A stretch of 43,387 nt of DNA, from contig JANQQJ010000011.1 in the NCBI GenBank assembly GCA_028284945.1, forward strand, positions 1-43,387, given 5' to 3'. The stretch is from Alphaproteobacteria bacterium (GTDB taxonomy: Bacteria > Pseudomonadota > Alphaproteobacteria > SMXS01). The notes below the pieces were generated by a model that saw only the letters and a program-made list of their open reading frames with translations, did not search any database and was not told the origin of the DNA. The first letter of the stretch is position 1. Each line of letters starts with the position of its first letter. The translations under genes were made by a program, and so were the position numbers. This document shows positions 1 to 43,387 of the stretch, one piece after another.

Positions 1-1
1 G

Positions 2-742
2 AATGGACTGGCGCCCGAGGCGGATGTTGTTGTTGAGCCCGATCCGGGTGCGCCAGACCAGCTGCGCGCCGCTCATTCAGGGGTTTCCATATTCGATAAG
101 GCAGCTGGGATAAAAGCTGGCCCGTCGGTCGTTGTCTTGGCGGTCAAACCGCAGATGATGGATCAGGCACTGGCCGATCTGCCGAAGGTGGCCGATGCGC
201 TGTTTATTTCGATCGCGACCGGCAAAACGCTAGCCTATTTCGAGGCGCGTTTAGCGGGTGGTTCCGCCATTGTCCGGACCATGCCCAATACGCCCGCGGC
301 CATTGGCAAGGGCGTGACCGTCTGTGTTGCCAATGATCGGGTGAGTGACGCGCAGCGCGGCTTGTGCACGGCGCTGATGCAGGCGGTCGGCATGGTGTCC
401 TGGCTTGACGATGAGGCGTTAATGGATGCGGTGACGGCATTGTCCGGCAGTGGACCGGCCTATGTGTTTCATCTTATTGAGGCGATGGCTGCGGCTGGCC
501 AGGCGCTGGGGCTGCCGGAAGATCAGGCGCTGCTCTTGGCACGGCAGACGGTTGCGGGCGCTGCGGCACTGGCCACCGAATCACCCGACACAGCTGCAGC
601 GCAGTTGCGTCAGAACGTGACCAGCCCAGGCGGCACCACCGAAGCAGCGCTCAACGTCTTGATGGATGAGGATGGCCTGGCCGCTTTGATGCGCCATGCG
701 ATGGAGGCGGCAGCCAAACGCTCGAAAGAACTGTCGGGATAG
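2..742 (+). CDS. proC: Pyrroline-5-carboxylate reductase, 5' end missing
   Basis: Cytosolic enzyme that reduces 1-pyrroline-5-carboxylate to proline with NAD(P)H, the last step of proline synthesis. The frame is open from base 2, so the N-terminal Rossmann start lies outside the window. Visible family landmarks are VVVLAVKPQ at the end of the nucleotide-binding domain, RTMPNTPAAIGKG, LSGSGPAYVFHLIEA in the dimerisation domain, and the C-terminal signature QNVTSPGGTTEAAL. The C-terminus is complete at a TAG stop. A TTG at 137 is inside the conserved core and is not the start. The next gene begins 27 bases downstream on the same strand, so co-transcription is plausible. Confidence 0.95.
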   Translation, partial: NGLAPEADVVVEPDPGAPDQLRAAHSGVSIFDKAAGIKAGPSVVVLAVKPQMMDQALADLPKVADALFISIATGKTLAYFEARLAGGSAIVRTMPNTPAAIGKGVTVCVANDRVSDAQRGLCTALMQAVGMVSWLDDEALMDAVTALSGSGPAYVFHLIEAMAAAGQALGLPEDQALLLARQTVAGAAALATESPDTAAAQLRQNVTSPGGTTEAALNVLMDEDGLAALMRHAMEAAAKRSKELSG

Positions 743-769
743 GCGCCATTGCCGACTATACTCGGTGCC

Positions 770-1282
770 ATGAAAGCACATTTCGAGGTTTTTGCCGCCT
801 ATAACGGATGGGCCAATAAACGGCTCTATAAGATGGCCGCGAACCTGCCTGCTGATGAGTATCGTCGCGATGTGGGCGTCTATTTTGGAAGCCTGCACGC
901 CACGCTCAATCACCTGCTGGTCACGGACCGTATTTGGATGCGGCGGCTGACCGGTAAGGGGGAGCACCCGCCTGCCCTGGACGCGATTATGTTTGATCGA
1001 TTTGGGGACTTGCTGGCAGCGCGGCGGGACGAAGATGACCGGATCATCGACTTTGTAAGGTCACGGTCTGAGGCCGATTTTGGCCAGATGGTCAATTACA
1101 GCACCATGGGTGGGGTTCAGCACCAGCAGAAACTGCGGGAGATCCTGGCGCATCTTTTCAACCACCAGACTCATCATCGCGGGCAGGCGCACGCCATTCT
1201 CTCGATTGTGATGGATGAAGAGCCGCAGGCACTCGATCTTCTGTATTTTCAACGGGAAACCAAAGCAGGGAAAACGGTATGA
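770..1282 (+). CDS. DinB/YfiT-fold putative metalloenzyme
   Basis: A 170-residue DinB-superfamily protein, a four-helix bundle that in characterised members binds a divalent metal through three histidines. Candidate ligands are the His in LNHLL (around residue 45) and the histidines in FNHQTHHRGQ (around residues 130-138), the spacing typical of the family. Family members include thiol transferases and damage-inducible proteins; nothing here says which activity it has. The ATG at 770 is preferred over an in-frame TTG at 749 because it leaves a normal-length N-terminus starting at the first helix. It overlaps the following SDR gene by four bases (ATGA), so the two are probably translationally coupled. 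Confidence 0.85.
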   Translation: MKAHFEVFAAYNGWANKRLYKMAANLPADEYRRDVGVYFGSLHATLNHLLVTDRIWMRRLTGKGEHPPALDAIMFDRFGDLLAARRDEDDRIIDFVRSRSEADFGQMVNYSTMGGVQHQQKLREILAHLFNHQTHHRGQAHAILSIVMDEEPQALDLLYFQRETKAGKTV

Positions 1283-2049
1283 CGGGTAAGACAGTCATCG
1301 TAACAGGCGCAACATCCGGCATTGGGGCCGCTGCGGCAAAGATGTTTGCCGAACGGGGCGACAAAGTCGTCGCGGCGGGCCGCCGGCAGGATAAGGGGGA
1401 GGCCCTGGTTGCTGAGATCAAGGCCGCCGGGGGCAATGCTGTTTTCGTCCGGGCCGACATGGCCGTCGATGCCGACATCAAGGCGATGGTGGATGCCGCT
1501 GTCAGCACCTATGGCGGTTTGGATTATGCGTTCAACAATGCCGGCACCGGTGGCGAGCAGCAGGCGTTGCACGAGTACACTGACGAAAACTGGGAGGCGG
1601 TGTTGGGCGTGAACCTGACCGGCGTCTATCGCTGCATGAAGTATGAACTGGCGGCCATGCTGGAGTCGGGGGCAAAACAGCCCGGTGGCGCGGCCATCGT
1701 CAACTGCGCCTCGACATTGGGGCACAGGGGCAGTGTTTTTTCCGGCACGGCCTATACGACGTCAAAGCATGGCGTGATCGGCCTCTCGAAGCAGGCAGCC
1801 ATTGACTACATAAAGCAGAATATCCGGGTCAATGTCGTGTCCCCGGGGGCGACGCGGACGGAGTTGCTGGAACCTGCGATTCAGGCGGATCCGTCGATGG
1901 AAGATATCTTCAGCGGCCTTAATCCGATTGGCCGGATGGGTACGGCGGAGGAGGTTGCAGCCGCTGCCCTTTTCCTCTGTTCCGATGCGGCCGCCATGAT
2001 TACGGGACACGCGATCCCCGTTGATGGCGGTCAATTGGCGCAACTTTAG
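1279..2049 (+). CDS. Short-chain dehydrogenase/reductase (classical SDR)
   Basis: A 256-residue classical SDR, a cytosolic NAD(P)-dependent oxidoreductase. Visible motifs are the cofactor-binding TGATSGIG (residues 9-16), NNAG (86-89), catalytic Ser145, and Tyr159/Lys163 in YTTSK. The C-terminal PVDGGQLAQL is standard for glucose/3-oxoacyl reductase-like SDRs. The substrate cannot be deduced. The ATG overlaps the stop of the DinB-fold gene by four bases. The stop codon lies within an 11-base sequence that recurs at the end of the convergent MarR gene (see findings). Confidence 0.92.
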   Translation: MTGKTVIVTGATSGIGAAAAKMFAERGDKVVAAGRRQDKGEALVAEIKAAGGNAVFVRADMAVDADIKAMVDAAVSTYGGLDYAFNNAGTGGEQQALHEYTDENWEAVLGVNLTGVYRCMKYELAAMLESGAKQPGGAAIVNCASTLGHRGSVFSGTAYTTSKHGVIGLSKQAAIDYIKQNIRVNVVSPGATRTELLEPAIQADPSMEDIFSGLNPIGRMGTAEEVAAAALFLCSDAAAMITGHAIPVDGGQLAQL

Positions 2050-2082
2050 CGGTCCTCAATTGCGGTTCATTACATGACTTGC

Positions 2083-2201
2083 CTCTCGATACAGCCGTCG
2101 CTGACGCGCCGGCCACTCGAGGCGAACGGTTGTGGAGAATCGCCATATCCCGTTCGTGTCGAGTGCCGTTGCACCGCAACGGTGTATCGAGACATGAACG
2201 G
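2083..2201. repeat. Intergenic inverted-repeat element between SDR and MarR genes
   Basis: Two related halves face each other: 2083-2129 begins CTCTCGATAC and ends CGAACGG, and 2151-2201 begins CGTTCGTGTCGAG and ends TCGAGACATGAACGG. The right half has its own small hairpin, CCGTTGC/GCAACGG. This resembles mobile palindromic intergenic repeats common in Proteobacteria. It sits between convergent genes and could also act as a weak terminator. A short frame over it (2074-2271) has no recognisable protein features. Confidence 0.6.
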
Positions 2202-2218
2202 CCAGGGTTTGTGCTGCC

Positions 2219-2719
2219 TTAGCGGTCCTTGCGAATCAGATCGAGGACGACGGGGCGCTCATCTTCATTGATCAGGCTCAGCAGCATGTCGCGGAAAGCC
2301 CGGGTGGCTTCCGGTCCGGCGGCTTCGAACGCTTTTTCGAACCGCACCCGTTGAGGGCTGGACAGTTCAGCCTCGAACGCTGTGCCCTTGTCGGTGAGGT
2401 ATAGCAATCGCTGACGGGCGTCCGTGGGGCCCCGCCGTTGCTCTATGAATTCCTCATCAATCAGCTGCCGCAGAACGCGTGACAGGCTCTGCTTGGTGAT
2501 TTGCAAGATTTCCAACAGTTCAGCCACGGTCATGCCGGGGTTACGGCCGACAAAGTGAATCACCCGGTGATGCGCGCGGCCCAGCGAGGACCGGCCAATC
2601 TTGTAGTCCGCGAGCACCTTGTCCGGGTCCGACACAAAGTCGCGATAGGCGAAGAACAGCAGTTCAATCGCTTGTCCCACTGCATCATCATCGGTAAGCT
2701 TGTTTTTTATGTCAGCCAT
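2219..2719 (-). CDS. MarR-family transcriptional regulator
   Basis: A 166-residue winged-helix regulator. The recognition region is MTVAELLEILQITKQSLSRVLRQL (around residues 83-106), followed by the wing EQRRGPTDARQRLLYLT, the classic MarR arrangement with flanking dimerisation helices. It is transcribed divergently from ilvE with 92 AT-rich bases between the starts, so autoregulation or control of ilvE is plausible. A MarR gene (PetP type) beside a branched-chain aminotransferase gene is a known alphaproteobacterial arrangement, but I cannot show that this is PetP; the partner response regulator gene is not seen. Confidence 0.9.
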   Translation of the reverse strand: MADIKNKLTDDDAVGQAIELLFFAYRDFVSDPDKVLADYKIGRSSLGRAHHRVIHFVGRNPGMTVAELLEILQITKQSLSRVLRQLIDEEFIEQRRGPTDARQRLLYLTDKGTAFEAELSSPQRVRFEKAFEAAGPEATRAFRDMLLSLINEDERPVVLDLIRKDR

Positions 2720-2811
2720 GTTGACTTAAGTTTAGACATAATGTTACTTGATGCAAGGTTTAATGGTTAGATTATTCCGCCACAGGGGCGGTATTGGTAA
2801 GGATCGTACAG
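2720..2811. promoter_or_regulatory. Shared divergent promoter region, MarR / ilvE
   Basis: This 92-base segment is clearly more AT-rich than its surroundings and must carry the promoters of both genes. It holds an 8-base palindrome ACTTAAGT (2724-2731), a possible regulator half-site, and a small hairpin CCGCC-ACAGG-GGCGG (2777-2791) just before the ilvE start. I found no well-spaced -35/-10 pair that stands out on either strand. Confidence 0.45.
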
Positions 2812-3690
2812 ATGTCTCTTCTTCCCTTTGACGACCGCGACGGCTTCATTTGGTACAATGGCACGATGCTGCCATGGCGTGACGCCAAGTTCCATGTGCT
2901 TTCACATGGGCTTCACTATGCCAGCGGCGTGTTTGAAGGACAGCGCGCCTATAATGGCGAGATTTTCAAGCTGGCCGAACACACGTCGCGGCTTTTCAAG
3001 TCGGCGCGGATCCTGGATTTTGAAATCCCCTATACGGAAGATGAAATCAACACGGCCTGTCGTGAGGTGATGCGCGTCAATAATCTGACCGACGGCTATT
3101 CAAGGCCTATTGCCTGGCGCGGGCCGGAAATGATGGGTGTCTCCGCACAGGAAACCAAAGTCCATGTCGCGATTGCCGGCTGGGAATGGCCATCCTATTT
3201 CGATCCAGAATTGCGCGAGAAAGGCATCAAACTGGATGTGTCGGAATGGAAACGCCCGGCGCCGGATTGCGCACCGACGGATGCCAAGGCAGCAGGCCTC
3301 TACATGATCTGCACGCTCTCCAAGCACGCCGCCGAGCGCAAAGGCTGCCAGGATTCGCTGATGTTCGACTATCGCGGCCAGGTGGCCGAGGCGACCGGCG
3401 CCAATATCTTCTTCCTGCAGGACGGGGTGCTGCATACGCCGACGCCGGATTGTTTCCTCGACGGGATCACCCGCCGGACGGTGATGGATCTGGCACGCCA
3501 GCGTGGCATTGAGATCGTTGAGCGGGTGATCATGCCGGACGAAATGGAGGGCTTTGAACAATGCTTCCTGACCGGCACCGCCGCTGAGGTCACCGCCGTC
3601 GGTGAGATCGGCCCCTACAATTTTGAAGTCGGTGAGGTGACCAAGGCACTGCGCGGCGACTACGAAAAGCTGGTGCGCGGCAACCGGTAG
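2812..3690 (+). CDS. ilvE: Branched-chain amino acid aminotransferase
   Basis: A 292-residue fold-type IV PLP aminotransferase that interconverts valine, leucine and isoleucine with their 2-oxo acids. The Schiff-base lysine is Lys159 in TDAKAAGLY. Other conserved stretches are SHGLHYASGVFEG, AEATGANIFF and FLTGTAAEVTAV, which bind the cofactor phosphate and the substrate carboxylate. Length and motif order match IlvE rather than D-amino acid transaminase or aminodeoxychorismate lyase. The ATG at 2812 is chosen over a GTG at 2794 because it gives the usual start MSLLPFDDRDG. Confidence 0.95.
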   Translation: MSLLPFDDRDGFIWYNGTMLPWRDAKFHVLSHGLHYASGVFEGQRAYNGEIFKLAEHTSRLFKSARILDFEIPYTEDEINTACREVMRVNNLTDGYSRPIAWRGPEMMGVSAQETKVHVAIAGWEWPSYFDPELREKGIKLDVSEWKRPAPDCAPTDAKAAGLYMICTLSKHAAERKGCQDSLMFDYRGQVAEATGANIFFLQDGVLHTPTPDCFLDGITRRTVMDLARQRGIEIVERVIMPDEMEGFEQCFLTGTAAEVTAVGEIGPYNFEVGEVTKALRGDYEKLVRGNR

Positions 3691-3706
3691 GGAAACATTT
3701 TCAAGG

Positions 3707-3788
3707 CCGTTCGTGCTGAGCTGGTCGAAGTGCGGGCGGCCGGATTCCGTTCGATTAACCCTTCGACGGGCTCAGGGCGAACGGAATC
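3707..3788. repeat. Intergenic palindromic repeat between ilvE and moaE
   Basis: Two 24-base arms at 3707-3730 and 3761-3784 pair with three mismatches; the right arm contains CTTCGACGGGCTCAGG. Nested inside is a perfect 11-base pair GATTCCGTTCG (3743-3753) and CGAACGGAATC (3778-3788). This is the widespread proteobacterial repeat with the core CTTCGACAAGCTCAGG. It lies between convergent genes and may double as a transcription barrier. Confidence 0.75.
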
Positions 3789-3798
3789 TATTGTCCAT

Positions 3799-4263
3799 TC
3801 ATGTCCGATCCGGCTTCTCGTACCAACGGGCGGCTGCGGCATCATCATCAGTCTTTGCTGCAACCCACTGATCGCCTTTTGGCGTGGCTTCGCGTTTCCA
3901 AAACGGGGCTTTGGTTTTCAGCCAGTCGATCAGGAACTCGGCAGCCTCAAAGGCCGCTTGCCGGTGCGCACTGGCGGTAATCACCAGGACGATCTGGTCG
4001 CCGGGTTTCAAGGCACCATAGCGGTGAATAATCAGGCTACCGTCCAGGGGCCATCGCTGATTGGCCTCAGCCTCGATCTCTTGCAGCATCCGCTCGGTCA
4101 TCCCGGGATAGTGCTCCAGCGTCATTTCGCTAATTGTGGTGCCGTCGGCCATGTCGCGAACCAGGCCGGTAAAGGTGACCACGCCGCCGATCCGGGTGTT
4201 GCCCTGGGTCAGGGCTTTGACCTCGACGGCCAGATCGAAGTCCTCTTCCTGGACTCTGATCAC
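3799..4263 (-). CDS. moaE: Molybdopterin synthase catalytic subunit
   Basis: A 154-residue MoaE. With thiocarboxylated MoaD it inserts two sulfurs into precursor Z (cPMP) to form molybdopterin. Family features include GGVVTFTGLVRD, LEHYPGMTERML, IHRYGALKPGDQIVLV and the active-site region APFWKREATPKGDQWV with its conserved lysines. The start is GTG at 4263, two bases after the moaD stop, and the gene is last in a uvrC-pgsA-moaD-moaE run. The MsrP molybdoenzyme 6 kb away is one potential user of the cofactor. Confidence 0.95.
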   Translation of the reverse strand: MIRVQEEDFDLAVEVKALTQGNTRIGGVVTFTGLVRDMADGTTISEMTLEHYPGMTERMLQEIEAEANQRWPLDGSLIIHRYGALKPGDQIVLVITASAHRQAAFEAAEFLIDWLKTKAPFWKREATPKGDQWVAAKTDDDAAAARWYEKPDRT

Positions 4264-4265
4264 GG

Positions 4266-4517
4266 TCAGCCCCCGGTCACCGGCGGGAAAAACGCCACTT
4301 CGTCGCCGTCAGAGATCCGGGCATCCTCTTCCGCGTAGTCCTGGTTAACGGCCGCGCGGACAATCGCTCGATCCTCGAACGCGGCGGCATAGCCGCCACC
4401 CTTGGCCACGAGCCAATCAATCAGCCCGCCGACAGTGTTGACAGAGGCCGGCAGCGCAAGCTCTTCCTCGTCGATCCCAATACGGTCTTTCAGCCAGGCG
4501 AAGTAAAGGATCTTCAT
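4266..4517 (-). CDS. moaD: Molybdopterin synthase sulfur-carrier subunit
   Basis: An 83-residue ubiquitin-like protein ending in the diagnostic Gly-Gly (PPVTGG), which is adenylated and thiocarboxylated to carry sulfur to MoaE. The beta-grasp pattern starts MKILYFAWLKDRIG and ends with DGDEVAFFPPVTGG. I chose the ATG at 4517 because it overlaps the pgsA stop in a TGATG junction; a GTG one codon upstream is also possible. It lies directly before moaE, its functional partner. Confidence 0.93.
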   Translation of the reverse strand: MKILYFAWLKDRIGIDEEELALPASVNTVGGLIDWLVAKGGGYAAAFEDRAIVRAAVNQDYAEEDARISDGDEVAFFPPVTGG

Positions 4518-5089
4518 CACTCGCCTGCCTGGGTGTCTTGCTCACTGAGGTGGCGCAGCCCCGCATTCAAATAATCCCAGCCGGTATAGAGCGTCAGCAT
4601 CGCCGCAATCCAAAGCCCGATGGTACCGATGGTGACGGCGGGAATGGGGTTGCCGGCCGTGCCTGCGAGCAGGAAGCCGATCGCAGTCATTTGCACGCCG
4701 GTTTTCCACTTTGCCAGGCGGGTGACCGGTACACTGACCTGAAGTTCGGCCAGAAACTCCCTGAGGCCGGACACCAGGATTTCGCGGCTCAGGATGATAA
4801 CGGCGGCAATGATCGAGACTGAATCGATGCGGTCGAAAGCAGCGATCATGATTAGCGCGACACCGACCAGCAGTTTATCGGCGATGGGGTCGAGGAACTG
4901 ACCGAGTTTGGACGATTCAGCTCGTCTGCGTGCCAAATAGCCGTCGAAGAAGTCTGTAACACCCGCAGCCGTGAACAGCCCCAGCGCCCACCAATTGGCG
5001 GCGGGACTGTCGAAATAGAATGTCGCGATCAGCGCTGGCAGCACAAGAATGCGCGACAGGGTCAGCAGGTTGGGAATCGTCGTGATCAT
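4517..5089 (-). CDS. pgsA: CDP-diacylglycerol-glycerol-3-phosphate 3-phosphatidyltransferase
   Basis: A 190-residue inner-membrane enzyme making phosphatidylglycerol-phosphate from CDP-diacylglycerol and glycerol-3-phosphate. The CDP-alcohol phosphotransferase motif D-G-x2-A-R-x8-G-x3-D-x3-D is intact: Asp49, Gly50, Ala53, Arg54, Gly63, Asp67, Asp71. Several hydrophobic helices surround it, and the N-terminus ITTIPNLLTLSRI is typical of PgsA. It starts 37 bases after uvrC and its stop overlaps the moaD start. uvrC followed by pgsA and moaDE is, as I recall, a conserved order in alphaproteobacteria. Confidence 0.95.
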   Translation of the reverse strand: MITTIPNLLTLSRILVLPALIATFYFDSPAANWWALGLFTAAGVTDFFDGYLARRRAESSKLGQFLDPIADKLLVGVALIMIAAFDRIDSVSIIAAVIILSREILVSGLREFLAELQVSVPVTRLAKWKTGVQMTAIGFLLAGTAGNPIPAVTIGTIGLWIAAMLTLYTGWDYLNAGLRHLSEQDTQAGE

Positions 5090-5126
5090 TTTTGGTCTCA
5101 GGCTCTCGCCCGACTATAACGCACGC

Positions 5127-7046
5127 CTACCCATCTGTATGAAAATAGTCATGGATTTTGCGTGCGACGGCTTTGCTGATGCCATCGGCCTGTTCCAGAT
5201 CCTCCAGGGCGGCGCCGGTAACCGCCTTTGCTGACCCGAAATGGGCCAGAAGGGCTTTCTTGCGTTTTGGGCCGATGCCTGGCACCCCATCCAGAGCCGA
5301 CTTGGTGACAGACCCGGCCCGGCGCGCCCGGTGGCTGCCAATGGCGAAGCGATGAACCTCGTCGCGGATGCGTTGCAGGAAATACATCGCCCGGCTTTTC
5401 GGGTCGAGGGTGAATGGTTCCCGCCCCGGCATGAAGAAGCGTTCGCGCCCGGCATTACGGTCCACGCCCTTGGCGATGGCGACCAAAGGCAGGTCTTCGA
5501 TTCCGAGTTCGTTCAGGATTTCTGCGACCGACGAAAGTTGTCCGGCGCCGCCGTCGATCAGCACCAGATCCGGCCAGGTGCCGCGTTCGCGAGACGGGTC
5601 TTCTTTCATCAGCCGGCCAAAGCGCCGTTCCATGACCTCGCGCATCATGCCGAAGTCGTCGCCGGGCGCGAGCTCTTGGCTCTTGATGTTGAATTTGCGG
5701 TAGTGGTTCTTCATGAAGCCGTCTGGCCCGGCCACGACCATCGCTCCCACGGCGTTGGTGCCGGAAATGTGACTGTTGTCGTAGGCCTCGATCCGTTGCG
5801 GCGGCCCCTCCAGATCAAAGATGTTCGCCAGTTCATCCAGTAGTTCGTTTTGGGACGCACTTTCCGCCAGTTTCAATGCCAGCGCGTCCTTTGCGTTGCG
5901 CTTGGCAAGGTCGATGACCTGCAGCTTGTCGCCTCGTTTCGGGTGCAGCACCTGAACTTTGAAGAGCGATTTCAGCGACAGAGCCTCTTGCAGCAGGCCC
6001 CGTTCATCGAAGTCATGACTGACCAGCACCGTTTTGGGGGCAGGCTTGTTGTCGTAGAACTGGCCGATGAACGAGGCCAACACGGCCTCAATCGACTGGG
6101 CCTTATCATGGCGCGGGAAATAGGCGCGATTGCCCCAGTTCTGCCCGCCCCGCAGAAAAAACACCTGGACACAGGTCTGCCCCGCATCCTGATAGGCCGC
6201 GATCACATCGGCATCGTGGACTGTTTTCGAAGTGACATCCTGGCGGCCTTGAATGCTGGTCAGGGCGCGTATCCGGTCGCGCAGCGCAGCCGCCCGCTCA
6301 AACTCCAGCGACTCAGACGCCTTGGCCATCTGGTCCGACAGGTCACGCTGAATGCGCTGGCTGCGCCCACTTAGGAACTCGCGGGTATCGTCGATCAGTG
6401 CCTCATAGTCCTCCGCGTTGATGCGGTCGACACAGGGCGCCGAGCACCGCTTGATCTGGTGCAGCAGACAGGGCCGTGTACGGGTTGAGAACACCCCGTC
6501 CGAGCACGACCGCAGAAGGAAGGCCCGCTGTAGGGTGTTCAGGGTGGAGTTGACCGCCTTGGCCGATGCAAAGGGCCCGAAATAGTGGCCTTCGATTTTC
6601 TGGGCGCCGCGGTGCTTCTTGATCTGTGCCCATTCGTGATCGGTTCGAATCAGAATGTAGGGGAAGCTCTTGTCGTCACGAAGCTGAATATTATTCGGCG
6701 GCATGTAGCGTTTGACCAGCTGCGCTTCGAGCAGCAGGGCTTGGCTTTCCGTATCGGTTGTCACGACAACCAGATCGTGGACCCTGCCGATCATGCGTTC
6801 GATGCGATTGGTATGGGCGCGGCCTGCGGCATAGGACGATACCCGGTTTTTCAGGTTGCGCGCCTTGCCGACATACATCACGTCGCCGTGCTGGTCGAGG
6901 TAACGATAAACACCAGGACCCGTCGGCAGTGTGCGTGCCTTTTCCTTGATCAGCGCCCGTCCGATCAGGGGCTGATTCCGGGCAGATCCGTCCGCCGAAT
7001 CAGTAGAAGGCGAATCGCTTTGCTTTTCTGAATGGCCGTCGTTCAT
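5127..7046 (-). CDS. uvrC: Excinuclease ABC subunit C
   Basis: A 639-residue UvrC, the subunit making both incisions in nucleotide excision repair with UvrA and UvrB. The domains run in the expected order: GIY-YIG nuclease (GVYRYLD near residue 45, YVGKARN near 58), a cysteine cluster, the UVR segment that contacts UvrB (ESLEFERAAALRDRI), the RNase H-like nuclease with IEAYDNSHISG, and C-terminal helix-hairpin-helix repeats (GVPGIGPKRKKALL). I chose the ATG at 7046 over a start at 7136 because the extra 30 residues are low-complexity and not conserved in the family. uvrB lies 11 kb away on the other strand. Confidence 0.95.
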   Translation of the reverse strand: MNDGHSEKQSDSPSTDSADGSARNQPLIGRALIKEKARTLPTGPGVYRYLDQHGDVMYVGKARNLKNRVSSYAAGRAHTNRIERMIGRVHDLVVVTTDTESQALLLEAQLVKRYMPPNNIQLRDDKSFPYILIRTDHEWAQIKKHRGAQKIEGHYFGPFASAKAVNSTLNTLQRAFLLRSCSDGVFSTRTRPCLLHQIKRCSAPCVDRINAEDYEALIDDTREFLSGRSQRIQRDLSDQMAKASESLEFERAAALRDRIRALTSIQGRQDVTSKTVHDADVIAAYQDAGQTCVQVFFLRGGQNWGNRAYFPRHDKAQSIEAVLASFIGQFYDNKPAPKTVLVSHDFDERGLLQEALSLKSLFKVQVLHPKRGDKLQVIDLAKRNAKDALALKLAESASQNELLDELANIFDLEGPPQRIEAYDNSHISGTNAVGAMVVAGPDGFMKNHYRKFNIKSQELAPGDDFGMMREVMERRFGRLMKEDPSRERGTWPDLVLIDGGAGQLSSVAEILNELGIEDLPLVAIAKGVDRNAGRERFFMPGREPFTLDPKSRAMYFLQRIRDEVHRFAIGSHRARRAGSVTKSALDGVPGIGPKRKKALLAHFGSAKAVTGAALEDLEQADGISKAVARKIHDYFHTDG

Positions 7047-7409
7047 AGCGTTCCGAGGTGTTGGAGCGGCGACTCTATGCCGGAAAACCGGGGGTTCCAA
7101 GGGGGGTGATCGGCCGCTCGAAGGGTCTGTAACCAATCGGTAGCACTATCCACGGAATCTGTGGATAACTCTGTGTAGAAGCAGGGCCGATCGGGCCCTA
7201 TCCCGCAGAACCCTTAAGGTTCCCACTGCTTGCACAAAAATTGTGCAAAATCGTTAAGTCACTGAAAATACTAATTTATTAATGTGTCAACTGTAAAGAA
7301 AGTGTCATTTTGCTGTAAATTTGCGCTTGCAAGGACACCCAAGCCACCGGTGTGCACAACTCTCGCTTGGCTAGCGCTTTTGGTTGGGAAATCCGAAGTC
7401 CTATGTGAT
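7047..7409. promoter_or_regulatory. AT-rich uvrC upstream region with DnaA-box-like sites
   Basis: This 363-base gap has no convincing gene. It holds a perfect DnaA box TGTGGATAA (7160-7168) facing an inverted TATCCAC copy (7148-7154). TGTGCAAAA (7242-7250) fits the relaxed consensus TTWTNCACA on the complement, and TGTGTAGAA (7172-7180) and TGTGCACAA (7351-7359) are near matches, all in one orientation. There is a 19-base palindrome TTGCACAAAAATTGTGCAA (7230-7248). Bases 7231-7320 are about 28% GC by my count and contain a direct repeat: GTGTCA then CTGTAAA at 7284-7297 and again at 7302-7319. A minus-strand TTGACA (7290-7285) could be a uvrC -35 element. Confidence 0.5.
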
Positions 7410-7820
7410 TCAGGGACTTGCACGCTCTATCTCAACCCCGACACTCGAAACCTGATCTAGGACGTCTAGTTTTTCGACACGTACACGCACCGCAAGGACA
7501 GCATCGTCCTGAAGGATTGATCCGGCGATTTCTTCCGCCAGCGTTTCCACCAGATTGACGTGACCGCGGTGGATAATCGCCTCGACCTTGTTGACGACGT
7601 CTTCGTAGCAGACCACATGCTCGATCTGATCAGACGGCAGCGGCGTGTCGGCGACCGACAGGTCGAGGTTGATGCGCAGGCGCTGGGCACTCTTCTTCTC
7701 GTGCGTGTAGATGCCAACCTTACCGTCGACCATCAGGTCACGGATGAAAACATGGCGTATGCGCCGCGCGGAATCCGCGATCGGAAAGGCAACGACCGAA
7801 CCGGAATCTGATTTACTCAT
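7410..7820 (-). CDS. folB: Dihydroneopterin aldolase
   Basis: A 136-residue FolB that converts 7,8-dihydroneopterin to 6-hydroxymethyl-dihydropterin and glycolaldehyde in folate synthesis. Recognisable elements are GIYTHEKKSAQRLRIN at the start of the T-fold, HVVCYEDVVNKVEAII, NLVETLAEEIA carrying the substrate-binding glutamate, and VRVRVEKLDVL. The first 20 residues are a non-conserved extension. Its start overlaps the preceding SDR gene by eight bases, which ties the two pterin-type proteins together in one operon. Confidence 0.93.
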   Translation of the reverse strand: MSKSDSGSVVAFPIADSARRIRHVFIRDLMVDGKVGIYTHEKKSAQRLRINLDLSVADTPLPSDQIEHVVCYEDVVNKVEAIIHRGHVNLVETLAEEIAGSILQDDAVLAVRVRVEKLDVLDQVSSVGVEIERASP

Positions 7821-8598
7821 CTACGCCCACCACGTCAGGGGTTTCCCAGGCCAGATGCTGGCCACCATCGAGCGCTATCATCTGCCCGGTATAGGACGCC
7901 GCCTCAAGGATAAAATTCACCGCGCTGACAAACTCATCAAGGGCCGGATTGCGCTGCAGCGGCACGGCCGCGACCTGGGCAGCGAACGACTCGTCGGTCT
8001 GCCGTGTGCTTTTCAGGGTTGGTCCCGGGGCGATCGCATTGACCCGCACGCGCGGCGCCAGCGCCATGGCCAGCGTCTTGGTCAGTGTCAGTAAGGCGGC
8101 CTTGCTGAGCGTGTAGGAGGTGAAGTGCGGTGTCAGGCGCCAGACCCGCTGGTCGATCAGATTGATCACATTGCCGTCCGATCCTTCCGGAAGTTGATTG
8201 ACCATCGCCTGGGTGAGGACAAACGGCGCCCGCAGGTTGACGTTCATATGCAGGTCCCAGCTTTCGCGGGTGACCGTGTCGACTTCGTCACGCTCGAATA
8301 CGGATGCGTTGTTAACTAGGCAGGTCACCGGCCCCAACGCGTCGCTGGCGCGCCCGATCAGGGTCTCGACCTCGGCCTCAGTGCTCAGGTCTGCGGCGAC
8401 AGCTGCTGCTGTGCCGCCCATGGCGCTGATGTCCTGGACCGTTCTGTCAGCGTCATCGCTTGATCTGTTGTAGTGCACGGCAACCGTCCAGCCGGCTTGC
8501 GCCAGGCCAAGCGCGATGGCCCTGCCGACGCGCACGCCAGCACCGGTTACCAACGCGACTCGCTTATGATCCTTGGTCATACCAGCTTCATCCGTCAC
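7813..8598 (-). CDS. SDR-family reductase, probable pteridine/dihydrofolate reductase-like
   Basis: A 261-residue SDR with the cofactor motif TGAGVRVG (residues 18-25), HYNRSS as the NADPH-phosphate site, VNNASVF, and YTLSKAAL as the catalytic Tyr-x3-Lys. The Arg in the glycine-rich loop, NNAS instead of NNAG, and HYNRSS are typical of the pteridine reductase (FolM/PTR1) branch, and the overlap with folB supports a pterin substrate. That assignment is an inference; a generic SDR is the alternative. The start is GTG at 8598, overlapping the caxA stop by four bases (GTGA); an internal ATG six codons later is possible. Confidence 0.8.
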   Translation of the reverse strand: MTDEAGMTKDHKRVALVTGAGVRVGRAIALGLAQAGWTVAVHYNRSSDDADRTVQDISAMGGTAAAVAADLSTEAEVETLIGRASDALGPVTCLVNNASVFERDEVDTVTRESWDLHMNVNLRAPFVLTQAMVNQLPEGSDGNVINLIDQRVWRLTPHFTSYTLSKAALLTLTKTLAMALAPRVRVNAIAPGPTLKSTRQTDESFAAQVAAVPLQRNPALDEFVSAVNFILEAASYTGQMIALDGGQHLAWETPDVVGVDE

Positions 8599-9539
8599 AG
8601 CAGATAGACGATATAGGCGACATAACTGACCGTGAACAATATGCCCATGGTGCGGCCAATCGGGATCCGGAAGATCGCAACCGGAATCAAAAGCAACGCG
8701 GACGCTACCATGACCCAGAGGTTCAGGTTCAAAAAGTCCTGCCCGACCGGGATCGGCACGATCATCGCTGTCACGCCGATGACGCCCAGCAGGTTGAACA
8801 TGTTGCTGCCGATCACATTGCCGAGCGCGACGTCACAATTGCGCCTGAGGGCCGCTGCAACCGACGTCGCCAGTTCGGGCAGGGATGTGCCAATCGCGAT
8901 CATGGTCAGGCCGATGGTTGCTTCTGAAACACCAAGATCCCGGGCAATGTTAACCGCGCCGCCGACCAGCAGTTCCGCGCCGACCACAAGGGCGACCAAA
9001 CCGGCGACGACGAATCCGGCGGCAACCCACTTCGACTTGCTTGCCAGCGCCTGGGATTCAATCTCCTCCAGTTCCTCTGCAAGGCGCGACGGGTCTGTCC
9101 GGGACTGGTGAGCCGAATACCCCAGGTACCCCACGAGCATGAGGAATAGAAAGGCGCCAGATAGAAACCCGATCTGTCCGGTCAGACACAGCAATACAAA
9201 GATCAGTGTTGTGACGATCATCGCCATGGTGTCGCGTCCGACCGCCTTGGCCGAACAGGTCATGGGATAAATCAGCGCGGGGACGCCAAGCACCAAAAGC
9301 ACATTGGCGATGTTGCTGCCGACCGCATTACCCAGTGAGAGCTCCGGCACGCCTTCAAAGGCTGCCGCGTCGATGCTGACGACAAGTTCAGGGGCGGACG
9401 TGCCAAAGGCCACCACGGTCAGCCCGATCAGCAGGGGCGAGACTCGCATGTGGCGCGCGACGGAAACCGATCCACGCACCAATATGTCGCCGCCGGCGAT
9501 CAGGCTGATCAGGCCCAAGCCGGCCCAGAGGTAGTCCAT
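8595..9539 (-). CDS. Calcium/sodium antiporter, CaCA family (YrbG-like)
   Basis: A 314-residue inner-membrane cation exchanger made of two inverted five-helix halves. Each half carries an alpha-repeat with the ion-binding acidic residue: GLTVVAFGTSAPELVVS followed by GNAVGSNIANVL in the first, GLTMIAIGTSLPELATS followed by LGNVIGSNMFNLL in the second. A charged cytosolic loop (EELEEIESQ) separates them. Family members exchange Na+ or K+ for Ca2+. It lies 68 bases downstream of msrQ and overlaps the next SDR gene, so it is probably in the middle of a msrP-msrQ-caxA-SDR-folB operon. Confidence 0.92.
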   Translation of the reverse strand: MDYLWAGLGLISLIAGGDILVRGSVSVARHMRVSPLLIGLTVVAFGTSAPELVVSIDAAAFEGVPELSLGNAVGSNIANVLLVLGVPALIYPMTCSAKAVGRDTMAMIVTTLIFVLLCLTGQIGFLSGAFLFLMLVGYLGYSAHQSRTDPSRLAEELEEIESQALASKSKWVAAGFVVAGLVALVVGAELLVGGAVNIARDLGVSEATIGLTMIAIGTSLPELATSVAAALRRNCDVALGNVIGSNMFNLLGVIGVTAMIVPIPVGQDFLNLNLWVMVASALLLIPVAIFRIPIGRTMGILFTVSYVAYIVYLL

Positions 9540-9607
9540 TAACAGGTCCTGGTAATCCCCACCGTGTCTGCGGCCCTATATAGCCATCACCGGGCGGTTT
9601 TCAAACG

Positions 9608-10236
9608 TCAGGAATGAACCGGGGTCGAAACTTTCGACGAATTTGCTTGCCGTGTGGGCCTGATTCTGAAGGCCAGCAGGGCTGTCAGGATCACCGCATA
9701 GATCAGCGGCTCCGTCGTGTCGGCCTTCACCATCATGAAGAAATGAACGACGGCAAGGATGGCAGCCGGATAGACCGCCTTGTGGAGAAATCGCCAACGG
9801 CGCCCGCCCAAACGCTTCATCATCGCATTGGTCGAGGTCGCCGCTAAGGGCACCATCAGTGCAAATGTGATCATCCCGACAGTAATGAAGTTCCGTTTCA
9901 GGACATCATCCCAGATCGCATTCCAGGCAAAGCCATGGTCCAGACCGATATAGGATGATAGGTGCAGTAAGGCGTAGCCGAAGGCCATCAGGCCCGCGAC
10001 GCGGCGAAAGCGCAGCAGATCAGCGGTTTTGGTCAGCTTTGCTAACGGGCTGATCGCCAGGGTCAGCACCAGAAAGCGCAGTGCCCAGTCACCTGTTTCA
10101 CGATTGAGTGTCTCGATCGGGTTGAAGCCCAGGCCGCTGGGAAACTGCCAGGCCAGCCAGATCGCCGGCAACAGCGACAAGATCACGGCAATGGGCTTTG
10201 CTGCGCGGTGCCGCAATATGCGTTTGGCCACAGTCA

Positions 10237-10237
<1 letters not shown>
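9608..10237 (-). CDS. msrQ: MsrQ, heme-binding membrane subunit of MsrPQ
   Basis: A 209-residue ferric-reductase-like membrane protein with about six helices that passes electrons from the quinone pool or flavin reductases to MsrP. Landmarks are the N-terminal GFNPIETLNRETGDWALRFL, RFRRVAGLMAFGYALLHLSSY with a likely heme histidine, and RRWRFLHKAVYPAAILAVVHFF with further histidines. Its ATG overlaps the msrP stop (TAATG), the usual coupled arrangement of this pair. Confidence 0.95.
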
Positions 10238-11166
<929 letters not shown>

Positions 11167-11253
11167 CCGCTACTCCTGCCATTTCTATGGATCAGAGTTA
11201 GAGCCGGATCAGTTCACCCGCAATTCACCATGGCGTGAGACCGCCTGTGCCCG

Positions 11254-11721
11254 CTAGGCGAGCAGGCTGCGCAGCATCCAGGCGGTCTTTTCAGACACCT
11301 GCATGCGCTGGGTCAGCAGATCGGCGGTCGGTTCGTCAGATGCGGCTTCCGCCGTTGCAAAGACACCCCGCGCCGTCCGGGCAACGGTCTCGTGACCGGC
11401 GACCAGATTGCGAATCATATCCTCCGCAGCAGGGACGCCTTCTTCTTCGTCGATGGCGCTCAATTCGGCATAGGCCTTGTACGTGCCCGGTGCGTAGACG
11501 CCCAGTGCCCGGATGCGCTCGGCAATCTCATCAACGGCCAGGGCCAGCTCGTTATAGTGTTGCTCGAACATCAGATGCAGGGTCTGGAACATGGGGCCCG
11601 TCACATTCCAATGATAGTTATGGGTCTTCAGATAAAGCGTATAGGTGTCTGCCAGCAGATGTGACAGGCCGTCTGCGATGTCCTGGCGCTGTGTCTCTGG
11701 AATTCCAATGTCGATGTCCAT
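11254..11721 (-). CDS. dps: Dps-family ferritin-like DNA-protection protein
   Basis: A 155-residue Dps that oxidises Fe2+ with peroxide and stores iron in a dodecamer. The inter-subunit ferroxidase residues have exactly the family spacing: His37 (in NYHWNV), His49, Asp64 and Glu68. The ATG at 11721 is chosen over one at 11733 because GGAGG sits five bases before it; the upstream ATG would place that ribosome site inside the coding region. A 15-base iron-regulator-like palindrome lies just upstream. The N-terminal tail is short and lacks lysines, so direct DNA binding is uncertain. Confidence 0.95.
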
Positions 11722-11742
11722 GACTGCCTCCATGATTATTGT

Positions 11743-11757
11743 TTAGAACTATTCTAA
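11743..11757 (-). promoter_or_regulatory. Irr/Fur-family-like operator upstream of dps
   Basis: A perfect inverted repeat TTAGAA-CTA-TTCTAA lies 22-36 bases before the dps start. It closely resembles the alphaproteobacterial iron control element bound by the Fur-family regulator Irr (core TTAGAAnnnTTCTAA). Placement in the dps promoter makes functional sense, since Dps handles iron and peroxide. A related Fur-family protein such as PerR is the alternative reader. Confidence 0.6.
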
Positions 11758-11799
11758 TATAGTGATATTGGGCGTTCGTTCAACCCTTTGAACGCCAGT

Positions 11800-12054
11800 C
11801 TAGCCGCCGTCTGTTTCGGGATTGTTGCTGGGCTTGCGCCGTTGAACGAATCTTCTGACCGGGCCGACCGTTTTCGGATAGCGTTTGTAATAACGCAGGA
11901 ACACCCGTTTGGCCGTTCTTGACTGGCTCAAGATGATCATAGCGCCCGCCCCTGTGACCGCAATGCCGCCCGGGCCAGGAATGATCCCGATCACAGGCCC
12001 GATGGCAACAAGGACCCAGCCTGAAGACAACAATGCGATTTTCTTGACCGTCAA
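11800..12054 (-). CDS. Small PGPGW-type membrane protein
   Basis: An 84-residue protein with two hydrophobic stretches (about residues 6-25 and 27-43) around the turn GPVIGIIPGPGGIAVTGAGAMIIL, matching the PGPGW putative transmembrane family, followed by a very basic C-terminal tail (RTAKRVFLRYYKRYPK). Function in the family is unknown. The only available start is TTG at 12054: an in-frame TAG lies just upstream and GGGAAG precedes the TTG as a possible ribosome site. It is divergent from the metalloprotease gene. Confidence 0.7.
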   Translation of the reverse strand: MTVKKIALLSSGWVLVAIGPVIGIIPGPGGIAVTGAGAMIILSQSRTAKRVFLRYYKRYPKTVGPVRRFVQRRKPSNNPETDGG

Positions 12055-12079
12055 AAGCTTCCCAGCGTTGCGCTAGAGC

Positions 12080-12096
12080 ATAGTGTTGTCCACTAT
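12080..12096. promoter_or_regulatory. Inverted repeat between PGPGW gene and metalloprotease gene
   Basis: ATAGTG-TTGTC-CACTAT is a perfect 6-base-arm inverted repeat located 26 bases before the PGPGW TTG start and 74 bases before the protease ATG. It could be an operator shared by the divergent genes; no regulator is suggested by its sequence. Confidence 0.3.
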
Positions 12097-12169
12097 CTCG
12101 TGATGCACACCCTCGATAGCAAGAGTTGATTTGCCAAAATGACCGCCCGGTTGCGGATTGGATTGGGAA

Positions 12170-14026
12170 ATGGCTGGTAATAGATTGCGGCGTTTGGGCT
12201 ATGACCGAAAGGCCCTGGTAAAACGGCTGACAACCTTTGGGTATCATTTGAAAGAGCCGAAAGGACGGTCGGTCCGGGGGCGTGAAGTCGACGCCATCAA
12301 GCGCTTTCAGATTGTGCATGACCTGCCCGTGACAGGGCGTTTTAACCGTGAGACCGTTAAACGAATTTCCGCACCCCGTTGCGGCAACTCAGACGAACCC
12401 ATGATTGACAAGGCCCTTGGCGAGGCGGGTTCGTCTGCTGCTGGCTTAAGACCTGCGCAGGTAAGCGGCGGTGGGTGTCCCGGTTACGTCGATGGGAAGA
12501 TCATCAAATACCGGATTCACAGCTTTAGCGGCATGATGGACCAGGCAACAGAACGCAGCATCTACGCGTCCGCCTTTGCGATTTGGTCCAATGTCATTCA
12601 GGTGGAGTTTGCTGAAGTACAAGCCGACGAGGACTTCTACATAACCTGGACGAAGATGCTTGGGTCAGGTGTCGTCGGGCAGGCCTTTTGCAAAGCAATC
12701 CACCCACACATTGCGTTTAATCCCGGGTTTGAGTTCGGCGACAACCGAGAATGGGGAACGCATGATCTGTTTAGCATTGCTGCGCATGAAGTCGGGCATA
12801 TGTTGGGCTTTGGGCATCTGAGACCTGGCGTAATGCGTGCCACCGATCGGGCACGGCCAACGGACCCGTCCCGCGCAATACGATTTCTTACATCCAACGA
12901 TCTTGATCAGGCCTTCGGCCGCTACGCGCCTCGGGTGAACAAAGGGTCTATTCGCAATGGCCTGGTTTCCGCACGGCTGACAACGGGCGGTTTTTTTGAC
13001 GAGATTGCGCTGGTCAGGAATTCGGACGGCAACATATACGTTTTTGACGCGTCATCGGACCGCCATGTGTGGGAGAGGGGATCCAGCTGGCGGCCGGGTG
13101 CCGGGTCTGATTGGGCAGCGATGTGTACCGCAGACCTTGAAGGCGATGGCGAACAGAGCCTCGTCGCTTGCCGGAACTTCGACGGTCGTGTGGTTGCCTT
13201 GGCTTTTGATGGCCTACGCCTCGGAGAAATCGCGCGTGACCAAAGCGCCGGACCAGATCCAGGCTGGGTGCAACTTGCCGCTGGCGATTTCAAAGGCGTG
13301 GGAACCGATCAGGTCGTCGGCGTGCGCAACGGTGATGCCGCGTTTGTCCTCTTTGAATACAACGGGACAGACGAGCTTGAAATCGGTGCAAGTTATACGC
13401 TGGCCGGTCCGAGTAGCGACTGGGTCGATATCGTGGCGGGCAACTTCGATCCGGCGTACCCGGACCGAAAGGAATTGATCGCGGTTCGTAATGTCGACGG
13501 GCGCATGGAGATGTTCGCTTTTAAGGCGCCGGATCAGCTTGCTGTTGTCGCCGCGCACCCCTTTGGCGCAGCATCGAACTGGATTGCGCTGGGCGCCGGT
13601 GACCTGGATGGTGATGGCACAGACGAAATCATCGCGATGCGAGACCATGATGATGCGCTTTTTGTTATGAAATATGCTGGCAATGGCGCATTTGACGTCA
13701 TTGATAAATCAGCCTGGCATCCGAATTCCGCTTGGCGCGACCTCGCCGTGGGCGATTTCGATGGCGACGGCCTGGACGAGGTGATGGCCGTGCGCGACTA
13801 TGATAGCGGCCTGTATCTTATGAAGCTGTTCAACGGTGAATCTTTTCAGACCATCGCAAGCAACACGCAGGCTGGCCTAGATTCAAACTGGATTGGCATT
13901 GAAGCAGTCCGGGCACCCTTTCCGGTTCCCGCCCGGGCCGCCTTGATCAGGGACTTTGATGGATTGGTCCATGTTTTCAGATATGATCCAGATAGCGCAA
14001 CACTCGAACACTTCGCCAAGACATGA
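12170..14026 (+). CDS. Matrixin-like metalloprotease with cysteine switch and C-terminal propeller repeats
   Basis: A 618-residue protein built like an animal matrix metalloproteinase. Residues 5-66 form a peptidoglycan-binding-like helical domain (RLRRLGYDRKALVKRL, then EVDAIKRFQ and LPVTGRFNRET). It is followed by PRCGNSD (69-75), matching the MMP cysteine switch PRCGxPD. The metzincin catalytic motif HEVGHMLGFGH is at 206-216 with Met222 as Met-turn candidate. From about residue 260 there are seven repeats of roughly 45 residues with W...AGD.DGDG.DE...VRD.DG.L, an FG-GAP/VCBS-type propeller. No signal peptide is present and an in-frame TGA at 12140-12142 excludes an upstream one. The stop overlaps the next gene by four bases. 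Matrixin identity is strong; substrate and export route are unknown. Confidence 0.88.
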   Translation: MAGNRLRRLGYDRKALVKRLTTFGYHLKEPKGRSVRGREVDAIKRFQIVHDLPVTGRFNRETVKRISAPRCGNSDEPMIDKALGEAGSSAAGLRPAQVSGGGCPGYVDGKIIKYRIHSFSGMMDQATERSIYASAFAIWSNVIQVEFAEVQADEDFYITWTKMLGSGVVGQAFCKAIHPHIAFNPGFEFGDNREWGTHDLFSIAAHEVGHMLGFGHLRPGVMRATDRARPTDPSRAIRFLTSNDLDQAFGRYAPRVNKGSIRNGLVSARLTTGGFFDEIALVRNSDGNIYVFDASSDRHVWERGSSWRPGAGSDWAAMCTADLEGDGEQSLVACRNFDGRVVALAFDGLRLGEIARDQSAGPDPGWVQLAAGDFKGVGTDQVVGVRNGDAAFVLFEYNGTDELEIGASYTLAGPSSDWVDIVAGNFDPAYPDRKELIAVRNVDGRMEMFAFKAPDQLAVVAAHPFGAASNWIALGAGDLDGDGTDEIIAMRDHDDALFVMKYAGNGAFDVIDKSAWHPNSAWRDLAVGDFDGDGLDEVMAVRDYDSGLYLMKLFNGESFQTIASNTQAGLDSNWIGIEAVRAPFPVPARAALIRDFDGLVHVFRYDPDSATLEHFAKT

Positions 14027-14979
14027 ACTCAGAAACAACCCAGCCCCGTATCGTCTCCCTGATCGCCAGCGCTACGGAAATTGTCTGCGCCCTTGGCGCG
14101 CGGGACCGGCTATTGGGGCGGTCGCATGAATGCGATTATCCGAAATCTGTTCTCCGGCTGCCCGCGCTGACTGAACCAAAGCTTGATGTGGGCCGGTCCT
14201 CCGGTGAAATTGACCGGCAGGTCAAGGAACTGCTGACAGACGGGCTGTCGGTCTATCGGGTCGGCGTTGAGGGCCTGCGGGACATCGACCCGCATGTGAT
14301 CGTCACGCAGGACCAGTGCGAAGTTTGCGCCGCAAGCCTGGCCGACGTGGAGGCAGCCATGTGCGACTGGACGGGCCGAGATGTTGAAATCGTCTCGTTG
14401 CGGCCGGATTCACTGGCGGATTCCTGGGCCGATATCCGCCGGGTGGCCGACGCCATCGGATGTTCGGATACCGGGGCCGAACTGGTGACCCATCTGCAGG
14501 ATCGAATGCAGCACATTGCCGACATCACCAGCGATCTTCGGCCACGGCCCCGCGTCGCCTGTATCGAGTGGATCGATCCGCTCATGGCAGCCGGAAACTG
14601 GATGCCGGAACTGGTGGAAATGGCCGGGGGCAATAACCTGTTCGGTGAAGCCGGTAAACACTCCCCCTGGATGACCTGGAAGGAGTTGAGGCAGTCAGAC
14701 CCGGATGTCATCGTCGTGCTGCCCTGCGGGTTCGACATGCTGCGTGTGCTGGAAGAAATGCACCTCATTACCGGGCGCGATGGCTGGGCGGACCTGAAGG
14801 CGGTCCGTGAGGGCCAAGTCTACATCACAGATGGTAATCAGTACTTTAACCGGCCCGGCCCCAGACTTGCAGAATCACTCGAGATTCTCGCTGAAATTCT
14901 CCACCCGGATGTCTTCAGCTTTGGATTTCAGGGCGTGGGCTGGCAGCGATTTGAAATGGACGCTGCTGCCGTCAATTAG
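14023..14979 (+). CDS. Cobalamin-binding-type (BtuF-like) periplasmic-binding-fold protein, no signal peptide
   Basis: A 318-residue two-lobed helical-backbone binding protein of the BtuF/FhuD class. The N-lobe begins PRIVSLIASATEIVCALGARDRLLGRSHECDYP, with the inter-lobe region VTQDQCEVCAASLADV typical of the cobalamin-binding COG0614 branch, and the C-lobe includes ACIEWIDPLMAAGNWMPELVEMAGG. No signal peptide or lipobox precedes the domain, and no ABC permease or ATPase gene is adjacent, so a cytosolic or non-transport role is possible. It overlaps the metalloprotease by four bases (ATGA) and, convergently, the end of the double acetyltransferase gene by four bases. Confidence 0.8.
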   Translation: MNSETTQPRIVSLIASATEIVCALGARDRLLGRSHECDYPKSVLRLPALTEPKLDVGRSSGEIDRQVKELLTDGLSVYRVGVEGLRDIDPHVIVTQDQCEVCAASLADVEAAMCDWTGRDVEIVSLRPDSLADSWADIRRVADAIGCSDTGAELVTHLQDRMQHIADITSDLRPRPRVACIEWIDPLMAAGNWMPELVEMAGGNNLFGEAGKHSPWMTWKELRQSDPDVIVVLPCGFDMLRVLEEMHLITGRDGWADLKAVREGQVYITDGNQYFNRPGPRLAESLEILAEILHPDVFSFGFQGVGWQRFEMDAAAVN

Positions 14980-15968
14980 GTTCGCCAATCCTCCCGGGAA
15001 ATCCGGTAGAATACTTCACCAGCGACTCCACTATCGAGGTCTGTGCGCTCATGCGCCATGCCCGCCCGGCGCATCACGCTGACCGATGCTTCGTTCGGGA
15101 TATCTGTGCTGGCGGTGACGGACGCAAATCCGAGATCGCGGAACGCTACGTCAATAAAAGCGCGGGTCATCTCCGTTGCAAGACCCTGGCCCCAAAAGTC
15201 GGGCAGAAGCGCATAAAGCAGCTCAGGTTCACCAGATTCCCTAAATATGGTGAACCCGCCAACACCGATGATCTGGTCCATGTCATCCGGGAGCGCACAG
15301 GTCCAAAGGCCGAAGCCCCGGTTCTCAAAATTCTCCCGCGATGCGTCGATGAAGTCAGACAGCCACTCGACCGACCGGATTTCATCGTCCATCAAATAAC
15401 GCCTGATATCAGCGTGGTTGAGCAGTGCGAGCACAGTTGCTGGGTCGGCTTCATGGGCAGGGTGCATAACCAGTCGCGGGGTCCGCAGCGTCAGGGTCTC
15501 GCGATCATATTTGTCGTTTGATGCCTTCAGTCTCTTACTCATCAAAAGCCGGTCGTTTCCCGCAAAGCCCTGCCCACGATAAAGCGCCTGCGCCCGATCA
15601 TTCTCGCGCCCGACTTCCAGGTGCAGGGCATTAACGCCTGCAAGCTTCGCCTCGGTTTCGATCAGGGCCATGACTTGTGTGCCGATGCCCCGGCCGCGTG
15701 CACCTGGAATCAGATAGAGATCGTCGATGAAGCCGTCGCGCCCGCCATATTCGATACTGAATCCCAGTGTCAGGACCGTATAGCCGATCACCTCGCCGCT
15801 TTCTTCGATAAGCCAGCCACGCGCCATCGGGTCGCCCTCGCAGATCGCATTTAGGGCTTTTCGATCACTTTCGCGAAGCGCATGACCGTCTTCTTCATGA
15901 AAGGCCAAGGCCAACGCTGTTAGGCGATCAAGGTCCGTCGTTGCGAGCGCCTTCAGACGGACTGTCAT
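14976..15968 (-). CDS. Tandem GNAT acetyltransferase
   Basis: A 330-residue protein with two different GNAT domains. The N-terminal one (about 1-150) has the acetyl-CoA loop PGARGRGIGTQVMALIE and NDRAQALYRGQGF. The C-terminal one (about 160-330) is RimJ/RimL-like: TPRLVMHPAHEAD, a WGQGLATEM loop and NEASVSVMRRAGM. Fusion of the two classes suggests acetylation of two substrates or one catalytic and one regulatory domain. Its start overlaps the stop of the upstream GNAT gene by four bases, so the two form an acetyltransferase operon. Substrates cannot be read from the sequence. Confidence 0.85.
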   Translation of the reverse strand: MTVRLKALATTDLDRLTALALAFHEEDGHALRESDRKALNAICEGDPMARGWLIEESGEVIGYTVLTLGFSIEYGGRDGFIDDLYLIPGARGRGIGTQVMALIETEAKLAGVNALHLEVGRENDRAQALYRGQGFAGNDRLLMSKRLKASNDKYDRETLTLRTPRLVMHPAHEADPATVLALLNHADIRRYLMDDEIRSVEWLSDFIDASRENFENRGFGLWTCALPDDMDQIIGVGGFTIFRESGEPELLYALLPDFWGQGLATEMTRAFIDVAFRDLGFASVTASTDIPNEASVSVMRRAGMAHERTDLDSGVAGEVFYRISREDWRT

Positions 15969-16423
15969 TGGCCTAACGCCATGTCATAGAGGTTCCATGA
16001 CGTTTTGCGCGCCAGCCGGTCATAGAGCGCCCGTGCGCGGTAGTTGTCATCGGCCGTGATCCAGCGGATGAACGGCCAGCCACGGGCCTGACCAATCTTG
16101 TGCAGCTCATTCAGCAGCGATTCGCCGATGCGTTGTCCCCGGGCCGCCGGATCAACAAAAAGGTCGTCCAGGAATCCGGCATCGCACCCCCTCAATGGGC
16201 TGGGCATACATCGATAGTGGGCGAGGCCAGCCAAATTACCGTTGGCCTCGGCGACCAGCCCCTCGAGCACATGGTCCGGGTCATGCAGCCAGGACCAGAC
16301 GTTCCCGGCGATTTCGTCACTCATCGGCACTTGGTAAAATGCCGCGTAGCCATCAAAGAGCCTGCGCCATGCGCTCTGATCACTTACCTGCACGGGCCTA
16401 ATCAAGAGCAATTTAGGGGTCAT
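15965..16423 (-). CDS. GNAT-family N-acetyltransferase
   Basis: A 152-residue single-domain GNAT. It starts LLLIRPVQVSDQSAWRRLFDGYAAFY and carries the acetyl-CoA-binding signature DLFVDPAARGQRIGESLL, then GWPFIRWITADDNYRARALYDRLA, the usual C-terminal strand-helix pair. I chose the ATG at 16423: the frame stays open to 16624, but those extra codons are read out of an intergenic repeat. GGAG/GGGAG lies close upstream. It is translationally coupled to the tandem GNAT gene. Confidence 0.85.
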   Translation of the reverse strand: MTPKLLLIRPVQVSDQSAWRRLFDGYAAFYQVPMSDEIAGNVWSWLHDPDHVLEGLVAEANGNLAGLAHYRCMPSPLRGCDAGFLDDLFVDPAARGQRIGESLLNELHKIGQARGWPFIRWITADDNYRARALYDRLARKTSWNLYDMALGQ

Positions 16424-16438
16424 CTCCCACTCTCCTCC

Positions 16439-16550
16439 CGTCATTCCGGCGACCAAGCTACGCCGAAGCGAAGCTCCGGCTTCGCCCAGGCGAGAGGCCG
16501 GAATCCAGACCAACTGTTGTCCTGGACCCCGGCCTCCGCCGGGGTGACGA
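16439..16550. repeat. Intergenic repeat, CGTCATTCCGG type
   Basis: The element begins CGTCATTCCGGCGA and ends CCGGGGTGACGA, with internal pairs such as GGCCGGAATCCAG and CTGGACCCCGGCC, and CCCCGGCCTCCGCCGGGG as a strong hairpin. It resembles the proteobacterial repeat reading 'CGTCATTCCGG...CCGGAATCCA...GGGGTGACG'. It sits just upstream of the GNAT operon and keeps the GNAT frame artificially open. Confidence 0.75.
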
Positions 16551-16581
16551 CTCTGTTTTTGGCGACGTTTGTACCTGCCAA

Positions 16582-17802
<1,221 letters not shown>

Positions 17803-17891
17803 TTAGCGTATGAAGGGTCGACAAACGGCGCGCACCCTACGCCCCCATTAAAGGGCTTTCAAGGGCGCGGCGGCATTCCCATATAGGGTGA

Positions 17892-18266
17892 ATGAAGATC
17901 GAAACTGAAGAGACCTTCCTAAGCCCTCAAGAACGTGAATTACAGCGGCTGGAGCATCTGGCGTCGTTACTCGATGACCGGTTCGTTTTGCCTGGTACGT
18001 CGGTCCGAATCGGACTCGATGGCATTTTGGGTCTTGTCCCGGTGATCGGCGACTTTGCGTCTCTATTGCCGACGCTTTACGTGGTCATCCGGGCTCATCG
18101 TCTGGGCGCGCCAGGGCACCTGATACTGCGTATGTTGTTCAATGCGTTCCTGGACTGGGCAATCGGCTCAATCCCGGTCCTGGGCGACATTTTCGACATC
18201 GCCTTCAAAGCCAATAAGATGAATGTCGGGCTGCTTCAGAATTATCTGCGTGGCCAAAACCAATAG
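17892..18266 (+). CDS. DUF4112 membrane protein
   Basis: A 124-residue protein matching DUF4112: an amphipathic N-terminus (RELQRLEHLASLLDDRF), then GTSVRIGLDGILGLVPVIGDF and a second copy-like segment DWAIGSIPVLGDIFDIAFKANKMN, with hydrophobic stretches between. The paired PVIGD/PVLGD motifs define the family. Its function is unknown. It sits 61 bases upstream of uvrB on the same strand, but a possible LexA site lies between them, so uvrB may have its own promoter. Confidence 0.88.
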   Translation: MKIETEETFLSPQERELQRLEHLASLLDDRFVLPGTSVRIGLDGILGLVPVIGDFASLLPTLYVVIRAHRLGAPGHLILRMLFNAFLDWAIGSIPVLGDIFDIAFKANKMNVGLLQNYLRGQNQ

Positions 18267-18289
18267 AATTGTCAGGAGTGTTTGGCGTG

Positions 18290-18304
18290 GTTCTTGTATC
18301 GCTC
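18290..18304 (+). promoter_or_regulatory. Near-consensus LexA (SOS) box upstream of uvrB
   Basis: GTTC-TTGTATC-GCTC matches the alphaproteobacterial LexA site GTTC-N7-GTTC with one mismatch and ends 23 bases before the uvrB start codon. SOS control of uvrB is established in E. coli, so the location is sensible, but the match is imperfect. Confidence 0.45.
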
Positions 18305-18327
18305 ATCTGACCGTATAGATTTGGGCC

Positions 18328-20526
18328 ATGTCCGAACCAATGCTTGCCGATAATACCTACCCGTTCGAATTCGACCGGGTGCAGCTCCCTGAAAAGGGTG
18401 AAGGCGGCATTCCGTTAAAGGCCGTCAGCCCGTTTGAACCGGCCGGTGATCAGCCGGATGCGATCAAGGAATTGGTTTCCGGCCTGGAAACCGGAGAGCG
18501 CGATCAGGTGCTGCTGGGTGTGACCGGGTCGGGAAAAACCTTCACCATGACCAAGGTGATCGAGGCGGTTCAAAAGCCGACCTTGATTCTGGCGCCCAAC
18601 AAGACCTTGGCTGCCCAGCTTTACGGTGAGATGAAAAACTTTTTTCCGGACAATGCGGTCGAGTATTTCGTTTCCTACTACGACTATTACCAGCCGGAAG
18701 CCTATATCCCGCGGACGGACACCTATATCGAGAAGGAATCCAGCATCAACGCGCAGATTGACCGGATGCGGCATTCGGCGACCCGGGCGCTGCTGGAACG
18801 CGACGATGTTGTCATCGTCGCATCGGTGTCCTGCATCTACGGCATCGGGTCTGTCGAGACTTATTCAAAGATGACTGCCGAGGTGAAACTGGGCGACACA
18901 ATCGAACGCGCACAGCTGCTGCGCCGGTTCGCCGAACTTCAATATAAGCGCAACGACCAGGTGCTCGCGCGCGGCACGTTCCGGGCCCGCGGCGACGTGA
19001 TCGAGCTGTTCCCCAGCCATTATGAAGACCGTTGCTGGCGGATTTCATTGTTCGGGGACGAGGTCGAAAGCATTGTCGAATTCGACCCGCTGACGGGCGA
19101 AAAGACCGCCAAACTGGACTCGATAAAGGTCTATCCCAGTTCGCACTATGTCACGCCGCGTCCGACGCTCGATCAGGCCGTCAAGCAGATCAAGTTCGAC
19201 CTGGATCAACAGCTCGAGGTCTTCCGACGCGAGGGTAAGTTGTTGGAGGCGGAGCGGCTGGAACAGCGCACCACCTATGACATCGAAACCATGATGGCGA
19301 CAGGGGTCTGTGCCGGCATCGAGAACTATTCCCGTTATCTGACAGGCCGTCCGCCCGGTGCGCCGCCGCCCACCCTGTTCGAATATCTGCCGGAAGACGC
19401 GCTGGTGATCGTTGACGAAAGCCATGTCACCGTCGGCCAGCTCAACGGCATGTATAACGGCGACTTCCGCCGCAAAACGGTGCTGGCCGAGTTCGGTTTC
19501 CGGCTGCCCAGCTGCATCGATAACCGCCCCCTGAAGTTCGTTGAATGGAACGCCATGCGGCCGCAGACCGTTTATGTCTCGGCGACGCCGGGTTCATGGG
19601 AGTTAGAACAATCCGGGGGCGTCTTTGTCGAGCAGATCATCCGTCCCACAGGGCTGACCGACCCGGACATCTTTATCCGGCCGGTGGAGAGCCAGGTCGA
19701 TGATCTGATTGCCGAGTGTAAGGAGGTCGCCGCCAAGGGGCAGCGCGTTCTGGTCACCACACTGACCAAGCGCATGGCGGAGGACTTGACCGAGTACCTG
19801 CATGAGAACGGCCTGCGTGTCCGCTATATGCATTCCGACATCGATACGCTGGAGCGGATCGAGATCATTCGCGATCTGCGGCTCGGCGTGTTCGATGTGT
19901 TGGTGGGCATCAACCTGCTGCGCGAGGGGCTCGACATTCCCGAATGTGCGCTGGTGGCCATTCTGGACGCCGACAAGGAAGGGTTTCTGAGGTCCGAAAC
20001 CTCGCTGGTCCAGACCATCGGCCGCGCGGCGCGGAATGTTGAGGGCCGCGTAATTCTTTACGCCGACAACATTACCGGCTCATTGAAGCGCGCGATGGAA
20101 GAAACCGAACGCCGCCGCGCCAAACAGGATGCCTATAACGAGAAGCACGGCATCACACCGGAGACGATCAAGAAAGAAATCAGTGATGTGATGCAAAGCG
20201 TCTATGAGGCAGACTATGTCACTGTCGATACGGGCGAAAGCGACGTCGAGCATCTGGTCGGACATAATCTGAAGGCGCATCTAGATGACATGAACAAACG
20301 GATGCTTGAGGCCGCGGCGAATCTTGAATTCGAGGAAGCCGCGCGGCTGCGCGATGAAATCCAGCGCCTGGAAGCCAACGAGCTGGCGGTGGCGGGTAAC
20401 CCACTGGCCAAGGTGATTGACGGGCAGCAGTCGCCCTATCGCGGTAAGGCAAGTGGCCGTTCATCGTCCGGCCGTCCTGGGACAAGGCAATTCAAGAAAA
20501 AGGGGCGAAAAACCCACTTCAAGTAG
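18328..20526 (+). CDS. uvrB: Excinuclease ABC subunit B
   Basis: A 732-residue UvrB, the damage-verifying helicase-like subunit of nucleotide excision repair. Walker A is GVTGSGKT (about residue 65), the beta-hairpin that clamps DNA contains [20 protein letters not shown], the Walker B-type box is DESH, and the second helicase domain ends with QTIGRAARN. The C-terminal UVR motif [13 protein letters not shown] (about 670-690) binds UvrC. A basic Ser/Gly/Lys-rich tail follows. Length and order are normal. Confidence 0.97.
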
Positions 20527-20626
20527 GGTTGATTCGAGCGCCAAGGCCTACATTTCTGACCGTCGCCTGCGTGGAAGCCGTTAACAATCTCCGCTAATCG
20601 GTTTGTGACGCAAAAAGTCCTGTCTG

Positions 20627-20640
20627 TTGATTCTGATCAA
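20627..20640 (+). promoter_or_regulatory. Perfect FNR/FixK-type anaerobox
   Basis: TTGAT-TCTG-ATCAA matches the FNR/FixK consensus TTGAT-N4-ATCAA at all ten positions and is extended by one more pair (GTTGAT...ATCAAC). It is centred 65 bases before the ATG of the small membrane protein gene at 20699. An activator at -41.5 would put the transcript start near 20675, which fits. No well-conserved -10 is visible, consistent with activator dependence. Confidence 0.7.
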
Positions 20641-20698
20641 CGCGCGTGCGGCCGTGGCCGGTCAAGGTGTATCCATCAGACAAGCGATGGAGCAGACA

Positions 20699-20866
20699 AT
20701 GAGTGAAATGGTCTTGGTAATTCCCGTCATCGGCCTCACCTTCGCGGTAGGTGCGGGCGTGGTTTACATCCTGAAAGGTTATGTAAAGCAGCGTGAGGCC
20801 ATTTCGCCGGTCAAAGAGACCGTGGAGGAAGTGGTTGAGCAGGAAGAGTACCTGCAAGCTGCTTAA
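20699..20866 (+). CDS. 55-residue single-pass membrane protein, unknown function
   Basis: The product starts MSEMVLVIPVIGLTFAVGAGVV, giving one transmembrane helix (about residues 3-24), then a basic stretch LKGYVKQRE and an acidic C-terminal tail VKETVEEVVEQEEYLQ. I chose the ATG at 20699 because GGAG lies six bases before it; a longer reading from a TTG at 20627 would begin inside the FNR-type box. It is flanked by its own regulatory box and strong terminator, so it looks like a monocistronic, oxygen-regulated gene. Such small proteins often stabilise respiratory or photosynthetic complexes; that is only an inference here. I do not recognise a family. Confidence 0.75.
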   Translation: MSEMVLVIPVIGLTFAVGAGVVYILKGYVKQREAISPVKETVEEVVEQEEYLQAA

Positions 20867-20871
20867 GCTGT

Positions 20872-20955
20872 CCGCCCGGTGACCTAACGGGCGGTGCAAA
20901 AGAGATCAGTTGGCGGGTCTGGGTTTACCTTCGGGTGAGCCCGGCTCGCTTTTTT
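20872..20955 (+). terminator. Intrinsic terminator of the 55-aa protein gene
   Basis: The main hairpin pairs 20913-20929 with 20934-20949 (GCGGGTC and GGGTTTACC against GGTGAGCCC and GGCTCGC, with wobble pairs and one bulged T) around a TTCG tetraloop, followed directly by six T (20950-20955). A smaller stem CCGCCCG/CGGGCGG (20872-20894) precedes it. Confidence 0.85.
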
Positions 20956-20990
20956 GTTGTTTTGGCCGGGCCGAATTGCCTTCCCTAGAT

Positions 20991-21021
20991 AAAAATCAGC
21001 CGGGCTCTAGGAGCCCGGCTG
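20991..21021 (-). terminator. Minus-strand intrinsic terminator
   Basis: A perfect 11-base-pair stem CAGCCGGGCTC / GAGCCCGGCTG with loop TAG (20997-21021) is followed on the minus strand by ATTTTT. It would end transcripts coming leftward from the LysR gene, whose stop is 280 bases away, or from a separate small RNA in between. Confidence 0.7.
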
Positions 21022-21303
21022 AAGAGGGAAGACTTCACGTCTTGGGGAGACGATGAAATTGGGATGGTCCTGAAACGGGGAGGAAAAAGGACCGTCCCGG
21101 AAAGCACTCAATATGAGGAGCGCTCTCCATGACCAAGAAGGTAGTTGTGCACCGCAATACTAACCAGCGCGTTTGCGATATATGAGCCATGCGCTTCACG
21201 CATGAATGTAGGGATAATTCTTATAAATCAAATATTTATATGATTTCACCCGGCGCAAAACCCAGGTTTTTGCAGCGCAGCAATACCGATTGGTAACAAA
21301 ACT
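21022..21303. other. Unexplained structured intergenic region
   Basis: No clear gene is present between the minus-strand terminator and the LysR stop. The half near 21030-21100 can fold strongly: CGTCT-TGGGG-AGACG, then GGGATGGTCCT (21061-21071) against AGGACCGTCCC (about 21088-21098) with one wobble. On the plus strand GAGGAG precedes an 18-codon frame (21129-21185, starting MTKKVVVHR). The half near 21200-21250 is AT-rich and could hold a promoter. Candidates are a small RNA, a long 3' UTR of LysR or a tiny gene. Confidence 0.4.
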
Positions 21304-22200
21304 TTAGAATTCCTCGCTGCGGACCTGTTCGATCAGGAAATCACGGAACGCGCTGATCCGTGTGACATTCCGCAATTCTTCCGGGTAGACAAAGTAGGTT
21401 TTGAAGGTTGGCCCCTCCATCTCGGGCATCACACGGACCAGGCCTGCATTGTTCTGGGCAATATAGTCCGGCAGGGCCGCCAGCCCGATCCCGCTCTCGA
21501 CCGCTTGCAGAATGCCGTAGATGTTATTGACGCTGAGCGCGGGCTCGCGAACGTGGTTGGAAGATCCGGCATGGATGATCCAGTTCAGATCCTGCAAGGC
21601 TCGCGGCGCTTCAGGCCCGTAGCTGATCAGCGTGTGCTGATCCAGTTCCTGTTCGTTCTTCGGTTCGCCGTGATTTGCGACGTAATCCGGTGATGCATAA
21701 AGGTGGTAGTGCACGGTCATCAGCGGGCGTTGAATGAGATCCGGCTGATGCGGTGGATGAAACCGGATCGCGACATCGGATTCGCGCATCGCGATATCAA
21801 TTTCTGTATCGGACAGCAGCAGATTGATCTTGATGTCCGGATAGGCCTCTCTGAACGTATGCAAATGCGGCACCAGCCAGGTGGAGCCGAAGCCGACGGT
21901 CGTCGTAACGTTCAACGTTCCTGTTGCAGAGGTTCGGCTGTCCCGCAGGACAGATTCCGTGCGTTCCAGACGGACAAAAACTTCACTGACCGTCTCGAAC
22001 AGGGTTTCGCCTTGCTCTGTCAGGATCAGGCCGCGGGGATGGCGGTGAAACAGTGGGAATCCCAGGCTGTCTTCCAGCCCCGACACCTGTCGGCTGATCG
22101 CCGACTGGCTAAGGTTCAACTCGTCGCTGGCGTGGGTAAAGCTGCCTGCTTTGGCGACGGAGTAAAATGTCCGTAATTTGTCCCAGTCCATTGAGGTCAT
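21304..22200 (-). CDS. LysR-family transcriptional regulator
   Basis: A 298-residue LysR regulator. The N-terminal helix-turn-helix (about residues 8-65) contains FYSVAKAGSFTHASDELNLSQSAISRQVSGLE and GFPLFHRHPRGLILTEQG. The co-inducer domain follows with the common TTTVGFGSTWLVPHL and LLSDTEIDIAMRESDVAIRFHPP stretch. The effector is unknown. It lies 39 bases downstream of trxB on the same strand and may be co-transcribed with it. Confidence 0.93.
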   Translation of the reverse strand: MTSMDWDKLRTFYSVAKAGSFTHASDELNLSQSAISRQVSGLEDSLGFPLFHRHPRGLILTEQGETLFETVSEVFVRLERTESVLRDSRTSATGTLNVTTTVGFGSTWLVPHLHTFREAYPDIKINLLLSDTEIDIAMRESDVAIRFHPPHQPDLIQRPLMTVHYHLYASPDYVANHGEPKNEQELDQHTLISYGPEAPRALQDLNWIIHAGSSNHVREPALSVNNIYGILQAVESGIGLAALPDYIAQNNAGLVRVMPEMEGPTFKTYFVYPEELRNVTRISAFRDFLIEQVRSEEF

Positions 22201-22239
22201 AGCGCCCCCTATACGCGCGGATCGACCCGATAGGTCACT

Positions 22240-23208
22240 TTACTCCGCGGCTTGCTGTGCCGGCACATCCTGTTCGGCAAGGAATTTTTCTGCTTCGAGC
22301 GCTGCCATGCAGCCCATCCCGGCCGCGGTGACCGCCTGACGGTAAATCTTGTCTGTCACATCGCCAGCGGCATAAACGCCCTCGATGGAGGTTGCCGTGC
22401 TGTCCGGGGCTTTCAGGATATAGCCACCGTCATCCATGTCGACCTGACCCTTGAACAGCTCGGTCGATGGGCTGTGGCCAATGGCAACGAACACGCCATG
22501 CGCCGGCAGCTCCTGGGTTTCGCCGGTTTTAGCGTGCGCCAGCCGCACGCCGGTAACACCCAGCGGGTCTTGATCCCCAAGGATGTCTTCAACCACGTGA
22601 TCCCAGACCACCTCGATCTTGTCATGCGCGAACAGGCGTTGCTGCAGGATTTTTTCGGCCCTCAGCTCATCGCGCCGATGCACCAGGGTCACTTTGGACG
22701 CGAAATTGGTCAGGAAGAGCGCTTCTTCAACGGCTGTGTTGCCGCCGCCGATTACGATGACTTCTTTCTCGCGATAGAAAAACCCGTCGCACGTCGCGCA
22801 GGCGGAAACCCCAAACCCCTGAAACGTCTGTTCGCCGGGCAGGCCCAGCCATTTGGCTTGCGCACCGGTCGCAATGATCAGCGAGTCGCCGACATATTCC
22901 GTTCCCGAATCTCCAACGGCAACAAAAGGCCGTTTGTTCAGGTCCACAGACACAATCGTGTCAGAGATAATCTGGGTGCCGACATGCTCGGCCTGCGCCT
23001 GCATCTGTTCCATCAACCAGGGGCCCTGCACAACATCGGCAAAGCCCGGATAGTTCTCCACATCCGTGGTGATGGTCAGCTGGCCCCCGGGTTGAATACC
23101 CTGGACAATGACCGGGTTCAGCGCAGCGCGTGCCGCATAGATGGCGGCAGTATATCCCGCCGGCCCTGATCCGATTATCAGAACCTTTGTCTCGACCCGT
23201 TCTGTCAT
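22240..23208 (-). CDS. trxB: Thioredoxin reductase
   Basis: A 322-residue low-molecular-weight thioredoxin reductase, moving electrons from NADPH via FAD to thioredoxin. FAD-binding GSGPAGYTAAIYAARA is at 13-28, the redox-active disulfide is Cys137-Ala-Thr-Cys140 in ACATCDGFFY, the NADPH site is VIGGGNTAVEEALFL, and the C-terminal FAD motif GVYAAGDV is present. I chose the ATG at 23208: GGGAG lies seven bases upstream and the longer frame to 23394 adds 62 non-conserved residues. It is divergent from the Lrp-type gene. Confidence 0.96.
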   Translation of the reverse strand: MTERVETKVLIIGSGPAGYTAAIYAARAALNPVIVQGIQPGGQLTITTDVENYPGFADVVQGPWLMEQMQAQAEHVGTQIISDTIVSVDLNKRPFVAVGDSGTEYVGDSLIIATGAQAKWLGLPGEQTFQGFGVSACATCDGFFYREKEVIVIGGGNTAVEEALFLTNFASKVTLVHRRDELRAEKILQQRLFAHDKIEVVWDHVVEDILGDQDPLGVTGVRLAHAKTGETQELPAHGVFVAIGHSPSTELFKGQVDMDDGGYILKAPDSTATSIEGVYAAGDVTDKIYRQAVTAAGMGCMAALEAEKFLAEQDVPAQQAAE

Positions 23209-23287
23209 GACGTCACTCCCGGAAAGGGCTTCAATGGCCCCTTCATTTAGTCTTGTTATATGCAAACGCAAGGACACTCTAAAAGCA

Positions 23288-23312
23288 GGTCTGCCCCCCG
23301 GCAAGGCAGACC
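23288..23312. other. Hairpin in the trxB-Lrp intergenic region
   Basis: GGTCTGCC (23288-23295) and GGCAGACC (23305-23312) form a perfect eight-base-pair stem with a nine-base loop in the trxB leader region. There is no T-run, so it is not an intrinsic terminator; it could affect trxB mRNA or bind a regulator. Confidence 0.35.
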
Positions 23313-23363
23313 GGCACCGGTCATATGCCGAATAGATTTCGTTTCCAAATGTTCTCAATTTTT

Positions 23364-23376
23364 GTAATTTAATTAC
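23364..23376. promoter_or_regulatory. Palindromic operator candidate upstream of Lrp-family gene
   Basis: GTAATTTAATTAC is a perfect 13-base palindrome in an AT-rich stretch 33 bases before the Lrp start. Lrp/AsnC proteins typically bind AT-rich palindromes in their own promoters, so autoregulation is a reasonable reading. Confidence 0.45.
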
Positions 23377-23408
23377 GCGGATTTCCCGCTTCACATCTCG
23401 AGGACCCG

Positions 23409-23873
23409 ATGAAACTGGACGACATTGACCGCAAGATCTTGCGGTTGCTGCAGGAAAATGGCCGGATGACCAATGTTGAGTTGTCGCGGCAGGTCGGTAT
23501 TTCGGCGCCGCCCTGCCTTCGGCGTGTCCGCGCGCTGGAAAAAAACGGCTATATCGAAGGTTATCACGCGGCGGTCAATGCCACCGAATTGGGGTTCGGG
23601 ATCACGGTCTTTGCGATGGTCGGGCTGCACTCGCAGGCGGAAGCCGACCTGAAAGCGTTCGAGGGACTGGTGATCAGCTGGCCGATGGTTCGCGAGTGCC
23701 ACATGCTCAACGGGGAAATCGACTTCATCCTGAAGATCGTAGCCCACGACCTAAACGAGTTTCAGGCGTTTTTGACGTCGGAGCTGACGCCGGCACCCAA
23801 TGTGGCAAGCGTCAAAACCGCGCTCACCATCCGCAGCGCCAAGACCGAACCCGGTGTGCCGTTTGAGTTGTAG
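23409..23873 (+). CDS. Lrp/AsnC-family transcriptional regulator
   Basis: A 154-residue Lrp-type regulator with an N-terminal helix-turn-helix (LDDIDRKILRLLQENGRMTN, then LSRQVGISAPPCLRRVRALE) and a C-terminal RAM/ligand-binding domain (GFGITVFAMVGL, ECHMLNGEIDFILKIVAHDL). Family members sense amino acids; the ligand here is unknown. GAGG five bases before the ATG supports the start. It is divergent from trxB and convergent with greA. Confidence 0.93.
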   Translation: MKLDDIDRKILRLLQENGRMTNVELSRQVGISAPPCLRRVRALEKNGYIEGYHAAVNATELGFGITVFAMVGLHSQAEADLKAFEGLVISWPMVRECHMLNGEIDFILKIVAHDLNEFQAFLTSELTPAPNVASVKTALTIRSAKTEPGVPFEL

Positions 23874-23885
23874 GATTTTGATTTA

Positions 23886-23906
23886 GGGGAACAGTATTCC
23901 CCAAAT
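23886..23906. terminator. Weak hairpin terminator between Lrp gene and greA
   Basis: GGGGAA-CAGTA-TTCCCC forms a six-base-pair stem followed on the plus strand by AAATTTT. It lies between convergent genes and may end both transcripts, though the stem is short and the T-run interrupted. Confidence 0.5.
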
Positions 23907-23908
23907 TT

Positions 23909-24382
23909 TCAGACGTACTTCACTTCCAGAATCTCATAGGCGCGCTGGCCGCCGGGGGCCGCGAAATCGACCTCGTCGCCTTCGGATTTGCCGATCAGCG
24001 CCCGCGCCAAGGGTGAGCTGATGGACAACAAGCCGTTCGCGATGTCGGATTCCACTTCACCGACGATCTGATAGGTCTTTTCCTCGTCGGTCTCGATATC
24101 CACGAGCGTTACAGTCGCGCCGAACATCACCGTATCGCCGGACAATTTTGACACGTCGATCACGTCGGCCAGCGAGATCGTCGCTTCCAGCTCGACAATC
24201 TGGCCTTCGATGAAGGACTGGCGTTCTTTGGCGGCGTGATATTCAGCGTTCTCCGACAGGTCACCATGCTCACGCGCTTCGGCGATGGCACGGATAACCG
24301 CGGGCCGCTCATCATGTTTGAAACGGCGCAAATCGCTTTCGAGCCGCTCGAGGCCCGACGCCGTCATCGGAATCTTTTCCAT
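23909..24382 (-). CDS. greA: Transcription elongation factor GreA
   Basis: A 157-residue GreA that rescues backtracked RNA polymerase by stimulating transcript cleavage. The N-terminal coiled coil (MEKIPMTASGLERLESDLRR and the acidic tip DLSENAEYHAAKERQ) and the C-terminal FKBP-like domain (VGEVESDIANGLLSISSPLARALIGKSEGD) are complete and of usual length. It is 75 bases downstream of carB on the same strand. Confidence 0.97.
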   Translation of the reverse strand: MEKIPMTASGLERLESDLRRFKHDERPAVIRAIAEAREHGDLSENAEYHAAKERQSFIEGQIVELEATISLADVIDVSKLSGDTVMFGATVTLVDIETDEEKTYQIVGEVESDIANGLLSISSPLARALIGKSEGDEVDFAAPGGQRAYEILEVKYV

Positions 24383-24457
24383 TTATGCGTCCTTGTATCC
24401 CAGACGTAGAAGAACAAAGAACCGAGTGGGGTGCCGCCCCGCCCGGCCCTTACAGGA

Positions 24458-27400
24458 TTAATTAGAATAGGATTGCAGGCTGGCGACTTCAAGGCTGCCG
24501 GATTTGGTTGTTTCGATGGCTAAAACGGCCGCCATCGCGCCGGCAACGGTGGTGTAGTAGGGGACCCGGTCCAACAGCGCCGTGCGCCGGATGGAGAAAC
24601 TGTCGGCGATGGCCTGCGCGCCCTCTGTCGTGTTGAATACCAGTTGAACGTCGCCATTCTTCATCGCATCGACAATATGCGGCCGGCCTTCCAGCACCTT
24701 ATTGACGCGTTCAACCTTAAGCCCCTGTTCGGCAAGGAAATTCGCGGTGCCCTTGGTGGCGACGATGTCAAATCCCATGGCGATCAGCCGGCGTGCAGGT
24801 TCCAGAATGCCGTCCTTATCCGCGTCCTTGACCGAAACGAAGACCGTGCCTTCATGAGGCAGCAGGGTGCCGCCCGCGATCTGTGACTTGGCAAAGGCTT
24901 TTTCGAAGCTCGCATCCAGCCCCATCACCTCGCCGGTGGAGCGCATTTCCGGCCCCAGAATCGTATCGACACCGGGGAATCGCGCGAACGGGAACACCGC
25001 TTCTTTCACCGCGATATGGTCCAGCGCGCGTTTTTCCGGTGCAAGATCGGCCAGTTTTTCGCCCGCCATGACGCGGGCGGCGATCTTGGCGATGGGTGAC
25101 CCTACTGCTTTGGCAACGAAGGGTACCGTGCGGCTGGCGCGCGGATTGACCTCAAGGATAAAAATGTCTTCGCCCTGGACCGCGAATTGCACATTCATCA
25201 GCCCGACAACATTCAACGCTTTGGCCAGTGCCTCTGTTTGCCGCTCGATTTCCGCAATAACATGGTCCGCCAGTGAATAGGGCGGCAGCGAACAGGCCGA
25301 GTCGCCGGAATGAACGCCCGCTTCTTCGATATGTTCCATGATCCCGGCCACCACGACGGTTTCGCCGTCGGCCAGCGCATCGACATCGACTTCAGTGGCC
25401 TGGCGCAGATAGCCGTCGATCAACACCGGGCTGTCGCCCGATACCCGAACCGCCTCTGTCATGTAGCGTTCAAGCTGTGCTGAATCGTGGACGATTTCCA
25501 TTGCCCGGCCGCCCAGCACATAGGACGGGCGGATCACAACGGGAAAGCCGATCTGGCTCACAATCTCACGGGCCTGCTCGGTCGAGGTGGCGATGCCGTT
25601 CGGCGGCTGCCGCAGGTTCAGGTCCTGCAGCAGGGCCTGAAACCGCTCGCGGTCTTCAGCCAGGTCAATCGCGTCGGGCGATGTGCCCAGGATCGGCACG
25701 CCTGCGGCTTCCAGGGCGCTGGCCAGTTTAAGAGGGGTCTGGCCACCGAACTGGACGATCACGCCTTTCAGGTTGCCGGTTTTTTGTTCAGTGCGGATCA
25801 GCTCGAGGACGTTTTCCTCCGACAGTGGCTCGAAATAGAGCCGGTCGGCCGTGTCATAGTCGGTCGACACTGTTTCAGGGTTACAGTTGACCATAATGGT
25901 CTCATAGCCCGCATCCGAAAGCGCATAGACCGCATGGACGCAGCAATAATCGAATTCAATGCCCTGGCCGATGCGGTTTGGGCCACCGCCCAGAATGATG
26001 ACCTTGTCGCGTCCGGTTGGATTGCTCTCGCATTCCCCGGCGCCGAATCCGCGCTCATAGGCGGAATACATATAGGGCGTCTTCGCCTCGAACTCGGCCG
26101 CGCAGGTATCGATCCGCTTGAATGAGGGATGCACACCGAGCGCGACGCGTTGTTCCATGACGTCTTCTTCTTCGACGCCGCTCAATTCAGCGATGCGGGC
26201 GTCGGAAAAGCCGAGCGATTTCAGATAGACCATCTCGTCCGCCGTGGCGGGCAGGCGGGTCTCGCGCAGCTTTTCTTCGGTCGCGACCAGCTTTTCGATC
26301 TGATCTAGGAACCAGGGGTCGTATTGCGTCGCGGCGCGGATCTGGTCCTGGCTCAGGCCTTCGCGGAACGCTTGTGCAACATAGAGAATGCGGTCCGGCG
26401 TTGGTTTCGACACGGCGGCCAACACCGCCTCTTTATCCGGATCATCCGGGTCATAGCCCGGTGCCTCGACTTCATTGAGCCCGGTCAAGTCGGTTTCCAG
26501 CGAGCACAGCGCTTTTTGCAGGCTCTCAGGGAAGGACCGGCCAATTGCCATGGCTTCCCCGACGGATTTCATGGCTGTTGTCAGGGTCGGCTCGCTGTTG
26601 GCGAATTTCTCAAACGCAAAGCGTGGAATTTTGGTAACCACATAGTCGATGGTCGGCTCGAACGAGGCGGGCGTGACGCCTGTGATGTCGTTATCGAGTT
26701 CGTCGAGCGTGTAGCCGACGGCCAGTTTTGCCGCGACCTTGGCGATGGGAAAGCCGGTCGCTTTCGACGCCAGTGCCGAGGAGCGTGAGACCCTTGGGTT
26801 CATCTCGATCACCACCAGGCGGCCATCGGCGGGGTTCACCGCGAATTGCACATTCGATCCGCCGGTCTCCACCCCGATTTCGCGCAGGCACGCGATCGAG
26901 GCATTGCGCATGATTTGATATTCTTTGTCGGTCAGCGTCAGCGCCGGGGCGACGGTGATCGAGTCGCCGGTGTGCACACCCATCGGGTCGACATTTTCAA
27001 TTGAGCAGATGATGATGCAGTTGTCCGCCTTGTCGCGGACGACCTCCATCTCATATTCCTTCCAGCCCAGCAGGCTTTCATCGATCAGAATTTGCCCGAC
27101 GGGGGAGGCTTCCAGTCCGGACCGGCAGATCTGCTCATATTCTTCGCGGTTATAGGCGATGCCACCGCCGGTGCCGCCCATGGTAAAGGCCGGGCGAATA
27201 ATGGCGGGCAGGCCGATATCTTCCAGCGCGTCCATCGCCTCGGCAAAGCCCATATTGCGGTCATAGCCGCGCAGCTTGCCATCCTCGTCGCGAATTTCGG
27301 GGGAAGACGCGATGGCAGCGCGCGGGTTTTCCAGCCCGATCCGGTCCATCGCCTCGCGGAACAATTGCCGGTCCTCGGCTTTTTCGATGGCTTGCTTATC

Positions 27401-27754
27401 CGCCCCGATCAGTTGCACGCCCAGCTCTTTCAGCGTGCCGTCTTCGACCAGCGCCATGGCCGCGTTGAGCGCGGTCTGACCACCCATGGTCGGCAGCAGC
27501 GCATCGGGCCGTTCGGCCTCAATGATCTTGCGGACGAATTCCGGCGTGATCGGCTCGACATAGGTGGCATCGGCCACCTCCGGGTCGGTCATGATCGTTG
27601 CCGGGTTCGAATTCACCAGAATGATCCGGTAGCCCTCTGACTTCAGCGCCCGGCAGGCCTGGGTGCCCGAATAGTCGAACTCGCAGGCCTGGCCGATAAT
27701 GATCGGCCCGGCCCCGATGATCAGAATGCTCTCAATGTCGGTGCGTTTAGGCAT
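24458..27754 (-). CDS. carB: Carbamoyl-phosphate synthase large subunit
   Basis: A 1098-residue CarB that makes carbamoyl phosphate from bicarbonate, ammonia delivered by CarA, and two ATP, for arginine and pyrimidine synthesis. Two homologous ATP-grasp halves are visible: the first with [17 protein letters not shown] and [18 protein letters not shown], the second with [15 protein letters not shown] and [18 protein letters not shown]. The C-terminal allosteric MGS-like domain contains [18 protein letters not shown]. It overlaps carA by eight bases. Confidence 0.98.
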
Positions 27755-28922
27755 TGGACTTCACCATCTCCAAAAACCGGGTGAAGAGGTAATGACTGTC
27801 CTGCGGGCCGGGGGAGGCTTCCGGGTGGTGTTGGACGGAAAACACCGGCCGGTCTTTCAGTTCCAGCCCGCACAAAGTGCCGTCGAACAATGAAATATGC
27901 GTCGCCTCGACGCCGCCGGGCAGGCTGTCCAGATCGACGGTAAAGCCGTGGTTCATCGAGGTGATCTCGACCTTGCCGGTGCGCAGGTCTTTCACGGGAT
28001 GGTTCGCACCGCGGTGGCCCTGATGCATCTTCGACGTCTTGGCGCCCAGTGCCAGCGCCAGCATCTGGTGGCCCAGGCAAATGCCGAACAGCGGGAGCCC
28101 GGTCCCCAGCAGCTCCTGGATAACGGGCACGGCGTACACGCCGGTCGCCGCCGGGTCGCCGGGACCATTCGACAGGAAAATGCCGTCGGGCTTATGCGCC
28201 ATCACGTCTTCAGCGGTTGCGGTGGCGGGCACGACGGTGACGCGTGCGCCTTCGGTGGCCAGGCTACGGGCAATATTGTGCTTCAGCCCATAGTCGATAG
28301 CGACGATGTGGGGGCTGGTGGCGTCCTGCCGGCCATAGCCTTCGCCCAGCGACCAGCGGGTCTGATCCCAACTATAGGTCTGCGTACAGCTCACATCCTT
28401 GGCCAGGTCCATGCCTTCCAGTCCCGGCCAGGCCTTGGCTTGTTCATAGAGTGCGGGAATATCAAACTGGCCATCGGGCGCGTGGCAGACAACGCCGTTG
28501 GGCGCGCCGCCCAACCGGATGCGTCTTGTCAGTCTGCGTGTGTCCACGCCCGTGACCGCGATCAGATTGTGCGAGGCCAGCCAGTCATGCAGATGGCTGA
28601 CGGCGCGAAAGTTCGAGGGCTCGGTGATCGGGTCGCGCAGTACCAGCCCACGCGCGGCGGCGTTTTGCGCTTCGACATCTTCGAAGTTCGCGCCGACATT
28701 GCCGATATGCGGAAAGGTGAAGGTGATGATCTGGGCGGCATAGGACGGGTCGGTCAGAATTTCCTGATAGCCGGTCATCGATGTGTTGAAGCAGACTTCG
28801 CCGACGGCCGCGCCCGCCGCACCTGCGCCATATCCCCAAAATACTGAACCGTCCGCAAGAACCAGTGCCGCCGTCATCCCAGATTGGGGCGGGGCATCGG
28901 GCAACTGGACGGCGTCGGGCAT
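27747..28922 (-). CDS. carA: Carbamoyl-phosphate synthase small subunit (glutaminase)
   Basis: A 391-residue CarA that hydrolyses glutamine and channels ammonia to CarB. The N-terminal CPSase domain begins at [14 protein letters not shown], and the class I amidotransferase triad is Cys282 in [10 protein letters not shown] with His366 and Glu369 in [15 protein letters not shown] six bases before the ATG at 28922 supports this start, giving a short non-conserved leader of 15 residues. It heads carA-carB(-greA) and is divergent from yqeY. Confidence 0.97.
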
Positions 28923-29165
28923 TCGGGTCTCCGGGGCCTCCGTGCAGCAGAATCACTGCTTGGGGGGACGCAAATTGCGGGGGACCATAAGCAAAGGGAC
29001 CTGATGGGTCAAGCGAAACGGCGTTCAATAAAATATATATATTTCAATGGGTTATCACTATATACGGTGTTTGCTATCGAAATCGCGATAAGATAGAGTC
29101 TGCGATCTCGTAATTGTGCCAGACGAGGCTACAAACCGTCGATTGACGAGCTGACGAGGTGACCC
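28923..29165. promoter_or_regulatory. Divergent carA / yqeY promoter region
   Basis: Bases 29022-29095 are strongly AT-rich (including AAATATATATATTT) in an otherwise GC-rich setting and must serve the carAB and yqeY-dnaG-rpoD transcripts. A short inverted repeat TATCG/CGATA lies at about 29076-29091. I could not assign a convincing -35/-10 pair. GAGG six to seven bases before the yqeY ATG is its ribosome site. Confidence 0.45.
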
Positions 29166-29621
29166 ATGCTGCGTGAAGAACTTGGCGATGCACTGAAAGA
29201 CGCTGTGCGCGCAAAGGAAAAGCGTAAGACAAGCACGCTCCGCCTGATTTTGGCGGCCATCAAAGACCGCGACATTGCCGGCCGCGAAGGCGGTAACCGC
29301 GATGGCGTCAGCGATGACGAGATCCTTCAGATCCTGCAGAAGATGGTAAAGCAGCGCCGCGAGTCGATCAGCACTTATGAATCGGCCGGCCGGCTCGAAC
29401 TCGCCGAGCAGGAGGGTGAGGAGATCGAGATCATCGAAGCGTTCCTGCCGCAGCAGATGAACGATGCGGAAGTCGAAGCAGCGGTCGCAGCGGTCGTGGA
29501 AGAGCTTGGCTGCTCTGGCCTTAAAGATATGGGCCGGATCATGGCGCTGTTGCGCGAACGCCATGCCGGGCAGATGGATTTCGGCAAGGCGTCGAGCTTT
29601 GCCAAGGAACGGCTCTGCTGA
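29166..29621 (+). CDS. GatB/YqeY-domain protein
   Basis: A 151-residue YqeY, an all-helical protein related to the tail of the GatB amidotransferase subunit. Landmarks are LGDALKDAVRAKEKRKTSTLRLILAAIKD, QMVKQRRESI-type helix (here LQKMVKQRRESISTYE) and FLPQQMNDAEVEAAV. Its precise role is unsettled; tRNA-linked functions are suspected from the GatB similarity. In alphaproteobacteria it commonly precedes dnaG-rpoD, as here, in the place where enterobacteria have rpsU. Confidence 0.93.
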   Translation: MLREELGDALKDAVRAKEKRKTSTLRLILAAIKDRDIAGREGGNRDGVSDDEILQILQKMVKQRRESISTYESAGRLELAEQEGEEIEIIEAFLPQQMNDAEVEAAVAAVVEELGCSGLKDMGRIMALLRERHAGQMDFGKASSFAKERLC

Positions 29622-29640
29622 GTCACGGGGACCTTTCCCT

Positions 29641-29744
29641 TGTCATTGCGAGGAGCCCGGCGTGAGCAAGGGGCGACGCGGCAATCCAGATCAATCTGTT
29701 AAGCGGCACCTTTTCTGGATTGCTTCGCGCTGCTCGCAATGACG
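29641..29744. repeat. Intergenic repeat, CGTCATTGCGAGG type, copy 1
   Basis: The outer arms are TGTCATTGCGAGGAGC and GCTCGCAATGACG; inner arms GCAATCCAGA and TCTGGATTGC pair within. A second copy of the same family lies at 33882-33983. It separates yqeY from dnaG and may weaken read-through between them. Confidence 0.8.
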
Positions 29745-29809
29745 GTATAGACTGATTTCCTGCATACGGCGCATTGCCGGTTTAGGGCGTCACGACCTAG
29801 TATAGTCTC

Positions 29810-31696
29810 ATGCGCTTTTCACCTGACTTTTTGGACGAGCTGCGGCTGCGAATGCCCATCGCCGATGTGGTGGGCCGCAAGGTCAAGCTGACCCGGCGCG
29901 GCAAAGAGCACACAGGCCTGTGCCCGTTCCATAATGAAAAGACGCCCTCTTTCACGGTTAATGAGGCCAAGGGCTTCTATCATTGCTTCGGCTGCGGCGC
30001 GCATGGCGACGTGATCAAGTTCGTGATGGAAACCGAGGCGCTGGCCTTCCCCGAAGCGATTGAACGATTGGCGGGTGAGGCCGGACTGCAGCTGCCGGCC
30101 TATAGCGACGGCGACCGGGAGCGCGATGACCGGCGCAAAACACTTTACGACGTCACCGAAATGGCGGCGGGCTGGTTTGAAACTCAATTGAAATCGGGTA
30201 TCGGTCAGGGGGCGCTCGCCTATTTGCAGGACCGGGGGCTGGATCAGAACATCATCGGTGCGTTTCGCCTTGGCTTTGCGCCGGACAGCCGCACCCTTCT
30301 GCGCGACGCACTCAAGGCGCGCGGCTGTACTGACCAGCAACTGGTTGATACCGGTCTGGTGATTGCGCCGGAAGACGGCGGGGAGCCCTATGACCGGTTT
30401 CGCAACCGGGTGATGTTCCCGATCACCGACAGGCGCGGCAAGGTCGTGGCGTTCGGCGGGCGGGCGCTGGGTGAGGCCCGGGCGAAGTATCTGAACTCGC
30501 CAGAGACCGAGCTCTTTCACAAAGGCGCGCTGCTTTACAATCTGGCAACCGCGCGCGCGGCCTCGAAAGCGGCGGACCGCCTGATCGTCGTTGAAGGCTA
30601 TATGGATGTAATCGGGCTGGCGCGCGGTGGCTTCAAAGACGCGGTTGCGCCACTGGGTACCGCGCTTACTGAACAGCAGCTTCTGGAAGCGTGGCGGCTG
30701 TGTCCTGAACCGATCCTTTGTTTTGACGGGGACAATGCGGGCATGCGGGCTGCCGAACGCGCCATCGAACGCGCGCTGCCCAACCTGTCAGCGGGGCAGT
30801 CGCTGCGCTTTGCCACCCTACCGCCGGGGGAGGATCCGGACAGCCTTGTCGCCGGGCAGGGGGCGGCGGCGATGCAGTCTGTGCTGGAAAGCGCACAGCC
30901 CCTGGTGGACCTGCTTTGGCGGGTTGAGCTGGAGCGCCAGCCGGTGGATACACCGGAACGCCGGGCGGGCTTCAAGGCGCGGCTTCAGGCCCGGTTGAAG
31001 GAAATCAAAAACCCGGATGTTCACCGCTTTTATAGGGATGAGCTGGGCAACAGGCTGCAGCGGCTTTGGCAGGCGGTGCCCCCCGGTCCCGGTCGCCGCC
31101 GCGGCGGCCAGCCGTCACGAGGCTTTCAAAGAGGCGCGCCCATTCCGGTCAGCCGTGAGTTGCTGAATACGCCTTTGGCGCGTGGCCAGGACTTCACAAA
31201 TCACCGCCGCGAACGGCTGATTCTACTGACTGTTCTTAACCATCCGGCGCTGTTGGAGCGCCATGAAGAGGAGTTGCTGAGCGTCGACCTGGCGAGCCCG
31301 GAACTTGACAAGTTACGTGAGGCAATCCTACGAATTGCGGCTTCGTGCCATTCGGCGGGTATGCCGCTTGACAGTACGGTCCTGAAGAACCACCTACACG
31401 AAGAAGGATTGGACAAAGCCGTGGCACGTCTGGAAGGCGATAAAGGGCTGGTTGGAGATTCGTTCGCGCGCACGGATGCCGAGAATGAAATCGCCGATCA
31501 GGGGCTGCGATCCTTGTTGCAGTCCAGCCAGTTAGAATTACTTCGGCTGGAGTTGGAAACAGCCGAAGTCGACGCGATGTCAGACGATCCGGAAGAAGCG
31601 CTTAGGGGCGCAAACCGGGCCCAGGACCTGAGAAGCCAGATTGAACGGCTGGTCACGGGCGAAGCAGAAACAGGCGCTGGCGCGCGTGCCGGCTGA
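29810..31696 (+). CDS. dnaG: DNA primase
   Basis: A 628-residue DnaG that makes RNA primers at the replication fork. The CHC2 zinc finger is complete (Cys38, His41, Cys59, Cys62 within LCPFHNEKTP and YHCFGCGAHGD). The TOPRIM catalytic domain shows VVEGYMDVIGLA and CFDGDNAGMRAAERA with the metal-binding acidic residues. The C-terminal helical domain that contacts DnaB is divergent but of expected length. It is followed by rpoD. Confidence 0.97.
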   Translation: MRFSPDFLDELRLRMPIADVVGRKVKLTRRGKEHTGLCPFHNEKTPSFTVNEAKGFYHCFGCGAHGDVIKFVMETEALAFPEAIERLAGEAGLQLPAYSDGDRERDDRRKTLYDVTEMAAGWFETQLKSGIGQGALAYLQDRGLDQNIIGAFRLGFAPDSRTLLRDALKARGCTDQQLVDTGLVIAPEDGGEPYDRFRNRVMFPITDRRGKVVAFGGRALGEARAKYLNSPETELFHKGALLYNLATARAASKAADRLIVVEGYMDVIGLARGGFKDAVAPLGTALTEQQLLEAWRLCPEPILCFDGDNAGMRAAERAIERALPNLSAGQSLRFATLPPGEDPDSLVAGQGAAAMQSVLESAQPLVDLLWRVELERQPVDTPERRAGFKARLQARLKEIKNPDVHRFYRDELGNRLQRLWQAVPPGPGRRRGGQPSRGFQRGAPIPVSRELLNTPLARGQDFTNHRRERLILLTVLNHPALLERHEEELLSVDLASPELDKLREAILRIAASCHSAGMPLDSTVLKNHLHEEGLDKAVARLEGDKGLVGDSFARTDAENEIADQGLRSLLQSSQLELLRLELETAEVDAMSDDPEEALRGANRAQDLRSQIERLVTGEAETGAGARAG

Positions 31697-31822
31697 AGGA
31701 ACGCTCTGAGGGAGAAACTGATTCGGCGCTTGGATGTTGTCGATTCAGGACTATTTGGAAAAAACAGGCCTCTCGTACCGGAGTAAACCGGTCTGGCCGC
31801 GCTTTGGAGGATTAGGACGTCT

Positions 31823-33808
<1,986 letters not shown>

Positions 33809-33829
33809 AGCCAGACCTAATCAAATAAA

Positions 33830-33860
33830 AAGGCCCCGCCAAAGCGGGGCCTTTTCTTTT
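33830..33860. terminator. Strong bidirectional terminator after rpoD
   Basis: AAGGCCCCGC (33830-33839) pairs perfectly with GCGGGGCCTT (33844-33853) around CAAA, followed by TTTTCTTTT on the plus strand and by a T-run on the minus strand as well. It can end rpoD and also the leftward LLM oxidoreductase transcript. Confidence 0.92.
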
Positions 33861-33881
33861 GTAAGTGCCTTAGAATTCTAT

Positions 33882-33983
33882 CGTCATTGCGAGGAGCGGG
33901 GCGACGAAGCAATCCAGATCGTGCAACCTGTTTGGCCCAGACTGGATTGCTTACCCCGGCTTGGCGCCGGGGTCGCAATGACG
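33882..33983. repeat. Intergenic repeat, CGTCATTGCGAGG type, copy 2
   Basis: It begins CGTCATTGCGAGGAGC and ends GTCGCAATGACG, with inner arms GCAATCCAG and CTGGATTGC and an extra hairpin CCCCGGC/GCCGGGG. It is the same family as the copy at 29641-29744 and lies between the rpoD terminator and the end of the LLM gene. Confidence 0.8.
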
Positions 33984-33993
33984 GGATGCAGGT

Positions 33994-35070
33994 TTAACCG
34001 GCGTCGGCCAACTGTCCCCGCGTGTCGGCAAGGTCGGCCATCAGTTCGATGGCTTCGTCCTGCTTGGTGGAGATGTTAAGGCCGGTCGCACCGGAATCGG
34101 CCCAGCCCGCCCAGTTCTGGCGGATGCGGTTGACCGGGCCGATCAGGTTCTGTTCATCGACATATTCGTCCGGCACCGCCGCAATCGCTTCTTCCTTGCG
34201 GCCAGCCAGATAAAGCTCCTGAATTTTTTCAGCGGCTTCGCCATAACCGAACTTGATCATACGGTCTTTGTGGAAGTTCTTGTTCTTGTGGCCCATGCCG
34301 CCAGCGTAGAGCGCAGTGACCGGCTTGAAGCTGTCGATGCCCGCCTGCACGTCGTCAGTGATGACGACGCCGATACCGGCCTGGATTTCGAAATCATCAA
34401 AGCTCTTGCCGTTACCGGCCTTTTCGAAACCCGCTTTCAACCAGTCGCCATACATGTCCATGCCGCGCGGGGTCCAGCCCAGGGGCAGCCAGCCATCGGC
34501 CAGCTCGGCGGTCAGTTTGACCATGAGTTCCGTGCCCGAGCCGGTCCAGATCGGAATGTCGGGATTGGGGTGCAGGATCGACCGCAACGGCTTGCCGATG
34601 CCCATGGCGCCTTCACGGTCGCCGGGCAGGGGAAGCGGCCATTGCTTGCCGGGATGGCTGACCGGCTCTTCGCGCTTGAAGATTGCCCGCATGATGGTGA
34701 TGTAGTCTTTCATCCAGTGATAGGGCTTGCCCCAGGGCATGCCGTACCAACCTTCCACAATTTGTGGGCCGGACATGCCGAGCCCGGCGATCACCCGGTT
34801 GCCGCCCGCAAGAGCGTCGACGGTGGCAGCCTGCATCGCAGCCATGGCAGGCGTCCGGCCCGCCATCTGCATGATCGCGGTACCCAGGCGGATGCGGCTT
34901 GTGTGGGCCGCGATATAGGCCAGCGGCGTAATCGCATCCGAGCCATAGGCTTCTGCCGTCCAAACGGAGTCATAGCCGAGCTTTTCGGCCAGCTTGATCC
35001 GTTCGATAGGAAGTTTCAGTTGCGGGCCTGAATAGCCGAGCATCATGCCGAGCTTGATGGGTTTCATCAT
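33994..35070 (-). CDS. LLM-class (luciferase-like) flavin/F420-dependent oxidoreductase
   Basis: A 358-residue TIM-barrel protein of the bacterial luciferase superfamily, in the group often annotated F420-dependent. Visible parts are KLGMMLGYSGPQLKLPIERIKLAEKLGYDSVWTAEAYGSDAITPLAYIAAHT (start), RIRLGTAIMQMAGRTPAMAAMQAATVDALAGGN and GLGMSGPQIVEGWYG. Cofactor (F420 or FMN) and substrate cannot be told from the sequence. GGAG lies four bases before the first ATG and seven before the second one, at 35067. The gene stands alone, divergent from the tRNA. Confidence 0.88.
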   Translation of the reverse strand: MMKPIKLGMMLGYSGPQLKLPIERIKLAEKLGYDSVWTAEAYGSDAITPLAYIAAHTSRIRLGTAIMQMAGRTPAMAAMQAATVDALAGGNRVIAGLGMSGPQIVEGWYGMPWGKPYHWMKDYITIMRAIFKREEPVSHPGKQWPLPLPGDREGAMGIGKPLRSILHPNPDIPIWTGSGTELMVKLTAELADGWLPLGWTPRGMDMYGDWLKAGFEKAGNGKSFDDFEIQAGIGVVITDDVQAGIDSFKPVTALYAGGMGHKNKNFHKDRMIKFGYGEAAEKIQELYLAGRKEEAIAAVPDEYVDEQNLIGPVNRIRQNWAGWADSGATGLNISTKQDEAIELMADLADTRGQLADAG

Positions 35071-35245
35071 CTGTCTCCGTTTGATTTCCCTGCGGGGCGG
35101 GCGTTTTGTTCGGCCCGAATTCTTGCTGCCAAGCTAATCGTTCGGATCAGGCCACGCAACCGAACTCAAGAGGGCGCGCAAGTCATTGTCGATGGGCGGG
35201 TGATCTGCTACCTCAGGCGCTTCGCCCCCACCTTGGCAATTTTGG

Positions 35246-35322
35246 GGGCCCGTAGCTCAATTGGTTAGAGCCGGCCGCTCATAACGGTCTGGTTGCAGGT
35301 TCGAGTCCTGCCGGGCCCACCA
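35246..35322 (+). tRNA. tRNA with CAU anticodon (Ile2 or elongator Met)
   Basis: A 77-base cloverleaf with encoded CCA: acceptor GGGCCCG/CGGGCCC, D-arm GCTC...GAGC, anticodon stem GGCCG/CGGTC with loop CTCATAA (anticodon CAT), T-arm GCAGG-TTCGAGT-CCTGC. CAT with this body may be tRNA-Ile2, whose C34 is modified to lysidine, or elongator tRNA-Met. The acceptor starts with a paired G-C, so it is not initiator tRNA. I lean to Ile2 from the overall pattern but cannot prove it. Confidence 0.93.
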
Positions 35323-35323
35323 C

Positions 35324-35380
35324 CCTTCGCCCTGCGGGCTTCTGGTGGCAAGCCACCCGAAAACGCATCTTGGGCGAAGG
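35324..35380. repeat. Nested hairpin element directly after the tRNA
   Basis: CCTTCGCCC (35324-35332) pairs perfectly with GGGCGAAGG (35372-35380), enclosing a second hairpin GGTGGC-AA-GCCACC (35344-35357). It starts two bases after the tRNA 3' end. It may be a processing or termination structure or a palindromic repeat. From 35381 to 35531 I see no further feature. Confidence 0.55.
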
Positions 35381-35531
35381 AGTGACCGCCGAAGGCTAGA
35401 CGTAGGCGAACCGGTTCGGCCTCTTCCGCTCTGGTCCAACGCTCTGCCAAGACAATGTACAGCCAAAATGATTGAAGGGGCCCGGCAGCCGATATGGTCG
35501 CTTTTGGTGCTGTGTGCGCGTACCATTGAGC

Positions 35532-36017
35532 ATGGCTTCTGAATCTAATTTCTTATCGTTGCTTCCTTTTCTGTTGGCCTGTGCCGCGGCCGCGTCAACA
35601 GGCATCTATTTCAGGCCGGGCGCATGGTACCAAAACCTCGCCAAGCCAAGCTGGCGGCCGCCCGATTGGTTGTTCGGTCCGGTTTGGCTGGTGCTTTACA
35701 TCATGATCGCCGTCGCCGGCTGGATGGTCTGGCGTGAAGCAGGTTTGTCACTGGCCCTCGCTGTATATGCGGTTCAATTGGTCTTGAACGCGCTTTGGTC
35801 CGGCATCTTTTTCGGACTGCGGCGGCCGGATTTGGCCTTTGCCGAAATTGTGCTGTTATGGTCGTCTATCCTGGCCACCATAGTCATGTTCTGGCCAATC
35901 AGCCGAATGGCTGCTTATCTGCTCGTGCCTTATGCGTGCTGGGCAACCTTCGCTGGCGCGCTCAACTTTCGCATTTGGCGCCTTAATCGCCAAAATGCGG
36001 CAACGCAGAACGCCTGA
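35532..36017 (+). CDS. tspO: TspO/MBR-family tryptophan-rich sensory membrane protein
   Basis: A 161-residue TspO (CrtK in older photosynthesis literature) with five predicted helices. The family core is FRPGAWYQNLAKPSWRPPDWLFGPVW, with many tryptophans lining the tetrapyrrole/cholesterol-binding pocket, followed by WSGIFFGLRRPDLAFAEI and the terminal NFRIWRLN. In Rhodobacter it is an outer-membrane-associated regulator of photosynthesis genes in response to oxygen. I chose the ATG at 35532; the frame extends upstream without conserved sequence. It opens the photosynthesis cluster here. Confidence 0.93.
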   Translation: MASESNFLSLLPFLLACAAAASTGIYFRPGAWYQNLAKPSWRPPDWLFGPVWLVLYIMIAVAGWMVWREAGLSLALAVYAVQLVLNALWSGIFFGLRRPDLAFAEIVLLWSSILATIVMFWPISRMAAYLLVPYACWATFAGALNFRIWRLNRQNAATQNA

Positions 36018-36174
36018 CCGTCACCAATGGCTTTTTGCGGTGTGCGATAAGAGAAATGGGCTTTACGCCGTTGCGGGCATTCGACAATCTTGGTGCAAAT
36101 TGATCGCCGTCCAAGGCGGGCAAGACGATGGGGAACAGCATGAAAAGTCGAAACCTTGATTGCGGGCTGGCGTG

Positions 36175-37200
36175 ATGAGTGATCCGTTCCCCTTCTCAGC
36201 CATTGTCGGTCAGGATGAAATGAAGCTGGCGATGATCGTCTCGGCCGTCGATCAGACCATTGGGGGCGTCCTGGTCTTCGGTGATCGAGGCACCGGCAAA
36301 TCGACGGCGGTGCGCGGACTGGCCGCCCTGTTGCCACCGATGCAGGTGGTCGCCGGTGCCCGCTACAATTGCGACCCTGACCGCGATATGGCCTTTTGTC
36401 TGGAAGAGTGTGATCCACCGCTGAAGGACGGGGTGCCGAAGACCCGTAAAATGGCTGTGCCGGTCGTCGATTTACCACTGGGTGCGACGGAAGACCGGGT
36501 GGTCGGAGCGCTCGATCTGGAGCGGGCGCTCTCGAGCGGTGAAAAAGCCTTTGAACCCGGCCTTTTGGCGCGCGCCCACCGCGGCTTTCTCTATATCGAC
36601 GAGGTCAATCTGCTTGACGATCATCTTGTCGATCTGCTGCTTGATGTGGCGGCCTCCGGCGAAAATGTCGTCGAACGGGAAGGGCTGAGTATCCGCCATC
36701 CCGCGCGGTTTGTGCTCATCGGCAGCGGCAATCCGGAGGAAGGCGAGCTTCGGCCCCAATTGCTGGACCGCTTCGGGCTTTCGGTCGAGGTGACGACGCC
36801 GACAGACCTGGAAACACGGATTGAAGTCGTCCGCCGCCGCGACGCGTTTGAACGCGATCCGGCTGGCTTCGCCAAGAAATGGAAGCGCCGCGACAGCACC
36901 TTGCGGGGCAAGATCAAGCGGGCGCGTGAACGGCTTGATGGGCTAGACGTGCCGGTCGCAACGCTGGAGCGGGCCGCAACCCTCTGTATGAGCCTGGGCA
37001 CTGACGGCCTGCGTGGTGAACTCACCCTGATCAAGGCAGCGCGGGCGCTGGCCGCGTTTGAGGCAGATGAGGAAATTGGTGACGGTCATTTGCGCCGTGT
37101 TGCGCCGCTGGCGTTGCGTCACCGGTTGCGGCGTGACCCGCTTGATGATGCGGGGTCCACTGTCCGGGTGCAGCGCGCCATCGACGAGATGTTTGCGTGA
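36175..37200 (+). CDS. bchI: Magnesium chelatase ATPase subunit I
   Basis: A 341-residue AAA+ ATPase that, with BchD, drives Mg2+ insertion into protoporphyrin IX by BchH. Walker A is GDRGTGKS (36-43), the BchI-specific insert YNCDPDRDMAFC is at 64-75, Walker B is FLYIDEVNLL (138-147), sensor region VLIGSGNPEEGELRPQLLDRFGL follows, and the C-terminal helical lid ends GSTVRVQRAIDEMF. The ATG at 36175 gives the conserved start FPFSAIVGQDEMK. Its stop overlaps the bchD GTG start (GTGA). Confidence 0.97.
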   Translation: MSDPFPFSAIVGQDEMKLAMIVSAVDQTIGGVLVFGDRGTGKSTAVRGLAALLPPMQVVAGARYNCDPDRDMAFCLEECDPPLKDGVPKTRKMAVPVVDLPLGATEDRVVGALDLERALSSGEKAFEPGLLARAHRGFLYIDEVNLLDDHLVDLLLDVAASGENVVEREGLSIRHPARFVLIGSGNPEEGELRPQLLDRFGLSVEVTTPTDLETRIEVVRRRDAFERDPAGFAKKWKRRDSTLRGKIKRARERLDGLDVPVATLERAATLCMSLGTDGLRGELTLIKAARALAAFEADEEIGDGHLRRVAPLALRHRLRRDPLDDAGSTVRVQRAIDEMFA

Positions 37201-38984
37201 CAGGGGACCCTGGCATCGATGGTGCTGAAGTCTGGGCAGATGCCGTGTTGTCCATGCAACTTTTTGCCGTCGATCCGTCTGGGCTGAATGGCGTTTCGTT
37301 GCGGGCGATGCCGGGTCCGGTCCGTGACCGCTGGACCCAGCTGCTAAGGCGGGGTTTGGGGCCGTCAGCGCCGCTTCGCCGGTTGCCTCTGCACACTTCA
37401 GATGACCGCTTGCTCGGCGGCCTTGATCTGACCGCGACGCTTCAGGCTGGCCGGCCGATCGCGCAGAAGGGGGTTCTGTCCGAGGCCGATGGTGGGGTCC
37501 TCATGGCCGCCATGGCTGAACGCTTGCCGCCGGCGGTTGCGGTGCATCTCAGTGCGGCGCTGGACGCCGGCGAGATCGCGGTGGAGCGTGATGGGTTCAG
37601 CCAAAGGCTACCAGCGCGGATTGGGATCGTTGCTCTGGATGAAGGGTTGGCTGACGACGAACGCCCGCCAACGGCTCTATGTGACCGGTTGGCGTTTCAT
37701 CTGGACCTTGGCGCCATTGCGCTGGGCGAGACCGAAATCGAAGGTTACTCACCTGAAGAAATCGCGCAGGCGGGGGGCCGCCTTCACACGGTAACGGCAG
37801 ATGACGATGTGCTTCGCGTACTTTGCGGAACCGCGGCGGTATTCGGCATCGCATCGCTGCGCGCGCCCTATCTGGCTCTCCGTGCGGCATGTGCATCAGC
37901 CGCGCTTGAGGGCCGCGAGACAGTGTCGGAGGAGGATATAGTTGTGGCAGCGCGCCTGGTGCTGGCGCCGCGGGCCACCATGCTGCCCCAACCCGAGGCG
38001 CCGGAGGACGACCAGCCGCCGCCAGAAGAACCGCAGGAGTCCACGGACGACGACAGGGACGAGTCACTCTCGGAAGATCAGCAATTGGAAGACATGGTGT
38101 TGCAGGCCGCACTGGCCGCCATTCCGCCAGGGTTGCTGTCCCAATTGCGGTCAGGCGTCCGTCAACGGGGGCCCGACAAAGACTCCGGCCGGGCCGGCGC
38201 CATTCAGGCCTCCACACAGCGTGGCAGACCGGCGGGGACGCGGCCTGGAGAATTGAAATCGGGTGCACGGCTCAATGTGGTGGAGACGCTGCGGGCCGCG
38301 GCCCCGTGGCAACCTGTGCGGCGGCGCGGGCAGGGGGATGCTGGTGAAAAGCGGGTTCTGGTCGACCGTGATGATTTCCGGATCAACCGTTTCAAGCGCC
38401 GGACCCAGACCACCACGATCTTTGTCGTCGACGCATCTGGATCGGCCGCGCTGCACCGGCTCGCTGAAGCCAAGGGTGCAGTCGAATTGTTGTTGGCTGA
38501 AAGTTATGTCCGGCGGGACCGTGTGGCGGTAATCGCATTTCGGGGCCAAACAGCGGAAATCCTGCTGCCGCCGACGCGGTCGCTGGTTCGCGCCAAGCGA
38601 AGCTTGGCTGCACTTCCGGGGGGCGGCGGAACGCCATTGGCCTCAGGCATTGATGCAGCGCATATGCTTGCGGAATCCGTGGCGCGGCAGGGCGACACCC
38701 CAGTGATCGTCCTGCTGACGGATGGTAAGGCCAATGTCACGCGTGATGGCCAACCCGGCCGTGAACAGGCGGGCCAGGATGTTACCACTGCGGCGAAGGG
38801 TCTCCGGTCCCAGGGGTGGTCGTCCCTGCTGATTGACGTTTCGCAACGGCCCAGCCAAAAGGCCAAACAGGTCGCCGATGACATGGGGGCGCAATACCAC
38901 CCTCTACCGCATGCCGACGCGCGTGCGCTTTCTGAGGCGGTCAGGGCCGCGACCGACGGGCCACGGCTGGCAGGTGCGGCATAA
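37197..38984 (+). CDS. bchD: Magnesium chelatase subunit D
   Basis: A 595-residue BchD, the platform subunit of magnesium chelatase. The N-terminal AAA+ domain is degenerate, lacking a proper Walker A, as usual. A proline/acid-rich linker (EAPEDDQPPPEEPQ and DDDRDESLSEDQQ) follows near residues 265-300. The C-terminal von Willebrand A domain has the metal-ion site DASGS (Asp412) and later LLTDGKANVT. The start is GTG at 37197, overlapping bchI by four bases, and the stop overlaps the bchO ATG (TAATG). Confidence 0.96.
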   Translation: MTGDPGIDGAEVWADAVLSMQLFAVDPSGLNGVSLRAMPGPVRDRWTQLLRRGLGPSAPLRRLPLHTSDDRLLGGLDLTATLQAGRPIAQKGVLSEADGGVLMAAMAERLPPAVAVHLSAALDAGEIAVERDGFSQRLPARIGIVALDEGLADDERPPTALCDRLAFHLDLGAIALGETEIEGYSPEEIAQAGGRLHTVTADDDVLRVLCGTAAVFGIASLRAPYLALRAACASAALEGRETVSEEDIVVAARLVLAPRATMLPQPEAPEDDQPPPEEPQESTDDDRDESLSEDQQLEDMVLQAALAAIPPGLLSQLRSGVRQRGPDKDSGRAGAIQASTQRGRPAGTRPGELKSGARLNVVETLRAAAPWQPVRRRGQGDAGEKRVLVDRDDFRINRFKRRTQTTTIFVVDASGSAALHRLAEAKGAVELLLAESYVRRDRVAVIAFRGQTAEILLPPTRSLVRAKRSLAALPGGGGTPLASGIDAAHMLAESVARQGDTPVIVLLTDGKANVTRDGQPGREQAGQDVTTAAKGLRSQGWSSLLIDVSQRPSQKAKQVADDMGAQYHPLPHADARALSEAVRAATDGPRLAGAA

Positions 38985-39880
38985 TGCGCCATCTCGATTG
39001 GGACCGGGATGGCACGGACTGGCCCAACCGGGATTATAGTGACTTTGTTGAGGCCGGTCGCCTGCGCTGGCATGTCCAGCAAATGGGGCAGGGGCCTGTG
39101 CTTCTTTTGCTGCACGGGACAGGCGCCTCAACCCATTCCTGGCGCGGATTGATGCCGCTGCTCGCATCGCAGTTTCGGGTGATTGCGCCTGATCTGCCAG
39201 GGCATGGCTTTACGTCTCCGGCGTCGTCGACGCTTCTTTCGCTGCCCGGCATGGCTCGTGCCGTTGGCGATCTGCTTCAGAAGCTTGATGCCAATCCGGT
39301 GCAAATTGCGGGGCATTCAGCCGGCGCGGCGGTCGCCATTCAAATGGCTGTGGGCCGTCAGGCCAGCCCGGATTCGATAACCAGCATTAATGGTGCCCTG
39401 CTGCCCTGGCGGGGGCTGGCAGGCCAGATATTCTCGCCAATGGCGAAGGTCCTTGCCTCCACCTCTATTGCGCCGCGGCTCTTTGCCAGGCAGGCCGGGC
39501 AGCAGTCGGTGATCGAACGCATGGTGCGTGAAACCGGGTCGGCCATTGATGATGAAGGTGTTGAACTGTATCGCCGCTTGGCTGCGGCATCCGGGCACGT
39601 CTCAGCCACGTTGGGTATGATGGCCAATTGGGACCTGCATTCTCTGCAACCCGAACTGCGTCGCCTTAAGACGCCGGTCCACTTTATCATCGGTGAGAAT
39701 GACAGAACCATTCTGCCAAGGGATGCGCGGCGGGCGGCCGCACAAGTGCCCGGCGCCAAGATCGCCTCACTGCCGGGGTTGGGCCATTTGGCGCATGAAG
39801 AGGCCCCGGAAAAAGTGGCGGAAATCATCATTCCAGCCGCAAGCGGTGGCAAAACGATGAAGGCTGCGGGGGTGCGTTGA
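38984..39880 (+). CDS. bchO: BchO, magnesium chelatase accessory alpha/beta hydrolase
   Basis: A 298-residue alpha/beta hydrolase found with bchID in many purple bacteria. The oxyanion region LLLLHGTGASTHSWRGLMP, the nucleophile elbow GHSAG with Ser112, the acid region FIIGENDRTI and the catalytic histidine in LPGLGHLAHEEAPE are all in place. It begins RHLDWDRDGTDWPNRDYSDFVEAGRLRWHVQ, split here by the characteristic DWPNRDYS pattern. Its exact reaction is unknown. Confidence 0.95.
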   Translation: MRHLDWDRDGTDWPNRDYSDFVEAGRLRWHVQQMGQGPVLLLLHGTGASTHSWRGLMPLLASQFRVIAPDLPGHGFTSPASSTLLSLPGMARAVGDLLQKLDANPVQIAGHSAGAAVAIQMAVGRQASPDSITSINGALLPWRGLAGQIFSPMAKVLASTSIAPRLFARQAGQQSVIERMVRETGSAIDDEGVELYRRLAAASGHVSATLGMMANWDLHSLQPELRRLKTPVHFIIGENDRTILPRDARRAAAQVPGAKIASLPGLGHLAHEEAPEKVAEIIIPAASGGKTMKAAGVR

Positions 39881-39940
39881 TCTCTTGCGGTGCGCGCTGC
39901 GTATCAGGACTTTGCGCCTTTACTTAGAAATCGAGGCAAT

Positions 39941-41233
39941 ATGAAACTGCCGCAGAGCCATCCGCAACGGCTGCTATTGAATGATGAGGTTCATGCCCGC
40001 CCCCCGATGGCGTTGCGGCCGCCGCAACGGTTGTCCTATCTGGCGATGCTGTCGGACCCCAGTTTCGGCGATGTCGAATGGCGCGGGGTGCGTGACCTCG
40101 CGCACCAATTCGGTAAAAGCCTGCCCACCAAATTCGCCAATCATTGCCGAATCGACCTCGGGCCGTTTCAGCTCACCTGGGAACGCCATGCCGAGTTCGC
40201 CCGCTATACAATCGTTGCACCGGATGACGGCAGCGCACCCTTTGAGTCACCGGCGCTTGAGCTCTTGCCTGAGGCCTGGATTTCCGGCCTGCCGGGGCAA
40301 CTGGTTCAGGCGACTCATGGCGTCATCCGTCCGGCCCGGTCGAGAAAGCTCGATTTTGATGGTATCGCGCAGGATTATTTTGACGGTAACACACTGGTCG
40401 GGGCGCTGATCGGCGGCGATGCGGGGCTCGCGTTGACGGACTTCCGGGTCCGTGCCGACGGCTTCACCCGGTTGCTCATCGAAGATCGCAGCATGACCAG
40501 CCGCCAGGCGGGACGGTATGTGCAGCGTATTCTGGAAATTGACACATACAGAATCCTGGCGCTCATGGCGCTTCCGGTCGCGCAGCAGCAGCGGCCTTTC
40601 TTGCAGACCTGCGAGCATGAGCTGGAACAGATCACCACGGCGATGGCCAGCGCCCGAGAAAAGGATGAACCGGTGCTGCTCGACCGGTTGACCCGATTAG
40701 CCGCAGAGATTGAGCATCGCTATTCGGCGAGCCATTTCCGGTTCAGCGCTGCGACAGCTTATTATGCGCTGGTTCAAAACCGAATTGATGAGTTGCGTGA
40801 AACCCGCCTGCAGGGCCTGCAGACATTTCGGGAGTTCACCCAGCGCCGCCTTGAGCCGGCGATGAACACATGTGAAGCGGTTCGTGCCCGGCATGAAGGA
40901 CTTTCAGAACGCATGGCGCGGGCCACCCAGCTTCTATCGACTCGGGTCGACATCACGAGCGAGCGGCAGAATCAGGCGTTGCTCGAATCCATGGACCGGC
41001 GCGCCAAGCTTCAGCTGCGGCTGCAGCAGACGGTCGAGGGACTGTCGGTGGCGGCCATCACCTATTATGTCGTTGGTCTGGTCGGTTATGGGGCAAAGGG
41101 CCTGAAAGCCCTGGGTTTGCCGGTCAATTCCGACGTTGCGATCGGGTTGAGTATTCCCGTGGTCGCGATCCTGGCGGCGATGGGTGTGCGCCATGTTCGG
41201 CGCATGGCACAGGAAGCGAAAAAGAATGTGTAA
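39941..41233 (+). CDS. DUF3422 membrane-anchored protein
   Basis: A 430-residue DUF3422 protein. The N-terminal part contains HPQRLLLNDEVHARPPMAL and the central DFRVRADGFTRLLIEDRSM. A long helical middle section (about residues 230-370) with many charged residues suggests a coiled coil, and the C-terminus has two transmembrane helices (VAAITYYVVGLVGYGAKGL and VAIGLSIPVVAILAAMGV) followed by a basic tail. The function of the family is unknown. I chose the ATG at 39941 over an upstream start at 39890. Its position between bchO and crtI is unusual. Confidence 0.88.
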   Translation: MKLPQSHPQRLLLNDEVHARPPMALRPPQRLSYLAMLSDPSFGDVEWRGVRDLAHQFGKSLPTKFANHCRIDLGPFQLTWERHAEFARYTIVAPDDGSAPFESPALELLPEAWISGLPGQLVQATHGVIRPARSRKLDFDGIAQDYFDGNTLVGALIGGDAGLALTDFRVRADGFTRLLIEDRSMTSRQAGRYVQRILEIDTYRILALMALPVAQQQRPFLQTCEHELEQITTAMASAREKDEPVLLDRLTRLAAEIEHRYSASHFRFSAATAYYALVQNRIDELRETRLQGLQTFREFTQRRLEPAMNTCEAVRARHEGLSERMARATQLLSTRVDITSERQNQALLESMDRRAKLQLRLQQTVEGLSVAAITYYVVGLVGYGAKGLKALGLPVNSDVAIGLSIPVVAILAAMGVRHVRRMAQEAKKNV

Positions 41234-41253
41234 ACCCAATTTCTTGCTGAATC

Positions 41254-41271
41254 TGTCTAGTCGCTGTTACA
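41254..41271 (+). promoter_or_regulatory. PpsR/CrtJ-type box upstream of crtI
   Basis: TGTCTAGTCGCTGTTACA fits the TGT-N12-ACA consensus of the redox-responsive photosynthesis repressor PpsR/CrtJ. It lies in the 47-base gap between the DUF3422 gene and crtI, ending nine bases before the crtI ATG, where it would overlap the promoter. PpsR itself is not in this window. Confidence 0.55.
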
Positions 41272-41280
41272 GTTTGAGGC

Positions 41281-42816
41281 ATGTATGCCAGCAAGCCGCC
41301 ACAACCGATTGACCAGATGACGGGAAAACGCCCGCCGCATGCGGTCATTATCGGTAGCGGGTTTGGTGGGCTGGCTGCTGCGGTCCGGCTTGGTGCGCGG
41401 GGCTACCGTGTCACGATAGTTGAGAAATTGGACGCGCCAGGCGGCCGCGCCTATGTCCACCGTCAGGACGGATTTACGTTCGACGCGGGCCCAACGATCA
41501 TCACCGCGCCGTTTCTCTTTGAAGAACTCTGGCAGCTTTGCGGCCGGCGTATGTCCGATGATGTCGAACTGAAAGCAATGACGCCGTTCTATCAAATCCG
41601 GTTCGACGACGGGGAGTGCTTCCATTGCAGCGATGATGCCGAGGCCATGCGGGCCGAAGTCGCGCGCTTCTCACCCTCTGATGTCGACGGCTACGAACGC
41701 TTTATGAAGTCAAGCGAGGCGATCTATCAGGTCGGGTTCGAGCAGCTTGGCCATGTGCCGTTTTCAAGCCTGACGGACATGGCCAAGGTCGTGCCGGACC
41801 TGTTCAAGCTGAAGAGCTACCGGACGGTTTATGGTCTGGTTTCCAGCTATATCCGCGACCCCCGGCTCAGGATCGCGTTCAGCTTCCACCCGCTGCTGAT
41901 CGGCGGCAACCCGTTCACGACCACGTCGGTCTATGCGCTGATCTCGTTTCTGGAACGCCGATGGGGCGTCCATTCAGCGATGGGGGGGACGGGCAGCCTG
42001 GTGAACGGCCTGGTCAATCTGATCGAAAGCCAGGGAAGTACCATTCGATACAATGCGCAGGTGGATGAAATCACCGTCACGGGTGGGCAGGCGCGGGGCG
42101 TCCGGCTGGAAGATGGTGAGACCATCGAGGCGGATATCGTCGTCTCCAACGCCGACTCTGCCTGGACCTATAAGAACCTGCTGCCGTCCATAAACCGCCG
42201 CCGTTGGACCGATAGAAGGATCGAAAGGTCCCGGTCGTCCATGAGCCTGTTTGTCTGGTATTTCGGCACCAAGAAACAATATGCCGATGTGCCGCACCAC
42301 TCGATCCTGCTCGGCCCGCGCTATCGCGAACTGCTCGACGATATCTTTGAACAAAAGGTGCTGGCTGACGATTTCAGCCTCTATCTCCATCGCCCGACCG
42401 CGACGGACCCGTCGCTCGCGCCCGATGGCTGCGACGCGTTTTATGTGCTGTCGCCGGTGCCCCATCTTGAAAGCGGAACAGACTGGTCGCTGGCTGCCGA
42501 ACCCTATCGGTCAGCAATCGCCCAGCGGCTGAGCGAAACGGTTCTACCGGGCCTCGAGGATGAGATCGTTACATCACGGATGACGACGCCTGATGATTTT
42601 GAAAGCCGGCTTCTGTCCTTCCGCGGGGCCGCATTCGGCCTGGAACCGGTATTCATGCAAAGCGCGTGGTTCCGCCCGCACAACAAAAGCGAAGAAGTTG
42701 ACCGATTATATCTGGTCGGTGCCGGCACCCATCCGGGTGCGGGGCTGCCCGGTGTGTTATCCTCTGCCCGTGTCCTTGATTCAGTGGTGCCCAATGCCGT
42801 CGACCTTGTCCAATAA
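41281..42816 (+). CDS. crtI: Phytoene desaturase
   Basis: A 511-residue CrtI-type FAD enzyme that introduces the conjugated double bonds of phytoene to give neurosporene or lycopene. The dinucleotide-binding loop is IGSGFGGLAAAVRL (Gly25-Gly30 region), followed by EKLDAPGGRAYVHRQDGFTFDAGPT, and the C-terminal signature LYLVGAGTHPGAGLPGVLSSA. The final product (three or four desaturations) cannot be predicted. The start codon is ATG at 41281 with GAGG close before it. It overlaps crtB by 23 bases. Confidence 0.95.
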   Translation: MYASKPPQPIDQMTGKRPPHAVIIGSGFGGLAAAVRLGARGYRVTIVEKLDAPGGRAYVHRQDGFTFDAGPTIITAPFLFEELWQLCGRRMSDDVELKAMTPFYQIRFDDGECFHCSDDAEAMRAEVARFSPSDVDGYERFMKSSEAIYQVGFEQLGHVPFSSLTDMAKVVPDLFKLKSYRTVYGLVSSYIRDPRLRIAFSFHPLLIGGNPFTTTSVYALISFLERRWGVHSAMGGTGSLVNGLVNLIESQGSTIRYNAQVDEITVTGGQARGVRLEDGETIEADIVVSNADSAWTYKNLLPSINRRRWTDRRIERSRSSMSLFVWYFGTKKQYADVPHHSILLGPRYRELLDDIFEQKVLADDFSLYLHRPTATDPSLAPDGCDAFYVLSPVPHLESGTDWSLAAEPYRSAIAQRLSETVLPGLEDEIVTSRMTTPDDFESRLLSFRGAAFGLEPVFMQSAWFRPHNKSEEVDRLYLVGAGTHPGAGLPGVLSSARVLDSVVPNAVDLVQ

Positions 42817-43387
42817 GTGTTTCACCAACCCGGATGACCTTGCGGCGTGCCGGGCGCTTTTAAGCGATGGGTCTCGGACATTCCTCGCAGCGGCGCGTGT
42901 GTTGCCCCGCCGGGTGCATGAGCCGGCGACGGCGCTTTATGCATTTTGCCGGATTGCGGATGATGCCGTCGACGTCGATGGCGGGCAGATCGCTGCGGTG
43001 GCCCGCCTTCAAAAACGGTTGGACCGCGCCTATGCGGGCAGACCCGTCGATACGCCAGTGGATAGAGCCTTTGCGGATGTCGTCGCGCATTTCGATATGC
43101 CACGTGCGATTCCGGAGGCGCTATTGGAAGGTCTTGCCTGGGATGTTGAAGGCCGCCGGTACAAGACGCTGTCGGACCTGTATGAATATGCAGCACGGGT
43201 TGCCGGCACGGTCGGGGTGATGATGGCCGTTTTGATGGGCCGCCGGTCGCCGGAGGCGCTGGCCAGAGCCTGCGATCTGGGCGTTGCGATGCAGCTTAGC
43301 AATATCGCCCGCGATGTCGGCGAGGATGCCAGAACTGGCCGGATATACCTGCCTGAACAATGGTTTGCTGAAGCAGGGCTGGACGCC
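42794..43387 (+). CDS. crtB: Phytoene synthase, 3' end missing
   Basis: The first 198 codons of CrtB, which condenses two geranylgeranyl diphosphates to phytoene. SRTFLAAARVLP is at 27-38, the first aspartate-rich motif is ALYAFCRIADDAVD (47-60), and the second is QLSNIARDVGEDARTGRIYLP (168-187, split across the Asp pair), both magnesium-diphosphate sites. The frame runs off the window. The ATG lies inside crtI, 23 bases before its stop, so the two are probably translationally coupled. Confidence 0.93.
   Translation, partial: MPSTLSNKCFTNPDDLAACRALLSDGSRTFLAAARVLPRRVHEPATALYAFCRIADDAVDVDGGQIAAVARLQKRLDRAYAGRPVDTPVDRAFADVVAHFDMPRAIPEALLEGLAWDVEGRRYKTLSDLYEYAARVAGTVGVMMAVLMGRRSPEALARACDLGVAMQLSNIARDVGEDARTGRIYLPEQWFAEAGLDA

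Follow-up and report, generated by a model that had tools for sequence, protein, structure and literature searches.

The 43,387-nucleotide stretch of alphaproteobacterial DNA analysed here (the window) contains a long open reading frame whose predicted product combines a PG_binding_1-like prodomain, a cysteine-switch motif, a matrixin-type catalytic domain and a C-terminal FG-GAP propeller (Table 1). This is the domain order that had been read from the DNA in the original prediction, and each of the Pfam domains scores above its gathering threshold. The phototrophic host supposed there is likewise supported, since bchD and a gene for a CrtI/CrtD-type carotenoid desaturase lie in the window as well. 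Residue numbers are counted from the TTG start unless marked ATG, the ATG number being the TTG number minus four.

Table 1. Features of the protease gene and its immediate surroundings in the window.
Feature	Position	Strand	Basis and remarks
PGPGW-like membrane protein gene, upstream flank of the putative insertion	11800..12054	-	Pfam match under gathering score
Ancestral divergent intergenic leader, upstream of the putatively inserted ORF	12055..12157	.	ATAGCAAG element aligned with the next gene's leader in relatives
Protease ORF	12170..14026	+	ATG start, 618 aa; TTG start at 12158 as alternative, 622 aa
PG_binding_1-like three-helix prodomain	12200..12364	+	Pfam PF01471; model helices 13-22, 35-49, 60-67 (ATG numbering)
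PRCGNSD cysteine-switch motif	12374..12394	+	Residues 73-79; collinear with pro-MMP-1; RCGxxD invariant in alignment A4
Linker, switch to catalytic domain	12395..12487	+	Low-confidence part 12422-12469, pLDDT <50
Matrixin-type catalytic domain	12488..12931	+	Pfam PF00413, 45.6 bits; structural match to MMP-9/MMP-12
Zinc-binding motif HEVGHMLGFGH	12785..12817	+	Residues 210-220; HExGHxLGxxH positions invariant in A4
Met-turn methionine (GVM)	12833..12835	+	Met226, at the sixth position after the final zinc-ligand His
Seven FG-GAP repeats, predicted seven-bladed propeller	12950..14023	+	DLDGDG/DFDGDG calcium-type loops; 51-53 aa period
BtuF-like (Peripla_BP_2) gene, downstream	14023..14979	+	ATGA: its start overlaps the protease stop

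The reading frame is shut upstream by an in-frame TGA (12140-12142), as had been claimed, and its 622 codons are free of stops and frameshifts, with the zinc motif, the switch motif and the regular repeats all intact. No clear ribosome-binding site was found ahead of it. The protein was also said to have no signal peptide, the secretory signal being a feature of animal-type M10A proteins, and this agrees with the lack of a hydrophobic N-terminus: within the first 48 residues the highest mean hydropathy over 19 residues is -0.23. A search of the other upstream frames for a signal peptide that might be supplied from there yielded none. RTX repeats of the kind associated with type I secretion were rejected too, the count of GGxGxD being zero, and with them a feature of the serralysins (M10B). 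A short frame, MTARLRIGLGNGW followed by a stop (window 12139-12180, + strand), overlaps the protease ATG at 12170 and is possibly a leader peptide or a chance occurrence.

Assignment of the catalytic domain to Peptidase_M10 is secure, with residues 115-221 scoring well over the gathering cut-off of 24 bits, and both the HExxHxxGxxH motif and the Met-turn are present, the latter where the original prediction had placed a methionine downstream of HEVGHMLGFGH. The protein nevertheless diverges from animal enzymes in several respects. The HxD, LAHAF and AHFD ligands of the structural zinc, a site stated to be a feature of all MMPs (PMC12587646), were not found in alignment A4, where the S-loop is shorter and the loop alignment uncertain. 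There is no hemopexin Pfam match corresponding to the four-bladed domain of most animal MMPs. The branch of the window protein in the tree is extremely long (4.68), and it cannot be placed relative to the MMPs.

Upstream of the catalytic domain, residues 15-69 match PG_binding_1 with 27.0 bits against a cut-off of 23, in agreement with the PG-binding-like domain first proposed. The PRCGNSD motif that follows, whose cysteine (codon 12380-12382) is Cys75 or Cys71 in ATG numbering, corresponds to the PRCGxPD switch of animal MMPs with Ser in place of Pro, and it lies at the position that the switch occupies in the animal zymogens, as predicted. The best phmmer match in the PDB is pro-MMP-2 (E = 2e-8), to which the switch and catalytic parts align as separate stretches; with pro-MMP-1 (E = 3e-8) a single collinear alignment runs from the prodomain through PRCG to HExxH. 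A switch-like heptapeptide might arise by chance behind an unrelated helical domain, and the motif is indeed short and carries Ser where animal MMPs have Pro. However, such a chance match is discounted as extremely improbable because prodomain, switch and catalytic domain are together collinear with pro-MMP-1, rather than the motif alone being matched, and the motif is moreover invariant in distant homologues. From the switch Asp to AFxxW there are 59 residues, compared with 40 in MMP-1, and the linker with these roughly 19 additional residues is likely the activation loop.

Structure prediction was carried out for the N-terminal part and for the full-length protein. Residues 1-256 (ATG numbering), modelled on a 32-row alignment, reached a pLDDT of 77, with the linker at 85-100 (ATG) disordered at a pLDDT below 50. 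The top 17 Foldseek matches to this model were all human pro-MMP chains. With VIA-align the catalytic domain superposes on MMP-9 (Z of about 18, 2.1 Å over 139 residues), MMP-12 (Z of about 18, 2.2 Å over 140 residues) and karilysin (Z of about 17.8). Comparison with pro-MMP-9 gave a Z of 17.6 over 197 residues at an rmsd of 8.3 Å; taken together, prodomain and catalytic domain deviate from the crystal zymogens by 8-10 Å, with a different mutual orientation. In the model, therefore, prodomain and catalytic domain each have the pro-MMP fold; because their mutual placement in pro-MMPs is not reproduced, the model leaves contact between the cysteine and the zinc undecided. Given this, the longer linker and the missing structural-zinc residues, we withhold the strict MMP label and class the protease only as a Peptidase_M10 protein with a probable pro-MMP-like mode of action.

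The C-terminal half contains seven propeller-type repeats, the number originally proposed, as judged both by direct count in the sequence and by the strand groups of the model. Six units anchored by Trp lie at residues 317, 368, 420, 473, 524 and 576 and one further unit precedes them, with a spacing of 51-53 residues. FG-GAP_3 matches three stretches with 53.8 bits (cut-off 26.9). A full-length model, with a pLDDT of 64 and used for the propeller alone, has about 28 strands in some seven groups of about four. Foldseek matches to the propeller in the PDB (top E-values of 4e-10 to 8e-10) include the FG-GAP proteins KICSTOR subunit, CRTAC1 and bacterial UmbA4, so that repeats and predicted fold both correspond to an FG-GAP β-propeller. 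Judged by their sequence, the DLDGDG/DFDGDG loops resemble the calcium sites of such proteins.

Relatives of the protein are sparse. No second copy was found in its own genome, nor any relative in nine other genomes of the family; relatives with a PG-type domain were not found in the rest of a 385-genome sample of the class, and among plasmids, cultured phages and PHROG families there was likewise no match to the window protein. About 85,000 genomes were scanned with a pattern requiring a TGC codon together with MMP spacing and AFxxW; six matches were obtained, and absence from the scan is weak evidence since other codons and spacings, including those of the window protein itself, are missed. 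Two matches (L040 and L044) were rejected as not being PG-type matrixins. Three others, from a Myxococcales MAG and two Nannocystis genomes (L041, L042 and L043), have the prodomain, PRCG[LFI]PD and matrixin domain, so the same prodomain-switch-matrixin order does recur in other bacteria; it should be borne in mind that these came from a pattern requiring Cys-Gly. When 282 genomes of the Nannocystis phylum were searched with a profile, PG-type members appeared only in the Nannocystis genome itself. Like the window protein, the three have a C-terminal extension or repeats, but these are different (BTRD1 repeats in L041), and the three proteins are much more canonical in sequence, with fuller MMP metal-site residues. 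Among the M10B-like proteins of the same class, serralysins and further matrixins (L004-L009, L068-L080) have the metzincin catalytic domain in common with the window protein, are devoid of the PG prodomain and, in several cases, carry RTX-typical C-terminal repeats. The sixth match of the scan, from a Geminicoccaceae MAG, is a protein (L045:5553-7265, - strand) in which CGTPD precedes a matrixin domain and several WKG-type, propeller-like repeats. It differs from the window protein in its repeat family and in having no detectable PG-type domain, and may represent a separate occasion on which an alphaproteobacterium combined a cysteine-switch-like motif with a matrixin domain and a propeller.

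More numerous relatives were found in viral contigs. Searching these with patterns from the single protein gave no matches. Alignments with randomised decoy rows steered the scans to the switch and zinc motifs; they served to provide retrieval patterns only, and the matches obtained were confirmed by tblastn with the real protein. In this way about 35 uncultivated phage contigs of up to 205 kb (IMG/VR; L013-L029, L031, L032, L034, L035, L103-L136) were seen to encode minimal pro-matrixins of some 275 residues, leaderless and consisting of PG_binding_1, an RCGLPD switch and the matrixin domain. The genes adjoin, in the two neighbourhoods read, a holin-like gene and one for a papain-type-looking peptidase, the latter without a Pfam match. 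Among 50,697 cultured phage records there was no match to them. The phage proteins (L013-L035, L103-L136) resemble the window protein in domains, in RCGxxD, in being leaderless and in missing the HGD structural-zinc loop; they differ in length and in the absence of a propeller, and in the tree they form a tight clade separate from it.

These sequences allow the conservation of the switch to be assessed. RCGxxD is kept in all 22 viral loci whose match spans PG domain and zinc motif, a set retrieved through the zinc motif only, with no requirement for the cysteine. A second scan, whose patterns partly asked for RCG, found it in 35 of 36 contigs; the one remaining contig matches the catalytic part only. 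In alignment A4 the Arg, Cys, Gly and Asp of RCGxxD are invariant in every PG-M10 homologue seen. The loss of the cysteine from homologues otherwise intact had been put forward as an observation that would count against a switch; this check did not refute the switch, as no close homologue was found that preserves the prodomain but has another residue in place of the cysteine, and the homologues with PG and M10 domains retrieved without conditioning on the motif retain it. The samples searched yielded no homologue close enough to show selection on the cysteine itself.

The same comparisons bear on the idea that the enzyme is constitutively active and targeted to the cell wall, its N-terminal domain being a true peptidoglycan-binding anchor and Cys75 having a structural role, for example in a disulfide with Cys107. 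The domain does score as PG_binding_1, the N-terminus of one phage homologue also matches endolysin families, and disulfides are made plausible by counterparts of Cys107 and Cys178 at similar positions in L012 and in the phage proteins (A4). We nevertheless hold this to be unlikely: the cysteine is embedded in PRCGxxD as in the pro-MMPs, where the flanking Arg, Gly and Asp are also invariant among PG-M10 homologues, and the cysteines of the window protein other than Cys75 are not common to the Nannocystis and Myxococcales proteins (A4).

The arrangement of the locus suggests how the gene may have arrived. Five genomes of the sister genus have Dps, the PGPGW gene and the BtuF-like gene in the same order with the protease absent; the gap of about 80-100 bp between the latter two genes is exactly what the protease ORF fills in the window, and ahead of the protease the leader sequence belonging to the BtuF-like gene (TATCT...ATAGCAAG) is retained. 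These sequences are most simply read as an insertion of the gene, apparently a recent one, in this lineage, with loss in the sister genus an alternative that the comparison also allows. Horizontal acquisition would form part of the best explanation, and the promoter that originally served the BtuF-like gene may now drive expression of the protease. Base composition was rejected as a mark of transfer, the G+C content of 55-60% being similar to that of the neighbours. Adjoining the insertion site are genes for MsrP/MsrQ methionine sulfoxide repair proteins and Dps (window 9608-11733, - strand). As MsrP and MsrQ are present in one of the sister genome stretches and Dps in all five, these are ancestral neighbours lying outside the inserted unit.

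The protease could be a transient, possibly non-functional accessory gene that is decaying after being severed from its export signal, a view that fits the sporadic distribution in family and class samples, the long branch, the missing structural-zinc ligands and the absence of both a signal peptide and a clear ribosome-binding site. On the other side stand the full set of open codons with catalytic motif, switch and repeats intact, the stop-start overlap with the next gene and the G+C content matching that of the neighbours; since the phage homologues likewise have no leader, a missing signal peptide alone is no sign of decay. On balance, decay appears unlikely.

The interpretation that we favour, and consider reasonably probable, is of a horizontally acquired, leaderless and divergent matrixin zymogen, latched by a thiol and equipped with an FG-GAP binding module. 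Following established MMP biology, the three-helix prodomain would place PRCGNSD across the active-site cleft, and the protease would be kept latent by the thiol of Cys75 acting as a ligand of the catalytic zinc. Activation could then occur by cleavage of the long flexible linker (approximately residues 80-110) or by oxidation or displacement of the thiol, and the propeller in the place of hemopexin would act as a substrate- or surface-binding module. Since there is no signal peptide, the protease might act in the cytoplasm, exit by a leaderless route or be freed on lysis. Some points count against such a latch. The modelled orientation mismatch with crystal zymogens and the missing structural-zinc ligands are two; four further cysteines could be partners for Cys75; and reconciling a free thiol with export and calcium-type loops would require the compartment to be known. 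The protease could also be redox-gated and intracellular or lysis-released, derived from the leaderless pro-matrixin stock of large phages, its latch shut in the reducing cytosol and opened by oxidation of Cys75. If so, the phototroph would have gained a protease triggered by photooxidative stress or released by lysis, a scenario we regard as quite improbable.

In matrixins, the cysteine switch is regarded as a trait of animal, plant and fungal MMPs. Compared with the animal pro-MMPs of known structure (MMP-1, -2 and -9; PDB 1su3, 1ck7 and 5ue4), the thiol-latched zymogen favoured here shows the same succession of three-helix prodomain, PRCGxxD, matrixin domain and C-terminal propeller at an identity of about 25-30%. 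It differs in being leaderless, in the longer linker and absent structural-zinc ligands, and in having a seven-repeat FG-GAP propeller where they have a four-bladed hemopexin domain. The layout is both real and rare. The protein is not, however, the mimic of an animal enzyme that it was first taken for, being a distant Peptidase_M10 homologue in a setting where bacterial matrixins are widespread, with more than 1000 species having them (PMC12587646).

Among bacterial metzincins, karilysin from Tannerella forsythia, the bacterial MMP of known structure, has a similar catalytic domain, but its latency depends on an aspartate switch located in a pro-segment of 14 residues (PMC6949598) rather than on a full prodomain and a cysteine. 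Cysteine switches are present in mirolysin, of the pappalysin family, and myroilysin, of the astacin family (PMC6949598); unlike the window protein, these belong to other families and have short pro-segments, with no PG-type prodomain. In the open-access literature, which was partially covered, no description was found of a prokaryotic matrixin with PG prodomain and PRCGxxD, nor of a version with an FG-GAP propeller or encoded by a phage. Prokaryotic pro-matrixins bear on the open question of a bacterial origin of MMPs (PMC12587646) because the main text of that work mentions neither propeptide nor switch. PG prodomain, PRCGxxD and matrixin occur together in a phototroph as well as in myxobacteria and uncultivated phages, which suggests a greater age or mobility of the animal zymogen design than has been assumed, and a replacement of hemopexin by an FG-GAP propeller would amount to a natural experiment in exosite exchange.

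Phage-encoded minimal pro-MMPs seem to be undescribed and may prove more interesting than the window protein. A further viral contig (L030:2791-3513, + strand) encodes a matrixin whose N-terminus is signal-like and whose very short pro-segment contains CLCGVPD, which is possibly a minimal cysteine switch dispensing with the PG-type domain.
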